DNA from: Candidatus Eiseniibacteriota bacterium | GTDB lineage: Bacteria > Eisenbacteria > RBG-16-71-46 > JACRLI01 | Direction: 5' to 3' | Assembly: GCA_025351485.1 (NCBI GenBank) | Contig: JANXVU010000151.1 | Location: forward strand, 1 to 57,325 | DNA: 57,325 nt | In this document: positions 1 through 57,325 of the stretch, in pieces | Layout: the number at the start of each line of letters is the position of its first letter | How positions within the stretch are numbered: position 1 is the stretch's first letter | Translations under genes and position numbers: made by a program | The notes under the pieces: model-generated | Seen by the model: the letters and a program-made list of their open reading frames with translations, nothing else | Told to the model about the DNA's origin: nothing | Databases searched by the model: none

Positions 1-1037
1 TATTCCCGCACCTCGAGAAGCTGCAGAAGGAGGGCGAGGAAGGGCGCCGGAAGATCAACCAGTACACCCGTTACCTGACCGTCCTGATCGCGCTGCTCCA
101 GAGCTTCGGCTTCGCCCTGTTCCTGGAGTCGCTGCGGGCACGGTCCGGAATCTCGGTGGTGCCGCACCCGGGCCTGGCGTTCCGGATGATCTACATGCTC
201 ACCTTGACCACCGGCACCATCGGGATCATGTGGCTGGGCGAGCAGATCACCGAGCGCGGCATCGGCAACGGAATTTCGCTGATCATCATGATCGGCATCA
301 TCGCGCGGTTCCCGAACGAGATCCTCCAGACGGCCGTGGGGATCCAGAACGGCACGATCAACTGGGTGGTGGTGCTGCTGCTGGTGGCGGTGATGGTGGC
401 GGTGGTGGCGCTGGTGGTGCTGATGACTCAGGCGCAGCGCAAGATCCCGGTCCAGTATGCCAAGCGGGTGGTCGGGCGCAAGACTTACGGCGGGCAGAAC
501 ACGCACATCCCGCTGCGGGTGATCACGGCGGGTGTGATCCCGATCATCTTCGCGCAGTCGCTGATCATCCTGCCGGCGTCGATCGCGACGTTCTTCCCGA
601 ACAACGACTTTTTGCAGTCGGTGAGCAACGCGCTGCGGCACAACTCGCCGATCTACATGGTCCTGTACGCCATGATCATCCTGTTCTTCACCTACTTCTA
701 CACGGCGGTGGTGCTGAACCCGGACGATCTGGCTGAAAACATTCGCAAGTTCGGCGGATTCGTCCCGGGGATTCGTCCCGGCAAGAAGACCGCCGAGTAC
801 ATCGACTACATCATGAACCGGATCACCCTGCCCGGCGCCGTGTTCCTGGCGGTCATCGCCATCGTGCCGGACCTGCTCGTGGATTCGTTCAACGTCACGT
901 TCCGCTTCGGCGGAACCAGCGTCCTGATCGTGGTCGGTGTGGCGCTCGACACCTTGCAGCAGATCGAATCGCACCTGCTCATGCGTCACTACGATGGGCT
1001 GGTGAAGAAGGGTAAGATCCGCGGCCGCATGCGGTAA
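1..1037 (+). CDS. secY: Preprotein translocase subunit SecY, 3' part
   Basis: SecY forms the protein-conducting channel of the Sec translocon in the inner membrane. The gene is cut by the window edge: the frame is open from base 3, giving about 344 residues, so roughly the first fifth is missing. The first visible residues (FPHLEKLQKEGEEGRRKINQ) match the cytosolic loop before TM3 of SecY. Several hydrophobic helices follow, and the C-terminal part shows the usual PGxRPGxxTAxYxxxIxxRxTxxG segment around bases 760-830. The ATG at 156 is internal, not the start. It is followed 9 bases later by adk, the classic secY-adk-map order. Identification is firm; only the 5' end is unknown. Confidence 0.97.
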   Translation, partial: FPHLEKLQKEGEEGRRKINQYTRYLTVLIALLQSFGFALFLESLRARSGISVVPHPGLAFRMIYMLTLTTGTIGIMWLGEQITERGIGNGISLIIMIGIIARFPNEILQTAVGIQNGTINWVVVLLLVAVMVAVVALVVLMTQAQRKIPVQYAKRVVGRKTYGGQNTHIPLRVITAGVIPIIFAQSLIILPASIATFFPNNDFLQSVSNALRHNSPIYMVLYAMIILFFTYFYTAVVLNPDDLAENIRKFGGFVPGIRPGKKTAEYIDYIMNRITLPGAVFLAVIAIVPDLLVDSFNVTFRFGGTSVLIVVGVALDTLQQIESHLLMRHYDGLVKKGKIRGRMR

Positions 1038-1046
1038 AAAGCCCCC

Positions 1047-1688
1047 ATGGCGATCCGGCTCGTGTTCATCGGTCCACCGGGAGTCGGGAAGGGCACCCAG
1101 GCCGCGCTGCTCGCGAAGAGCCGCGGAATCCCCCAGATTTCAACCGGGGACATCCTGAGGGAAGCGGTCCGGACTGGAACGGAACTTGGAATCAAGGCCC
1201 GCGAGTTCATGGACCGGGGCGCGCTGGTCTCGGACGACCTGGTGGTGGCGCTGGTGGCCGACCGCATCGCCCGGGACGACTGCGAAAGTGGTTTCATCCT
1301 GGACGGCTTTCCGCGGACCGTTCCGCAGGCCGAGGCGCTGGACGCCATGCTGCGCGAGCGGAACATCCCGCTGCTGGGCGTGTTGACGCTGGAAGCGCCG
1401 GTCGAGGAAATCGTCACCAGGCTCGGCAGCCGCCGGGTATGCCCGAGGTGCGGAAGGGTGTATACGTCCGCCACCGAGGCATGCGAGGCCGACGGCGAAA
1501 AGCTGATCCAGCGCTCCGACGACCACCCCGAGGTGGTGCGCGAGCGGCTCAAGGTTTACGAGGCGCAGACGCATCCGCTGGTCGAGTACTACTCGAAGCG
1601 CGGGATGGTCCGGAAGGTGGATGGGTTGGGGACACTGGACGAAGTGTCGGGTCGCGTGACCGCGGCGCTCTATGGAGCGGGCCGGTAG
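1047..1688 (+). CDS. adk: Adenylate kinase, zinc-LID form
   Basis: Cytosolic adenylate kinase, interconverting ATP + AMP and 2 ADP. The 213 residues carry the P-loop GPPGVGKGT at 9-17, the NMP-binding region with STGDILR near 32-38 and the FILDGFPRT segment near 83-91. The LID has C132-x2-C135...C146-x2-D149, the three-Cys-one-Asp zinc site known from Bacillus-type long adenylate kinases. It starts 9 bases after secY and ends one base before the map start, so it is co-transcribed with the translocon and ribosomal genes. Confidence 0.97.
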   Translation: MAIRLVFIGPPGVGKGTQAALLAKSRGIPQISTGDILREAVRTGTELGIKAREFMDRGALVSDDLVVALVADRIARDDCESGFILDGFPRTVPQAEALDAMLRERNIPLLGVLTLEAPVEEIVTRLGSRRVCPRCGRVYTSATEACEADGEKLIQRSDDHPEVVRERLKVYEAQTHPLVEYYSKRGMVRKVDGLGTLDEVSGRVTAALYGAGR

Positions 1689-1689
1689 C

Positions 1690-2436
1690 GTGATCCACCT
1701 TCGGAGTCCCAAGGAACTCGCGTTGATCGGCGAGAGCGCCTCGATCGTGGCGGGTTGCCTGCAGCACTTGAAGGGTCTGGTTCGTCCCGGCGTCACCACT
1801 GCCGAGCTCGACGAGGAAGCCCGCAAGTACATCGAGGCCCGCGGCGGCAAGTGCGCCTTCAAGGGCTACCGCGGCTACCCGGCGAACATCTGCGCCTCGG
1901 TGAACGAGGAAATCGTCCACGGGATCCCGGGAAATCGTCCGCTGAAGAGCGGCGACGTGGTCAGCCTGGACGTGGGAGTCAAGAAGGACGGGTACTTCGG
2001 CGACGCCGCGTTGACCGTGCCGGTTGGAGAAGTGCCGGCCGAGACAAAGCGCCTGCTGGAAGTGACCCAGGCCGCCCTGGTGAAGGGGCTCGAAGAAGCA
2101 AGGCCGGGCAACCGGCTCGGCGACGTCGGGCACGCCATCCAGAAGTTGGTCGAGGACGCGGGGTTCTCGGTGGTGCGCTCGCTCGTCGGCCACGGGATCG
2201 GCCGCGAGATGCACGAGGAACCGCAGGTTCCGAACTACGGAATGCCCGGCAAGGGCCAGAAGCTCCAGGCCGGGATGGTGCTCGCGATCGAGCCCATGGT
2301 GAACCAGGGCGGGCCGGATACCCTGCTCCTGGATGACGACTGGACCGTGGTCACACGGGACGGCAGCGTCTCCGCCCATTTCGAGCACACCGTGGCCGTC
2401 ACCGCCGACGGCCCGGTCATCCTGAGCCGGGCCTAG
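1690..2436 (+). CDS. map: Methionine aminopeptidase type I
   Basis: Removes the initiator methionine from nascent proteins using a dinuclear metal centre. The expected metal ligands are visible: the two Asp in [15 protein letters not shown], His in [10 protein letters not shown], Glu in AIEPMVN and Glu in HFEHTVAV. I chose the GTG at 1690 because it gives [13 protein letters not shown], the standard N-terminus of type I enzymes, and 248 residues; an in-frame ATG at 1672 would add six residues overlapping adk. A GGAG lies about a dozen bases upstream of the GTG. No zinc-finger N-terminal extension is present. Confidence 0.95.
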
Positions 2437-2497
2437 GGCCGCGGGCTGCAGGAACCCGAACGTGGGGCCTCGCCCCGCAGGGAAGGGTGAACCGAGT

Positions 2498-2716
2498 TTG
2501 GCGAAGCAGGAAGGCATACAGGTTGAAGGCACGGTGGTGGAGCCGTTGCCGAACGCGATGTTCCGCGTGGAGCTGGAGACCGGACACGTGGTTCTGGCCC
2601 ACATCTCGGGCAAGATGAGGATGCACTTCATCAAGATCCTGCCCGGGGACAAGGTTACGGTTGAACTTTCGCCGTACGACCTGGAGCGCGGACGCATCGT
2701 CTACCGTTACAAGTAG
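2498..2716 (+). CDS. infA: Translation initiation factor IF-1
   Basis: IF-1 binds the A site of the 30S subunit during initiation. Starting at the TTG at 2498 gives exactly 72 residues beginning [15 protein letters not shown], the normal length and sequence of this S1/OB-fold protein; an upstream ATG at 2462 would add a non-homologous 12-residue leader. A GGGAAGGGTGA stretch precedes the TTG. It sits between map and rpmJ, its usual place at the end of the spc cluster. Confidence 0.95.
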
Positions 2717-2783
2717 CGCAACACGGGCGGACTCAGCGCCGCCCGAGACTTGGGGCGAACCAAGGCCCCGGAACGAGGGAACC

Positions 2784-2900
2784 ATGAAGGTCCGAGCGTC
2801 GGTTAAGAAAATTTGCGAGTACTGCAAAGTGGTCCGCCGCAAAGGCGTGATCCGGGTCATTTGCAGCCGAAACCCGCGCCACAAGCAGCGCCAGAAGTAG
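2784..2900 (+). CDS. rpmJ: Ribosomal protein bL36, zinc-ribbon form
   Basis: A 38-residue large-subunit protein. It keeps the C11-x2-C14...C27...H33 zinc ribbon, so it is the zinc-binding paralogue form rather than the Cys-free form. The ATG is preceded by CGAGGGAACC. It lies 67 bases after infA and 16 bases before rpsM, the conserved infA-rpmJ-rpsM order. Confidence 0.96.
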
Positions 2901-2916
2901 CAACAGGAGGCATTCC

Positions 2917-3306
2917 TTGGCTCGTATTGCCGGCATTGATCTGCCGAATGAAAAGCGCATCGACGTCGCACTGACGTACATCTACGGTATCGGCCCGAGC
3001 ACCGCGAAGAAGATCATCGCGGCGACCTCGGTGAGCCCGTCGACCCGGGTGAAGAACCTCACCGACGAAGAGACGGGCCGCATTCGTAACGTGATCGAGA
3101 CCTCTCACAAGGTCGAGGGCGCGCTGCGTTCCGAGATCGGCATGAACATCAAGCGCCTGATGGAAATCGGCTCGTATCGTGGTCTTCGCCACCGCCGGAG
3201 CCTTCCGGTGCGCGGTCAGCGGACCAAGACCAACGCCCGCACCCGCAAGGGCCCCAAGAAGACCATGAGCCAGAAGAAGAAGGCTGCGGGTCCGGCGCAC
3301 AAGTAA
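2917..3306 (+). CDS. rpsM: Ribosomal protein uS13
   Basis: S13 sits in the head of the 30S subunit and contacts the P-site tRNA and 50S bridge. The 129 residues begin [13 protein letters not shown] after a TTG start; a perfect AGGAGG at 2905-2910 six bases upstream fixes this start. The helix-two-turn-helix region ([11 protein letters not shown]) and the basic tail with [18 protein letters not shown] are intact. First gene of the alpha-operon core. Confidence 0.97.
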
Positions 3307-3332
3307 GCGGACGAAGACAGGAGAACTGAAGA

Positions 3333-3725
3333 GTGGCTGACGCGCCTGTTAAGAAGGTCAAAAAGAAGGATCGCAAGATCGGGATGAACGGGGTGGCTCA
3401 CGTGAAGGCCACGTTCAACAATACCATCGTGTCCATCACCGACACGGACGGTCACGTCGTGGCCTGGGCCAGCGCCGGCAAGGTCGGCTTCAAGGGCGCC
3501 CGCAAGAGCACGCCCTTCGCAGCCCAGATTGCGGCGGAGAACGCAGCCCGTATCGCCATGCAGCTCGGCCTCAAGAAGGTCGAGGTGTGGGTGAAGGGGC
3601 CCGGCGCGGGTCGCGAAGCGGCCATCCGGTCGCTCCAGGCCACCGGCATGGAGATCGCGGCCATCAAGGACGTCACTCCCATTCCGCACAACGGTTGTCG
3701 GCCGCCCAAGCGGCGGCGTGTGTAG
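3333..3725 (+). CDS. rpsK: Ribosomal protein uS11
   Basis: S11 lies on the 30S platform near the Shine-Dalgarno helix. The 130-residue protein starts at a GTG at 3333 preceded by CAGGAGAAC. Family hallmarks include [15 protein letters not shown] near residue 25 and the conserved C-terminal [18 protein letters not shown]. It is 26 bases downstream of rpsM. Confidence 0.97.
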
Positions 3726-3773
3726 CAAACCCGCGGGGAGTCAGCCCATAGAGGGCGCCCGCATGGAGGTGTA

Positions 3774-4406
3774 ATGGCGGTTTATCACGATTCACGGTGC
3801 CGGCGCTGCCGCCGAGAGGGAATGAAGCTGTTCCTGAAGGGCGAGCGCTGCTTCACGGATAAGTGCGCGGTCGAACGCCGCAACTATCCCCCCGGAGAGC
3901 ACGGCCAGGGCCGTCGCCAGAAGGTGACCGGATACGGTCTCCAGCTGCGCGAAAAGCAGAAGGCCCGCTACTACTACGGGGTGCTGGAGCAGCAGTTCCG
4001 GAAGTACTTCAAGGACGCCGAGAGCCACAAGGGCGTTACCGGCGTGGTGTTGCTCCAGATCCTGGAGACCCGCCTGGACAACGTCGTGTTCCGGCTGGGC
4101 CTGTCGCTTTCGCGTCCGGCTGCCCGCCAGCTCGTGCGTCACCGTCACTTCACCGTGAACGACCGCGTGGTGGACATCCCATCCTACCCTGTCAAACCCG
4201 GCGATGTGATCGCCGTTCGCGAGGGCAGCCGCAGCGTGCCCGTCATCGTCCAGGCCGTCGAGCGGGCGAAGAGCCGCAGCGCGACGCCCGACTGGCTGTC
4301 CCTCGACACTGAAAAGCTGAATGGCCGTGTTCTCCAGAGGCCGGGCCGGGAGGGAATTTCGCTTCCCATCCAGGAACAGCTGATCGTGGAGCTTTACTCC
4401 AAGTAA
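3774..4406 (+). CDS. rpsD: Ribosomal protein uS4, zinc (C+) form
   Basis: S4 is a primary 16S rRNA binder and, in many bacteria, the autogenous repressor of the alpha operon. The 210-residue protein has an N-terminal zinc ribbon with C9-x2-C12...C26-x4-C31, then the [10 protein letters not shown] region and an S4 RNA-binding domain around residues 95-160. The ATG is preceded by ATGGAGGTGTA. Whether it regulates this operon cannot be judged from sequence. Confidence 0.97.
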
Positions 4407-4442
4407 CCTCGGCCCGACAGCGGCCGAAGGGGGCCTAGTTTC

Positions 4443-5444
4443 ATGAAGCTGAAGTCCCTGCAGATGCCCAAAAAGATCGAGATGGACGAGAAAACCGCCA
4501 CCGAGCGGTATGCCCGTTTCGTCATTGAGCCCCTCGAAAGAGGGTTTGGAATCACCGTTGGAAACGCGCTTCGGCGTGTCCTGATCTCCTCGCTTCGCGG
4601 GGCCGCGGTTTCCGCGGTGAAGATCGACGGCGCGCTGCACGAGTTCTGCGCCCTGACCGGCGTGTACGAAGACACCACGCAGATCATCCAGAACCTCAAG
4701 CAGGTGCGCTTCAAGGTGCACGGCGAAGGCCCCAAGCGCGCCATGATCGGCAAGAAGGGCAAAGGCGAAGTCAAGGCCGGCGACCTCCAGGTGGACCACG
4801 AGGTCGAGGTGCTGAACCCCGACCTGCACGTGGCCACGCTGAACGACGAAGGCGAGCTGAACGCCGAGCTCGAGATCCAGCTCGGCCGCGGCTACGTGGC
4901 CGCCGACCAGCACCAGGTGGCGGAGCGCCCGATCGGGCACATCCCGGTGGACTCGCTGTTCTCGCCGGTCCACAAGGTGAACTACACCGTCGAGCAGACC
5001 CGCATCGGCCAGCGCATCGACTACGACAAGATCATCCTGGACATCTGGACGGACGGCAGCCTTTCGCCGCGCGACGCGCTGTCGCACGCCGCCAAGATCC
5101 TCAAGGACCACTTCTCGCTCTTCGTCGGTTTCGAGGAGGAGGAGGTCGAGGAGATCGAGTCGAACGAGGACGAGGGCTCGATGCGCCTGAAGAAGCTGCT
5201 CGACAAGAGCGTCGAGGAGCTGGAGCTTTCGGTCCGCAGCAGCAACTGCCTGCGCGCCGCGAACATCAACACGCTGGCCGAGCTCGTGACCAAGAGCGAG
5301 AGTGAAATGCTCAAGTACCGCAACTTCGGCCGCAAGTCGCTGAAGGAGATCCAGGACGTGCTGAGCGAAATGGGCCTCTCTTTCGGCATGGACCTCGGTT
5401 CCATCGGGGTATCCGCCGGCCAGGCCAGCAACGGAGACCACTAA
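4443..5444 (+). CDS. rpoA: RNA polymerase alpha subunit
   Basis: The 333-residue subunit has the N-terminal dimerisation domain (GFGITVGNALRRVLISSL near 36-53), a short acidic linker rich in Glu around residues 233-248, and the C-terminal UP-element/activator-binding domain (LDKSVEELELSVRSSNCLRAAN, and YRNFGRKSLKEI near 298). Length is normal. Its TAA overlaps the ATG of rplQ (TAATG), giving tight translational coupling. Confidence 0.97.
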   Translation: MKLKSLQMPKKIEMDEKTATERYARFVIEPLERGFGITVGNALRRVLISSLRGAAVSAVKIDGALHEFCALTGVYEDTTQIIQNLKQVRFKVHGEGPKRAMIGKKGKGEVKAGDLQVDHEVEVLNPDLHVATLNDEGELNAELEIQLGRGYVAADQHQVAERPIGHIPVDSLFSPVHKVNYTVEQTRIGQRIDYDKIILDIWTDGSLSPRDALSHAAKILKDHFSLFVGFEEEEVEEIESNEDEGSMRLKKLLDKSVEELELSVRSSNCLRAANINTLAELVTKSESEMLKYRNFGRKSLKEIQDVLSEMGLSFGMDLGSIGVSAGQASNGDH

Positions 5445-5902
5445 TGCGTCATCGCAAGGACCATCGAAAGCTCAGCCGGACCCACGAACACCGCCGCGCG
5501 GTTCTTCGGAACCTCGTCACCGCGCTGTTCCAGTTCGAGCGGATCGAGACCACCGTGGCCAAGGCCAAGGAGACGCGCCGGTTCGCCGAGCGCATGATCA
5601 CCTTCGCCAAGAAGGGCAGCATCGCGGCGCGGCGTCAAGTCGCCAGCTACGTGATGCGCCCGGCCGTCACCAAGAAGCTGTTTGACACCATCGCGCCGTG
5701 GTACACCAACCGTCCGGGCGGGTACACCCGGATCGTGCGGGTGCGCGCGCGCCTCGGGGACGCCGGCGAAATGGCCATCCTCGAGCTGGTGAAGAACAAG
5801 GACCAGAAGGACCAGGAACGCCGCGACGCCGAGGAGGCCATGGCAGCGAAAGCCGCCCGGGCCGCCAAGAAGGAAGGCCAGGCCGCAGCCGCCGCGAAGT
5901 AG
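5444..5902 (+). CDS. rplQ: Ribosomal protein bL17
   Basis: L17 is an essential 50S protein near the exit tunnel. The sequence starts MRHRKDHRKLSRTHEHRRA and carries the usual RxGGYTRI near residue 90. At 152 residues it is longer than the roughly 120-residue core: the extra tail from about residue 118 is charged and then Ala/Lys-rich (AAKAARAAKKEGQAAAAAK). It closes the conserved operon, and the next gene begins only two bases later. Confidence 0.96.
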   Translation: MRHRKDHRKLSRTHEHRRAVLRNLVTALFQFERIETTVAKAKETRRFAERMITFAKKGSIAARRQVASYVMRPAVTKKLFDTIAPWYTNRPGGYTRIVRVRARLGDAGEMAILELVKNKDQKDQERRDAEEAMAAKAARAAKKEGQAAAAAK

Positions 5903-5904
5903 CC

Positions 5905-7125
5905 GTGCTCTTGAACTCTTCGAATCCCGTGATCCGGAAGCGGCGGGGCGGCCCCAGGGCCTGCCTCGCCGCTTTCTTTTTTGTGCTTGGGGTCCTTCTA
6001 GGACTCCTCCCGGCGCGCCCCGCGCGCGCGGGCGCCGACGAGGACATGCGCGCCATCTGGGTGGTTCGGCAGACCATGACCAGCCCCGAGCGGATCGAGC
6101 GGATGGTGCGCCGGGCCAGGCTCAACGGGGTGAAGACGCTGTTCGTGCAGGTGCGGGGGCGCGCCGACGCGTTCTACCGCTCCAACGTGGAGCCGCGGGC
6201 CGAGGCTCTGGATGACACCTCGTTTGATCCGCTGGCGTTGACCCTGCGCCTGGCCCACGAGCAGGGCATGGAAGTGCACGCCTGGCTCAACGTGTTCCTG
6301 ATCTGGTCCGCCGAGAAGAACCCCCGCGACCCCGGCCACCTGGCCAACTCCCACCTGGACTGGCTCGCGGTGATGCCGGACGGCCACTCGGTGTTCGGCA
6401 TGACCCGCCAGGAGTTCAACCAGTCCATCGTGGAAGGGATGTACCTGGCCCCCGGCAATCCCGCCGTCCGCTCCGAGTTCCTGGACGTGGTGAAGGACCT
6501 GCTCACCCACTACGCCGTGGACGGGATCCAACTCGACTACGTGCGCTATCCCTCGGCCGGCACCGGTTTTGACTACGCCACCCGCGCCGGGTTCATGCGC
6601 ACGACCGGAGTGGACCCGGCCTGGATGGCCGACCGGCCCGAGTACATCAAGCTGCGCTATGGTCCCGAGGGGGTCACCGACCTGGCCCGCCGCTGGGCCG
6701 AGTGGCAGACCGCCAGCGTGACCGAGACGGTCCGCGAGGTGCGCGCGGCCGTGGACTCCATCCGCCCGGGAGCGCGCCTTTCGGCCGCCACCATCTCCGA
6801 CCTGGACGCCGCCCGCGGGCGCAACCGCCAGGACTGGATCGGCTGGCTGAACCAGGGCCTGATCGATTTCGCCTGCCCGATGATCTACACGCCGGACGAC
6901 CGCACCTTTCACAAGCAGCTGGAGCGAATCATGGCCGAGGCGGGCGGAAAAAGGATCGTGGCCGGCGTGGGCGTGTACGACCAGACCGCCTCCGGGGCAG
7001 CGCGCAAGATCACCGCGGCCCGGCGGATGGGCGCCTCGGGGATCGCGCTCTTTTCCTACGACGCCATCGAGAGCGAACCTTCCTACTGGCAGGCGATCCG
7101 TCGCGCCTACCTGGCGCTCGAATGA
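5905..7125 (+). CDS. Secreted family-10-like glycosyl hydrolase (GHL10 / DUF187-type)
   Basis: A predicted exported TIM-barrel hydrolase of the GHL10 family (YngK-like), expected to act on a polysaccharide or peptidoglycan-like glycan outside the cytoplasm. After a GTG start at 5905 (a second GTG at 5929 is also possible) there is a basic N-terminus and a hydrophobic segment ending near PARPARA, a plausible signal peptide. The mature part opens with MRAIWVVRQTMTSPERIERM, followed by the GVKTLFVQVRGRADAFY barrel strand and DGIQLDYVRYP, all hallmarks of the family. About 406 residues. It begins two bases after rplQ, so it may read through from the ribosomal operon. Substrate unknown. Confidence 0.82.
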   Translation: MLLNSSNPVIRKRRGGPRACLAAFFFVLGVLLGLLPARPARAGADEDMRAIWVVRQTMTSPERIERMVRRARLNGVKTLFVQVRGRADAFYRSNVEPRAEALDDTSFDPLALTLRLAHEQGMEVHAWLNVFLIWSAEKNPRDPGHLANSHLDWLAVMPDGHSVFGMTRQEFNQSIVEGMYLAPGNPAVRSEFLDVVKDLLTHYAVDGIQLDYVRYPSAGTGFDYATRAGFMRTTGVDPAWMADRPEYIKLRYGPEGVTDLARRWAEWQTASVTETVREVRAAVDSIRPGARLSAATISDLDAARGRNRQDWIGWLNQGLIDFACPMIYTPDDRTFHKQLERIMAEAGGKRIVAGVGVYDQTASGAARKITAARRMGASGIALFSYDAIESEPSYWQAIRRAYLALE

Positions 7126-8330
7126 TCCGGGTCCGGCCGGCGCATCTGCTGTTCCTCTCGCTCGCCCTGGTGCCCTGCCTGGGAGCCATCCCCGAGTTCT
7201 ATTCCACGCGCCCGCCCTTCGAGCAGCCGATTCCGCTCCAGTACACCCCGGAGGGCCTCGACGGCATCTCGGCCAAACAGTGCGGCGTTTGCCACCAGCA
7301 GATCTACCGGGAGTGGCAACAGTCCGTCCATGCGCAGGCGTGGCCCGATCCGCAGTTCCAGGCTGAACTCAAGAAACAGCCGGGGGTCTCGTGGTTGTGC
7401 GTCAACTGCCACACCCCGCTCCGCAATCAGCTGGACTCGCTGGTGGTGGGGCTGATCGACGACGACGTGGAGCGCCCGGTGAAGCAGGCCAATCCGAAAT
7501 TTGAGCCGGAGCTGAAGAAGGAGGGAGTGACCTGCGCCTCGTGCCACGTGCGCGACGGGGTGGTCGAAGGGCCGTACAAGGAAGTGGACGCCCCGCACGA
7601 AGTCCGCTACAACCCGGCCTTCCGAAGCGCCGAGCTGTGCGCGCGCTGCCACCAGGCGGTGCAGTCCTATCCGGGCAAGAACTTCATCTGCACCTTCACC
7701 ACCGGCGACGAATGGGCGGCCGGGCCATTCGCAAAGAAGGGCACCGTTTGCCAGGACTGCCACATGCCCGCCGTGACCCGTCCGCTGGCCGAAGGAACCA
7801 CGCCCCGACGCGTGGGACGCCACGGGTGGATGGCCAGCCATCTTCGGAAGGGTGGAGAGACCGAGCCCGCGCTGTGGCACACGCTGGCCGGCCTGGCGCC
7901 GGTGGGGGTGCAGCTCAAGCCCGGCCCCGCGCCCGCGGCAAGGGCGGGCGCACAGGCGCTCTGGAAGGTGCGCGCGGTGAACGCTCGCGCGGGCCACAAC
8001 CTGCCCAGCGGAGACCCGGAGCGCGCCGTGATCGTGCATCTCTTTGCGCTGGGCGCTCGCGGAGACACGCTGGCGCAAGCCGAGGAGCGGATCGGCCAGC
8101 GCTACCAGTGGTACCCGGTGGTGAAGCTGCTCTCGGACACCCGGCTCAAGCCCGGGGAGGGGCGCGATGTCGTGATGCGCTTCAAAGTCCCAAGGGGTCC
8201 GTACCGGCTGGTCGCCCGCGCGGTGAACGAGCGGATCAGCGACGCCAACGCCGGCTATCACAGACTTCCGGACAGCTACGAGCGGCGCAGGGAAGTGGCG
8301 AGGGTGGAGCTGAAGGGGATGGGGCGGTAG
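7122..8330 (+). CDS. Five-haem c-type cytochrome (cytochrome c554-like)
   Basis: A predicted periplasmic electron-transfer protein. The ATG at 7122 overlaps the preceding TGA (ATGA) and starts a signal peptide (IRVRPAHLLFLSLALVPCLGA). Five CxxCH haem-attachment motifs occur in order: CGVCH, CVNCH, CASCH, CARCH and CQDCH. The region after the last motif has a GHNLPSGDPER segment resembling the C-terminal part of cytochrome c554-family multihaem proteins. 402 residues. Coupled to the glycosidase gene; no dedicated oxidoreductase partner is next to it, so donor and acceptor are unknown. Confidence 0.82.
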   Translation: MIRVRPAHLLFLSLALVPCLGAIPEFYSTRPPFEQPIPLQYTPEGLDGISAKQCGVCHQQIYREWQQSVHAQAWPDPQFQAELKKQPGVSWLCVNCHTPLRNQLDSLVVGLIDDDVERPVKQANPKFEPELKKEGVTCASCHVRDGVVEGPYKEVDAPHEVRYNPAFRSAELCARCHQAVQSYPGKNFICTFTTGDEWAAGPFAKKGTVCQDCHMPAVTRPLAEGTTPRRVGRHGWMASHLRKGGETEPALWHTLAGLAPVGVQLKPGPAPAARAGAQALWKVRAVNARAGHNLPSGDPERAVIVHLFALGARGDTLAQAEERIGQRYQWYPVVKLLSDTRLKPGEGRDVVMRFKVPRGPYRLVARAVNERISDANAGYHRLPDSYERRREVARVELKGMGR

Positions 8331-8339
8331 GGCGGCGTC

Positions 8340-10232
8340 CTAGCGAACGCGCAGCAGCTTGAGCGTCTGAAGCCCCGAGGGAGTTTGCACCCGACAGAAG
8401 AAGACTCCCGCCGGGGAGTCGCCCCGCTCGGTGACGCCGTTCCAGGAGATCTCCGAAGTTCCCCCCGAAGCGAGCTGCACCGACCAGGAGCGCAGGGCAC
8501 GCCCGGCGGCATCGAAAATCCGGACCATACCGCTGCCCGCGATCGCCGACTCGAAGCGGATGCGCAAGACCGAGCGCGAAGGATTGGGCGAGACGCTCAC
8601 GAACATCTCCGGTGCCGCGCTCAGCGCGCCGGTCGAGGGCTGCAGCCCCGGCAGGGCCGATGCCGGCCCGACCACGTAGATCTTCGCCGAGTGCGGGGCC
8701 AGCCGGTCCTCGAAACGGCCCCGCCGCTCGCGCAGCGCCTTCAAGCCAAGCGTGTCCCGAGGCGCAGCTCCATCGCCTCCGACCACCTCGGCCATCACCA
8801 GACCTGCCCCCAGGCGGGCAACATCCCAGGCGCAGCCTTCTTCGCCCGGGCCATCGTTGGATGCGATCACGTAGAACACGCCCGTGAGGCCCGCGGTCTC
8901 GCGGGCCGAGAAGTTCACCGCCGCGCCGGCGCCCGTGGCCACCAGCGCGGACACCTCGCGCCCCAGTTCCAGCGAGCGCGGCAGCGATTCCCCCGGGATG
9001 GGCGAGCAGGCCAGCAGGCGCAGCACCGGCGCCACCGCGCGCGCCCGGAAGCCCGCCGTGGCGTACGGAGTCCCGGTGCGCGTCACCGAGTCCCGCGGCA
9101 CTCCTCCTAAGAAGAGCACGCCGCGCGCGCCGCCCGCCAGGCTGGAGAGCGCCTGGTAGCGCAGCTGCGCACGCGCGATGGAATAGGGGCTTTCCACCGA
9201 GTCCACTTCGGCCCCGCCCGGCTGGACCGCCACCGCTCCGGAACCGATTTCGCCCTCGGGAAGATTGGTTCCGCACCGGTACCACCGGTCAAAATTGCAG
9301 TACGGGGCGGAGATGTTCCAGCCCTGCAGCACCGCGTACCAGCGCGCTCCCGATCTTCGCATCGCGGGCGCCACGTTGCGCGCGAGCGTCTCCAGGCGCG
9401 AATGCGCCGCTCCGCGGTTGGCCGTGAAATCCGGCCGCGTCCCTCCCAGGTAGGCGTCCACCATGAACGCGTCGGCCACCCGCCCCAGATAGTGATCACG
9501 CAGTTGGTCCGCCGAGAACTCGCGCTCGGGCGCGCCGAACAGGATCGGCAGCACCGGGTGGCGCGCCACGTCCGGATCCACTCGCCGGATGCGGGCAACC
9601 ATGGAATCGAGCACGCCGCCCGCATAGCGCGCCGACTTCGACGGATCCCCCGGATAGCCCACTCCCAGGTTGGGCTCGTCGCCCACGTACCAGCCTGCGA
9701 GGTCCCCGGGAGCGGTGTGCTCCAGCACGAAGCGCACGCACCGCTCCAGGCTGTCGAGCGGCGAGTAGTCGCTCCCGTACCCCGGAGCGCTCGCGAGTCT
9801 TCGGCGCACTTCGGCCTCGAACGGAAGCCCCACGATCACCCGGAGCCCGGCGCGGTGCGCCGCATCGAGGGCCCGAGTGAACGTGAACTGGTTGATGTTG
9901 GGATCGCCGCCGCCCGCCCAGGTGGAATCCATCATGAAGTGGTTTCGGGCAGGGGAGGACGTGGACAGGATGGAATAGAACCCGCCCGTGCCCAACACCA
10001 CGGTGTTGGCCCCGGGGGCCTCCACCCGGAAGAGCTGCTCCAGGGAGTCGGCGCCCTGGTTTCGGGCGATATTGGAGATCCAGCCGAGGGCGATGGAGGA
10101 ATCCGAGGGCGCCACAACGCGACGCGGGGCGGGATCCCGCCCGGAAACTGCCGCCATCGTGCCCAGGACGCCCATCAGGGCCAGCATGGCGCCGGGTCCG
10201 GCCCAGCCCCTGGAGTCGCGAAAAGGGGTCAT
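8340..10232 (-). CDS. Secreted TIM-barrel-like protein with FlgD-Ig/T9SS-like C-terminal domain
   Basis: A 630-residue protein of unidentified function. An N-terminal hydrophobic stretch (residues about 14-28) suggests export. The central part resembles a glycoside-hydrolase TIM barrel: GLRVIVGLPF, then AGWYVGDEPNLG near residue 190, where the Asp-Glu could be catalytic, and PVLPILFGAPE. The last 85 residues (from VSVSPNPSRS, through VRIFDAAGRALRSW, to LKLLRVR) are a FlgD-type Ig-like module common at the end of secreted proteins in FCB-group bacteria and similar to type IX sorting domains. It converges on the cytochrome gene with only nine bases between stops. No family name can be assigned for the central part. 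Confidence 0.7.
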   Translation of the reverse strand: MTPFRDSRGWAGPGAMLALMGVLGTMAAVSGRDPAPRRVVAPSDSSIALGWISNIARNQGADSLEQLFRVEAPGANTVVLGTGGFYSILSTSSPARNHFMMDSTWAGGGDPNINQFTFTRALDAAHRAGLRVIVGLPFEAEVRRRLASAPGYGSDYSPLDSLERCVRFVLEHTAPGDLAGWYVGDEPNLGVGYPGDPSKSARYAGGVLDSMVARIRRVDPDVARHPVLPILFGAPEREFSADQLRDHYLGRVADAFMVDAYLGGTRPDFTANRGAAHSRLETLARNVAPAMRRSGARWYAVLQGWNISAPYCNFDRWYRCGTNLPEGEIGSGAVAVQPGGAEVDSVESPYSIARAQLRYQALSSLAGGARGVLFLGGVPRDSVTRTGTPYATAGFRARAVAPVLRLLACSPIPGESLPRSLELGREVSALVATGAGAAVNFSARETAGLTGVFYVIASNDGPGEEGCAWDVARLGAGLVMAEVVGGDGAAPRDTLGLKALRERRGRFEDRLAPHSAKIYVVGPASALPGLQPSTGALSAAPEMFVSVSPNPSRSVLRIRFESAIAGSGMVRIFDAAGRALRSWSVQLASGGTSEISWNGVTERGDSPAGVFFCRVQTPSGLQTLKLLRVR

Positions 10233-10394
10233 TCCAGCTCAATGGCAAGGGTTTACGGTATCCCGGAGGGTCCGGGATGGGTTGTCAGGATATCACTCCT
10301 AGATCGGCCCCGGGGCGGGGCAGATTGAGGCGCCAAGCCGGCTTTCGACGGGCATTGAGCGCGGAAGTGCCTATTTCCCAAAGGCTTTCGGAGC

Positions 10395-10424
10395 TTGACC
10401 CGGATGGCGCGGGCGCGCTACAAT
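10395..10424 (+). promoter_or_regulatory. Sigma70-type promoter for tRNA-Asn
   Basis: TTGACC at 10395-10400 and TACAAT at 10419-10424 are separated by 18 bases, each one mismatch from the vegetative consensus. The box ends 65 bases before the tRNA and no coding gene intervenes, so it most likely drives the tRNA. Confidence 0.6.
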
Positions 10425-10489
10425 GCCGTTTCAAGATTCTCAAGGACGCAGCGCCCCAGGCCGACAAACCTTGAGGTCCACAGCTTCAT

Positions 10490-10564
<75 letters not shown>

Positions 10565-10570
10565 TTTAGA

Positions 10571-10612
10571 ACGAAGAGGCCGTTCGGCGAGCACGTCGAA
10601 CGGCCTCTTCGT
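10571..10612 (+). terminator. Hairpin terminator after tRNA-Asn
   Basis: A perfect 16-bp stem, ACGAAGAGGCCGTTCG at 10571-10586 with its complement at 10597-10612, encloses a 10-base loop. Only a short TATTT follows, so the U-tract is weak, but stem length and position seven bases after the tRNA CCA make it the likely terminator. Confidence 0.7.
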
Positions 10613-10694
10613 ATTTGGGGCAGAAGGTTACGCCATCGGTGGAGAGGTTCGAGTAGGAGCGCCGCTCGGAGCCGATCCAGCCGAATCCACGAGT

Positions 10695-11492
10695 CTACGT
10701 CAGCTCCACGATCTCGTCGCCCGGGTGCACGATCCCTTCCACCAGGACTGCGCCGTAGACGCCGGCGTAATTCTCGTACACTTTGACGACATGCCTCAGA
10801 ATCTGGGGATTCGCCTCCGCGGTATCGGGGTCGATCGAGATCATCTTGCAGCGCAGGTCGCGCTCCAGGACTGCGACTACCGCTTTGCGGCCTATCTGCA
10901 ACTTACCTCCGACGAACGCGTCCTCCCGGAATCCCGCCCCGGAATCAAGATCGACATAGACATTCGCCCTGAAACGCAGCTTGTCCAACCCGGTTCCGAT
11001 CTCTTCGCCAAGCTGGCGCATCGTTGCATTCGAGATCAGCGAGATAGGTCGGCAGTCCGTCATCGCGCGATCCGAACGCAGAAGTTCCAGGCTGATAGCA
11101 CCGTCAACTTCATTGCACAGCAAACGGATCAGGCCGGGGTCATCGATCGCCAGCACCTCTCCCGAAGGGGTCTCGACGTCCACGACGAGATCGGCCGGAC
11201 CGGGATAGAGCGGGTTGAGGCCGGGCGCGATCTTCTCCGCCTCCGCCACGTTGACCGGCTTTGCCGCTCTTTCGGCGTGGCGGAATCTGGGGTGATACAA
11301 GAGCATCCGTCCAATCTTCGTGCCGGTCAGGAAGGGCATTCCCTTGGGGCCTCCCAGGTTCCTGAAGGCGTAAAGGCGATCTCCAAATACGCCGGAGAAT
11401 CCAATAAACGCCTCCCTGAGCTCCTCGCCCCTCATGCTCTTCACGGGATAGCGCCACAAACTCTCGACCCGTCCGACGACACTCATGCTCAC
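10695..11492 (-). CDS. MOSC domain protein
   Basis: A 265-residue protein with an N-terminal MOSC beta-barrel region (GRVESLWRYPVKSMRGEEL, then GDRLYAFRN) followed by the MOSC domain with SLISNATMRQL and the conserved Cys in ERDLRCKMISIDPDT. MOSC proteins handle sulfur or molybdenum-cofactor ligands, as in Mo-cofactor sulfurases and the YcbX/mARC family that reduce N-hydroxylated compounds. There is no ferredoxin domain. It stands alone between the tRNA and a cytochrome, so the substrate cannot be inferred. Confidence 0.85.
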   Translation of the reverse strand: MSMSVVGRVESLWRYPVKSMRGEELREAFIGFSGVFGDRLYAFRNLGGPKGMPFLTGTKIGRMLLYHPRFRHAERAAKPVNVAEAEKIAPGLNPLYPGPADLVVDVETPSGEVLAIDDPGLIRLLCNEVDGAISLELLRSDRAMTDCRPISLISNATMRQLGEEIGTGLDKLRFRANVYVDLDSGAGFREDAFVGGKLQIGRKAVVAVLERDLRCKMISIDPDTAEANPQILRHVVKVYENYAGVYGAVLVEGIVHPGDEIVELT

Positions 11493-11619
11493 GCCTCCCG
11501 TACGCTTCTTCTGGCCCGAGACACTCTCACGTGTGAATTGTGCCGGAGAACTCCACTTCAGGGTGTCTCGTATTTAAGCCTTGGAAGCAAGCCGGGCCCC
11601 GGCGTGATCCTCGTTCCCC

Positions 11620-12465
11620 CTAGGTTCTCGACAAGTACAGGAACATCGCCCGGATCTCCGTGTCGGTGAGGCGCCGAAAGACCTTCCACGGCATCATGCC
11701 GCTCTCGCCCATCTTCCCGGTAGGCCCGATGCCGGTGCGCAGCTTTCTTTGAAAGAGCGATTCGGGGTAGGCGTGGGTGGACGCGTGCAGGTCGGGGATC
11801 CCATCGCCTCCCCGCAGATCGGGCCCATGGCATTCCCCGCACCGCATGGACCTCGCCAGGTAGCGCCCGTACTCCACGGTTTCGCCCGCGGGCACTTCCG
11901 CCGCGCCCTTCAAGTATGGCGGCTGCACCGAGGAACCGGCCTTGCCGAGCGCGAAGAGCCAGCAGGTGTACCAGTCGACGCTGCGCTTCCCGGGCACCCT
12001 GTCCGAGGCCGGCTGGCTCCGGAGATAGGCGATCAAGGCCACCATGTCCGAGTCGGACAGCTCCCGGTTCTCGGCCGAAGGCATCAGGATCAGCGGCCGC
12101 CCGTCCACGCCGATTCCCTCCCGGATGGCCCGGATGAGCTGGCCGTCGGAGGCGCGCTTGAGCACGCCCCCGGGCGTGAGGTTGGGCATGTAGAGGACCC
12201 CGGGCAGGATGCCCCCGGGCGTGTCGAGCGGGAATTCCGCGCCGCCCTGAAGGAGCACCGAATCCGCGCGGCTGTGGCAGCCCACGCACCGCACCTCTGC
12301 CACGTGCCGGCCCCGCGCAATACGCTCGGGAGTCAGAGCGATGTGCACGTCGGCAACCGGCCGATTTACAACGGGCACGGCCTTGGTCCAGCCGTAGCCC
12401 AGGATGCCGCCGAACAGCAGCAGCGCCAGGAGCACCACTGCCGCGATGAACTTCGCGATGGCCAT
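11620..12465 (-). CDS. Membrane-anchored dihaem cytochrome c
   Basis: A predicted electron carrier of 281 residues facing the periplasm. The N-terminus from MAIAKFIAAVVLL is a hydrophobic anchor or uncleaved signal; two CxxCH motifs follow (CVGCH near residue 62 and CGECH near residue 209), each with a downstream Met candidate as sixth ligand. I chose the ATG at 12465 because a GGAGGAA lies four bases upstream (minus strand); a further in-frame start at 12495 would place that site inside the gene. The arrangement resembles the cytochrome subunit of alcohol/aldehyde dehydrogenases, but no dehydrogenase is adjacent. Confidence 0.85.
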   Translation of the reverse strand: MAIAKFIAAVVLLALLLFGGILGYGWTKAVPVVNRPVADVHIALTPERIARGRHVAEVRCVGCHSRADSVLLQGGAEFPLDTPGGILPGVLYMPNLTPGGVLKRASDGQLIRAIREGIGVDGRPLILMPSAENRELSDSDMVALIAYLRSQPASDRVPGKRSVDWYTCWLFALGKAGSSVQPPYLKGAAEVPAGETVEYGRYLARSMRCGECHGPDLRGGDGIPDLHASTHAYPESLFQRKLRTGIGPTGKMGESGMMPWKVFRRLTDTEIRAMFLYLSRT

Positions 12466-12494
12466 GAGATTCCTCCTCAGCCCCTTAAGGAACA

Positions 12495-12500
12495 TATAAT
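12495..12500 (+). promoter_or_regulatory. TATAAT box in divergent intergenic region
   Basis: A perfect TATAAT lies in the 132-base gap between the divergent cytochrome and MBL-fold genes, in a locally AT-rich stretch unusual for this sequence. No good -35 hexamer is at the expected distance. A small palindrome CCCGATCGGG follows at 12520-12529. A promoter is likely here but its direction is not certain. Confidence 0.3.
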
Positions 12501-12597
12501 TTGGTCCTCGATTCCCTGGCCCGATCGGGAGATATTAGTCCCTGCCCGGGGACGGGTGAAGCCTATTCTCGACTCGGAACCGGCGCAGGGAGACCGC

Positions 12598-13578
12598 ATG
12601 AGATCGACAGGAATCGTTGAAGGCAGGTTCGGGTGGGCGGTGCTGCTCGCGCTGGCCGGAGTTCTTTCCCCCCTTGTTCCGGCCCGGGCAGGGACCGGCC
12701 TGGCGGCCCGCGGAGCAGCTGCGGGCGAATCGACCCCTCCCGACACCGCCACCGTCGTCCTCCTCGGCACCGGAATGCCGTATCCCGACTCGAAGGCGCA
12801 GGGCCCGGCCACCGCGGTGGTGGTCGGCAAGCGGATCTTTCTCTTCGACGCCGGGCCCGGCGTGGAGCGGCAGATGGAGGCGGCCGGGCTGCCGGTGCGC
12901 GGCGGTCCGGTGACGGCGCTGTTCCTGACTCATCTGCATAGCGACCACACGTTGGGCTATCCGGACTTGATATTCACCTCCTGGGTGATGGGCCGAACGG
13001 AACCGCTCCGGGTGTACGGCCCGCCGGGTACGCGGCGCATGACCGAGCACATCCTGGCCGCTTGGGACGAGGACATTCACATTCGCGAGGGCGGGCTGGA
13101 ACATAGCGTCCTTGGAGGCTACCGGGTGGACGTGCACGAAATCGCGGGCGGCGTGGTGTACGACTCCGCGGGAGTGCGCATCCGCGCGATCCCGGTGCCG
13201 CACGGAAGCTGGAAGTGGGCGTTCGGATACCGGATTGATGCCGGCGGCCGGTCGATCGTGATCTCCGGGGACACCCGGCCCAGCCCGGCGCTGGAAGAGG
13301 CCGCGCGCGGGGTGGACCTGCTTATCCACGAAGTCTATCCGGAGTCCCGCCTGAAGGCGGAGAAGCGCCCCGGCGGAGAAGACTGGCCGAAGTACATGAA
13401 GTCCTTCCACACCTCCGACCGCGAGCTGGGGGCGCTGGCGCAGCGGGCCCGGCCCCGGAAACTGGTGCTTTATCATATCGTTCGGATGAACGGCACCGAC
13501 GAAGAGATCCTGCGCGGAATTCGCGCCGGCGGATTCCAGGGGGCCGCCGTGATCGGCCACGACCTGGACCGGTACTGA
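12598..13578 (+). CDS. Exported MBL-fold metallo-hydrolase
   Basis: A 326-residue metallo-beta-lactamase-fold hydrolase with a signal peptide (hydrophobic stretch then PARAG). The dizinc motif THLHSDHTLG is near residue 111, with later ligands in ISGDTRPS, LIHEVYP and YHIVR. The layout is that of the RNase Z/arylsulfatase-like branch; since it is exported it is more likely a sulfatase or lactonase-like enzyme than RNase Z. ATG at 12598 follows CAGGGAGACCGC. It is nine bases upstream of trpF and probably co-transcribed. Confidence 0.82.
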   Translation: MRSTGIVEGRFGWAVLLALAGVLSPLVPARAGTGLAARGAAAGESTPPDTATVVLLGTGMPYPDSKAQGPATAVVVGKRIFLFDAGPGVERQMEAAGLPVRGGPVTALFLTHLHSDHTLGYPDLIFTSWVMGRTEPLRVYGPPGTRRMTEHILAAWDEDIHIREGGLEHSVLGGYRVDVHEIAGGVVYDSAGVRIRAIPVPHGSWKWAFGYRIDAGGRSIVISGDTRPSPALEEAARGVDLLIHEVYPESRLKAEKRPGGEDWPKYMKSFHTSDRELGALAQRARPRKLVLYHIVRMNGTDEEILRGIRAGGFQGAAVIGHDLDRY

Positions 13579-13586
13579 GGCCGCGC

Positions 13587-14252
13587 ATGGGCCCGGTCCG
13601 GATCAAGATCTGCTGCATCGCCAGCCCCGAAGAGGCCTGGATGGCGATCCACGCGGGCGCCTCGGCGATCGGCCTGGTATCCAGGATGCCGAGCGGCCCC
13701 GGCGTGATTTCGGAAGAGCGCATCCGGGAGATCGCGCTCGCCGTTCCGCCCCCGATCGCGACCTTCCTCCTTACTTCGAGCCAGTCCGCGGAGCTGATCA
13801 TCGACCAGCAGCGGCGCTGCGCCACCAACACGGTGCAGATCGTGGATCGCCTCACGGATGGAACCTACCAGCAGCTGCGGGCCGGCATGCCCGGAGTTTC
13901 CATCGTGCAGGTGATCCACGTGCTGGGGGAAGAGTCGGTGGAGGAAGCGCTGGAACTTGCGCCGCACGTGGATGCCTTGCTGCTGGATTCCGGTAACCCC
14001 AAGGCCGCCGTCAAGGAGTTGGGTGGAACCGGGCGGGCCCACGACTGGCGGCTGAGCCTTCGCATTCGCGAGGGCGCCGGCGTGCCGGTCTTCCTAGCGG
14101 GCGGCCTGCGCGCCGAAAACGTGGCCGAAGCGGTGCGACAGGTGCGGCCCTTTGGCGTGGACGTGTGCAGTGGGGTAAGATCGGCGGGCGGCCTGGATCC
14201 CGCGCGACTTCAAGATTTTGCCAGGACCGTATTCAAAGCCTCCGACCCTTAG
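13587..14252 (+). CDS. trpF: Phosphoribosylanthranilate isomerase-like protein
   Basis: TrpF converts N-(5-phosphoribosyl)anthranilate to the carboxyphenylamino-deoxyribulose phosphate in tryptophan synthesis. The 221-residue barrel starts MGPVRIKICCIASPEEA, with the catalytic Cys at 9 and the catalytic Asp at 134 in DALLLDSG, plus GGTGRAHDW, AGGLRAENV and VDVCSGV. Two family positions differ: KICG is KICC and the usual Glu of SSGVE is Arg. No other trp gene is present, so a divergent role is possible, but both catalytic residues are kept. Confidence 0.8.
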   Translation: MGPVRIKICCIASPEEAWMAIHAGASAIGLVSRMPSGPGVISEERIREIALAVPPPIATFLLTSSQSAELIIDQQRRCATNTVQIVDRLTDGTYQQLRAGMPGVSIVQVIHVLGEESVEEALELAPHVDALLLDSGNPKAAVKELGGTGRAHDWRLSLRIREGAGVPVFLAGGLRAENVAEAVRQVRPFGVDVCSGVRSAGGLDPARLQDFARTVFKASDP

Positions 14253-14269
14253 ATTCGCGCGATTCTTGC

Positions 14270-14290
14270 GTGCGGCCAAATCAGCCGCAC
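14270..14290 (+). terminator. Hairpin between trpF-like and YncE-like genes
   Basis: GTGCGGC (14270-14276) and GCCGCAC (14284-14290) form a perfect 7-bp stem with a 7-base loop in the 66-base gap. There is no T-run after it, so it may be a weak terminator or an mRNA-stability hairpin. Confidence 0.3.
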
Positions 14291-14318
14291 CATCGCCCGC
14301 CACTCACCAGGAGATCCC

Positions 14319-15350
14319 ATGATGATTCGCCCGAAGCACTTTGCGCTGACCGCCGCCGCCCTGCTGGCCGTATCAGGATCGGCCGCTCCCGCCCGAGCGG
14401 GCTATCACCTGGTGAACAGCGCGGTGGTGGGGGGAGAGGGCGGATGGGACGACCTGACCGTCGATCCGGTTGCCCGCCGGGTCTATCTCTCGCGCAGCAG
14501 CCACGTGATGGTGCTCGATGCGGACAGCCTCAAGGTGGTCGGGGACATCCCGCACACCCCGGGAGTCCACGGCATCGCGCTCGCTCCGGGGCTGGGCCGC
14601 GGCTACACCAGCAACGGCGCCGACACCACGGTGACGGTGTTCGACATGGCCACGCTCAAGGAGCTTTCGCGGGTGCGCGTGGGAATCCGCCCCGATGCCA
14701 TCCTGTTTGACCCGGCCACCAAGCGGGTGTTCACCTTCAACGCCGGCAGCCAGGACGCCACGGCGATCGATGCTGAAAAAAACGAGGTGGTGGGCACCGT
14801 GCCCCTGGGCGGCAAGCCGGAATTTGCGCGCACCGACGGCAAGGGGCACATGTTCATCAACATCGAGGACAAGAACGAAGTGATCATGTTCGACACCCGT
14901 TCCCTGAAAGTGCTGGCGCACTGGGGCCTGGTGATGGGCGAGGGGCCGAGCGGGCTGGCTTTCGACGAGGCCGATGGAATCCTGTTCGCGGTGTGCGGCA
15001 ACGAGAAGATGATCATGCTGGATTCGGAAACCGGCATCTTGCGCGGCAGCCTGCCCATCGGCAAGAACCCGGACGGTGCCGGCTGGGACGCCGCGCTCGG
15101 CCAGGCGTTCAGTTCCAACGGCGAAGGCACGCTCACCGTCATCCAGCGGCAGAAGGACGGCACCTTCAAGGTGGCCGAGACCGTGCCCACCAAGCGCGGC
15201 GCGCGCACCATGACCGTGGACCCGAAGACGCACCGGGTGTTCGTGGTGACGGCCCAGTTCGGCACGGCCCCGGAGCCCACCGCGGACAAGCCCCACCCGC
15301 GTGCGCCGATGCTGCCCGGAACCTTTGAAGTGCTGGTGTACGGAGAGTAG
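14319..15350 (+). CDS. YncE-like secreted beta-propeller
   Basis: A 343-residue exported protein: signal peptide ending near PARAG, then repeated blade motifs of the YVTN/YncE type, e.g. DLTVDPVARRVYLS, HVMVLDADSLKVVGDI, GIALAPGLGRGYTSNG, DTTVTVFDMATLK, and HVFVVTAQFG-like end blade. About seven blades. Such propellers serve as binding scaffolds in the periplasm; no ligand or enzymatic residue is apparent. Its ATG follows CCAGGAGATCCC. Confidence 0.82.
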   Translation: MMIRPKHFALTAAALLAVSGSAAPARAGYHLVNSAVVGGEGGWDDLTVDPVARRVYLSRSSHVMVLDADSLKVVGDIPHTPGVHGIALAPGLGRGYTSNGADTTVTVFDMATLKELSRVRVGIRPDAILFDPATKRVFTFNAGSQDATAIDAEKNEVVGTVPLGGKPEFARTDGKGHMFINIEDKNEVIMFDTRSLKVLAHWGLVMGEGPSGLAFDEADGILFAVCGNEKMIMLDSETGILRGSLPIGKNPDGAGWDAALGQAFSSNGEGTLTVIQRQKDGTFKVAETVPTKRGARTMTVDPKTHRVFVVTAQFGTAPEPTADKPHPRAPMLPGTFEVLVYGE

Positions 15351-15358
15351 CAGACCCG

Positions 15359-16453
15359 CTACGCCGAGAGACTCCGCGCGAGCAGGCGGTGGAAGTGATG
15401 CACCCCCTGCTCGCGCGTGGGGGAGTAGCGGCCGCGGTCGTAGAGACGCGACCGCACTCCCTTCTGCACCGATTCCACCACCGCCTCGTCCTCTCGCTCC
15501 ACGCGGTCCAGCGAGGAGCCCGCGCCCCGGTCCAGCCGGGAGGGGTCCCACACGTAGGTCCGGTAGCTCACCTTGGTGCAGTCCACCGCCAGCGGTTTGA
15601 CGATGTTCACCGAGAGTCCCCACGGGAAGAAATTGAACATGGTGTTGGGGAACACCCACCAGTAATAGCCGGCAATCCGCTGACCGTGATCCGGGGATGA
15701 GGCCGGGATGTCGAACACTTCCTCCGCGCCGCGCGCGATCCCCACTTGCAGATTGCTCCACTCGAACAGCTCGGTTCGGTAGCTGCCATAGTCCAGCGCC
15801 CCGGCGAGCCCCGCGTGAATGAACGGAATGTGGAATCCCTCGAGGTAGTTGTCGCAGTAAAGCGCCCAGTTGGCATTGACCAGGTAGTCGCGGGATCTCG
15901 CGGAATGGAAGTGCGCCTCGCGAAGCGGCATCCAGCCGCAGCGCTCCCGCATCGGTCCGATCACCTGCTCCAGGGGCGCGCCGGGGGCGAGGCTCGCGAA
16001 CAGGAGCTTTTCCCAGTTTCCAGACGGGATCCGGGGCAGGTCATCCGAGGCTGTGGGGAAGTCCTGCGTGGCCTCGAACTCCGGCATGGAGTGAAAGCAC
16101 CCGTCCAGCCCAAAGCGCCGCCCGTGGTAGCGGCATCGCAGGCCGTGCTCGACCCCGCCGGCTTCCGCGACCAGGTTGCCGCGGTGGGTGCAAACGTTGG
16201 AGATGCAGTGGAGCTGGTCGGAAGTGTCCCGGGTCAGGAGCAGCGGTTCGTCCAGCATGCCTTCCAGCAAAGTAAACGGATGCACTTGACCCGGCACCTT
16301 GACCATGTCGGCATCGCCGGCCAGCTGCCAGCTGGGGGCGAACACGCGCTCGCGCAGTTCCGGGAAGATCGCGGCATCGAAGTAGAATCTGGAAGGAAGC
16401 GTCGAAGCCTTGCGGATGTCGGGATCGATCTCGAACCAGTGGTGGAGATCCAC
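15359..16453 (-). CDS. Rieske non-haem iron oxygenase, alpha-subunit type
   Basis: A 364-residue oxygenase with the Rieske 2Fe-2S ligands CTHRG near residue 88 and CRYHG near residue 106, and the mononuclear iron site NYLEGFHIPFIH near residue 205 with an acidic ligand likely in the EDEAVVESVQ segment near the C-terminus. Such enzymes hydroxylate or demethylate ring or quaternary-amine substrates and need a separate reductase, not seen here. It sits three bases downstream of a SAM methyltransferase gene on the same strand, suggesting that both modify one small molecule. Confidence 0.87.
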   Translation of the reverse strand: MDLHHWFEIDPDIRKASTLPSRFYFDAAIFPELRERVFAPSWQLAGDADMVKVPGQVHPFTLLEGMLDEPLLLTRDTSDQLHCISNVCTHRGNLVAEAGGVEHGLRCRYHGRRFGLDGCFHSMPEFEATQDFPTASDDLPRIPSGNWEKLLFASLAPGAPLEQVIGPMRERCGWMPLREAHFHSARSRDYLVNANWALYCDNYLEGFHIPFIHAGLAGALDYGSYRTELFEWSNLQVGIARGAEEVFDIPASSPDHGQRIAGYYWWVFPNTMFNFFPWGLSVNIVKPLAVDCTKVSYRTYVWDPSRLDRGAGSSLDRVEREDEAVVESVQKGVRSRLYDRGRYSPTREQGVHHFHRLLARSLSA

Positions 16454-16456
16454 GGC

Positions 16457-17275
16457 TCAGGCCCGGGCGTAGAGCAGGTACGACTTCATCGGGCCGGTGA
16501 CCGCGGAGCCCTGAGTCAGCGGCGCCAAGGCCTCGCGAACGGCTGCCCGGATGGCCTGGATGGTCTCTTCCGGATAGGAATTGAGGGTGTCGTGCATGGG
16601 CGTGCCCCACAGGGCGTCCACCGCCTGCCCCAGGCCCTCTTCAAAGGTCAGCGGGAGCGAGCGGCTCTCCACGCGGACGTCCCGGAATCCCGCCTTGCCG
16701 GCCAGTTGTTCCAGTTCCTGACCCGACTTCCAGATGAAGGGCTTGCGCATCATCGCGGCCACTTCCTCCCCGATGGCCCGGGCCACGCCGCGCTGGTAGG
16801 CGTGAAAGATCGCGCACTCTTCCAGTGCGCACCACACGGACACTCCCAGGCGTCCGCCTGGAACCAGTACGCGCCGGAGTTCCTGGAGCGCTTCCAACTG
16901 TTCTGGAAAGAACTGCAGACCCTGCTGGCAGAGCGCGACGTCAAACGCGTCGCTCGGCGCGGCCAGCGGGGAGGCTGGAGAGTCGACGTACTCGATCGGG
17001 GCCGCCCCTTCGGGGGAGCCCTTCTGACGGGCGATCGCGAGCATGGGCGGGGAGATATCGGCGCCGATGACCCGGCCGCGCACGGCCACCGCTGCGGCCT
17101 CCCGCGCCACCACCCCGGTCCCGGTGGCCACATCCAGCACCCGCTCGTGCGGCTGGAGCGCGACCTCTTCGACAAGCAGGCGGGCCCACGGCTCGAACAG
17201 CCGCGGGGCCAGGAAGCGGTCGTACCCGGCGGGGAAGGAGCCGGAAGTGAAGTCGAAGCTCTTGGGTTCGGCCAT
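16457..17275 (-). CDS. Class I SAM-dependent methyltransferase
   Basis: A 272-residue Rossmann-fold methyltransferase of the Methyltransf_11/UbiE type. Motif I is VLDVATGTGVVAREAA near residue 47, the acidic post-I residue is in VIGADISPPML, and motif IV is FDVALCQQGLQFFP. I took the ATG at 17275 (MAEPKSFDF); an in-frame TTG at 17311 would add 12 residues. Paired with the Rieske oxygenase downstream. Substrate unknown. Confidence 0.85.
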   Translation of the reverse strand: MAEPKSFDFTSGSFPAGYDRFLAPRLFEPWARLLVEEVALQPHERVLDVATGTGVVAREAAAVAVRGRVIGADISPPMLAIARQKGSPEGAAPIEYVDSPASPLAAPSDAFDVALCQQGLQFFPEQLEALQELRRVLVPGGRLGVSVWCALEECAIFHAYQRGVARAIGEEVAAMMRKPFIWKSGQELEQLAGKAGFRDVRVESRSLPLTFEEGLGQAVDALWGTPMHDTLNSYPEETIQAIRAAVREALAPLTQGSAVTGPMKSYLLYARA

Positions 17276-17426
17276 GGCAGGAAGAGTAGCCGCCCGGGGC
17301 ACGGGAGGCAAGCGGGCATGCGGGCAATGGGCCCTTGATCTGGACGGCCGTCCCCTTCATTCTGGTGGCGCGGGCCTGGCGCGGTGGGCGCACCGGGCGG
17401 CCGCATCGAGGAACCGGGAACAGCGA

Positions 17427-17963
17427 ATGAACTGGATCGCGAGAATCACCATGGCCATCCTGCTGCTGGGGGCCCTGTGCATGCTGGTGCTGATGCTGGC
17501 GGGCCTCCGCTACAACGCGGGACGGATCGAGGCCACGATCGAAATCCGCCGTCCGGCCGCGGTAGTCTACCCCTACCTGCACGAGCCCGACAGCCTGAAG
17601 CGCTGGATCTCCGGCCTGGTGCAGGATTCGGTGCTGACCGACGGAGGGTTGCGGATCGGGGCCCGGTCCCGGGAGGTCATGGCGGCCGGGCGCGACAAGT
17701 TCGTCATGGAAAGCACCGTGACGGGCTTTGAGATGAACAAGCGGCTGGACCAGATGGTCACCCACCCGGACTTCGACATCTACGAGCGGATGCACCTGGA
17801 TGAGCGGGGCAACGTGACCCAGCTGCATTACTCCGCCAAGATCAACTATCACCCCTGGCTCGCGCGCCTGCTCGAGCCGGTCCTGACCCCCGACTCCCGC
17901 AGGGAAATCCAGGATGACCTCTCGGCGCTGAAGCGCGTGGTCGAGGCGTTGCCGGAGAAGTGA
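17427..17963 (+). CDS. Membrane-anchored SRPBCC-fold protein
   Basis: A 178-residue protein with one N-terminal transmembrane helix (ITMAILLLGALCMLVLMLAG) and a START/SRPBCC-like domain: IEATIEIRRPAAVVYPYLHEPDSLKRWISGL is the characteristic strand-helix start of polyketide cyclase/SRPBCC domains. These bind hydrophobic ligands. The start is the ATG at 17427; the frame is open far upstream but that part overlaps the divergent methyltransferase gene and lacks homology. Confidence 0.75.
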   Translation: MNWIARITMAILLLGALCMLVLMLAGLRYNAGRIEATIEIRRPAAVVYPYLHEPDSLKRWISGLVQDSVLTDGGLRIGARSREVMAAGRDKFVMESTVTGFEMNKRLDQMVTHPDFDIYERMHLDERGNVTQLHYSAKINYHPWLARLLEPVLTPDSRREIQDDLSALKRVVEALPEK

Positions 17964-17967
17964 AAGG

Positions 17968-17985
17968 CCGCCCGGCGGGGGGCGG
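17968..17985. terminator. Short hairpin between convergent genes
   Basis: CCGCCC (17968-17973) and GGGCGG (17980-17985) form a 6-bp GC stem exactly between the stops of the SRPBCC gene and the kinase gene. On the minus strand it is followed by CCTTT. Weak bidirectional terminator candidate. Confidence 0.3.
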
Positions 17986-17987
17986 AC

Positions 17988-19568
17988 TTACGTACAGGCT
18001 CTTCCAAGGGTGGACTGGATGATCGCCGTGTCGCCCTCGTCGGCGTGTCGGCGTTCCAGCATTTCAATGGCCCGGTCGATCGACGCGCTGTCCTCGAACC
18101 TCTGCAAGTGGCCGAGAGCCTCGACGAACTCCTTGTGGGCCGGGGCGCGCAGCCGGCCCTCGCGCACCACCGCCCCCGCCATTCCGGACGCCGACTGAAG
18201 TTGCAGGGACCGTGAGACCTGGGCGATGAGCTGGTCCTCCAGGTCGGCGAGGTTGGAAACCATTCCATCCATGTTCTCGCCTGCCAGCTGGGTTCCGCTG
18301 ACGGGGTCCGTCAACGCGAAACCCAGGCGGAGCCGGTCGTTCGATCGCCGGACCGTGCCGCTCAGCACAAGGCCCGCCCCGAGGAAGCGTGCCGCTTTCT
18401 TGAGGTCGGTCAGGATGGTAGGGGCCCGCTGGGCGGAGGCGGGTGGGATCACCACCAGGCCCGGGATCCGCGACAGGGAGGCGCTGAGGATATCGGCAAC
18501 TCCACGGGCGTAGGATTCACCCGCGGGATCCCCATCGGGATCAAGACTGAGGCTGTGGAACGGCAGTACCGCCACGCTGGGGCCGGCGGGTCGGCCGTGC
18601 GAGCGCACCTGGCCGGACCGGGTTCCTGCGAGCTTCTTCCGAGGCCGCGGCGGGCTTTCCCCGGCGTTGGGTGGGCGGCTGACTTCTTCCTCACAGTCGT
18701 GCAGCGCCTCCAGAAAATCCTGCGCGCTCTGGTATCGCCCGGTCGGATCCTTGACCATGGCCGTGAGGATCACCTGTTCCAGCCCGGGCGGCACTCCCTT
18801 TTCACCCGGAGCCTCCGGCTGTTCGTTGACGGCGGAATAGAGAAGCGCCAGCGGGCGCTCACCCTTGAATGGCAGTTCGCCCGTGGCCATTTCATACAGC
18901 ACGACGCCCAACCCATAGAGATCGCTGCGATGATCCGCCGGGTACCCGTTGGCCACCTCGGGCGAAATGTACGCGGCCGTGCCCATGGCCACGTGGGAGC
19001 TGGTGATGCGCCCGGTTCCCTTTCTCAACGCCAGCCCAAAGTCGATCACCATGACGCGGCCATCGGCGGCGATCATGATGTTGCGCGAAGTCACATCACG
19101 GTGAACCACTCCCCGGGAGTGGGCGTGGGCCAGCGCTGCAGCCACGTCGCGGGCGATGCGGCATGCCTCTCCCAGGGGGATCCGTCGTTGTGCGAGAATC
19201 TGGCTGACGGTTTCCCCGTCCACCAGGGTGATGGCGATCCAGAGCGCATCACCCAGGGCGCCGGCATCGTAGACGGTCGCGATGTTGGGATGGTCCAGCA
19301 GGCAGGTGGCGCGGGCTTCGCGCTCGAATCGGATCCGCGCGTCGGGAGAACCGGTGACGGAGTCGGGCAGCAGCTTGATGGCCACCAGGCGGCCCAGGAG
19401 GGGATCTTCGGCTTTCCACACCGTCCCCATCCCGCCCTCTCCCAGCTTGGAGATGATTCGAAAGCGGCCTACCGTTGTTCCAATCATGGGTGCCCCGTGG
19501 GTTCGCGCCATTCGCGCGAGGCCTTCGGAAGGGATCGGGATCGAGGTATCACGAGACATCGCGTGCAC
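17988..19568 (-). CDS. Hanks-type Ser/Thr protein kinase with TolB-like domain
   Basis: A 526-residue kinase. The catalytic domain shows the Gly-rich loop GEGGMG at 43-48, Lys65 in VAIK, HRD at 156-158, N163, DFG at 176-178 and ISPE near 202. The catalytic loop reads HRDVTSRN, lacking the Lys of the common HRDLKPxN. After a basic Pro-rich linker (about 300-335) comes a TolB/FlgO-like domain (VAVLPFHSLSLDPDGDPAG, then LGAGLVLSGTVRRSNDRLRLG). Homologous architectures continue into TPR repeats; this protein stops at the first helix-like stretch, so it may be C-terminally shortened. No transmembrane segment is visible, so it seems cytosolic. Confidence 0.88.
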   Translation of the reverse strand: MHAMSRDTSIPIPSEGLARMARTHGAPMIGTTVGRFRIISKLGEGGMGTVWKAEDPLLGRLVAIKLLPDSVTGSPDARIRFEREARATCLLDHPNIATVYDAGALGDALWIAITLVDGETVSQILAQRRIPLGEACRIARDVAAALAHAHSRGVVHRDVTSRNIMIAADGRVMVIDFGLALRKGTGRITSSHVAMGTAAYISPEVANGYPADHRSDLYGLGVVLYEMATGELPFKGERPLALLYSAVNEQPEAPGEKGVPPGLEQVILTAMVKDPTGRYQSAQDFLEALHDCEEEVSRPPNAGESPPRPRKKLAGTRSGQVRSHGRPAGPSVAVLPFHSLSLDPDGDPAGESYARGVADILSASLSRIPGLVVIPPASAQRAPTILTDLKKAARFLGAGLVLSGTVRRSNDRLRLGFALTDPVSGTQLAGENMDGMVSNLADLEDQLIAQVSRSLQLQSASGMAGAVVREGRLRAPAHKEFVEALGHLQRFEDSASIDRAIEMLERRHADEGDTAIIQSTLGRACT

Positions 19569-19817
19569 GGTAGCTTGTATGAAGTTGTGTCGAAAAGGCT
19601 AGCTTTTCCAGTATAGAGGGTCAAGGACAAAGCCCGAGGAGACGGCGAAGCCTGAAGTGCAACACACTCTGAAGGTGCTCTTCCCGGCCAGCCCCGCCGG
19701 CGCCTTGACGCCCGGGCGCCGATCCAAAACAATGGGCCCCTTCCCGCCCCGAGGGGCAAGGAGATCTTTCCAGTGCTGATAAAATCGATCGTAACGCCCG
19801 CGCCGGGGACCCGCTAG

Positions 19818-22541
19818 GTGCCCGCGTTTGGAACCAGGGCCGCCGAGGCGGCCAGCAGGGGCCCCACGCTGGCCGAAGACCGCCGCCTGGAGCTGGATGC
19901 CCTGCGCGAAGAGAACTGGAAGCGCTGGGGCCCGTACCTGTCCGAACGGCAGTGGGGCACGGTGCGCGAGGATTACTCCGAGGGCGGCGCCTGCTGGGAC
20001 TACTTTCCCCACGACCACGCCCGCAGCCGCGCCTATCGCTGGGGCGAGGACGGCCTGCTGGGGATGTGCGACCGCGAGGGCCGCCTGTGCTTCGCGCTCG
20101 CGCTCTGGAACGGCAGGGACCCGATCCTCAAGGAGCGCCTCTTCGGCTTGAGCGGCCCCGAGGGCAACCACGGCGAGGACGTCAAGGAGTGCTACTTCTA
20201 CCTGGATTCCACGCCGTCCCATTCCTACATGAAGGCGCTCTACAAATATCCACAGGGCGAATTTCCGTACGCGCGGCTGGTGGAGGAAAACCGCCGTCGC
20301 GGCAAGGCCGACCGCGAGTTCGAGCTCGAGGACACCGGAATCTTCGATGACAGCCGCTACTTCGACGTCTTTGCCGAGTATGCCAAGGCTTCCCCCGACG
20401 AGGTGCTGATTCGCCTGACCATCGCCAACCGCGGCAGCGAGGCGGCGGCGATCCACGTGCTTCCGAGCTTGTGGTTCCGGAACACCTGGTCCTGGGGCCG
20501 CACCGGCGAAGGCTACTGGCCCAAGCCCTCGATGCGGCAGGTGGAAACGGGCAGCGTCCTGGCCGAACATGCCTCGCTCGGCTCGTTCCGGCTGGACGCG
20601 GCGCCCGCGCCGGGCGGCGTGCTCCCCGACCTGCTATTCACCGAAAATGAAACCAATTCGGAACGGCTCTTCGGCGTGGCGCCGCCAGGTCCCTGCGTGA
20701 AGGACGCGTTCCACGAGTACGTCGTCCATGGCCGGCAGGGCGCAGTCCAGCAGGAGGGTTTCGGGACCAAGGCCGCGTTTCACTACGTGCTGAACGTGCC
20801 GGCGGGCGGCCAGGTCCAGCTGCGGCTCCGGCTGAGGCCGGAGGGGGGTGGCGTGGCCGACCTCGGGGATCGCTATGATAGGATCTTCGCCGACCGCCTG
20901 CATGAAGCCGACGAATTTCATGCGCGCCAGGTTCCCCATGGCATGACGGCCGAGGAGGCCTCGGTGGTTCGCCAGGCCAGCGCGGGACTCCTGTGGAGCC
21001 GGCAGTTCTACTACTACGTGGTGAAGGACTGGAAGGAAGGCGATCCCTCTCAACCCTCGCCTCCGCCGGGGCGCGCCCTGGGGCGCAACCAGGGCTGGCA
21101 GCACCTGTTCAACCGCGACGTCATTTCCATGCCCGACAAGTGGGAGTACCCATGGTACGCGGCGTGGGACCTGGCCTTTCACATGATCCCGTTCGCGCAC
21201 ATCGACCCGGTGTTCACCAAGGACCAGCTGGTGCTGTTCCTGCGCGAATGGTACATGCACCCCAACGGGCAGCTTCCGGCCTATGAGTTCGAGTTCTCCG
21301 ACGTCAACCCTCCGGTGCATGCGTGGGCCTGCTGGCGCGTGTACAAGATGACCGGGCCCCGCGGGGGACGCGACCGGTACTTCCTGGAGCGGGTGTTCCA
21401 GAAGCTGCTGCTCAACTTCACGTGGTGGGTCAATCGCAAGGACCTGGAAGGGAACAATCTCTTTTCGGGCGGCTTCCTGGGGCTCGATAACATCGGCGTG
21501 TTCGACCGCTCCAAGCCGCTCCCCACGGGCGGGCACCTCGAGCAGGCGGACGGCACGGCGTGGATGGCCTTCTACAGCGCCACCATGCTCAGCATGGCCC
21601 TGGAGCTGGCCAGCGAGGAGCCATCGTACGAGGATGTGGCCTCGAAATTCTTCGAGCACTTCGTGGCCATTTCCGACGCCATGAATTCCTTCGGCGGCAC
21701 CGGGTTGTGGGACGAGGAGGACGGCTTCTACTATGACCAGCTGCACGTGGACGGCACCAAGACGCCGCTTCGCGTTCGTTCCATGGTGGGGCTGATCCCG
21801 CTCTTCGCATGCGAGAACCTGCGCCAGGAAATCATCGACCGGCTGCCGGGGTTCCGCAAGCGCATGGACTGGTTCCTGAAGAACCGCGCCGATCTGGCCG
21901 GCCACATTTCCTACATGGAAAGCGGGGATGGCACGGTAGGGGAGCACCGCTTGCTGGCCATCCCCACCCGGGAGCGCCTGCTCCGCGTGCTCAAGTACAT
22001 CCTGGACGAAAACGAATTTCTCTCGCCGCACGGCCTGCGCGCGCTTTCGCGCTATCACCTGGATCACCCTTTCGTGATGGTCGCGGACGGGCAGGAATAC
22101 AAGGTCGAGTACTCCCCGGCGGAATCGGAAACCGGCATGTTCGGAGGAAATTCGAATTGGCGCGGGCCGGTTTGGTTCCCGCTCAACTTCCTGTTCCTGG
22201 AATCGCTCGAGCGGTATCACTTTTTCTACGGCGACAGCCTCAAGGTGGAATGCCCGACCGGATCGGGCCGCATGATGAATCTCTCCGAGGTGGCCCAGGA
22301 GCTGGCGTCGCGCCTGGCCACGCTGTTCCTGCCGGACTCCAATGGAAAACGCCCCTGTCACGGAGACCAGGCCCGTTACTCGCAGGACCCTCACTGGAAG
22401 GACTACGTGCTCTTTTACGAGTATTTTCATGGCGACAACGGCCGTGGCGTGGGTGCCAGCCACCAGACCGGCTGGACCGCGCTGGTGATTCCGGCGCTCA
22501 CGGAGCTCGCGCGCCGGCGCGCCGGCAAGGCGGCCAGATGA
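19818..22541 (+). CDS. GH63-like glucosidase (MGH1-type)
   Basis: A 907-residue (alpha/alpha)6-barrel glucosidase of the GH63/mannosylglycerate-hydrolase-like family, expected to remove glucosyl units from oligosaccharides. Recognisable are [18 protein letters not shown] at the N-terminus, [24 protein letters not shown] near 433, containing a probable catalytic Asp, and [22 protein letters not shown] near 776. It starts at a GTG; no better start is in the first 200 bases. No signal peptide, so probably cytosolic. Its TGA overlaps the ATG of the debranching-enzyme gene, so the two form a glycan-handling pair. Confidence 0.88.
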
Positions 22542-24478
22542 GCTCCCCACTGAATCGCGCCTGCGAGTGGCTGGAGGCCGACGGCCTGGGCGGGTTTTCG
22601 TCCGGCACGGCGCTTCTGGAGCGCACCCGCCGCTACCACGCGGTGCTGCTCGCCGCCACCACTCCGCCGACCGGGCGGGTGGTGCTGGTGAACGGTTTCG
22701 ACGCCGAGATCGTGACTCCCGAGGGCGTCTTCCCGCTCACCACCCAGCGCTACGCCCCGGGCGTGGCCCACCCCGAAGGGGCCCGGCGGATCGAGTCCTT
22801 CGAGCACCAGCCGTGGCCGCGCTGGATGTACCAGCTCCCGAACGGCGTGCGCCTGGAGCACAGCCTGTTCGTACCGCGCGGCCGGGCGGCCTGCGTCCTG
22901 AGCTGGAAACTGCTTCGCAGGCAGACCGGCGTGATGCTGCGCGTGAGGCCTTTTCTTTCCGGAAGGGACTACCACTCGCTGCTCCGCGCCCACGACGGTT
23001 TCGGTTTCAAGGCCGAGGTGGGTCTGAACCACGTTCGCTGGTGGCCGAACGCCGCGCTGCCGGCGGTGGACTCCTATTCCCTGGCGCACTACACGCACAA
23101 GCCCGACTGGTACCGCAACTTCCTCTACGCCGACGAAACCGCCCGGGGCCTGGACGACCTGGAGGACCTGGGCTCACCCGGCGTGCTGGAGTGGGATCTT
23201 TCCGACGGCGAGGTGGTGTGGGTGCTGGCCGCCGAGGGCCACGCGCCGAAGGAACTGGTGGAGGGAGGCTCCCCGATCGCGTGGGCGCACGAGCAGGGCC
23301 TGGCCGAGATGCGCCGCCGGCGCCGGTTCCCGACCCCGCTGGACCGGGCCGCCGACAGTTACCTGGTGCGCCGAGGGGAAGGTTGCACCATCGTCGCGGG
23401 CTATCCGTGGTTCACCGACTGGGGCCGCGACACGTTCATCGCGCTCCGCGGACTGTGCCTGGCCTCGGGACGCCTGGGCGATGCCCGGGACATCCTGGTG
23501 GAGTGGTCCGGCGCGGTCTCCGAAGGCATGCTGCCCAACCGCTTCGGCGACGAGGGGGACCGGCCCGAATACAACTCCGTGGACGCGTCGCTGTGGTACG
23601 TGGTGGCCGTTGCCGAGTACCTGCGCGAGCTGAAGCGGCTGCGCAAGCGGGTGTCCGCCGCCGACCGCAAGGCCATGATGGGCGCCGTGGAGGCTATATT
23701 GGACGGCTACTCGCGCGGGACGCGCTATCAGATCCGCATGGACTCGGACGGCCTGATCGCCGCGGGCGAACCGGGCCTGCAGCTCACCTGGATGGATGCC
23801 AAGGCCGATGATTGGGTGGTCACGCCGCGCATCGGCAAGCCGGTGGAGATCCAGGCGCTATGGCTCAACGCGCTGGATTTTGCGAGGGGCAACCGCAAGA
23901 GCTGGGAAAAGACGTTCCAGAAGGCGCTGACTTCCTTCAACGAGCGGTTCTGGAACGCCTCGCGCGGCATGCTCTTCGACGTGGTGGACGTGGACCACGT
24001 GCCGGGCGCCGTGGACGAGGCCTTCCGTCCCAATCAGCTCTTTGCAACGGGCGGGCTGCCGCTGGCACCCTTAGGCGATTCACGCGCGCGCGCGGTGGTG
24101 GATGCCTGCGAGGCGCACCTGTGGACTCCGCTGGGCCCCCGCTCGCTGGCGCCGGGCGAGAAGGACTATCACCCCCGTTACATCGGCGATCGACGCCAGC
24201 GGGACGGGGCTTACCACCAGGGCACGGTGTGGCCGTGGCTCTCGGGGGCATTCGTGGAAAGCTGGGTGCGGGTGCGCGGCGGCGCGCCGGAAGTGAAGGC
24301 CGAGGCGCGGCGCCGCTTCCTGGAGCCGCTGCTCGCGAGCATGAAAACCGCCGGGCTGGGCCACATCACCGAGGTGGCGGACGCCGAAACGCCGTTCACC
24401 CCGCGCGGCTGTCCCTTCCAGGCCTGGTCGGTGGGCGAGGTGCTGCGGCTGGACCGGGTGGTGCTGAGAGAGGGCTAG
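22538..24478 (+). CDS. Amylo-alpha-1,6-glucosidase / glycogen debranching enzyme
   Basis: A 646-residue GH133-type debranching enzyme of the archaeal/bacterial kind. The N-terminal domain starts [18 protein letters not shown] with [10 protein letters not shown]; the catalytic domain contains [20 protein letters not shown] near residue 287, [14 protein letters not shown] near 345 and [19 protein letters not shown] near 558. It should hydrolyse alpha-1,6 branches in glycogen-like glucans. ATGA overlap with the preceding glucosidase indicates joint expression. Its stop is one base from the convergent DUF4097 gene. Confidence 0.92.
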
Positions 24479-24479
24479 T

Positions 24480-25592
24480 TCAGTAGGGCCCGTGCGACGC
24501 CTCTCCGGTTCCGCGGGACAATTTCACGCTGCCCGATCCGGTGTCGATCACGATGGTTCCACGTCCGTCGCCGATGGTGCCGATCAGGCTCGATTCGGTC
24601 TTCTCGGTGAGCCTCATGGGCAGGTCGGTTGAAATCCCGCCGCTGCCGGTGTCCACGTGCACCCGGGCGCCGATCGTTTCCGGCGCGGTGACGCGGACCG
24701 ATCCCGATCCGGTGTCGATTTTCAGCCGATCCACGTCGCTGGTCAGTCCCAGGGCCACCGATCCGCTGCCGGTGTCCAGGTCCACGTCGGGGCAGGCCAC
24801 CAGTTCCAGGTCGATGGAGCCGCTGCCGGTATCCACGTGCAGCCGGCCCGTCACCAGCGCGGCTCCGGCCACTTTGCCGCTCCCGGTGTCCAGGCTCACG
24901 CTGTTGCCGCTGACCTTGTTCACGCGCACGTCGCCCGAGCCGGTGTCCACGATCAGGTCCCCGGCCGCATCCGCGACCGCCACGTCTCCGCTGCCCGTGT
25001 CCAGGGAGAGCCTGCCGCGCGTCTGGATCGAGCTCACCGTGCCGGAGTTGGTGGAGACGTACAGGTCGCCGTCCACGTTGGAGACGGAGGCCGCGCCCAC
25101 GCCCACGTAGATCGAAATCTTCTGCCCGCGCGGCACGCGGACCACCAGGTCGGCGTAGGCTTCGTCGCCCGAACCGCTGCTGTGGATGCTTACGTGGCGC
25201 GCAAAGAGCTCCGCGATCCCGTGCACGCCTTTGTCATCGAAGCGTCCGTCCCGGCCGACCGCCATCGAGGTAGAACTCCAACCCTTCGTCCGCGGATAAA
25301 CGATCCGGTTGCCCGGATAGAGGACCCGCATGGCCTGCCGGCCGTCCAGGAGGTCCTGGGCGATCTTCAGCTTGCCGCCGTCCCGGCCTCCTCGGGTCAG
25401 GTCCACGGTCACGGATGGGCCGGTCCCGGCTTCCACCCGCAACTCGCCCGCCAGGTTGTAGACCGCCACATCCTTGCCGGGGACGGTGACCGTTTCCGCC
25501 CTTGCCGCCGCGGCCGCCGCCAGGGTCACGAGGCTGGCCAGCAACGCCAGCAGCTCTCGGCGGATCGGGAGAGCCTCGCCTGCCACTTTCAT
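24480..25592 (-). CDS. Secreted DUF4097-type beta-helix protein with eight DTGSG rungs
   Basis: A 370-residue exported protein: Ala-rich signal peptide ending RAETVTV, then a region with an irregular N-terminal domain (to about residue 190). From there eight strands repeat [LVI]DTGSG every 19-25 residues: LDTGSGDV, VDTGSGDV, LDTGSGKV, VDTGSGSI, LDTGSGSV, IDTGSGSV, VDTGSGGI, IDTGSGSV. This is the DUF4097 (DUF2807-like) right-handed beta-helix pattern seen in putative adhesin or head-GIN-like proteins. Function unknown; a surface or periplasmic structural role is inferred. Confidence 0.83.
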   Translation of the reverse strand: MKVAGEALPIRRELLALLASLVTLAAAAAARAETVTVPGKDVAVYNLAGELRVEAGTGPSVTVDLTRGGRDGGKLKIAQDLLDGRQAMRVLYPGNRIVYPRTKGWSSTSMAVGRDGRFDDKGVHGIAELFARHVSIHSSGSGDEAYADLVVRVPRGQKISIYVGVGAASVSNVDGDLYVSTNSGTVSSIQTRGRLSLDTGSGDVAVADAAGDLIVDTGSGDVRVNKVSGNSVSLDTGSGKVAGAALVTGRLHVDTGSGSIDLELVACPDVDLDTGSGSVALGLTSDVDRLKIDTGSGSVRVTAPETIGARVHVDTGSGGISTDLPMRLTEKTESSLIGTIGDGRGTIVIDTGSGSVKLSRGTGEASHGPY

Positions 25593-25787
25593 GAGCTTTT
25601 CTCCGGGTAAAAGGTGGCTAATACCTTTGTTTAAAACTACTTATGGCGAATGAGAGAGGTTTCGGCCCCGGGAGGGGTGGGGCCGGGTAGTCCACTCTAC
25701 GGGATTGGGAGGGGCGAAGTTGCGTGGTACATTGATTTCTCTCCCCAGAACCGCTTCGCCGTTACCCGGCGGGAAAGATATAGCCTG

Positions 25788-26873
25788 ATGGGCGATTGCC
25801 CGAAAATCCTCGCCGTTGCCACGGCCTCGCCCCCTCACGTGGTCAGGCAGGCGGACGTGCGCACCATGATCGAGAGTCTCTTCTCGGATGTCCTGGCCAC
25901 CGACGACCGGTTGATCCAGGTATTCGACCACGCCCACATCGAAAAACGGCACTTCTGCGCGCCGCTCGACTGGCTGGCCGCCGACCGCACCTTCGCGGAG
26001 CGCAACCAACGCTATATCGAATCCGCGGTTGCGCTCGCGGGAGAGGCGGCGCGCAAGGCCATGACACTCGCGGGTCTTCAATCGCACGACGTGGACCACA
26101 TCATCTTCGTTTCTTCGACCGGGATCGCCACGCCCAGCTTGGACGCCCGGCTCTCCAATACCCTGGACCTGAGGTCCGATTGCCGCCGCACCCCGATCTG
26201 GGGCCTGGGCTGCGCCGGGGGCGTCGCCGGCCTGGCCCGGGCCCGTGAATTCGCGCTGGGCGATCCTTCGGCGCGGATCCTGTTCATCGCCCTGGAGCTT
26301 TGCAGCGTGACCTTCCAGCGCAACGATCTCTCCCGCCGCAACCTGGTGGCCACATCCCTGTTCGCCGACGGCGCGGCCGCGGTGATCGTCGCCGGGGCCC
26401 GGGCCGCGATCCCCGCGGGCGGCATGCCGCCGCTGGATGTGATCGCTTCCCGCAGCAAGCTGTGGAAGGACACGCTGGACCTGATGGGCTGGACCGTGGA
26501 GAGCGACGGGCTGCACGTGGTGTTCTCCCGCGACATCCCGACGGTGGTGCAGGAAAAGGTGCGCCCCAGCCTGGAGGAATTCTTGAGAGTCCAGGGGTTG
26601 GGCCTGGAGACGATCGACCACATGGTGATGCACCCGGGCGGAGCCAAGGTGCTGAGCGCGTTCGCCGAGGCCCTGGACTTGCCGGAGAACGCCTACCGCC
26701 ATTCCCGCGAGGTGCTGCGGGACTTCGGGAACATGTCTTCCCCGACGTGCCTGTTCGTCCTGGAGCGGTTCCTCGAAGCCGGGGAGATCGCCGCCGGCCA
26801 GACCGCGGTGATGATGGCCCTGGGTCCCGGGTTTTCCGCCGAGTACCTGCTGCTGCGCGGGGCGTCCGATTGA
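25788..26873 (+). CDS. Type III polyketide synthase
   Basis: A 361-residue chalcone/stilbene-synthase-like enzyme that would extend an acyl starter with malonyl-CoA to alkylpyrones or alkylresorcinols. The catalytic triad is visible: C142 in GLGCAGGVAG, H282 in MHPGGAK, N315 in FGNMSSPT. I start at the ATG 25788 (MGDCPKILAVATASPP), which matches family N-termini; the frame is open to 25650 but the extra 46 residues are not family-like. Its TGA overlaps a TTG start of an ICMT-type methyltransferase, the arrangement known from bacterial alkylpyrone/alkylresorcinol operons such as Bacillus bpsA-bpsB and Streptomyces srsA-srsB. Confidence 0.9.
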   Translation: MGDCPKILAVATASPPHVVRQADVRTMIESLFSDVLATDDRLIQVFDHAHIEKRHFCAPLDWLAADRTFAERNQRYIESAVALAGEAARKAMTLAGLQSHDVDHIIFVSSTGIATPSLDARLSNTLDLRSDCRRTPIWGLGCAGGVAGLARAREFALGDPSARILFIALELCSVTFQRNDLSRRNLVATSLFADGAAAVIVAGARAAIPAGGMPPLDVIASRSKLWKDTLDLMGWTVESDGLHVVFSRDIPTVVQEKVRPSLEEFLRVQGLGLETIDHMVMHPGGAKVLSAFAEALDLPENAYRHSREVLRDFGNMSSPTCLFVLERFLEAGEIAAGQTAVMMALGPGFSAEYLLLRGASD

Positions 26874-27436
26874 GCCCGGGCTCCGATACGGGCGCAAGGG
26901 TCGCCTGGGAGTTGGGGAGTTTCCTGTTCCTGCTGACCCTGCAGCGAATGGGCGAACTGCGCCTTTCGGCGCGCAACGAGTTGCGGATGCGGGCGCTGGG
27001 CGGCCGCGAAGTAGAATCCGGCCAGTTCCCATGGCTGGTGCTCTTGCACGTGCTCTTTCCGTTGAGCCTGGCGGCGGAAGTGATGTTCGCGGACTCCCGC
27101 CCCGGCCGGTTCTGGCCGGTGTGGCTCGGGGTCGTGCTCGCCGCTCAGGCGCTGCGGCTCGCGACCATGCGCGCCCTGGGGGTGCGGTGGAGCGTCCACA
27201 TCTGGGTCGTTCCGGACCTGCCCCTGGTGACCGGCGGGCCGTACCGGTTCTTCCGACATCCGAACTACCTGGCGGTGGCCGCCGAACTGCCGGCCGCAGC
27301 CTTGCTCTTCGGGGCATGGCGGACCGCGGCCATCTTCACGGTCTTCAACCTGGCGGCGCTCCGAACCCGGGTTCGCGCCGAGGAGCGGGCGCTGGGTATC
27401 GGGCCCGCGCGCTCCGGATCGCAGGCGAAAGGTTAG
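26870..27436 (+). CDS. Isoprenylcysteine carboxyl methyltransferase-family membrane methyltransferase
   Basis: A 188-residue integral membrane methyltransferase. Hydrophobic helices occur at about 10-25, 48-70 and 75-95, and the SAM-binding core has VTGGPYRFFRHPNYLAVAAEL with the typical PYRxxRHPNY signature, and RVRAEERALG at the end. By analogy with BpsB, it probably O-methylates the product of the coupled type III PKS. The TTG start at 26870 is inferred from the TTGA overlap. Confidence 0.85.
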   Translation: MSPGSDTGARVAWELGSFLFLLTLQRMGELRLSARNELRMRALGGREVESGQFPWLVLLHVLFPLSLAAEVMFADSRPGRFWPVWLGVVLAAQALRLATMRALGVRWSVHIWVVPDLPLVTGGPYRFFRHPNYLAVAAELPAAALLFGAWRTAAIFTVFNLAALRTRVRAEERALGIGPARSGSQAKG

Positions 27437-27444
27437 CTCCCTCG

Positions 27445-27864
27445 ATGAAAGACAGGCACGAAATGAGAAAGAGTCTGGTGTGGATTGCGCTCGCTGCGTT
27501 GCTGTGCGGATGCTCCTCCGGTGTGAACCGTCCCGTGAGCGAAGTGATCGCGGTCACGGATTCGACCGGCGTCCAGCACCTGGAGGTCACGTCCCACAGC
27601 TTCTGGTTCGAGCCGAACCGGATCGTGGTCAAGGCCGGAGTCCCGGTGGTGCTGGAAGTGCGAAACGCGTCGCTGATCATCCCCCACAACTTCAGTTGCG
27701 ACGCGCAGGAGGCGGGCCTTGGCCTGGACGCCGGCATGGGCATGCTCAAGGGCGGCAGCACGCTGCGCTTCACTCCGACCAAGTCCGGGGAGTACCGGTT
27801 CTACTGCGACAAGGGCTCCCACCAGATGAAAGGGATGACCGGGACGATCGTCGTGGTGCCCTAG
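27445..27864 (+). CDS. Cupredoxin-domain lipoprotein
   Basis: A small (139-residue) secreted blue-copper protein. The N-terminus is a lipoprotein signal with lipobox-like LCGC (MRKSLVWIALAALLCGCSSG); a second ATG at 27463 is equally plausible as the start. The mature domain has the type 1 copper ligands His in IIPHNFSC, and Cys-His-Met in YCDKGSHQMKGM. It probably carries electrons at the membrane surface. It is nine bases after the methyltransferase gene and may belong to the polyketide operon. Confidence 0.82.
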   Translation: MKDRHEMRKSLVWIALAALLCGCSSGVNRPVSEVIAVTDSTGVQHLEVTSHSFWFEPNRIVVKAGVPVVLEVRNASLIIPHNFSCDAQEAGLGLDAGMGMLKGGSTLRFTPTKSGEYRFYCDKGSHQMKGMTGTIVVVP

Positions 27865-27915
27865 CCGCGTGGGCGGCACATTTCATGTGGCCGAGGCCCG
27901 GTAGGCCGCTCCGGA

Positions 27916-28899
27916 CTAAGGTCGCGGCAACACCGGCTTGTTCGCCAGCACCGCTTCGAGCCTCTCCACCACGTCCGCCGCCAGTTTGGGCACCACGTCC
28001 AGGGCTCCCAGGTTTTCCTTCACCTGTTCCGGGCGGCTCGCGCCGGTGATCACCGAGCTGACGTTGCAGTTGAGCAGGATCCACGCGAGCGCCAGCTGCG
28101 ACATGGTGCAGCCCAGGTCCTTCGAGATCGGCACGAGCTTTTTCACCTTTTCGATCCGGTCCGGCTGCAGCACGTCGGGGCGCAGCCATTCCATGTTCTG
28201 CGCGGCCAGCCGCGAGCCTTCGGGGATCCCGTTGTTGTACTTGCCCGAGAGCAGCCCGGAAGCGAGCGGGCTCCAGGTGGTCAGTCCCAGCCCAATCTCG
28301 CTGTAGAGCCGTTCCATTTCCACTTCCACCCGCTCACGGTGAAACATGTGGTACTGGGGCTGCTCCATCTGCGGCTTGTGCAGCCCGTAGCGCTCGGCGA
28401 TCCCCCAGGCGTGCATCACCTGCTCGGCGCGCCACTCGGAGGTGCCCCAGTAGAGCGCCCGGCCGGAGGTGACGATGTCGTGCATGGCGCGCACGGTTTC
28501 CTCGATCGGCGTGTTCACGTCGGGGCGGTGGGCGAAAATCAGGTCCACGTAGTCCATCTGCAGGCGCTGGAGCGAACCGTCGATGCCCTCCATCAGGCGC
28601 TTGCGCGAGAGGCCGGTGTCATTCGGGCCCCCGAGCCCCAGGCCCCAGTAGTACTTGGTGGAGATGACCAGGCTGGAGCGGCGCCAGCCCTTCTTCTTGA
28701 TGACCGAGCCCATGACAGTCTCGGCGTTGCCCCGCGCGTAGCCCTCGGCGTTGTCGAAAAAGTTGATCCCGGCATCGTAGGCAGCGGTCATGCAGGCGTC
28801 CGCGCCCTCGTCGCCCACCGAGCCGCCGTAGGTCACCCAGGCTCCAAGTGAAAGTTCGCTCACCTTGAGCCCCGCGCTTCCCAGTCGTCGATAATTCAT
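27916..28899 (-). CDS. Aldo/keto reductase, Kv-beta-like
   Basis: A 327-residue NADPH-dependent aldo/keto reductase of the AKR6/AKR14 type (potassium-channel beta-subunit or glyceraldehyde-3-phosphate reductase-like). The catalytic tetrad is present: Asp and Tyr in [14 protein letters not shown], Lys in STKYYWG, His in IFAHRPD; the cofactor site is in [16 protein letters not shown]. The ATG at 28899 is preceded on the minus strand by GGAAGGAAT; a much longer frame upstream is not homologous. Convergent with the cupredoxin gene. Confidence 0.92.
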
Positions 28900-29195
28900 T
28901 CTCGGAATATTCCTTCCTGCCGCCGCGTGATGGGGAACCGCCGGCCCGGAGCCGGCGAACTCTTCGAGGGCTGCTGGACCCGCGTTTGCGTGCGAGGATA
29001 GCGCGAAACCGGCTCCGGCGACAGCGTCCCGCGGCCCCCCTGCCGCTTCCGGGCCCGCGGGGCCCGGCGGGTCGGTTGATGCCCGCCCGGGGCCGTGATA
29101 GCCTGCCCGGGGTTTGAACAGGGGCACCTTCCGGTTCCGTGTTCCCGGGGGCCTGCCAATCACCACGATTCCCCGCCAGGGCGGGCCGAGAGGGC

Positions 29196-29855
29196 ATGAC
29201 ACACATTCCGGGCTCGTTCGTAACAAGGGAAGCGGGAGGCGCCGGGGGCGCCGGGTCCGGGCCGGGCACGCCGGGCGCCGCGGAAGCGCCGGAGCGGCCG
29301 ACCGCGGCCGATCTGGAGCGCGTGCGCGCCCGGGACCCCAAGGCCCTGGAAGCCTTCTTCGACCGGTACTTCGACCGGATCTTCTCGCTGGCCTACCGGC
29401 TTACGGGGGACCGGACCATTGCCGAGGATGCAGCCCAGGACGTGTTCCTGAAAGTCCATCGCGCCCTGGACCGGCTCGATCCTTCGCGCGATCCCTACCC
29501 CTGGCTGGTGACCATCGCCACCAACGTGTGCCGCGACTTGTGGCGCTCGGGCGCCTACCGGATGGGGCGGCGGGCGATTCCGCTCCAGGACCAGGACGGG
29601 AACGAGTACGAATTGCCATCCGGCGGAGAAAGTCCGGAGGCGGAGCTCCTGCGAACGGAGCGAGAGCAGCAGGTGCAGCTGGCGCTCGCGAAGCTCCCGG
29701 AGGGGCTTCGCGAAGCCGTGGTGCTGCACGCGTACGAGGGCATGGGGCATGACGAGATCGCCGTGGCGTTCGGCATCCAGCCGGCCGCCCAGCGAAAGCG
29801 ATACTCGCGCGGACTGGCCGCGCTGGCCGTCCTCCTCAAGGAAACCATGAAATGA
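29196..29855 (+). CDS. ECF-type sigma-70 family sigma factor
   Basis: A 219-residue two-domain sigma factor. After a Gly/Pro-rich N-terminal stretch of about 45 residues, region 2 reads [19 protein letters not shown]...[16 protein letters not shown] with [17 protein letters not shown], and region 4 [31 protein letters not shown]. The ATG at 29196 follows a GAGAGGG; an upstream in-frame start at 29139 is less likely. Its TGA overlaps the next ATG (FecR-like protein), the usual sigma/anti-sigma arrangement, so it probably controls the genes that follow. Confidence 0.9.
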
Positions 29856-30667
29856 CCGACGACCGGGATTCGCTCACTCCCGAGACTGCATCTGCCGAGG
29901 AAGCCGTGCGCTCCCTGCGCCCGGTGTCCGCACGCCCGGAGTTCAAGGGCCGCCTGCGTGCGGAGTTTGCAGAAGGCAGGCTCCAGCCGCGGCTGGCCCT
30001 GGTGAAGCGCGAGCCGGCAGGCGGGGCGTGGAAAGGCGCGTTCTTAATTTTCGCCAGCGCCGCGGTCGCCGCGTACATCGTGCTTCAACTCAATGCCGGG
30101 CCCGACTGGCAGGTGCGCAAGGTGCAGGGCTCCGGACAGATCCGGGTGGACGGGCATCGGTATTCCGCGGGCAAGCCGGCCGACTACGCGGCGCTCCTGC
30201 GCCCGGGCAGCCGGATCCAGCTCACCGGAGCGGCTTCGCTCCAGGTGGCCGCCGCGGACAACCTGATCATGGAAATCGCACCGGGCTCCGACATTTCCCT
30301 GCCCCGCGCTCCGGGCCGCTGGTGGGATCGCCAGGGGCTCGCAAATATCCGTGCCGGAGAATTGCGCATTACGACCGGCCGGGCATTCCCAGGGGCCGGT
30401 CTCCTGGTGGTTTCGCCCGACACGCATGTGATGGTCACCGGCACCACGCTGGCCGTGATCTGCGACAACGGCGGCACTTGCGTGTGCGTATGCGAGGGCC
30501 AGGTCAAGGTGGGCCGGGAACTGGACTCCATGGTGGTGGTGCCCCAGGGCCACCTGCGCTACACCCCGCGAGACGGCTCCGCGGCCCACGCGGCCGACAT
30601 CCGGCCCACCGAGCGCGTTGCGCTGTCCGATCTTCGCGACAAGGCCCGGCGGGTCATCGGCCACTGA
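29852..30667 (+). CDS. FecR-domain membrane protein, likely anti-sigma regulator
   Basis: A 271-residue protein with a cytosolic N-terminus (1-60), one transmembrane helix at about 61-81 (GAFLIFASAAVAAYIVLQL) and a periplasmic FecR domain: VRKVQGSGQIRVDG, LLRPGSRIQLTGAASLQV, MVTGTTLAVI...GQVKVG. Encoded in ATGA overlap with the sigma factor, so it is the probable anti-sigma/sensor. Oddity: four Cys at 204, 210, 212 and 214 (the last three as CVCVC) in the FecR core, where most family members have few Cys; they could form disulfides or bind metal. No TonB-dependent receptor is nearby. Confidence 0.82.
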   Translation: MTDDRDSLTPETASAEEAVRSLRPVSARPEFKGRLRAEFAEGRLQPRLALVKREPAGGAWKGAFLIFASAAVAAYIVLQLNAGPDWQVRKVQGSGQIRVDGHRYSAGKPADYAALLRPGSRIQLTGAASLQVAAADNLIMEIAPGSDISLPRAPGRWWDRQGLANIRAGELRITTGRAFPGAGLLVVSPDTHVMVTGTTLAVICDNGGTCVCVCEGQVKVGRELDSMVVVPQGHLRYTPRDGSAAHAADIRPTERVALSDLRDKARRVIGH

Positions 30668-30756
30668 TCCCCCGGGGGCGCCCCGGCTCCACGGCCACCC
30701 AGCCCCGCGTTCCACCTTCCCTTGACAGTCCCGCGGCGCGCCGCGAGACTTCGGTC

Positions 30757-31320
30757 ATGTCGCGCTCCCGCGAAGCCCCCCTTGCCGGCTCGATTCTTGG
30801 CGCCCTGGCGCTCCTTCTTGGTCCGACGGACTCATTTTCCGCTCCGCCTTGCAGCGACCATGCCGCCTGGGATGCCTGCGGCGCCCACTCCACTGCGATC
30901 TATGCAACGGTTTGGAGCGCCTCCGGGGTGGCCGGCTGCCGCGGCGCCCGATTCGGGCGGGCGCAAGGCGTGTCGCAGGAGGTTCGCTCAGCGCTCTTGG
31001 ATGCGCTTTCGGAAAGCGAACTGAAAGGCAGGGGAGCGGTCCTGCGCGGCCGGATTAGCATTCTGGGCTCCGGACGGGCGGTATCTCCGGACGCGCCCTA
31101 CGATCCCGGCTCCATGGCCCTCTACCTATCCTCAGGTGAAGCCGATGCCGTGATCCTGCCGGGGGAGGCCCGCACTTCGGGCTATGGCTGGCGCCTGGCC
31201 CGGTCCCGGTTGGGACCCAAGGCCGCCGGGCGTCCGGTCCTTGCGGGCGTCTACAGCGTGCAGCAATTCCCCCTGACCGCGGACGAACTCGTCCGCTGGA
31301 GGATCCAATGCGATCCGTGA
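30757..31320 (+). CDS. Small secreted protein of unknown function
   Basis: I do not recognise this 187-residue protein. It has an N-terminal signal-like segment (LAGSILGALALLLGPTDSFSA), four Cys in the mature part that could pair, and no catalytic motif I can name. A TTGACA sits at 30722-30727 just upstream but without a good -10. Its end overlaps the start of the alpha-2-macroglobulin gene by 13 bases, so it is co-expressed with it and may act in the same compartment. Confidence 0.65.
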   Translation: MSRSREAPLAGSILGALALLLGPTDSFSAPPCSDHAAWDACGAHSTAIYATVWSASGVAGCRGARFGRAQGVSQEVRSALLDALSESELKGRGAVLRGRISILGSGRAVSPDAPYDPGSMALYLSSGEADAVILPGEARTSGYGWRLARSRLGPKAAGRPVLAGVYSVQQFPLTADELVRWRIQCDP

Positions 31321-34300
31321 CCATGGCGTGCCTGCTGGCGCTGGCCCTGCCCGGCGGGAGCGCACAGGCAGGCGCCGTGCAGCCCAGGACCGGTTCCGTG
31401 AGAGGGCGGGTGGTGGAAGCGGGCGTTTCCCGATCGGGCGTGAAGGGCGCACTGGTCATCGCCTCCGATTCCTGGACGGGTGTGCTGGACACCGTTCACA
31501 CGGGCAACGAAGGTGGTTTTGTGTTCCCCAGGCTCCCGGCGGGCCGGGCGGAGTTGGAAGTGCGGATGAAAGGCTACGCCGGCCAGGCCCGCCGCACCGT
31601 GCCGGTGCGCGCCGGCGAAACCGTCTCCGGCGTGGTGGTCACCCTTGCTCGATCGGCCATCCTGACCGGCCGTGTCCTGGACGCGGCGGGCCGCCCCATC
31701 GCCGGCGCCGAAGTGCGGGCGCTGGATGCCAGGTCCAGGACCGGCAAGGACGGCTCGTTTCGCCTCTCCGGCGTGCGGCCCGAATACCTGGAGGTGACCG
31801 CGCGAAGCGACCGGTATCGCTCTCGCGTGAGCCCTCGCCTGCGCCTCGGCCCGGGCGAAGTTCGCTCGCTCCCCGACCTTGTGTTGCTGCCGGGTCGAAC
31901 TGTCAGCGGTCGGGTGGTCGGCCCCCGCGGGGATCCCATCGCCGGCGTGTCGATCCAGTCGCGCGACCGCTCCACGAAGACCGGCGCGCACGGAGAGTTC
32001 CGCCTGGGCGGCCTGGAGCCGGGGGGCGAACTCTACGCGTGGAAGAGCGGCCAGTCCGGCGCCAATGTGCCGCTGCCGCCGGACTCTTCGGATGTCATCG
32101 GCCTGACCCTGACGATGGACGCGCTTTCGGGCAAAGGGGGTGATCCGCTCATTCTTTCGATGGTTCGCGACACGTGGGCCCCCGGCGCCCTCATCCAGGC
32201 CGAGCTATGGGCCCGGGAGGGCGCCTTTGTGCAACTGCGCGCCTCGACTGCCCGCGGCGCCTCGGTCTTTCGCGCCTCCTTGTCCCCGCGGAATGGGAAA
32301 GGCGGCCGCATCCAGGTCCAGCTTCCAGCTCTGCCCGCGGGCAATTACACCCTGAGCGCCGCCACCCCTTCCGGCGACACCAGGACGCTGACCTTCCATG
32401 TGAGCGACATCGCGCTCATCGGCGAAGTGCGGGCGGGTGAGCGGCGCCTGCGCGCGGTGAGGCTCGCGGACGGGTCCGGCGTAGCCGGAGTTCCGATACG
32501 AGAAGCTGGGCCGCAGGCAGTGTCGCTGGGCGCCACCGGCGTGGATGGAGTTTTCGTGGTGCCCACGGGTGTCGGGCCGGTGCTCGAGTCTGCCGATCCC
32601 CTGAGGCCCGCCCAGCTGCGCATGGATCAACAAACCCCGTCCGCCGAACCCGCGCGCCTGGTGGCGCTCATGGACCGGCCGGCGGTCCGCCCGGGCGGGC
32701 AGGTGGGGGTCAAGGTGATCGCTCGTACCGAGGACGCAGGATCGCTTCGGGCGGTGGTGGATTCCTCGGTCACGCTGCGCCTCACCACGGGAGGCGCGGA
32801 TCCGGTGGACCGCACCGGCCGTCTGGACGCCGAGGGAGTCTACGTGGACTCGCTCCCGGTGCCTTCCAATCTCGAATCGGGGCAGGCGATGGTCACGGTC
32901 GTCTCGGCCGGCGCCGGAACTTCGCGCGGCCTGCCCTTGACCATCCGACCCACTCCGGCGCTTACGGTGTCGATCACATCCGATCGCAGCGTCGCCATGC
33001 CGGGCGAATCGGTGCGCTTCCTGGTGCAGGTGCGCCGCCAGGACGGCCTGCCGGCAACCGGGGTCAGGCTCTGCCTGGAAGGTTCGCAGCAGAGCTGTTC
33101 CTATGATTGGGGGCAGGACCGCAGCTACGGTGGCTACACGTGGCTTGGTCTCTCCCGCCGGGAGATCCTGATCAGCGACGGCTCCGGGGAGGCGACATTC
33201 ACCGAGGTGGTTCCGGAGCTGCTCGCCGGGGATGCCGATCTTCACTACGAGGTACGGGCCGAAGAGGGCGGCAGCGAGCCCGTGCAGGCGGGGATCTCGG
33301 TGCACGCCTTGGCCTCCTCGCGGCACGTCGCGGTGCTCGACGGGGAGCCCGCCACGCCAGGAAAGCCGCTCGAGGCGCGCCTGGCGCTGCTCGCGCTGCC
33401 CCGCCGCCGGGTGTCCGGTGGAGCCGTGCACATCGACCTCTACCGGTTGGAACTGAACCGCCGGGTGCGTCGCGCGCAACTGCTCGAATCATCGGATCTC
33501 GCGACAGACGCATCCGGCGAGATCCGTTGGCGCTCCGCCAGCGCGGCCAGTTCAGGCTCGGAGCTGCGGCTTCGGGCCACGGCGATCGACAGTCTCGGTC
33601 GAGCGGCACAGACCGAGTACAGCTGGTGGGTAGCGGGTTCGCGCGTCGGGGCCGAGGCCGAGGTCAGCTTCGAGCTGCGCGCGCTGCAGGACACCGTGGG
33701 TGAGACGGCCCCCGAGGCGCGCTTCCAGGTGCGGGCCGGCAGGCCCGGAGTGCTGCACGTGGCGCTGGCGGGCCGCGATGCCTTCACCTGGCTGCCGGAT
33801 GTGAGATTTGTCGCTGGCGCCACTGAATTCAGCGTGCCCGCATCCCTGTTTGGAGCCGGCGGCGTGCGCGTGACCGGCTACGCCACGTGGAACGGCGACG
33901 TCCTGGAGGGCAGCGCCCAGACCGTGGTCCGCCTCGCCGGTTCCCGCCTCGCCGTCGAGGTTCGCCCCGACCGCGACGTGGCGTCGCCGCGCGACAGCAT
34001 CGCCTTCACGGTCACCACGCTGGATGGGGCCGGCAAGCCCGCTGCGGCGGAAGTGGATCTGGCGGTCTTTGACCGCGGACTGCTGTCCTTCGGCGGCGAC
34101 GGCAATCCTGACTTGCTGGAAGCTTTCTGGATGCCCCGCCCGCTGCAACTCTTCATCACCTCGAGCGTCCGGCGCGGCGAGCGGGCGGGCGGCAAGGACT
34201 CCGAAAGCCTGGTGCGGCGGGACTTTCGTGACGTGGCGCTGTGGCTGCCTCGGCTGCGCACCGGGTCCGATGGAACCGCGCGCGCCTTTTTCCGCGCTCC

Positions 34301-36098
34301 CGACAACCTCACGTCCTGGCGTATCACTGCCCATGCGGTGGGCGTGGGAACGGCGGTCGGCCATGCGCGGGCGGATGTCACCGTGCGCCGGAGGGTCGCA
34401 CTCAGCCTGTCCAGCCCGCAGGCGTTGGTGGGGGGCGACAGCGTGGTCCTGCGGGCCACCCTGCGCGAGGCGGCCGGCGAGCCCGCGCGAAGGTTCAGCG
34501 ACTGGACCGTGGGCGTCCTGGGGGGAGAGTTCGCCGGTCCCATGCCGGACGTGACCGTGTCCCCGGAAAGCCCGGCCGAACTGCTGTTGCCGGTGCGCGT
34601 GGGCGCGGACGCCTCGCAGCTCAAGCTCACCCTGATCGCGCGATCTTCCGGAGAGGGCGACGGGCTGGAGCGCCAGTATCCGGTGCAGCCCCGCCGGCGA
34701 GTGGTGTTCGGAGGGCCGGACGCGTCGGGCGTGGCCTGGGATACCGTGACCACGCTCCGCTGGAATGCGCCGGCGCTTGCCGCGGCCATCCAGGCGGGAG
34801 CTGCCACGTCGGTAGGTCCCGGGGAGCCTTCGGGCGCGTGGCGACTGGCGGCGCGAGCCTCCGTGAGAAATCTCGAACGACTCCACTATCTGGAGCTCCG
34901 CGCGGGAAACGAGCCAGGGGATGCGGCTCCCGAAGCGCAGGCGACCCCCGCCGGGGCGCCCAGGGGAAAGCATGTCGCGCCGCTGGACGTGCCGCGGGAG
35001 AGGGAGTTGATGCTGGAAACCCTGCGGGGCCCTCGCGCGCTCCTTCGGGCTGACGGCTCGCTGGACATGGACAAAGCCTGCGAAGCGCTTATCGCGTCCA
35101 CCGGGGGGCGGGATACGCCCGTGGACGCCTGCATGCGCGAAGTGCGTTCCCTGGCGGACCGCGTGGCGCGCGGGCTCAGGAAACCGCGCATTTCGGCGGA
35201 GGACGCGCGCCGCGCAAGGATCGCCCTGCTGGCCGTGCGTGAACGCTTCGGCGCGGCTGCGATGGGCGCAGCCGTGGCGGGACTAGGAGAGGGGCCGGTG
35301 GCGAATTCCGTCCTTCCGGCCGAATTCCTTTCGGTCGTGATGGAAGACGAGCTGTGGGCTTCGGCCGATCGCGCCCTGCTCGCGGGCTCCTGCCCGCCCG
35401 AGGCCTGGTTGTGGCTCCTGGGAGGCCGCGGACGCGGTGAGTCCGGAGTGTGGCCGTCGGTGGTGGCTTCCCACCTGCGCGATCCGGATGTGCCGGTTCG
35501 CGAGGCGCTCGCCGCGGTGTCCAAGCCCGAAAACGCCATTTCGTGGCTCACCCAGCCCGAGATCCTGGCGGACCGGTCCACGCCGGATCTTCCGGGCAGC
35601 CGCCGGATCGAGCTCAAGCGCGGGTGGGCGTCCCTGCTGCAGGCGCCCGACACATCCGCGGAAGGCGGTCTGGAGGTGAGGTTCTTCAGGGAAGTCCCGG
35701 ATACGGATGCCTGGGGAGAACCTTCCACCAGGCAGGAGCCGGCCGGATTGCCGCTGCGCCTGGGTGAAACCCTGCGGGCGCGCATCACCTCGACCCGTCC
35801 GCTCGAAGTGGAGCAGACCGAAGTCATCGCCCCGCTGTGCGGGGGCCTGGACATTCGAGCGGCCGTCGGCGCCGAAGGGTCCGAGTTGAATCCGGGTCAC
35901 CGCGAGGACCGGGTGATGCGCGGCCGTCTGGAAGCCACCGCGTGGCGCGGCTGCGCGGCGGGCTCCACGCTTTGGGAAGGCACCGTTCGCGTGACTCACG
36001 CGGGCCGCTTCACGCTGTTGCCGCCGGCGCTCCACAGCCGGGTGTTTCCTCTGCTCTACCGCTCGGGCATGTACCGCACCCTGGACGTGAGCCCGTGA
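31308..36098 (+). CDS. Alpha-2-macroglobulin-family protein without thioester
   Basis: A 1596-residue exported protein. After a signal peptide (to about residue 22) come three carboxypeptidase-regulatory-like Ig modules (about 28-100, 115-180, 190-260, with GRVLDAAGRPIAGAEV and GRVVGPRGDPIAGVSI), then macroglobulin (MG) domains. The A2M signatures VDLAVFDRGLLSF near 915 and WLPRLRTGSDGTARAFFRAPDNLTSW near 977 are clear. No CxEQ thioester motif follows, and the helical C-terminal region (about 1150-1596) is divergent. Bacterial A2Ms trap proteases or protect the envelope; a thioester-free form must work non-covalently. GTGA overlap with VanW downstream. Confidence 0.85.
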   Translation: MRSVTMACLLALALPGGSAQAGAVQPRTGSVRGRVVEAGVSRSGVKGALVIASDSWTGVLDTVHTGNEGGFVFPRLPAGRAELEVRMKGYAGQARRTVPVRAGETVSGVVVTLARSAILTGRVLDAAGRPIAGAEVRALDARSRTGKDGSFRLSGVRPEYLEVTARSDRYRSRVSPRLRLGPGEVRSLPDLVLLPGRTVSGRVVGPRGDPIAGVSIQSRDRSTKTGAHGEFRLGGLEPGGELYAWKSGQSGANVPLPPDSSDVIGLTLTMDALSGKGGDPLILSMVRDTWAPGALIQAELWAREGAFVQLRASTARGASVFRASLSPRNGKGGRIQVQLPALPAGNYTLSAATPSGDTRTLTFHVSDIALIGEVRAGERRLRAVRLADGSGVAGVPIREAGPQAVSLGATGVDGVFVVPTGVGPVLESADPLRPAQLRMDQQTPSAEPARLVALMDRPAVRPGGQVGVKVIARTEDAGSLRAVVDSSVTLRLTTGGADPVDRTGRLDAEGVYVDSLPVPSNLESGQAMVTVVSAGAGTSRGLPLTIRPTPALTVSITSDRSVAMPGESVRFLVQVRRQDGLPATGVRLCLEGSQQSCSYDWGQDRSYGGYTWLGLSRREILISDGSGEATFTEVVPELLAGDADLHYEVRAEEGGSEPVQAGISVHALASSRHVAVLDGEPATPGKPLEARLALLALPRRRVSGGAVHIDLYRLELNRRVRRAQLLESSDLATDASGEIRWRSASAASSGSELRLRATAIDSLGRAAQTEYSWWVAGSRVGAEAEVSFELRALQDTVGETAPEARFQVRAGRPGVLHVALAGRDAFTWLPDVRFVAGATEFSVPASLFGAGGVRVTGYATWNGDVLEGSAQTVVRLAGSRLAVEVRPDRDVASPRDSIAFTVTTLDGAGKPAAAEVDLAVFDRGLLSFGGDGNPDLLEAFWMPRPLQLFITSSVRRGERAGGKDSESLVRRDFRDVALWLPRLRTGSDGTARAFFRAPDNLTSWRITAHAVGVGTAVGHARADVTVRRRVALSLSSPQALVGGDSVVLRATLREAAGEPARRFSDWTVGVLGGEFAGPMPDVTVSPESPAELLLPVRVGADASQLKLTLIARSSGEGDGLERQYPVQPRRRVVFGGPDASGVAWDTVTTLRWNAPALAAAIQAGAATSVGPGEPSGAWRLAARASVRNLERLHYLELRAGNEPGDAAPEAQATPAGAPRGKHVAPLDVPRERELMLETLRGPRALLRADGSLDMDKACEALIASTGGRDTPVDACMREVRSLADRVARGLRKPRISAEDARRARIALLAVRERFGAAAMGAAVAGLGEGPVANSVLPAEFLSVVMEDELWASADRALLAGSCPPEAWLWLLGGRGRGESGVWPSVVASHLRDPDVPVREALAAVSKPENAISWLTQPEILADRSTPDLPGSRRIELKRGWASLLQAPDTSAEGGLEVRFFREVPDTDAWGEPSTRQEPAGLPLRLGETLRARITSTRPLEVEQTEVIAPLCGGLDIRAAVGAEGSELNPGHREDRVMRGRLEATAWRGCAAGSTLWEGTVRVTHAGRFTLLPPALHSRVFPLLYRSGMYRTLDVSP

Positions 36099-36772
36099 GC
36101 GCCCGGGCTCGTGCGGCAGCGGTGCTCTGCGCGCTGGGCGCGCTCGGGCTCGACGCAGGCGCGTTCGCGCAGGCGCCATCCTCCCGGGCGCTGGGGCGGG
36201 CCATCGTGTCCCTGGACCGGTGCTCGCCCCTTGAGCGCCTGAACGTGCGGGTGACGGCACGGCGACTCCGGAGACTCGAGATTCCTCCGCGAGGAGAGTT
36301 TCATTTTGTGGAGGCGCTTGAAGTCCGGGGCGGGCTGCCCTGCGCGCCGGGCCGCGCCCTGATGGACGGCCGGCTGCTGCAGGAGCCGGGGGGCGGAGTG
36401 TGCGTCGTGGCCGGCGCCATCCACGCAGCGGCCTTGCGCGCGGGCCTGGGGCTGATCGAGCGTTCCGGACACAGCTCGCGGGTGCGCACCCTGCCCGCCG
36501 GTCTGGATGCGGCGGTGTCGCAGACGGGTGGGAGCGACCTGGTGCTCTGGAACCCCTACAAGTTTCCCGTGTGGCTGGAACTGCGGCTGGATGAGGGGCG
36601 CTCGCTGGAGGCCGCCTGGACCGCCGAGGAACCGGGCATTGGCGCGCAGGTGTTCCGCGACTCGGAAGGGGCGCTGGTCCGCAGGCTCGCGGACGGGCGG
36701 GAGGAAGTGTTGGAGCCGGCGCCTCCCATGACGCCCGGATCGCGCAGGAATTCGATGGGTCAAGACCCTTGA
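36095..36772 (+). CDS. VanW-family exported protein
   Basis: A 225-residue protein with an N-terminal signal (AAAVLCALGALGLDAGAFAQA) and a VanW domain: GEFHFVEAL (counterpart of the FSFN motif), LLQEPGGGVCVVAGAIHAAA matching the GGGVCQVSSTLYNA core, GLGLIERSGHSSRV and the DLVLWNPYKFPVWLEL strand. VanW occurs beside vancomycin-resistance and cell-wall genes; its biochemical role is not established. The GTG start at 36095 overlaps the A2M stop, and its own TGA overlaps the TTG start of allantoinase. Confidence 0.82.
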   Translation: MSARARAAAVLCALGALGLDAGAFAQAPSSRALGRAIVSLDRCSPLERLNVRVTARRLRRLEIPPRGEFHFVEALEVRGGLPCAPGRALMDGRLLQEPGGGVCVVAGAIHAAALRAGLGLIERSGHSSRVRTLPAGLDAAVSQTGGSDLVLWNPYKFPVWLELRLDEGRSLEAAWTAEEPGIGAQVFRDSEGALVRRLADGREEVLEPAPPMTPGSRRNSMGQDP

Positions 36773-38136
36773 TCCGCCAAATCCGTTCCCGCCACATCGC
36801 CACCCCGGGTGGAATCGTGGATGGAGTGGTGGAGGTCGCGGAGGGCCGCGTTCGCTCGGTGGTCCCGGCGGGGAGCGCCGGGCCACATGCCGGGGCCGTC
36901 GACCTTGGCGATGCGTGGTTGCTCCCGGGCTTCGTCGACACCCACGTTCACGTGAACGAGCCCGGACGGGCCGAGTGGGAAGGCTTTGAGTCGGCCACCC
37001 GCGCCGCCGCCCTGGGTGGAGTCACCACCCTGGTGGACATGCCGCTCAACAGCGTGCCCGCGACCACCTCCGTTGCCGCCTTGCAAGCCAAGCTCGCCGC
37101 CGCCTCCGGAAATTGCCACGTGGACGTCGCCTTCTGGGGTGGCGTGGTGCCCGGCAACGCCGCCGAGCTCGAGCCCCTGGCTCTGGAGGGCGTCTGCGGC
37201 TTCAAGTGTTTCCTCGCTCCATCCGGAGTGGAGGAATTCCAGCACGTGAGTGAACCCGATCTGCGCAAGGCCATGCCGGTGCTTGCACGGCTGGGCTTGC
37301 CGCTGCTGGTGCACGCAGAGGATCCCGCGCTACTCCAGGGCGCGGACCGCGCGCTCCAATCCGATCCCCGCAGCCACCTCGCGTGGCTCGAATCCCGGCC
37401 CGCCGCCGCCGAGGTCTCCGCCGTCCGGAGGATGATCCGGCTCAGCCGCGAAACCGGCTGCCGCGTGCACGTGGTGCACCTTTCCACCTCCGACGCGCTG
37501 GCCGATCTGCGGGAAGCGCGCACGGCGGGAGTGCCGATCACCGTCGAGACCTGTCCGCACTACCTCTACTTTCACGCCGGTCAGATCCTCGACGGCGCGA
37601 CCCCGTTCAAGTGCGCGCCGCCCATCCGGGGCGAGGCCAACCGGGAAGCGTTGCGCGCGGCGCTCATGCAGGGCGACCTGGACCTGGTGGCGACGGATCA
37701 CTCGCCGTGCCCGCCTGAGTTGAAGCGATTGGAGGACGGGAGTTTCCTGAATGCGTGGGGAGGGATCGCCTCCATCCAGTTCGGCGCCGCCGCCGCCTGG
37801 ACGGCCATGCGCTCCCTGGGCGCCACCCCGTGGAACCTCGCGCGTTGGATGTCCGCGGCCCCGGCGGCGCTGGCAGGGCTGCCGGGCCGCAAGGGATTCA
37901 TCGGCCCGGGCGCCGACGCCGACCTGGTGGCCTTTCAACCCGGTGCACGTTTCACGGTGGATGGTTCGAAAATCCTGCACCGCCACCGGGTCTGCCCGTA
38001 TATTGGTGAGGAGCTTTTCGGGATGGTGGAGACGGTGTGGAGGCGGGGAGAAGTGATCGCCCAGGGCGGAACGCCCGTGGGGCCCGCGAACGGAAGCGCG
38101 CTCGCAAGAATTTCGAACCGGGAATCCAGGGAATGA
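36769..38136 (+). CDS. allB: Allantoinase
   Basis: Opens the allantoin ring to allantoate. The 455-residue amidohydrolase keeps the binuclear metal ligands: H59 and H61 in DTHVHVNEP, the carboxylatable Lys K146 in GFKCFLAPSG, H182 in LLVHAEDP, His in VHVVHLSTSDA and Asp in ATDHSPCP. LAPSG and HLSTSDA favour allantoinase over dihydroorotase, and three ureide genes follow. The start is a TTG at 36769, in TTGA overlap with VanW. Its TGA overlaps the next ATG. Confidence 0.9.
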   Translation: MIRQIRSRHIATPGGIVDGVVEVAEGRVRSVVPAGSAGPHAGAVDLGDAWLLPGFVDTHVHVNEPGRAEWEGFESATRAAALGGVTTLVDMPLNSVPATTSVAALQAKLAAASGNCHVDVAFWGGVVPGNAAELEPLALEGVCGFKCFLAPSGVEEFQHVSEPDLRKAMPVLARLGLPLLVHAEDPALLQGADRALQSDPRSHLAWLESRPAAAEVSAVRRMIRLSRETGCRVHVVHLSTSDALADLREARTAGVPITVETCPHYLYFHAGQILDGATPFKCAPPIRGEANREALRAALMQGDLDLVATDHSPCPPELKRLEDGSFLNAWGGIASIQFGAAAAWTAMRSLGATPWNLARWMSAAPAALAGLPGRKGFIGPGADADLVAFQPGARFTVDGSKILHRHRVCPYIGEELFGMVETVWRRGEVIAQGGTPVGPANGSALARISNRESRE

Positions 38137-39401
38137 ACGGACCGATCCAGGAATCGACGCTTCAAGAAATGATCGAGGGGCTACGCCGCTTCGGCGCCGA
38201 CGGCCGGGGCGTGACCCGGCTGGCCTATGGCCCCGCGTGGTGCGAAGCGCAGCGCTGGCTCGACTCGCGCGCGCGCGAACTGGGGCTCGATTGCACGGTG
38301 GATCCGGGTGGAAACCTCTATGCGCACCCGCCCGGACTCGAGCCCGCCGCGCCGGTCATCCTGACCGGGTCGCACCTGGACACCGTGGAGCAGGGTGGGG
38401 CGTACGATGGGGCCTATGGAGCGGTGGCGGGGATCCTGCTAGCGGCCATGGGCCTGGGATCGGGCGGGATCCCGGTGGTGGCCTACGTGAGCGCCGAGGA
38501 AGAGGGCAGCCGGTTCGCATCGGCGTTCCTTGGGGCGCGCAGCATGCTGGGGATGGCGGAGCACGCGGACCTGGACTCCACCCAGGATTCCGCCGGAGTT
38601 TCGTGGCGCGCGGCGCTGGAATTCGCGCGGGAGCGCGGGTGCGCTTCCCCGGTCCATGCAGGTCCCCGGCCGTTCGAGCCGCTCTTCCGGCCGCGGATGG
38701 AGCTGGAGGCGCACATCGAGCAGGGACCGGTGCTGGAGGCGGAGCAGAAGGAGATCGGCATCGTCACTTCCATCATCGGCTTCCGGCGCGTGGAGATCCG
38801 GATCACCGGCGAGGCGCGCCATGCGGGCACGACCCCGATGGCCATGCGCAAGGACGCCCTGGTGGCCGCCGCCGAGTGCATCTGGTCGGCCGAAGTGCTG
38901 GCGATCGAGCATGGCGATCCGGCCGTGGCCACCGTGGGCCGGGCCGAGGCACGCCCCGGGGCTTTCAACGTGGTGCCTGGGGAATGCGAGCTGCGCCTGG
39001 ACGCGCGGCACAGCGATTCGGCGGTCCTGGGCACGATGCTCTCCGAGCTGGAAAAGCGCTTCCGGGCCATCGCGGAGCGTCGCGGAGCGAAGCTGGATTG
39101 GAAGCCGGTCTCGTCCCACGCGCCGGTCGCGATGTCCGCCGACATGATCACCGAGGCCACGGCGCTGGCGGGCGAGATGGTCTTTTCTTTCAAGAAGATG
39201 GTCAGCGGCGCCGGGCACGACAGCATGATCTTCGCCGGCCAAGGCGTGCCGTCCATGATGGTGTTCGCTCCGAGCCATCGAGGGATCAGCCACCATCCGG
39301 ACGAGTTCACTCCGATGACCGAACTCTGGGAAGGCGTGCGCTTCTGCCACGCGCTGCTGGCTCGGCTGGCAAGGCGCGATGCGATGGAAGGGGCCAAGTG
39401 A
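38133..39401 (+). CDS. allC: Allantoate amidohydrolase (M20 family)
   Basis: Hydrolyses allantoate to ureidoglycine, CO2 and ammonia. The 422-residue M20-type enzyme has GSHLDTV near 83, GAYDGAYG, the Glu pair in SAEEEGSRF, HIEQGPVLE and GAGHDSMIFAG, the pattern of the carbamoylase/allantoate amidohydrolase branch. It could in principle act on N-carbamoyl amino acids or ureidoglycolate, but its place between allB and uraD argues for allantoate. ATGA overlap with allB and GTGA with uraD. Confidence 0.88.
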   Translation: MNGPIQESTLQEMIEGLRRFGADGRGVTRLAYGPAWCEAQRWLDSRARELGLDCTVDPGGNLYAHPPGLEPAAPVILTGSHLDTVEQGGAYDGAYGAVAGILLAAMGLGSGGIPVVAYVSAEEEGSRFASAFLGARSMLGMAEHADLDSTQDSAGVSWRAALEFARERGCASPVHAGPRPFEPLFRPRMELEAHIEQGPVLEAEQKEIGIVTSIIGFRRVEIRITGEARHAGTTPMAMRKDALVAAAECIWSAEVLAIEHGDPAVATVGRAEARPGAFNVVPGECELRLDARHSDSAVLGTMLSELEKRFRAIAERRGAKLDWKPVSSHAPVAMSADMITEATALAGEMVFSFKKMVSGAGHDSMIFAGQGVPSMMVFAPSHRGISHHPDEFTPMTELWEGVRFCHALLARLARRDAMEGAK

Positions 39402-39925
39402 GCCCGCTGCCGGATGGCCTCGCCCGCTTGAACGCCCTGGCTCCGGACGGCGCCCGGGCCGCGCTGCTGCGCTGCTGCGGCTCCGAGGTGTGGGTGGAGC
39501 GGATGTTGGAAGCGCGGCCGTTCCGCGGCGAGGCGGAGTTCTTCGACATGTCCGAAGAGATCTGGTGGGAGCTGAGCCAGGAAGACTGGCTGGAGGCCTT
39601 CGGCCGGCATCCCCGGATTGGCGACGTGGATTCCCTGCGCGGGAAATTCAAGGAAACCACGGAGTGGGCCGGCGGCGAACAGGCCGGCGTGGCCGGGGCC
39701 GACGAGGAGACGCTCCGCCGGCTGGCGGAAGGAAATCGGAACTACGAGCAGAAGTTCGACTATATTTTCATCGTGTGCGCCTCCGGGAAAACTGCCCCGG
39801 AGATGCTGGCTATGCTGGAGTCGCGTCTGCCCAACGAGCCGCGAAACGAACTGAAGATCGCCGCCACCGAGCAGGCCAGGATCACCCGGCTGCGAATCGA
39901 AAAACTCCTGGAGGGGGACGCTTGA
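39398..39925 (+). CDS. uraD: OHCU decarboxylase
   Basis: Converts 2-oxo-4-hydroxy-4-carboxy-5-ureidoimidazoline to S-allantoin. The 175-residue helical protein carries the catalytic His at 71 in FGRHPRIGD and the family's NRNYEQKFDYIFIVCASGK segment and LPNEPRNELKIAATEQARIT helix. GTG start at 39398 overlapping the allC stop. Confidence 0.92.
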   Translation: MSPLPDGLARLNALAPDGARAALLRCCGSEVWVERMLEARPFRGEAEFFDMSEEIWWELSQEDWLEAFGRHPRIGDVDSLRGKFKETTEWAGGEQAGVAGADEETLRRLAEGNRNYEQKFDYIFIVCASGKTAPEMLAMLESRLPNEPRNELKIAATEQARITRLRIEKLLEGDA

Positions 39926-40263
39926 GCGCGATCACGACGCACGTGCTGGACACCGCCGAAGGCCGCCCGGCCGCCGGCGTGCCGGTGAAACTGGAGATGC
40001 AGGAGTCCGCAGGCTGGAAATCCCTCGGCCAGGGCCGGACGGACGCGGACGGCAGGCTCCGCGATCTCCTGCCCGCCGACGCCCTTCTGCAGCCGGGCCA
40101 GTATCGGATCACGTTCGACACCGCGACCTATTTCCACCAGGGCGGCATTCGCGGCTTCTTCCCCGAGGTCGAGGTACGCTTCCAGGTGGACGAAGAGGGC
40201 GGCCACTACCACGTGCCGCTGCTGCTGAGCCCGTTCGGGTATTCGACCTACCGGGGGAACTGA
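39922..40263 (+). CDS. uraH: 5-hydroxyisourate hydrolase (transthyretin-like)
   Basis: Hydrolyses 5-hydroxyisourate to OHCU, the step before UraD. The 113-residue transthyretin-fold protein starts (TTG, TTGA overlap with uraD) SAITTHVLDTAEGRPAAGVPV, with the active-site His at 7, and ends in HYHVPLLLSPFGYSTYRGN. The diagnostic C-terminal tetrapeptide YRGS is YRGN here, a conservative change. Last gene of the plus-strand run. Confidence 0.93.
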   Translation: MSAITTHVLDTAEGRPAAGVPVKLEMQESAGWKSLGQGRTDADGRLRDLLPADALLQPGQYRITFDTATYFHQGGIRGFFPEVEVRFQVDEEGGHYHVPLLLSPFGYSTYRGN

Positions 40264-40317
40264 GCCGGGGCGTTTGCGCGGGGCGTTTGCTCCCTGTGGC
40301 TCCCGCCCGGCAGTTCC
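40256..40317. terminator. Inverted repeat between convergent uraH and aldolase-like gene
   Basis: GGAACTG (40256-40262) pairs with CAGTTCC (40311-40317), and after a two-base bulge CCGGG (40265-40269) pairs with CCCGG (40306-40310). The loop holds a 12-base direct repeat CGGGGCGTTTGC at 40266-40277 and 40279-40290. It spans exactly the interval between the two stop codons, so a bidirectional terminator is plausible, though no T-run is present. Confidence 0.4.
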
Positions 40318-40319
40318 AC

Positions 40320-41669
40320 CTATCCCTGCCGCGTTTTCAGGATCTTCACGAACGAACGCCCGCGGAGCTCTTCCAGCGACAGCCCCGTCTGGAGCGCCTC
40401 CTCCTCGGTGAGCGCTCCGCAAGTGATCCCCCGGAGAAAGAAGTTCAGCAGTCCCTGCCCCGTGGCGGCATCGTCGAACACGTTTCCCAGGAGCGTGGCC
40501 TGGGCCGCCTTTTCCACGAAAGTCTTCAGGCGCTCGGAGGCTGCCTCGTGTCCCTCGAGGAAGAACGAGAACACCGCGGCGTAGCGGCTCGGGAGCTGGC
40601 CCGGGTGCAGGTCCCAGCCCTGGTAGTAGCCGTGGAGCAGCGAGCTGCGCACGTCTTCGAAGTGCACCCGCCAGGCGTGGTGGATGGCCTGGGTGTTTTC
40701 CTCGTGCTGCGGCCAGCTGAGAGAGCCCCCCTCGGGCGCCTTGTGCGGGCCGACCGGCATGACCGTGGTCGCCCCGTCGGAGAGCGTCACGCCGGTCCCC
40801 GCGAGGGAGACCTGCATCACGTGGCGGGCGAAGTCGCACGCCGGGTGGGCGGGCCGCTGCTGGGAGGCCACCAGGTTCACGCCGGCGGTGTAGTCGTAGG
40901 TGCCGAAGTGCGCGCCGCGGCAGCGGCCCCGGGCGCCGGCGACCAGGCGGGGAAGCGCGAACTCGCCGTCGGGCGCGATCACCGACTGGGGTGTTTCCAC
41001 CATGAGCTCGATCGGGATGGAGCCCGACCTCAAGCCGTGGGCGCTCTCCAGGGCCGCCAGCAGGTCTGCGAGCGTTTCCACCTGCTCCACCACGGTGATC
41101 TTGGGGAGCGTCACCACGAAGTTGTCCGGAAGGGATCCACCCGTCTTCCCGAGCAGGGTGGTCACGAAGATGTCCAGGGTGCGCGCGCTGCGTGCGAGCA
41201 ACTCGTCGGTGAACGGCTTGATCCGGATACCGATGTAGGGAGGGAGCGCATCCGTCTTCATGCCGCGCGCCACTTCCAGCGCCGCCGCCTCGGCGTGGCC
41301 GTCCTCTTCGGCGTCCGAGCGGTTCCCGTAGCCGTCCTCGAAGTCGATGCGATAGTCCTCCACCGCCTCGCGCGCCAGCTTTTCGGCCACGCGGTGGTGA
41401 ATCGTATCGGCCAGGGCCGCGGAATTATCAAGGCCCAGCGCACGCGCGAAGATGGCTGCATCCGGCGCATACTCGTTCATCATGCGGATGGCGGCCTGCC
41501 CCAGCCGCGAGGTCGTCTCCGCCTTATAGAGTTGCGCGCCGCCGTACACCGTGTGCACCGGCTGCCGCTCGGAGCTGTCCCCCGGGCGCAGGGTGGCGAA
41601 GGTCCGGTTGGCGGCTTTCAGCCGCGCGAAGGCAGCCTGGGTGACGGTTTCGTTGAACGAGGTTTCCAC
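40320..41669 (-). CDS. Citrate-lyase/malate-synthase-superfamily enzyme (DUF6986-like)
   Basis: A 449-residue TIM-barrel protein of the HpcH/HpaI aldolase, CitE and malate synthase superfamily. Mg-binding and substrate motifs are visible: YRIDFEDGYGN near 108, ELMVETPQSV near 224 and HFGTYDYTAGVNL near 260. It is longer than CitE and lacks malate synthase A landmarks, and best fits DUF6986, whose reaction I cannot name with certainty. The GTG at 41669 is chosen because AGGAG lies six bases upstream. Being between uraH and allE, it may use glyoxylate from ureide breakdown; that is inference. Confidence 0.75.
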   Translation of the reverse strand: METSFNETVTQAAFARLKAANRTFATLRPGDSSERQPVHTVYGGAQLYKAETTSRLGQAAIRMMNEYAPDAAIFARALGLDNSAALADTIHHRVAEKLAREAVEDYRIDFEDGYGNRSDAEEDGHAEAAALEVARGMKTDALPPYIGIRIKPFTDELLARSARTLDIFVTTLLGKTGGSLPDNFVVTLPKITVVEQVETLADLLAALESAHGLRSGSIPIELMVETPQSVIAPDGEFALPRLVAGARGRCRGAHFGTYDYTAGVNLVASQQRPAHPACDFARHVMQVSLAGTGVTLSDGATTVMPVGPHKAPEGGSLSWPQHEENTQAIHHAWRVHFEDVRSSLLHGYYQGWDLHPGQLPSRYAAVFSFFLEGHEAASERLKTFVEKAAQATLLGNVFDDAATGQGLLNFFLRGITCGALTEEEALQTGLSLEELRGRSFVKILKTRQG

Positions 41670-41788
41670 GGTTTTCTCCTGGGGCGGCGGCCGGCTTCTT
41701 TGGGACTGAAAAATTCGTCCGGGCGGCTTATTATGGGTCACACGTGGAAGGGACGCATCCGGAAATTGAACCGATCGGGGGACAAGGT

Positions 41789-42535
41789 ATGGCCGAGATG
41801 AAGATGGTCGGAAGCCGGCTGGTGGTGGAGCGCAACTTTGCCGTTTTCCCGCCCGATTCGTGGGTGGCGAGCAACTTGCCCGGCTGGCGGGCCACCGAGG
41901 CCATCATCCTGGCGAGCCCGGCGCTGGGAGCCGATTTCACCCAGTACGTCCTTCAAATCGCGTCCGGCGGAGGCAGCCAGCACAAGCTGCCGCCCGGCAT
42001 CCAGGGGTTCCTGTACGTCCTGGACGGGGAGATCGCGATCACCGTGGAAGGGGGGGCGCGCACCTTCCAAGGGGGCGGCTACGCCTACTTCAAACCGGGC
42101 TCGACGTTTTCGGTCGAGGCCCGGGGGGCCGCCCGGGCGACCTTCATCAAGAAGAAGTACGAGCCCCTCGAAGGCCACCCGCCCCGGAGCCTTTCGGGCC
42201 AGGAACAGGACGTGAAGGGCGAGAACTTCCTGGGCATCGAGGGCCTGGTGCTGCAGCACCTGGTCCCGGACGAGCTTGGGTTCGACATGGCCGTCAATAT
42301 CTTCACCTTCCAGACCGGCAAGGCGCTGCCCATGATCGAGTCCCACATCATGGAGCATGGCCTGATCTTCCTGCAGGGCGGGGGGATGTACTACCTGGGG
42401 AACCGCTGGATGGAGGTCCGGCAGGGCGACTTCATCTGGATGGGGCCGTACTGCCCTCAATCGTTCTACGCCGCGGGCGAGGAGCCGTCGCGGTACCTCT
42501 ACTACAAGAACGTGAACCGGGACGTGAGCCTGTAG
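41789..42535 (+). CDS. allE: (S)-ureidoglycine aminohydrolase, bicupin
   Basis: Releases ammonia from S-ureidoglycine to give S-ureidoglycolate, preventing its non-enzymatic decay. The 248-residue protein has two cupin domains: the first with GSQHKLPPGIQGFLYVLDGEI near 72-92, the second with the metal ligands in IESHIMEHGLIFLQGGGMYYLG near 195-216. The ATG at 41789 gives the family N-terminus; an ATG at 41744 would add 15 residues. It completes the allantoin-to-ureidoglycolate route with allB and allC, although separated from them by the divergent DUF6986-like gene. Confidence 0.9.
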   Translation: MAEMKMVGSRLVVERNFAVFPPDSWVASNLPGWRATEAIILASPALGADFTQYVLQIASGGGSQHKLPPGIQGFLYVLDGEIAITVEGGARTFQGGGYAYFKPGSTFSVEARGAARATFIKKKYEPLEGHPPRSLSGQEQDVKGENFLGIEGLVLQHLVPDELGFDMAVNIFTFQTGKALPMIESHIMEHGLIFLQGGGMYYLGNRWMEVRQGDFIWMGPYCPQSFYAAGEEPSRYLYYKNVNRDVSL

Positions 42536-42541
42536 GGGCCG

Positions 42542-43951
42542 CTACAGCCCCTTCACCGCCCCCACCAGGTTGTTGATCGAGTCCTTGGCGTCCCCGAAAA
42601 GCATCATGGTCTTCTTCTCGTAGAACAGATCGTTGTCGATCCCCGCGAATCCCGGCTTCATGCTGCGCTTGAGCACGATGGTGTGGTGGGCGTGGTCCAC
42701 GTCCAGGATGGGCATGCCGTAGATCGGGCTGGCCTTGTCGGTGCGCGCCGCCGGGTTCACCACGTCATTGGCCCCGATTACCAGCGCCACGTCGATCTGG
42801 CTGAATTGCGGGTTGATCTCTTCCATGTCGATCAGTTGCGGATAGGGCACGTTTGCCTCGGCCAGCAGCACGTTCATGTGCCCGGGCATGCGTCCGGCCA
42901 CCGGATGGATCGCGTACTTCACCTGCACGCCCTTCTTCTCCAGCAGTTCCGCCAGCTCCCGCACGCTGTGCTGCGCCTGGGCCACGGCCAGGCCGTATCC
43001 GGGAACGACCACCACCGACTTGGCGTAGGCCAGCATTACCGCGGCATCCTCCACCGACACTTCACGGGCGCTGCGAGCGCCCGCCGCATTCCCGTTGCCG
43101 CCGCTTGCCGTTGCCACTTCCGCGCCGAACGCGCCGAACACCACGCTTCCGATGGAACGGTTCATGGCCTTGCACATCAGCAGCGTGAGCAGGGTTCCCG
43201 AAGCGCCCACCAGGGTGCCGCTGATCACCAGCACGGTGTTGTTCAGCACGATCCCGGTGGCCGCCGTGGCCAGTCCGGTGAACGAGTTGAGGAGCGAGAT
43301 CACCACCGGCATGTCGCCGCCGCCGATGGGAGCGACCAGCGCGAGTCCCAGCAGGAGCGAAGCCGCGATGAAGGCCCACAGCCCCGGGATCCCGGGCGTG
43401 ATCATCAGGTAGGCGCCGAGCGCCAGGGTGGCGGCGAAGAAGACCAGGTTGAGCACGCGCTGCATCGGAAAAGTGAGCGGCTTCTCGGAGACCAGGCCCT
43501 GCAGTTTACCGAAGGCCAGCACGCTGCCGGTGAGGGACATGCCGCCGATCAGGGCGCCCAGAAGGATGGTAAAGGCGCCTTCCCGGGTGAGGGAGCCCTC
43601 TTTCACTCCGCGCATGTACTCGGCCATCGAGACCAGCATGGCCGCGCCACCGCCCGAGCCGTTGAACAGCGCCACCATCTGGGGCATGTCGGTCATCTGC
43701 ACGGTGCGCGCCGACCACAGGCCGATCGCGCCGCCCACGGCCATGCCGGCCAGGATCACGCCGTAGCTGACCACCTGGTGGTCCATGAGCGTCGCCACCA
43801 CGGCCAGCAGCATCCCCACGGAAGCCATGAGATTGCCGTTGCGCGCGGTGCGCGCGGAGCTCAGGGCGCGAAGCCCGAGGATGAACAGAATGGCGGCGAG
43901 CAGATAGGCGAGCTGGATGACGAACTCTAGAAAGCCGAATGAGGGATTCAC
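42542..43951 (-). CDS. pntB: NAD(P) transhydrogenase subunit beta
   Basis: The NADP(H)-binding and membrane subunit of the proton-translocating transhydrogenase, which makes NADPH from NADH using the proton gradient. 469 residues: about nine hydrophobic helices to roughly residue 265, then domain III with VVVPGYGLAVAQAQH, HPVAGRMPGHMNVLLAEA, GANDVVNPAARTD and the C-terminal FGDAKDSINNL. GTG start overlapping the pntAB stop (GTGA). Confidence 0.96.
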   Translation of the reverse strand: MNPSFGFLEFVIQLAYLLAAILFILGLRALSSARTARNGNLMASVGMLLAVVATLMDHQVVSYGVILAGMAVGGAIGLWSARTVQMTDMPQMVALFNGSGGGAAMLVSMAEYMRGVKEGSLTREGAFTILLGALIGGMSLTGSVLAFGKLQGLVSEKPLTFPMQRVLNLVFFAATLALGAYLMITPGIPGLWAFIAASLLLGLALVAPIGGGDMPVVISLLNSFTGLATAATGIVLNNTVLVISGTLVGASGTLLTLLMCKAMNRSIGSVVFGAFGAEVATASGGNGNAAGARSAREVSVEDAAVMLAYAKSVVVVPGYGLAVAQAQHSVRELAELLEKKGVQVKYAIHPVAGRMPGHMNVLLAEANVPYPQLIDMEEINPQFSQIDVALVIGANDVVNPAARTDKASPIYGMPILDVDHAHHTIVLKRSMKPGFAGIDNDLFYEKKTMMLFGDAKDSINNLVGAVKGL

Positions 43952-44244
43952 GACGTTTTCTCCGCGGGCTTGCGCTTGAACATCTGGAGCATGCGGTCCG
44001 TCACCAGGAAGCCGCCCACCACGTTGATGGTGCCCAGGACCACGGCGATGAAGCCGATCACGGCGTCCAGCCTGCCGCCGTGCTTTCCGGCGACGAGCAT
44101 GGCGCCGACCAGCACGATTCCGTGGATGGCATTGGATCCGGACATCAGAGGCGTGTGCAGGATCACCGGGACCTTGGAGATCACCTCGTACCCCACGAAC
44201 ACCGCCAGGGCCAGGATGTAGAAATCTGCAATCGTGATGTGCAT
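43948..44244 (-). CDS. pntAB: NAD(P) transhydrogenase subunit alpha part 2
   Basis: A 98-residue membrane subunit with three to four helices (FYILALAVFVGYEVI, the conserved VPVILHTPLMSGSNAIHGI, and VIGFIAVVLGTINVVGGF). It supplies the alpha-side transmembrane helices in organisms where PntA is split. The ATG at 44244 follows GGAGGAAAGTAG on the minus strand. Lies two bases after pntAA. Confidence 0.93.
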   Translation of the reverse strand: MHITIADFYILALAVFVGYEVISKVPVILHTPLMSGSNAIHGIVLVGAMLVAGKHGGRLDAVIGFIAVVLGTINVVGGFLVTDRMLQMFKRKPAEKTS

Positions 44245-44246
44245 GC

Positions 44247-45428
44247 CTACTTTCCTCCCGCGCCCACCGGTTGGGTGGCGCCTTCCACCCGCTCGCGGGT
44301 GCGCTGGTGCACGATCTTGCCGCCGTGGGTGACGCAGCTGCCCTTCAGGATGTCGTCCTCGAAGTTGAGCGTCATCACGCCGTCCTTGATCAGCAGCCCC
44401 AGGAAATTCAGGACGTTCTTGGAGTACATCTGGCTGGCGTGGATCGGGAGCTGGGCCACGATGTTGACCGGGCCGAGGATCGTGACCCCGTTCGCCACCA
44501 CCACTTCGCCCGCGCGCGTGAGGGCGCAATTCCCGCCGGTGTCGGCCGCCAGATCCACGATCACCGAGCCGTACTTCATGCCCTTGACCATCTCCTCGGT
44601 GATCAACATCGGTGCCGGCACGCCCGGGATGCGGGCGGTGGTGATCACCAGGTCGGCCCGGGCCACCACGGGTGCCAGTAACTGGAGTTCGCGCTGGTGG
44701 GTGTCGCCGGAAAGTTCCTTCGCGTAGCCGCCGGCGTCCTGGGTGTCCTTGGCTCCCAGGTCCAGTTCGACAAACGTGGCCCCGAGACTTTCGATCTCTT
44801 CCTTCACGGCCGGTCGGACATCGTAGCCCTCCACCACGGCGCCCAGGCGCCGGGTCGTCGCGATGGCCTGCAGTCCGGCAACTCCGGCCCCCAGCACCAG
44901 CACGTGCGCCGGGGGAATGGTCCCGGCGGCGGTCACCAGCATGGGAAAGAACCGGGGAAGGGTGGATGCGCCCAGCAGCGCGGCCTTGTAGCCGGCTACC
45001 GTCGCCATGGAGGAGAGCGCGTCCATGTTCTGCGCGCGCGTGGTGCGCGGCACCAGTTCCATGCTGAAGCTGGTGACGGAGCGGGCGGCCAGGAGAACTG
45101 CCACGTCGGGCCGCATGAGCGGCTCCAGGAAGCCGATCAACGCCGAACCTGGGCGCAGCATGGAGACTTCGTCGCGGGCGGCGCCGGGCCCGCACAGCGG
45201 GGCCCCTACTTTCAAGACCAGGTCGGACTCGCCGAACAGCGCCGCCGGGTCGCTCACGATCTGCGCTCCGGCCGCCTGGTAGGCGGCGTCGGTGAACGAT
45301 GCCCGCTCGCCGGCTCCGGTTTCCACGCAAACCTCATGTCCCTGTTTGACCAGCCTCGCGACCGAATCGGGCACCAGGGCAACCCGGAGTTCCAGTGGAG
45401 CAAGCTCCTTGGGGATGGATATTTTCAT
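44247..45428 (-). CDS. pntAA: NAD(P) transhydrogenase subunit alpha part 1
   Basis: The soluble NAD(H)-binding domain I, 393 residues, similar to alanine dehydrogenase. Visible are the N-terminal KISIPKELAPLELRVALVPDSV, VLVLGAGVAGLQAIATTRRLGAVVEGYDVR (Rossmann Gly-rich loop) near 170, and the GSVIVDLAADTGGNCALT segment. It starts two bases after the ettA stop, so ettA and the pnt genes form one minus-strand operon. Confidence 0.95.
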   Translation of the reverse strand: MKISIPKELAPLELRVALVPDSVARLVKQGHEVCVETGAGERASFTDAAYQAAGAQIVSDPAALFGESDLVLKVGAPLCGPGAARDEVSMLRPGSALIGFLEPLMRPDVAVLLAARSVTSFSMELVPRTTRAQNMDALSSMATVAGYKAALLGASTLPRFFPMLVTAAGTIPPAHVLVLGAGVAGLQAIATTRRLGAVVEGYDVRPAVKEEIESLGATFVELDLGAKDTQDAGGYAKELSGDTHQRELQLLAPVVARADLVITTARIPGVPAPMLITEEMVKGMKYGSVIVDLAADTGGNCALTRAGEVVVANGVTILGPVNIVAQLPIHASQMYSKNVLNFLGLLIKDGVMTLNFEDDILKGSCVTHGGKIVHQRTRERVEGATQPVGAGGK

Positions 45429-45430
45429 GG

Positions 45431-47110
45431 CTAGTCGTGGATCAGTTTCTTGTAACGGATACGGTGAGGCTGGTCCGCGGCGGCGCCCAGGCGCTTGTGG
45501 CGGTTCACCTCGTAATCCTGGTAATTCCCTTCGAACCAGATCACTTCACTATCCCCCTCGAATGCGATCATGTGAGTGGCGATGCGATCCAGGAACCAGC
45601 GATCGTGCGAAATGACCACCGCGCAGCCGGCGAACGCGAGCAGCCCATCTTCCAGGGCCCGCAGCGTGTCCACGTCCAGGTCGTTGGTCGGTTCGTCCAG
45701 CAAGAGCACGTTGGCGTTCTTCTGCAGCACCTTGGCCAGGTGCACGCGGTTGCGCTCTCCGCCGGACAGGTCCTTCACCCGCTTCTGCTGGTCGGACCCC
45801 TTGAAATTGAAAGTGGCGACGTAGCTCCTGGACTGGATCTCGCGGTTGCCCAGTTGGATCATGTCCAGGCCGCCCGAGATTTCCTCCCACACGTTCTTGG
45901 TGCCGTCCAGAGTGTCGCGGCTCTGGTCCACGTACGAGAGCTGGACCGTCTCGCCGATGCGCAGCGTGCCCGAGTCCGGCTTTTCCACCCCCGTGATCAT
46001 GCGAAAGAGGGTGGTCTTCCCGGCGCCGTTCGGGCCGATCACGCCGACGATGCCACCGCGCGGCAGCTTGAAGCTCAGGTTCTCGATGAGCAGCCGGTCG
46101 CCGTAGCCCTTGCTCAAGCCGTCGGCCTCGATCACCACGTCGCCCAGGCGCGGGCCGGAGGGGATCGAGAGTTCGATCGAGTCCACCTTCTTGGAGGCTT
46201 CCTCGGCCAGCATCTCTTCGTAGTGCTGGAGCCGGGCCTTGCTCTTGGCCTGGCGGGCGCGCGGCGACAGCTTCACCCACTCGAGCTCGCGGGCCAGGGT
46301 GCGCTGGCGGGCGGATTCCTGCTTCTCCTCCTGCGCCAGTCGCAGGCCCTTTTGCTCCAGCCAGGAAGTGTAGTTGCCTTCCCACGGGATTCCCGCTCCG
46401 CGGTCCAGCTCCAGGATCCAGCCGGCCACGTTGTCCAGGAAGTAACGGTCGTGGGTGATGGCGACCACCGTGCCCGGGAAGTCCTTGAGGAAATGCTCCA
46501 GCCAGGCCACCGACTCGGCGTCCAAGTGATTGGTGGGCTCGTCCAGAAGCAGCATGTCGGGGCGGCGGAGCAGCAGCTTGCACAGCGCCACGCGGCGGCG
46601 CTCGCCTCCCGAGAGGGTGGCCACCTGCGCGTCCGGCGGCGGGCAGCGGAGCGCGTCCATGGCGATCTCCAGGGTGCGATCCAGCTCCCAGCCGTTGGCG
46701 TGGTCGATGGCCTCCTGAACCTTGCCCAGCTCCTCCAGCGTCTTTTCCATGTCGTCGGCGGACAGCTCGGTGGCCAGCTTCTCGTTGATGACGTTGAAGC
46801 GGTCGAGGAGTGCGCGGATTTCGGCGACGCCTTCCTGCACGTTCCCCAGGACGTCCTTGGTCGGGTCCAGGTGGGGCTCCTGGGGCAGGTAGCCCACCGT
46901 GATGCCCTTGGCGGGGGTAGCTTCGCCGATGAAGTCCTTGTCCTCTCCCGCCATGATGCGGAGCAGGGTGCTCTTGCCGGCGCCGTTCGAGCCCAGCACG
47001 CCGATCTTGGCGCCGGGGTAGAAAGACAGCCAGATTCCCTTGAGCACTTCGTTCTTGGGGGGATGGACTTTTCGCAGGTCCTTCATGGTGAAAATGTATT
47101 GCTGGGCCAC
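45431..47110 (-). CDS. ettA: Energy-dependent translational throttle protein EttA (ABC-F)
   Basis: An ABC-F ATPase that binds the ribosomal E site and gates the first peptide bond according to ATP/ADP. 559 residues with two ATPase domains: Walker [10 protein letters not shown] near 41 and GPNGAGKTT near 356, signatures LSGGERRRV and LSGGERNRV, Walker [12 protein letters not shown] and [11 protein letters not shown], and the arm/linker region (about 240-310). The N-terminal [25 protein letters not shown] is EttA-specific. Starts at a GTG with AAGGAG upstream. Confidence 0.95.
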
Positions 47111-47428
47111 TTAGGGATGCTCCTTCCCTGGATGCCAGGGGCGACAAGTCGTCAGTTGATGAACCGACGGTATTTTACACAGAAGTGGTCCGGTGTGCCA
47201 GCAGCGGCCAGCCGGGGGCCGGGTGAACCGGCCTTCCCCTGGTGGCCGTCAGGGGGGTGCAGCCTGATGCGGGAGCGCTTGCAAACGGATCAAAGATCGC
47301 GCACCCGGCGTATTTTCGTCAACCTGCGAACTTCGGGCGCCCGGATCCCCGGCGGGGCCGGGGCTCGAGCGGTCCCGGAGTCCCCCAATTGCCCGGGCAA
47401 CCAAGGGCCGCCCGGGCAGCGTCCTACG

Positions 47429-47455
47429 AATGACCAGAAATCAATTCTGGTCATT
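47429..47455. promoter_or_regulatory. Perfect 27-bp palindrome, likely TetR operator
   Basis: AATGACCAGAA (47429-47439) and TTCTGGTCATT (47445-47455) are exact reverse complements around five bases (ATCAA). It ends 17 bases before the TetR-family ATG and has the TGACCA/TGGTCA half-sites found in several TetR operators. It is the most AT-rich part of the 362-base ettA-tetR intergenic region, in which I see nothing else definite. Autoregulation of the tetR-S41 peptidase pair is the simplest reading. Confidence 0.7.
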
Positions 47456-47472
47456 GGTCACACGGAGGACCC

Positions 47473-48120
47473 ATGAGCGCCACCGACATCGCCGCCGGAC
47501 CCCGGGACAGGATCCTGGATGCGGCGGACCGGCTTCTGGGACAGTTCGGCTACCGCAAGATGACCGTGGAGGATCTGGCCGCCGAGGCCGGAATCGGCAA
47601 GGGTACGGTGTACCTGCACTTCCGGAGCAAGGAGGACGTGGCCCTGGCATGCCTGGACCGCATGGCCCGGCACATCGAGCGGACCATGGCCCACATGGCC
47701 GGGGTGGGGGCGGCTTCGTCCGCCCGGCTCCGCGAGATGCTCCTGTGCCGGGTGATGCAGCGGTTCGACTATGCCAAGAGCCACTCGCGCAGCCTGGAGG
47801 ACATCCAGCAGGCGATCCGTCCCGGCCTGCTGGCCCAGCGGACCCGGCACTTCGAGGAGGAGGCCAGGATTCTCGGCACAGTGATCGAAGCCGGGATGCG
47901 GGCTGGAGACTTCGCCCTCGGAAACGCCGGGGACCTTGGCCTCACCCTGGTGCACGCCACCAACTCGCTTCTTCCGCTCAGTCTCAGCGCCCGCGAAATG
48001 GGCCGCCGCGCCGACGTCGAGGCGCGCGCCCTCGGAATCATCGATTTGCTGATCGCAGGCCTTCAATGCGGCCGGGAAACCGGCCCGAAAAATTCTTCCC
48101 CAAGGAGCCGCTCGTCATGA
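47473..48120 (+). CDS. TetR/AcrR-family transcriptional regulator
   Basis: A 215-residue repressor. The N-terminal helix-turn-helix domain is standard: DRILDAADRLLGQFGYRKMTVEDLAAEAGIGKGTVYLHFRSKEDV (residues about 11-55). The C-terminal ligand-binding domain is helical and unspecific. A perfect palindrome lies directly upstream. Its TGA overlaps the ATG of the S41 peptidase gene, implying that it controls that gene as well as itself. Effector unknown. Confidence 0.9.
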   Translation: MSATDIAAGPRDRILDAADRLLGQFGYRKMTVEDLAAEAGIGKGTVYLHFRSKEDVALACLDRMARHIERTMAHMAGVGAASSARLREMLLCRVMQRFDYAKSHSRSLEDIQQAIRPGLLAQRTRHFEEEARILGTVIEAGMRAGDFALGNAGDLGLTLVHATNSLLPLSLSAREMGRRADVEARALGIIDLLIAGLQCGRETGPKNSSPRSRSS

Positions 48121-49238
48121 CCAATCACAGATCGCAGTGCGCCGCCGCCGCCCTGCTCGCCCTTCTGGCCGCGGCGCCCTGCGCCCGCGCCCAGTTCGGG
48201 ATGGGCAACGGGCCCCAGAAGGACATGCCGGTGGACGCCTCCGCGCGCGCGCAGGTGCTGGACAGCCTGGCGGCTCGAATCCAGGAGAACTATGTCTTTC
48301 CGGAGAAGGGAAAAGAGATCGCCCGTGCCATTCGGCAGCGCGCGAAGAGCGGCGACTACGCCCGGATCGGCAGCTCCCGCGAGCTGGCCGATTCACTCAC
48401 CGCGTTGCTGCAGCGGGCCAGCCATGACAAACACCTGAGGATGGCCTTCCGGAACGATCCCTTCCCCGTCGCGGGGATCGGGGAGCACGCCACCGGCCCC
48501 GAGCAGGCGGCGCAGGCAGAGCAGGCGCGAGTCCACAACTTCGGATTCGAGAAGGTGCAGCGCATGCCCGGAAACGTGGGCTACGTGGATCTGAGGAACT
48601 TCATCCCCGGCGACGAGGCTATCCGCACGGCCACCGCGGCCATGGGGTTTCTCTCCAACACCGACGCGATCATCTTTGACCTGCGCAATAACGGCGGCGG
48701 GAGCCCGGAGATGATCGCCTTCCTGCTGACCTACCTGGTTCCCGAAGGCCGTCGCGTGAACTTCAACAATTTCTACCAGCGGCAGGCCAACAGCACCGAG
48801 CAGTACTGGACGCTGCCGTCGGTGCCGGGCCGGCGCTATCTCGACAAGGATGTCTACGTGCTCACCAGTCGCTTCACTTTTTCGGCGGCCGAGGAGTTCG
48901 CCTACGACATCCAGACCCAGAAGCTCGGGACGCTGGTGGGCGAGACCACGGGCGGAGGGGCCAATCCCGGCGCCCTGGTGCGTCTCGCCGATCATTTCGC
49001 GGTGTTCGTGCCGACCGGGCGCGCCATCAATCCGGTGACCGGGACCAACTGGGAAGGGGTCGGAGTGAAGCCGGACGTGGGGGCTCCCGCTCCCGAGGCG
49101 TTGAAAGTGGCCTACAAGCGGGCCTTGCAGCACCTGGTGGAGAAGTCGGGTGACCTCGAATGGAAGGACCTGCTGCAGATGGCGCTCGCGGACGCGGACA
49201 AGCTGCCCGCGGATCCGATGCCGGCGCCGCCGCACTAG
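48117..49238 (+). CDS. Exported S41-family peptidase
   Basis: A 373-residue protease of the C-terminal-processing/IRBP-like S41 family. A signal peptide (AAAALLALLAAAPCARAQ) is followed by an N-terminal helical domain (QENYVFPEKGKEIARAI) and the catalytic core: VGYVDLRNFIP, DAIIFDLRNNGGGSPEMIAFL, the nucleophile Ser in TFSAAEEFAYDIQ and the likely base in KLGTLVGETTGGGANPG. No PDZ domain is visible. The ATG at 48117 has AAGGAG 12 bases upstream and overlaps the tetR stop. Confidence 0.88.
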   Translation: MTNHRSQCAAAALLALLAAAPCARAQFGMGNGPQKDMPVDASARAQVLDSLAARIQENYVFPEKGKEIARAIRQRAKSGDYARIGSSRELADSLTALLQRASHDKHLRMAFRNDPFPVAGIGEHATGPEQAAQAEQARVHNFGFEKVQRMPGNVGYVDLRNFIPGDEAIRTATAAMGFLSNTDAIIFDLRNNGGGSPEMIAFLLTYLVPEGRRVNFNNFYQRQANSTEQYWTLPSVPGRRYLDKDVYVLTSRFTFSAAEEFAYDIQTQKLGTLVGETTGGGANPGALVRLADHFAVFVPTGRAINPVTGTNWEGVGVKPDVGAPAPEALKVAYKRALQHLVEKSGDLEWKDLLQMALADADKLPADPMPAPPH

Positions 49239-49253
49239 GAGCGGCGAACGGAC

Positions 49254-50033
49254 ATGTTTCGAATCCATCGCCTTTACTCGACCGAAGTAGGCCCCGTGCG
49301 GATCCTGCCCATCCTCGTAGCTGCGGCCATGCTGCTTGCGCTTCCCGCGGCCGGCACCCCCGCCCCATCCGGCGGACCGGCGTGGCCCGCGACCGAGCCG
49401 GGGCGCCACGCACAGGCGTGGTTCACGGCCAATGCGGCCGGCGAGGAAGCCATGCGTGCCTTCTGGACTTCTCACGGATCCGCGGCGTCCCTCGCCCGTC
49501 GTCCGGTGGAGGCGCGCCTCCAGGTGTGGCGGGAAATCCGCGCCAACCACGGCGCCTTGAGCGCGGTGCGCGTGAGCGCGAGCGGAGCGGACTTCTGCGA
49601 GGTCCGCGCGCACTCGGCCAAAGGTGAAGACCTCTCGATCCGGTTCCTGTGCGATGCCGAAGCCCCGCACGGCCTGACGGGAATCGGCATCCAGCCCGCT
49701 GATGGGGAGGACCAAGGGCCTCCTCCCCCCGGGGGGCCGGGCGGCCCTGGACAAGGGCGGCCGCACTTTGCTGGCGCGAGCGGCCGGCATGGCCAGCAGG
49801 GTCGCGCGGATTCCCAACACTCCCGCCACCCGGTTCAACCTGGGATCGCTGAACAAGATCTTCACCCACGCGGCCATCGAGCAGCTGGCGCAGGCCGGAA
49901 AACTTCAATTGGAAGACCCCGTCACGCGCTACCTGCCCGACTACAGGGTGGCCAACGGGGACAAGATCACGCTGCGGATGCTCCTCCAGCACCGCGGCGG
50001 CGTGCCGGACGTGTTGATGAACCCGGAACTTGA
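49254..50033 (+). pseudogene. N-terminal part of a frameshifted serine hydrolase
   Basis: This frame gives a signal-peptide-like start (VRILPILVAAAMLLALPAAG) and a domain typical of the N-terminal part of beta-lactamase-related serine hydrolases (AFWTSHGSAASLARRPVEAR, then GLTGIGIQPADGEDQGPPPP). After about base 49730 the translation becomes low-complexity Gly/Arg/Pro while the true catalytic domain continues in the +1 frame. The break coincides with C6G6 at 49725-49736. Together with the following CDS it is one interrupted gene. Confidence 0.6.
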
Positions 50034-50691
50034 GAAGGAACCGGAGAAAGTGCGGACCCAGGCGGCCTGGTACGCGCTCGCCCGCGAGATGCCGCTGCGC
50101 TTCGAGCCGGGCGCTCGGCAACAGTACTCGAACGGCGGATTCGTGCTGCTGGGCCAGGTGATCGCGAACGTCTCGGGCGAAGACTACTACGACTACATCC
50201 GCAAGCACGTGTACGGCCCCGCGGGCATGGCCCGGTCGGACCACTACGCCATGGACGGGCGGGTGGAGGGGATGGCCGTGGGCTACACCACCGACGGAGA
50301 CCGGGGCAATCCCGCGGTGGGCGCCGACACGGCAGGGGGCCGGATCCCGAACACCGGGAGCCTGTTCGGACGCGGCAGCGCGGCCGGCGGCGGCTACTCC
50401 AAGGTGGAGGATTCCGTTCGTTTTGCCAGAGCGCTTCGCGACGGGAAACTCCTGGACGCGGACCACGTGCGGGACGTGTTCGGAGAAGGGTTCCAACTGG
50501 GCATCGCGGGAGGATCGCCCGGCGTCAATGGGCTGTTCGTCGCAGAGGGGCCTTACACGCTGGTGGTGCTGTCCAACCAGGACCCGCCGTCGGCGGAACA
50601 CTTCATCGACACCGTCGGGCGCATGGTGCGCCGCGCCGCGGGACTTCGCGCTCCCGCCCGTCCGCCGCTCAAGGCCGGCGGGCATCCCTAG
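49702..50691 (+). CDS. Serine hydrolase (beta-lactamase/transpeptidase-like), catalytic part of an interrupted gene
   Basis: A class C beta-lactamase-like hydrolase (329 residues as an open frame; homologous sequence begins near GRTLLARAAGMASR, about residue 21). The SxxK motif is SLNK in FNLGSLNKIFTHAAI and the YxN motif is YSN in RQQYSNGGF; the third box is not obvious. The strand that usually precedes the SxxK helix (FSGVVLVA-like) is missing, so about 20 residues appear deleted at the junction with the upstream frame. Whether a product is made is doubtful without a signal peptide. Internal ATG at 49789 is an alternative start. Confidence 0.7.
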   Translation: MGRTKGLLPPGGRAALDKGGRTLLARAAGMASRVARIPNTPATRFNLGSLNKIFTHAAIEQLAQAGKLQLEDPVTRYLPDYRVANGDKITLRMLLQHRGGVPDVLMNPELEKEPEKVRTQAAWYALAREMPLRFEPGARQQYSNGGFVLLGQVIANVSGEDYYDYIRKHVYGPAGMARSDHYAMDGRVEGMAVGYTTDGDRGNPAVGADTAGGRIPNTGSLFGRGSAAGGGYSKVEDSVRFARALRDGKLLDADHVRDVFGEGFQLGIAGGSPGVNGLFVAEGPYTLVVLSNQDPPSAEHFIDTVGRMVRRAAGLRAPARPPLKAGGHP

Positions 50692-50726
50692 GGCACTTCC
50701 AGGCGGGCGATCGCGCCCGGACGGGA

Positions 50727-51076
50727 TCAGGGGAAGGACGCGTTCGTGAACAGGTCCAGCATCGCGGACTCCGCGGGCGGTTCCAGGATCGATTCGGCGG
50801 CGAAAGTTTCCGCGTCCGGGTAGGAAGTCCTTCGCACGCGCGCGGCGTCACCGGCCAACTGCGCACCAGCGTCTCGTACCCGGCGCAGATCTGTTCCGCG
50901 GTCCACTGGTATGCCGCCCTGTATTTCTCGGGCAGCGGTCCGACGGACGAAGCTCCCCATTACTTCACTTCACCGCCCACGACGTTCCCGCCTACGCCGG
51001 CCGCGCGGACGTCTTCCAGCAGGGCCTCGAGGGCCGGAAGGTTTCCGGGGATGTCGTAGAGCGCCGCGATGCGCAT
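50727..51076 (-). pseudogene. Metallophosphoesterase remnant
   Basis: Minus-strand reading from the ATG at 51076 gives MRIAALYDIPGNLPALEALL...VVGGEVK and then a stop at 50960-50962. This is the start of a calcineurin-like phosphoesterase (YDIHGN...VVGGD) with the metal-binding His changed to Pro and the Asp to Glu. Another frame then shows EKYRAAYQWTAEQICAGYET, and the last frame ends SYPDAETFAAESILEPPAES...FTNASFP, both typical of later parts of the same family. About two-thirds of the gene is gone. It fills most of the 439-base gap between the serine hydrolase and the DUF885 gene. Confidence 0.65.
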
Positions 51077-51130
51077 GAGGGCTCACTCGGGTAGTTCCGC
51101 CCATCCGACTGCTTCTTCCGGCACCGAGGA

Positions 51131-52903
51131 CTATCTTGCCGAGGCCGACTCCGCGGCAATGTATGCCTCGACCTGCTCCCCGAGCACTCCCAGCGTGACC
51201 GCTCCGTTCCGCAGCACCGCGTCGTGGAAGTCCGAGTTCTTGAACCGGGCGCCCAGCTTCTCACGAGCCTCGGCCTTCAAGCGCAGAAGTTCCAGTTGTC
51301 CGCACTTGTAGGCCAGCGCCTGGCCGGGATCGGCGATGTAGCGGTCCACCTCGTTCACGATGTTGTTCTCCGCGAGCAGCGTGTTCTCCTTCATATAGTC
51401 GATGGCCTGCTGTCGGCTCCAGCCCTTGGCGTGGATCCCGGTGTCCACCACCAGGCGGCAGGCGCGCCAGGCGTCGAAGGACAGCATGCCCATGCGGTCC
51501 AGGTCGCCCGAGTACAATCCCATTTCGTCGGCCAGCCGTTCGCAGTAAAGCCCCCATCCCTCGACAAACGCCGTAGTGCCTTCCTGCTTCCGGAACTCCG
51601 GCAGCCCGGTCAGCTCCTGAGCGATGGCAAGCTGCAGGTGGTGCCCCGGGATGGACTCGTGGAAGGCGAGAGCCTCGGCTTCGTAGCGCGGCCGCGTCTC
51701 CGGCTTGTAGGTGTTGATCATGTAGTGGCCGGGGCGCGAACCGTCGGGCGCCCCGGGCTGGTAGTAGGCGATGGTGGAATGGGGCGCTTCGTAGAGCCCC
51801 ATCACCTTCACGTCGCACGGGGCTTTGGGCAGGATCCCGAACCACGCCGGGATCGCGGCCCTGGCGCGGGCCAGCGTGGCGCGAGCCTTGTCCTCCACTT
51901 CCTGGGCGGTCGCAAAGTGCATACCGGGGTCGGTCCGAAGTTTGTCCTGGATCTGCTTCAGATCGGAGGTTCCGAGCACCTTCGAGCCCAGCTCGCTGGT
52001 GGCCTTGCGGACACGCGCCACCTCTTCCAGCCCCAGTTGGTGCAGCTGCTCAGGGGTGCGGTCGAGAGACGTGTGCATGCGGATCAGTCGCTGATAGTTC
52101 TCCAGGCCGCCCGGGATATTGGAAAGCCCGGCCTTGTCCTGCGGCCGGGCCACCGGGAGCACCCGCGTGGCCAGGAACGCGCGGTAGCGCTCGAACGCCG
52201 GCTTGAGAATGTCGCGCGCGGCCGCGGCGGTTCCATCCAGGATCTCCTTCTGCTCCGCCGCGCTCCAGTTCTCGTGGGGTTCCTTGACCGGGGCGAGGAG
52301 CTCCCATTCCCCGGCCGGCTGCTTGAGCGTGCCATCCAGTTCCTCGATCACCGCCGCGACCTGCTCGGCGTTGGCCGCCTTGCCGGCCTTCAGGCCGGTC
52401 CCGAGGTTGGCGATGACCTGGTCCACGGCCGGCCCCATGGCCTGGCACCGCCGCACGAAGTCCCGGCCCTCGGCCACGGAACGCAGCGGTGTGTTCGAAG
52501 CCAGATTGAAGAAGTCCACCTGCGGCCCGCTGCGCGGGTCCACCGACCACTCCTCGAAATGGCATCGGACGCGCGTCAGTGAGGCCTCGATGGACTCCAG
52601 CAGCAAGGATCGATTGAGCTGCCAGCCGGGCGAGAGGCTTTCAGGCTTCACTGCTTCGGCGCGGGCCTTCTGATGCCGCAATTCCTCCTCACGGGCCGCG
52701 ATGGCGGCCGGGCTCGCATCCTCCAGCAGGGTGTCGTAGCGGCGGTCTCCAAGGGTGGTCGCCTCGCTCGGGCTGGCCTTCAGATGCGCCTGCCAGTACT
52801 CGTCGCACAGGCCGGACATCAGGCTGTCTCGGGAGGCGGCGCGGGCGGCGGGGGCCGCCAGCTGAGCGGCGGCCAGGGCAAGCAGGACCAGGAATGGGCG
52901 CAT
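51131..52903 (-). CDS. DUF885-family exported protein, putative metallopeptidase
   Basis: A 590-residue protein with a signal peptide (FLVLLALAAAQLAAPAARAA) and the DUF885 domain. The putative zinc site is FHESIPGHHLQ near 416, with EGWGLYCERLADEMGLY near 448 supplying a third ligand, resembling M32-like peptidases. YMINTYKPETRPRYEAEALAFHE and NNIVNEVDRYIADPGQALAYK are family signatures. Family members are secreted and some cleave peptides; substrate here unknown. Confidence 0.88.
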   Translation of the reverse strand: MRPFLVLLALAAAQLAAPAARAASRDSLMSGLCDEYWQAHLKASPSEATTLGDRRYDTLLEDASPAAIAAREEELRHQKARAEAVKPESLSPGWQLNRSLLLESIEASLTRVRCHFEEWSVDPRSGPQVDFFNLASNTPLRSVAEGRDFVRRCQAMGPAVDQVIANLGTGLKAGKAANAEQVAAVIEELDGTLKQPAGEWELLAPVKEPHENWSAAEQKEILDGTAAAARDILKPAFERYRAFLATRVLPVARPQDKAGLSNIPGGLENYQRLIRMHTSLDRTPEQLHQLGLEEVARVRKATSELGSKVLGTSDLKQIQDKLRTDPGMHFATAQEVEDKARATLARARAAIPAWFGILPKAPCDVKVMGLYEAPHSTIAYYQPGAPDGSRPGHYMINTYKPETRPRYEAEALAFHESIPGHHLQLAIAQELTGLPEFRKQEGTTAFVEGWGLYCERLADEMGLYSGDLDRMGMLSFDAWRACRLVVDTGIHAKGWSRQQAIDYMKENTLLAENNIVNEVDRYIADPGQALAYKCGQLELLRLKAEAREKLGARFKNSDFHDAVLRNGAVTLGVLGEQVEAYIAAESASAR

Positions 52904-53038
52904 GGGCTGGATCTCCCTTCGGGACTGGAACAGGGCGGAGCGGAAACCCGGGAGGATGCCTCAAAGGGCCCGGCCCCGCAAGCCTCCCCGGCGCTGCGAT
53001 CCATTGACACCCGGCCCGCCCATTCCCATACTGCCCGC

Positions 53039-53410
53039 ATGTCCGACCGGCTCGAGGAGTTCAAGAAGCGCCGCGAGGCCGCCAACGCGCGAATCCACGC
53101 GGCCGACCACCTGGGGATCAAGCGGTTCTTCGCGCTCGACACCCAGGCCTACACGGATGGGGCGCTCTCCGGGAAGAGCAAGGAAATGCTCGGCCTGGTG
53201 GCCTCGGCCGTGCTTCGCTGCAACGAGTGCATCGACTACCACCTGATCCAGTGCGTGCGGGCGGGCTATTCCGACCCCGAGATCCACGACGGCCTGAACG
53301 TGGCCCTGGTGGTGGGAGGGTCCATCGTGATCCCGCACCTGCGCCACGCTTTTGAAACATTGGACCTGATTCACCACGGCGAGGCAGAAGGAGGGGCGTC
53401 CCAGGAATGA
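53039..53410 (+). CDS. Carboxymuconolactone decarboxylase/AhpD-like protein
   Basis: A 123-residue helical protein of the AhpD-like superfamily, with the redox motif CNECIDYHL (C-x2-C-x3-H) near residue 62 and KEMLGLVASAVLRC before it. Such proteins reduce peroxides or peroxiredoxins when CxxC is present. The ATG is at 53039; the open frame upstream overlaps the divergent DUF885 gene. ATGA overlap with the next gene. Confidence 0.87.
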   Translation: MSDRLEEFKKRREAANARIHAADHLGIKRFFALDTQAYTDGALSGKSKEMLGLVASAVLRCNECIDYHLIQCVRAGYSDPEIHDGLNVALVVGGSIVIPHLRHAFETLDLIHHGEAEGGASQE

Positions 53411-53907
53411 CCCAGGTTCCGGTTCAAGGAGGAGCGCTGCTCCCGGTGTTCCAGTTGGTGCACGTGGTATCCGTGGTGATGTTCTTTGGCGGGCTCCTGC
53501 CGATGACCATCCTGGCGCCCCGGGTCCTGGGCGAGCGCAACCCCGACGCGCGGCTCGCCGGAGTGCGCCTGCTGATCCTGCTCAACCGCGGGCTGCTCAT
53601 GCCGGGATCGATCCTGGCCGGGCTGACCGGCTTCGCACTTGCGGGCGCGGCCCACCTGCCCGTATTTCGAACCCCCTGGCTGTGCGCTTCCCTGGTGATG
53701 TATCTCGTCGCCATGGTGACCAGCATGGCGGTGCTCGCGCCGCATACCACCAGGTTGCTCGCGGCCGCTTCCGACGCCGCGGCCCACCCGGACCGCCCGG
53801 ACACATTTCCCGAGCTGGCCGCCGCGCCGGTCCCGAAGCTGATGCGCGCCGTGAACGCCTTGCTTGCGGCCGGCATCCTGATCCTGATGGTCCTCCGGCC
53901 GCATTAG
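53407..53907 (+). CDS. DUF2269-like integral membrane protein
   Basis: A 166-residue protein with four predicted helices: LVHVVSVVMFFGGLLPMTIL, LMPGSILAGLTGFALAG, LCASLVMYLVAMVTSMAVL and LLAAGILILMVLRP. The first helix His and the LNRGLLMPG loop fit DUF2269/CopD-like small membrane proteins, in which such His may bind haem. Coupled by ATGA to the AhpD-like gene, hinting at a redox role for the pair. Confidence 0.65.
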   Translation: MTQVPVQGGALLPVFQLVHVVSVVMFFGGLLPMTILAPRVLGERNPDARLAGVRLLILLNRGLLMPGSILAGLTGFALAGAAHLPVFRTPWLCASLVMYLVAMVTSMAVLAPHTTRLLAAASDAAAHPDRPDTFPELAAAPVPKLMRAVNALLAAGILILMVLRPH

Positions 53908-53921
53908 CGCGAACCGATCCC

Positions 53922-55028
53922 ATGGCCCGGCCTCCCGTGATGACCCAGAGCGAGGTCTCCCTGCCCCGGGCCGCCGGCCCGCCCTCCAGGCTCGGCCGCA
54001 CCGCCGTCATCGTTCCCGCGCGCGACGCCGCCTCCACGCTCGAACCCTGTCTTCGCGCCATCCATGGCTGCGCCCTGGGGGGCGCCGAGGTCATGGTGGT
54101 GGATGACCGTTCCAGCGACGGCACCCCGGCGATCGCGGCAAGATTCCCGTGGGTCCGGCTTGTTCCGCTCACGAAAGGCACCAGCGACGGCGCCGGCCGC
54201 AACGCCGGCGCGCTCGCCACCGACAGGGACCTGCTGGTATTCGTGGACGCCGACGTGGTGGTGGAGGCCTCGCAGGTGGAACTCCTGCTGGCCCACGTGG
54301 ACGACGGGGGATGGGACGCCTCGGTGGCCTGCTACTCCGAGCACCACGACGATCCCGGGCTGGTCAGCCAGTACAAGAACCTGTGGATTCGCCTCAGCTA
54401 TCTGGCGGGGCCGCGGGAACTGGATTGGCTGTGGTCGGCGTGCTGCGCCGTGCGGCGCGACTCCTACATGCGCGCGGGGGGATTCAACGAACTCTTCACC
54501 ACCGCGCTGGGCGGCGTGGATTTCGAGATGGGCTCGCGCATGCGCAAGGCCGGCATGCGGATCCAGTTCGATGCCGCCATCGAGTGCCGCCACCTGAAGC
54601 GCTTTTCCCTGGCGGGCCTGCTGCGGAACGATTACCGGCGCGCCCGCAGCTACTGCATCATGGCGATGACCTTTCGCCGCCGCGCTCCGATCGGCTCGGG
54701 GCGGTTCGCCAACGTGCGCGTGAGCCATTTTCTGTCGGGCGTGTGCGCCTGGTGCGCGCTGCTCGCCGCGGCCCTCGGGCTGCTCTACCCGCCGGCTTGG
54801 TTCGCCGCTCTCCTCGGCGGCGCGCTGTGGTTGATCCTCCAGACCCGTTTCACCTTGTACTTCGGTTCCCGCCGCGGATTCAGCCACGCGCTCGCGGCGC
54901 TGCCGATCCTGTTCCTGGACGAGGCCGCGTCGGTCGCCGGTTCGGTGGCCGGGTTGTCCAGGTTCCTCCAGGGAGAGCGCTCGCCCTCGGGACCCGGGCT
55001 GCCGGGCCCGGACGCTCCGTCCCGGTGA
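53922..55028 (+). CDS. Family 2 glycosyltransferase
   Basis: A 368-residue GT-A glycosyltransferase. The nucleotide-sugar site shows TAVIVPARDAASTLEPCLRAI, VMVVDDRSSDGT and the DxD LVFVDADVVVE; acceptor region GGFNELFTTALGGVDFEMGSRMRKAG. Two hydrophobic stretches near the C-terminus (about 270-310) would anchor it to the membrane. Its stop overlaps the GTG of a large membrane-TPR protein, so the two are probably one envelope-glycan unit. Confidence 0.9.
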   Translation: MARPPVMTQSEVSLPRAAGPPSRLGRTAVIVPARDAASTLEPCLRAIHGCALGGAEVMVVDDRSSDGTPAIAARFPWVRLVPLTKGTSDGAGRNAGALATDRDLLVFVDADVVVEASQVELLLAHVDDGGWDASVACYSEHHDDPGLVSQYKNLWIRLSYLAGPRELDWLWSACCAVRRDSYMRAGGFNELFTTALGGVDFEMGSRMRKAGMRIQFDAAIECRHLKRFSLAGLLRNDYRRARSYCIMAMTFRRRAPIGSGRFANVRVSHFLSGVCAWCALLAAALGLLYPPAWFAALLGGALWLILQTRFTLYFGSRRGFSHALAALPILFLDEAASVAGSVAGLSRFLQGERSPSGPGLPGPDAPSR

Positions 55029-57052
55029 ACGCGGAGTCCCGCGCCCGCCCCTGGGCGTGGCTCGCGCTGGGCGTCGCCTGGTGCGGCGCGCATCTTCTGG
55101 CCGGGGGACCTCACCTGGGATGGATCTGGGGCCTGGGCTACCTGGGATTCCTTCCGGGACCCGCATGGTGGGTGTGGGTTGCGCTCGCTCTTGCGACGCT
55201 GGCTTTTGCCGCCATGCGGCTCCAATCTTCCGCCGGCCTGGCACACAGGCCCCCGGGCCGCTCATCCGCCCGGCGAGACGCCGGGGTGAAACCGGTCCCT
55301 GCCTTTCCCCCCGTCGTCCTCGCGTCTGTTGCCGCGGGCGCCGGCGTCCTCTTCTGGCTCCTTCGGGGCCGCACCCACTACCTGGGCGACGGGAACAACC
55401 GGCTGCTCCATGGGGGCGATCCAAGGGGCGTCTACAAAGCACCGCTGGATCTCCTGGTCAACTTCCACTGGAGCGGCGCGCTCGGAAAGTTCGCGGGAGG
55501 CGGCCTCGAGCAGGGCCAGGCGCTGGTCTCGGTGCTCTCGGGAGTCGCCGCGATTCTCTTCCTTCCAGAGTTGCTGCGGGCCTCCGGCATTCCGGCGGGG
55601 GCTCGGCGGTGGGGAGCAGCGGTGCTGCTCCTGTCCGGGTGGGCGCTGCTCTTCTTCGGCTATCTCGAGGCCTACCCGGTCTACCTGACGGCGCTGCTGG
55701 GTTTCCTGTGGCTGGCGGTGCGGCTGAGACGCGCCGGTCCGTGGGCGCTCGCCCTGGTTCCGGCATGGCTCGTCCTGGCAGGACTCCACTCGCAGGGACT
55801 CTTGATGCTGCCCGCGATGGTGTTCGGCACGGCCCTGGGCGTCGGGCGCGGCAAGCGGCCCGGCGCAGGCCTCCTCGCGGCGATCGGGGGGATCGGCCTG
55901 GCCCTGGCCGCCGTGCGAACGCCGCTCCTCGGACTCGCGGATCACTCCTTCGGGCTCTTCGGCTTCCTTTGGGACGCCTTCATGCACAGTTCGAGGAGTC
56001 TGGCCGGATCCACGCAGGTGTGGAACGGTTTCGCCCTGGGGCGGGCCAACGAGCTCCTGCTGGTGGGCGGCGCTTCGCTGCTGCTGATTCCCTTCGCGCT
56101 CGGCCGCGAAGGAAAGTCGAAGGTTTCCGGGGACGAGGAGGAGTTCCGCTCCTCGCGCGTCTTTCTGGCGCTGGCCGCCCTCGGAGGGCTGGGCGCGCTC
56201 CTCTATCGGGGCGAGGTGGGAGCGGCGCGCGATTGGGACCTGATCGCCCCTTCGCTGGTTCCGGCCCAGCTCTGGCTGGTCGCCCGTGCCATCCGCCTCA
56301 TGGACCGGCCCTGGCGCTCGGTGATCCTGCCGGCAACGGCCGCGCTGAGCCTGGCCCACACGGCTCCGTGGGTCTGGATCCAGTTCGATGCCGACGCGGG
56401 ATCCGACTTCGCCGCCTCGCTGGCATCCCGGGGGCCGGAGGTGTTGCAACTCATCCCGCACGACCGGGTGGAGCTCGGAGAGAGCCTCGCCCGAAGAGAG
56501 CTCTTTTCGCAGGCGGCCGCGGTCCTCGAGGGCATGGATCCCAGGGATCCCGCCGCGCCCAAGCTCCGGCGGGCGGCGGGCCGGCTCCGGGTCCGCTCCC
56601 GGCAGTACGCAGGGGCCGCGCGCGACTATGAAATGGCATATCGCGCCGGCTACCGAGGCGTCGGGCTGCAGGGGCTGGCGGTGGTGTTCGCCCTTTCCCC
56701 GCAGTTCCACATGGAGGATTCGACCCTCGAAAGTGAGGCGCGCCTGCTGGCGCGGGTGGACTCCGCCGGGATCGGACGACGCTGGGAAGCAGTGATGGCC
56801 CTCACCGGGGAGGGGCTGCGCATCGCCGCTGACGAACCGCTGTTTCACCGGCGGCGGGCCTACGCGCTGCTGATGCAGGGCTACGGCGACGATGCCGTCG
56901 CTTCCGCCCGGCGCGGCATCGAAGCCGATTCCGGCGATGCCGGAGGCTGGGAGGCCCTGGCGGTGGTGCTTGAAGGGCTGGACCGTCCGTCCGAGGCGGC
57001 CCGGGCGCGCCGCCGATCCATCCTCCTGGGAGATCCCGCCGGAGGCCCCTAG
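55025..57052 (+). CDS. Polytopic membrane protein with C-terminal TPR-like region
   Basis: A 675-residue protein of unknown function. Roughly ten hydrophobic helices fill residues 10-460 (for example WLALGVAWCGAHLLAG, VVLASVAAGAGVLFWLL, AAVLLLSGWALLFFGYLEAYPVYL); the part after about 470 is soluble with TPR-like helices (RELFSQAAAVLEGMD, RQYAGAARDYEMAYRAGY, GDDAVASARRGIEADSGDAGGWEALAVVLEG). The layout recalls GT-C membrane glycosyltransferases and O-antigen-ligase-type proteins, but no catalytic motif is certain. GTG start in GTGA overlap with the glycosyltransferase gene. Confidence 0.75.
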   Translation: MNAESRARPWAWLALGVAWCGAHLLAGGPHLGWIWGLGYLGFLPGPAWWVWVALALATLAFAAMRLQSSAGLAHRPPGRSSARRDAGVKPVPAFPPVVLASVAAGAGVLFWLLRGRTHYLGDGNNRLLHGGDPRGVYKAPLDLLVNFHWSGALGKFAGGGLEQGQALVSVLSGVAAILFLPELLRASGIPAGARRWGAAVLLLSGWALLFFGYLEAYPVYLTALLGFLWLAVRLRRAGPWALALVPAWLVLAGLHSQGLLMLPAMVFGTALGVGRGKRPGAGLLAAIGGIGLALAAVRTPLLGLADHSFGLFGFLWDAFMHSSRSLAGSTQVWNGFALGRANELLLVGGASLLLIPFALGREGKSKVSGDEEEFRSSRVFLALAALGGLGALLYRGEVGAARDWDLIAPSLVPAQLWLVARAIRLMDRPWRSVILPATAALSLAHTAPWVWIQFDADAGSDFAASLASRGPEVLQLIPHDRVELGESLARRELFSQAAAVLEGMDPRDPAAPKLRRAAGRLRVRSRQYAGAARDYEMAYRAGYRGVGLQGLAVVFALSPQFHMEDSTLESEARLLARVDSAGIGRRWEAVMALTGEGLRIAADEPLFHRRRAYALLMQGYGDDAVASARRGIEADSGDAGGWEALAVVLEGLDRPSEAARARRRSILLGDPAGGP

Positions 57053-57103
57053 GTTGTGCTTCGAAGAGTGTGTCTCGCATGGTTCATGCAGTAGTTAGTC
57101 TGC

Positions 57104-57325
57104 ATGAGAACACACCTGCCACCGCACTGCCCCAACCCCAGCTGCGCTTTCCATTGCAGCCCAACGGGTTGGCGCTTCAAGAAAATCGGGTTCTTCCACC
57201 CCGAGCACTCCCGCCGCCGCCCCATCCAGCGCTACCTCTGTTTACACTGTCGCCGCTCGTTCAGCTCCCAGACCTTCAAGGCTACCTACTGGATGCGCCG
57301 GCCGGACCTCCAGGCTGCGATCTTC
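57104..57325 (+). mobile_element. IS transposase, N-terminal zinc-ribbon part, cut by window edge
   Basis: Seventy-four codons from the ATG at 57104 run open to the window end. The translation has a paired-Cys zinc-binding module, CPNPSCAFHC near residue 9 and YLCLHCRRSFSSQTFKATYW near residue 45, followed by MRRPDLQAAIF. That pattern is typical of the N-terminus of IS transposases with an InsA/ISL3-like zinc ribbon. The 51 bases before it should hold the left end of the element, but I could not identify a terminal inverted repeat without the other end. Confidence 0.7.

Follow-up and report, generated by a model that had tools for sequence, protein, structure and literature searches.

A predicted cupredoxin lipoprotein gene joined to a type III polyketide synthase and ICMT-family methyltransferase pair in Candidatus Eiseniibacteriota

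Background

In Bacillus, the type III polyketide synthase (PKS) BpsA converts long-chain acyl-CoA to triketide pyrones, the methyl ethers of which are formed by BpsB (PMC4901931). In Mycobacterium and Streptomyces, operons composed of a type III PKS, a methyltransferase, and an oxidoreductase lead to polyketide quinones that take part in respiration (PMC9927152). Genes of other kinds have also been reported beside type III PKSs: cytochrome b5 genes accompany them in cyanobacteria (PMC8086630), and in 'Saltatorellus ferox' the genes that come before one such PKS gene encode a lipid-binding protein and a lipoprotein (PMC10896814).

In the present study, we analyzed a stretch of 57,325 nucleotides from Candidatus Eiseniibacteriota (assembly GCA_025351485.1, contig JANXVU010000151.1; hereafter the window), in which a PKS gene is followed by the gene for an ICMT-family methyltransferase, as in the BpsA-BpsB system of Bacillus. 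The unit has three genes, as do the SrsA-SrsB-SrsC and PkqA-B-C operons of Actinobacteria. However, its third gene encodes a cupredoxin, whereas that of the actinobacterial operons encodes a FAD oxidoreductase, and BpsA-BpsB, from another lineage, has no cupredoxin gene. The cyanobacterial (PMC8086630) and 'Saltatorellus ferox' (PMC10896814) clusters resemble the window in that a redox or exported lipid-related protein is encoded beside a type III PKS, but the partner as reported is not a blue-copper protein, and other PKS clusters and methyltransferases are involved. In the open-access literature that we searched, we found no report of a blue-copper protein in a type III PKS operon.

Results and discussion

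Layout of the locus

The source genome has a size of 3.44 Mb and is 98.6% complete. Pfam domains and gene layout show a real and isolated unit of three genes on the same strand, with the following features in and around it.

24480-25592, minus strand: DUF4097 gene, divergent, bounding the unit upstream (Pfam, gene layout)
25593..25787, no strand: intergenic region between divergent genes, the sole likely site of a promoter for the unit (gene layout)
25788..26873, plus strand: type III polyketide synthase, BpsA/SrsA-like (Chal_sti_synt_N/C; catalytic Cys142, His282, and Asn315; Trp235)
26870..27436, plus strand: ICMT-family integral membrane methyltransferase, BpsB/SrsB-like (PF04140; HPNY motif; C-terminal Arg/Glu)
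27445..27864, plus strand: predicted exported cupredoxin lipoprotein (His81, Cys121, His126, and Met131; lipobox Cys23; alternative start 27463)
27916-28899, minus strand: aldo/keto reductase gene, convergent, bounding the unit downstream (Pfam, gene layout)

The stop codon of the PKS gene and the TTG start codon of the methyltransferase gene overlap by 4 nt (GATTGAG), and a gap of 8 nt separates the methyltransferase stop codon from the first ATG of the cupredoxin gene (27445). Another ATG in the same frame lies at 27463; with it the lipoprotein signal peptide is tighter, and translation may in fact start there. No terminator or promoter consensus was found in the region, including the gap before the cupredoxin gene. 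The scan for sigma-70-like promoters, which is weak for this kind of organism, gave no match anywhere in 25400-28100 and therefore none before the cupredoxin gene. Beyond the aldo/keto reductase gene, an ECF sigma factor gene overlaps a gene for an anti-sigma or sensor protein, FecR-like by eye (29196-30667), and 31308-36098 encodes a secreted protein of 1596 residues with repeated carboxypeptidase-like domains, which by eye is alpha-2-macroglobulin/MG2-like.

The polyketide synthase and the methyltransferase

The PKS matches Chal_sti_synt_N (2.7e-27) and Chal_sti_synt_C (1.3e-17), and in the alignment the Cys142-His282-Asn315 triad is intact in the window protein and kept across its relatives in the class. 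Its catalytic residues are also those of BpsA; it is about 38-49% identical to the proteins of Bacillota loci and 42% identical to the SrsA-type protein of Streptomyces microflavus. The best NCBIfam match, DpgA, reached 192.3 bits against an equivalog cut-off of 425, and this identity was rejected. In the PKS tree, the sequences of the class form a clade of eight rows (support 100) inside a larger set that contains the Bacillota bpsA loci. This larger set (support 96) excludes the SrsA-type row, in a tree with an arbitrary root and weak deep forks. Trp235 aligns with Tyr224 of RppA and Gly256 of CHS, and Trp is found at the CHS-256 position in 90 of the 96 alignment rows that have a residue there, including the bpsA-like rows. 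Prediction of the product (pyrone or resorcinol) from Trp235, with its presumed equivalence to Trp281 of ArsB, was therefore rejected, because bpsA-like proteins carry the same Trp and the residue is not diagnostic. Three loci (L045, L046, and L050, in G019, G018, and G013) have genes for an acyl carrier protein and a FabF-like ketosynthase divergent from a type III PKS of a 40%-identical clade; Phe replaces Trp at the CHS-256 position of these PKSs, and the neighboring genes suggest ACP-bound starters.

The methyltransferase matches PF04140 (2.1e-24), and both its HPNY motif and its Arg/Glu near the C terminus are shared by all the relatives compared. A true prenylcysteine methyltransferase (protein-S-isoprenylcysteine O-methyltransferase, NF040696) was rejected at 34.5 bits against a cut-off of 160.

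An alignment-based search of contigs for PKS relatives (a single-PKS query gave none) yielded 80 named loci, all outside the class of the window, from Bacillota, Pseudomonadota, Actinomycetota, Bacteroidota, Ignavibacteriota, Chloroflexota, and others. An ICMT-type gene is located at the PKS gene in 74 of them, and the PKS-ICMT pair is thus ordinary and widespread across many phyla. This frequency, together with the domains, bears out the assignment of the first two genes to the BpsA-BpsB/SrsA-SrsB type in the preliminary description. Two of the six exceptions are BpsA-like PKS genes of Zixiibacteriota that have no adjoining ICMT gene (L055:8001-9065 and L067:1328-2380). In many of the Bacillota loci a dynamin-like gene is kept downstream of the pair, as in the bpsAB region of B. 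subtilis. The SrsA-type locus of S. microflavus has the order PKS, ICMT, and FAD oxidoreductase (FAD_binding_3).

Two other arrangements were observed near PKS genes. In L071, L086, L089, L096, L116, and about ten more Bacillota loci, genes resembling those of a ba3-type cytochrome oxidase (by motif, the CuA subunit II and subunit I) lie within 8 kb upstream of bpsA, sometimes directly divergent from bpsA-bpsB. This probably reflects shared chromosomal synteny, but it places still another copper redox protein near the lipid operon. In G011 (L047:5820-8677), a gap of 9 nt separates the gene for a YceI-family exported lipid-binding protein from a downstream gene for a related type III PKS, and the latter is followed by a gene for a FAD_binding_3 oxidoreductase. 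This arrangement parallels the exported cupredoxin in the window.

The cupredoxin lipoprotein

The product of the third gene matches PF13473 (2.9e-10) and PF00127 (1.5e-9). It has the type-1 copper ligands His81, Cys121, His126, and Met131 in the spacing C-x4-H-x4-M, which also occurs in auracyanin and rusticyanin. In the family alignment, His81, Cys121, and His126 are invariant, and Met131 is found in all rows except one, the end of which leaves the family frame. The lipobox of the window protein is L-C-G-C23, and by inspection its Gly-Cys is kept in the relatives. At the sequence level, these ligands and the lipobox agree with the earlier description of the protein as a blue-copper lipoprotein. 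The nearest solved relatives are remote (the CuNIR domain, AcoP, plastocyanin, the CuA domain of COX2, and auracyanin A, with E of about 1e-5 to 1e-10). The type-1 domains of plastocyanin, auracyanin, and CuNIR share the His-Cys-His-Met ligands and export with the window protein, at a distant similarity, and the plastocyanin equivalog TIGR02656 was rejected (33.7 bits against a cut-off of 87.85). A structure predicted without an alignment had a mean pLDDT of 38.5 and was set aside.

One explanation for such a protein is copper handling, in which the lipoprotein would store copper or act as its chaperone, with the oxidase as one possible recipient, and the lipid would tune the membrane or bind copper. 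The type-1-like ligands, the lipid anchor, and the distant similarity to the CuNIR, COX2 CuA, AcoP, and plastocyanin domains are in line with it. However, no copper transporter or oxidase-assembly gene was recognized next to the unit, and four-ligand type-1 copper sites normally serve electron transfer and not delivery. We consider this explanation very unlikely.

Linkage of the cupredoxin to condensing enzymes

The cupredoxin was said to be foreign to the known systems, and this held: none of the 80 named PKS loci outside the class has a family member within 8 kb at E 1e-3, and the sole weak matches there (0.006-0.008) are cytochrome oxidase subunit II proteins. Within the class, we surveyed 47 genomes (the relatives being draft assemblies with gene calls by a simple script) and found this PKS type in nine. 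The cupredoxin gene adjoins the PKS gene in four of these nine, namely the window genome, G005, G009, and G035. The arrangement thus recurs in other genomes, and chance or an assembly chimera is ruled out. The order of the genes differs. The cupredoxin gene follows the PKS and ICMT genes in the window and lies upstream of the PKS gene in the other three; G005 and G009 have the order cupredoxin, PKS, and ICMT. In G035, which belongs to another family, cupredoxin-PKS is located at one contig end and PKS-ICMT at another, and we take the two PKS pieces for one split gene because the overlapping residues are identical as far as compared. In all three relatives, the cupredoxin stop codon and the PKS start codon overlap by 4 nt (GTGA or ATGA). 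The different order in the window means that a rearrangement either brought these genes together or left them side by side.

Four other genomes (G001, G002, G012, and G020) have the PKS-ICMT pair with no adjoining cupredoxin gene, and G045 has the PKS gene alone. Since these four account for half of the eight PKS genes in the clade of the window, the cupredoxin is dispensable for the lipid. Thus, the linkage claimed in the preliminary description is largely supported by three relatives, but it is patchy. As for the counter-evidence which that description had named, a cupredoxin gene not conserved beside the PKS or one with its own promoter, conservation is incomplete in the manner just given, and the weak scan gave no sigma-70-like promoter, so that the claim is not fully refuted on these terms.

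A profile search of the class found 12 members of the cupredoxin family. One of them (G041) is cut by a contig edge. Nine of the 11 readable members adjoin a gene for a condensing enzyme, type III PKS in four cases and FabF in five, and the remaining two are solo (G022 and G001, the latter far from the PKS gene of its genome). In the five FabF cases, an accessory ketosynthase of the FabF type and an SRPBCC protein resembling polyketide cyclases are encoded beside the family member, as follows.

L174:7698-9920 (G033), L175 (G023), L176 (G039), L177 (G027), and L178 (G037): operon of SRPBCC, accessory FabF, and cupredoxin

The accessory ketosynthase keeps the Cys-His-His residues and is distinct from the housekeeping FabF, which is encoded elsewhere (four of the five genomes were searched). 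G030 has the FabF-SRPBCC pair with no cupredoxin gene. This operon represents a candidate second lipid or polyketide system. Because each genome has only three to six PF13473 matches, the probability that one adjoins a particular unit by chance is, per genome, well below 1%, for genomes that are related and not independent. The tree did not decide between a single origin of the linkage and two independent recruitments of the cupredoxin (AU p 0.374, from a short alignment and a weak tree of a small class), and a joint transfer of cupredoxin and PKS into G035 was not shown (AU p 0.303).

The patchy linkage, the solo cupredoxins, and the separate association with FabF and SRPBCC could also be explained if these were co-regulated genes of envelope stress or stationary phase. 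The lipid and the copper protein would then share a condition with no interaction between them, and the linkage would be regulatory only. In fact, known type III PKS operons are expressed in a stage-specific manner (PMC9927152; PMC5686519). However, the translational overlap in three genomes and the repeated association with condensing enzymes of two unrelated kinds point to more than a common timing, and we regard co-regulation alone as somewhat unlikely.

Instead, we cautiously favor the explanation that the locus is an operon for a phenolic lipid or alkylpyrone, of the BpsA-BpsB/SrsA-SrsB kind, which appears to have been extended in this class by an exported blue-copper lipoprotein. The PKS would condense a long-chain acyl thioester with malonyl-CoA to an alkylpyrone or alkylresorcinol. 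As expected from its family, the membrane methyltransferase would then O-methylate this product, and the methylated lipid would remain in the envelope. From its motifs, the cupredoxin would be exported, anchored by lipid on the outer face of the membrane, and redox-active. Most likely, it would be produced under the same conditions as the lipid and would carry single electrons to or from a respiratory heme-copper oxidase, or else buffer the local redox state. The window genome and three linked relatives encode subunit I of a heme-copper oxidase.

Possible electron exchange with the lipid

Direct electron exchange between the cupredoxin and the lipid is possible, although unproven. One such explanation states that the PKS-ICMT product is oxidized to a quinone- or quinol-like lipid and that its electrons pass to the cupredoxin, which would replace the flavin oxidoreductase of srsABC and pkqABC. 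The actinobacterial operons of PKS, methyltransferase, and oxidoreductase that make respiratory polyketide quinones provide a precedent (PMC9927152). Furthermore, the FAD_binding_3 gene of S. microflavus is third in its operon, in the slot of the window cupredoxin, and members of the cupredoxin family accompany condensing enzymes of two different kinds. However, in the window genome, at 98.6% completeness, the only match to FAD_binding_3 is a nucleotide-binding stretch of 30 residues, and a full-length SrsC-like hydroxylase is absent; G005 and G009 have FAD_binding_3 proteins elsewhere in the genome. A laccase-type multicopper oxidase is also absent from the window genome. PF07732 was found in none of G000, G009, and G035, and laccase-driven oxidation of the lipid was rejected on this ground. 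With neither an SrsC-like hydroxylase nor a laccase, the window genome shows no known step by which a resorcinol would become a quinone. The different gene order in the relatives and the several PKS-ICMT loci that have no cupredoxin gene also argue against such a pair. Furthermore, neither alkylpyrones nor resorcinol ethers are known to carry two electrons reversibly.

Oxidation of the lipid with transfer of electrons to the cupredoxin is thus doubtful. The quinone and copper redox pair put forward in the preliminary description remains unproven in view of the missing hydroxylase and laccase, the chemistry of the lipid, and the cupredoxin of G001 that is far from the PKS. Moreover, the idea that a type III PKS operon makes a membrane quinone as electron carrier is not new and has already been published (PMC9927152). 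It also seems improbable that the cupredoxin family of this class as a whole is dedicated to redox exchange with the polyketide or phenolic lipids of the cell's own membranes. In that case, it would have joined both PKS-ICMT and FabF-SRPBCC, would exchange electrons with the products of these systems, and would replace the flavin oxidoreductase of quinone-forming operons.

Conclusions

The new part is the cupredoxin joined to a known type of operon, and this is a testable redox hypothesis and not an established new redox pair. The occurrence of a cupredoxin gene beside genes for two unrelated enzymes that build lipid chains hints that copper redox proteins may be linked to membrane lipids that the cell builds itself. 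The role of the widespread PKS-ICMT lipids has been settled in few organisms, and with a copper-protein neighbor at two condensing systems, a redox role can be tested directly. Should the lipid, or an oxidized form of it, exchange electrons with the cupredoxin, the two would make up a membrane electron-carrier pair of a polyketide lipid and blue copper.

Follow-up and report, generated by a model that had tools for sequence, protein, structure and literature searches.

A conserved envelope module of a secreted AMMECR1-like protein, an alpha-2-macroglobulin and a VanW protein in Candidatus Eiseniibacteriota

In a window of 57,325 nucleotides (the whole stretch of DNA analyzed) from a Candidatus Eiseniibacteriota bacterium, three genes at positions 30757-36772, coding for a secreted AMMECR1-like protein, an alpha-2-macroglobulin (A2M) and a VanW protein, constitute a conserved envelope module. 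Throughout the order these three genes stay together, and they are found, as pairs or as the complete triple, in another phylum. From the observed gene content, linkage and motif loss, we infer that these three proteins probably make up the functional unit of the locus, in which a protease trap would be coupled to cell wall repair, with the adjacent genes for an ECF sigma factor and a FecR-like regulator standing apart from it.

Organization of the locus

The first-pass annotation of the window described five linked genes, and all five open reading frames are indeed present:

29196..29855, + strand: ECF sigma factor, 219 aa (Pfam: Sigma70_r2 2.4e-18, r4_2 7.5e-13)
29852..30667, + strand: FecR-like membrane regulator, 271 aa (PF04773, 23.0 bits; hydrophobic stretch near residue 62)
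30757..31320, + strand: likely secreted, divergent AMMECR1-domain protein, 187 aa (relatives' profile; position before the A2M gene)
31308..36098, + strand: secreted, predicted thioester-free A2M with three N-terminal CarboxypepD_reg domains, 1596 aa (Pfam domains)
36095..36772, + strand: small, secreted, single-domain VanW protein, 225 aa, GTG start (PF04294, 3e-19)

Pfam matches back the assignments of the ECF sigma factor, A2M and VanW; the FecR match (1.1e-4) falls one bit under the 24-bit cut-off. The ECF and FecR genes overlap by 4 nt, the AMMECR1-like and A2M genes by 13 nt and the A2M and VanW genes by 4 nt, and a gap of 89 nt separates the FecR stop codon from the AMMECR1-like gene. 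Directly 3' of VanW lie genes of ureide/purine catabolism (36769-40263), namely an allantoinase-like gene that starts at 36769 and can overlap the VanW stop codon by 4 nt, followed by genes for an M20 hydrolase, an OHCU decarboxylase and an HIU hydrolase. Because the tight packing runs on into these genes, contiguity alone is a weak sign of joint function in this genome. On the other side, the stretch 25650-27436 holds a gene for a type III polyketide synthase of the chalcone/stilbene synthase family, followed by one that, by eye, resembles the isoprenylcysteine methyltransferase type. The genome carries a single VanW gene and a single gene with A2M domains. The comparisons described below divide the five genes into two modules that happen to touch: ECF-FecR (29196-30667) and AMMECR1-A2M-VanW (30757-36772).

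Conservation of the module in Eisenbacteria and in a second phylum

VanW is encoded in 10 of the 47 genomes searched in the class, and each of these genes belongs to one cluster with a gene for a secreted AMMECR1 protein (adjacency, 10/10, here means that both genes are within one gene cluster). Relatives from the same phylum carry the name Candidatus Eisenbacteria. In the nine relatives with VanW, the gene order is VanW, AMMECR1, A2M, and differs from the order AMMECR1-A2M-VanW at the locus; the AMMECR1-type gene stands directly before A2M in both. A2M is the next gene in eight of the nine; the contig of the remaining genome (G001) stops within AMMECR1. In G006, G007, G008 and G020, contig ends split or truncate the module, and the start or the rest of the A2M gene is found at the edge.

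Outside Eisenbacteria, VanW is encoded directly 3' of A2M in G156, G199 and G338; the latter two belong to the same phylum, G156 not having been drawn in the sample that placed them there. Among 201 genomes of the second phylum, 186 encode VanW and 152 encode A2M. VanW is directly downstream of A2M at 10 of 20 A2M loci of this phylum, sampled by score and contig extent rather than at random, and missing from the other half. A gene for a secreted AMMECR1 protein directly precedes A2M in 16 second-phylum genomes, in four of which A2M is only partly on the contig. Two of the second-phylum genomes (G455 and G349) have the gene order of the locus, and the module in G455 is flanked by genes for SpoIID and a PBP transpeptidase.

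In the second phylum and in G156, an uncharacterised membrane protein that has about 11-17 hydrophobic stretches is encoded directly before A2M-VanW. The loci with a membrane protein upstream of A2M are L101, L102, L103, L163, L166, L168, L171, L176, L179 and L182. Several of these proteins fall into two sequence families, and the three that were compared with Pfam produced no significant match.

A literature search that was thin on subscription papers, and hence is weak evidence of absence, retrieved no published description of A2M with VanW or AMMECR1, or of an Eisenbacteria macroglobulin.

The secreted AMMECR1-like protein

The product of the gene at 30757-31320, initially described as an unknown secreted protein, can now be assigned, through the relatives' profile and its position in the conserved core, as a likely divergent homologue of AMMECR1. 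The protein itself has no direct Pfam match. When the profile was built from the relatives with the locus sequence left out, this protein was the sole significant match (E 6.1e-5) among the 571 open reading frames of the window; a comparison using hhalign yielded E 3.2e-5 at a probability of only 72.8. The relatives match the AMMECR1 family (PF01871) well above the cut-off, with E-values down to 5.8e-32; those of the middle proteins of the Eisenbacteria relatives are 2.1e-12 to 2.9e-17 (Pfam). Both solved structures of the family, 1zq7 and 1vaj, are matched by the secreted proteins' profile, as is PF01871. The AlphaFold model of the locus protein (pLDDT 51.7) is too poor to rely on; in a PDB fold search with this model, the top hit, at only E 0.05, was 1zq7 (MM0484), the protein that is matched by the sequence profile as well.

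The locus protein shares an LPGEA(R/K)T block and a Cys-x-Gly motif with its relatives, and the longer block VILPGEA(R/K)T with the second-phylum copy in G455. In the R-x-C-x-G block of the secreted group, the Cys and Gly are kept and the Arg is lost, as are several other conserved blocks. Any retained chemistry is putative at most.

VanW in the place of PBP1c

The VanW domain (PF04294) of the locus protein scores 69.2 bits, against a cut-off of 27. The protein has 34% identity with the reference, its nearest aligned relative, and retains Cys103 (GGG-x-C) and His126, in keeping with the conservation of the Cys and His columns. The first-pass annotation treated VanW as a family of unknown activity, a description that is outdated: in C. 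difficile, proteins with a VanW domain act as L,D-transpeptidases, an activity that involves a Cys-His-small-residue triad (PMC12729407, PMC11986978) and of which some VanW proteins are devoid (PMC12729407).

A2M traps proteases, and its combination with PBP1c has been proposed to join defence with cell wall repair (PMC4498604). The suggestion that VanW stands beside A2M where PBP1c usually does describes a real arrangement that recurs in other genomes and phyla. We searched 339 genomes for VanW, A2M and PBP1c. By hand count, a PBP1c-family protein adjoins A2M in about 40 of the 98 genomes with A2M, and at none of the VanW-linked A2Ms among them. The genome of the locus has VanW beside A2M instead, with only sub-threshold relatives of PBP1c and none above the family cut-off (TIGR02073). 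Since L,D-transpeptidases have been recognized among VanW proteins, the pairing of A2M with VanW parallels the classic pairing with PBP1c.

Alpha-2-macroglobulin and loss of the thioester

The A2M contains three CarboxypepD_reg domains, MG2 (1.7e-10) and A2M (2.2e-10) domains, the latter two above the cut-off, and a bait-region domain (A2M_BRD) that, at 18.6 bits, is below the cut-off of 22.7. The claim that this protein is thioester-free is borne out: no C-x-E-Q motif is found anywhere in its 1596 residues, so that, judging by its sequence, it is an A2M-fold protein of the thioester-free subtype. All seven relatives from the order that carry the thioester region keep C-T-E-Q. The YPYG motif around this site, the GWGWW stretch and the C-terminal Met-Tyr are gone as well, and RDDR is changed to REDR. 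In the A2Ms of E. coli and Salmonella, the C-terminal Met-Tyr protects the thioester (PMC4498604). The loss looks secondary since this copy sits inside a group that mostly keeps CTEQ or CVEQ. The fold is of low confidence and the TED is degenerate; the AlphaFold model of the C-terminus (pLDDT 42.3) is too poor to interpret, and neither the A2M nor the VanW profile retrieved a usable match when searched against PDB sequences.

In a tree of 31 A2M sequences, a single branch (SH-aLRT 98) separates the VanW-linked proteins from all others, and VanW linkage requires a single change (8.6 with shuffled labels; 0/500). A wider tree of 38 sequences requires 4 changes (12.8 shuffled; 0/500). The A2M of the locus groups with the VanW-linked proteins, with a very long end branch (about 3.5) and a weak placement in the wider tree. 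These trees indicate that the VanW-linked A2Ms are clustered; we claim clustering rather than a single proven origin because near-copies contribute to it, support for the backbone is weak and the locus is on a very long branch.

The joint loss of the thioester, the TED tyrosines and the C-terminal Met-Tyr would also fit a structural rather than defensive unit, in which trapping has been lost at the locus, A2M with its CarboxypepD_reg domains is a scaffold of the envelope, VanW serves to anchor proteins or to modify peptidoglycan and AMMECR1 is a maturation factor. The thioester Cys is missing from the A2Ms of G338, G398 and G455 too, the last of these being the genome with the PBP and SpoIID context, and L,D-transpeptidases of the YkuD family are known to anchor proteins to peptidoglycan (PMC12729407). 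Most of the linked A2Ms, however, retain both C-x-E-Q and the bait-region domain, so that the family looks like a working protease trap, and we regard a purely structural role as rather unlikely. In linked second-phylum A2Ms, the sequence at the lost Cys is DTEQ at L172:4001-8503 and SSVEQ at L102:7592-12364.

The ECF sigma factor and FecR-like regulator

The features of an ECF-FecR pair are present: sigma regions 2 and 4, a FecR domain with one membrane helix (the only hydrophobic window is at residue 62) and adjacency of the genes. The set was originally thought to carry its own sigma/FecR switch, with all five genes in one inducible operon, in which FecR would sense envelope damage and free the sigma factor, switching on AMMECR1, A2M and VanW. 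The ECF, FecR and module genes do all run in one direction, overlapping by 4-13 nt save for the single gap of 89 nt, and the control of nearby envelope genes is a common role of ECF/FecR pairs. Several observations nevertheless render such an operon unlikely. Orthologues of the pair (ECF 50-62% identical, FecR 33-42%) are found at 16 other Eisenbacteria loci, at none of which (0/16) they adjoin A2M or VanW; their neighbours are genes for a GAF histidine kinase and HEAT/HD proteins, or CHAD/Ppx/Wzi genes. Such unrelated surroundings are an outcome that the first-pass annotation itself had named as contradicting its proposal. The neighbourhood comparison upholds the co-occurrence of A2M with VanW, in relatives from the class and in the second phylum, and fails to extend it to ECF/FecR. 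FecR orthologues are present in 24 of the 47 genomes of the class, 5 of the 10 with VanW and 19 of the 37 without it; the presence of FecR is independent of VanW, and the pair is carried, too, by genomes that lack A2M or VanW. A simple motif search upstream of 17 ECF genes revealed no consistent ECF-type promoter (GGAAC-N15-19-xGTx). The tight packing, as noted above, extends into the purine genes too. Finally, the gap between FecR and the AMMECR1-like gene contains a TTGACA box (30722-30727), a hexamer that is rarer in the window than expected (4 vs 10.7), and which could be part of a separate promoter; the promoter scan produced no full match.

We therefore reject a dedicated sigma/FecR switch as a general feature of the module, given the unrelated neighbourhoods of the pair at 16 loci and the independence of FecR from VanW. 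The juxtaposition with the module, seen in a single genome, is particular to this lineage and looks like a local coincidence; an error in the assembly of this MAG at the 89-nt gap could conceivably be involved. The ECF sigma gene adjoins the conserved module, yet is probably outside it. The 16 loci (L147-L162) represent an ECF-FecR pair that is conserved across the phylum in two conserved neighbourhoods (GAF histidine kinase/HEAT and CHAD/Ppx).

Comparison with known systems and proposed function

The closest parallel is ECAM/YfhM-PbpC of E. coli, a secreted A2M encoded beside a peptidoglycan-synthesis enzyme, for which joint protease defence and wall repair have been proposed (PMC4498604). 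In contrast to A2M-PBP1c pairs, the partners here are VanW, from a different family that includes L,D-transpeptidases, and a secreted AMMECR1-like protein; furthermore, the genome of the locus is without PBP1c above the cut-off and its A2M is without the thioester. LdtCd4 and LdtCd5 of Clostridioides difficile share the VanW catalytic domain with its conserved Cys and His but are equipped with a membrane anchor and with PG4 domains that bind peptidoglycan (PMC12729407), whereas the VanWs linked to A2M are small and secreted, most of them having a single domain. The secreted AMMECR1 group, the profile of which matches the family and both of its structures, differs from canonical AMMECR1 in having N-terminal signal-like stretches and directly preceding A2M. 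Canonical members are cytosolic and, to our knowledge, are not tied to A2M. The YfaS-type A2Ms of E. coli likewise combine the A2M fold with the lack of CxEQ; these thioester-free proteins sit in other clusters.

In the mechanism that we favor, A2M would inhibit proteases arriving at the envelope by a bait-and-trap action; the locus A2M would trap by conformation alone, its thioester being lost. The target of VanW would be peptidoglycan, and its most likely activity that of an L,D-transpeptidase, used in cross-linking or repair of the wall; VanW would do beside this A2M the job that PBP1c does beside others. The AMMECR1-like protein would be an accessory of the module, and ECF-FecR a separately conserved regulator that landed beside it in this lineage. 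The copies at the locus are the most divergent of the set, as seen in the end branch of the A2M, the 34% identity of VanW and the detection of the AMMECR1-like protein by profile only, and the locus may be drifting or repurposed. Alternatively, it could be what decay or rearrangement has left of the module, no longer serving any coherent function, as could be read from the very long A2M branch, the degenerate TED and low-confidence fold, the lost Arg and blocks of the AMMECR1-like protein and a gene order unlike that of other Eisenbacteria. This is quite doubtful, given that none of the three reading frames is interrupted over 6 kb and the genes overlap, VanW retains its Cys and His, and the gene order matches one in another phylum.

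More tentatively, and somewhat against the balance of probability, secreted AMMECR1, A2M and VanW might represent an undescribed, multi-phylum defence and repair system, in which an L,D-transpeptidase stands in for PBP1c and a specific enzymatic step falls to the AMMECR1-like protein. If so, this would be the first clear context outside the cytoplasm for AMMECR1, an old family of unknown function, for which the module provides a testable setting.
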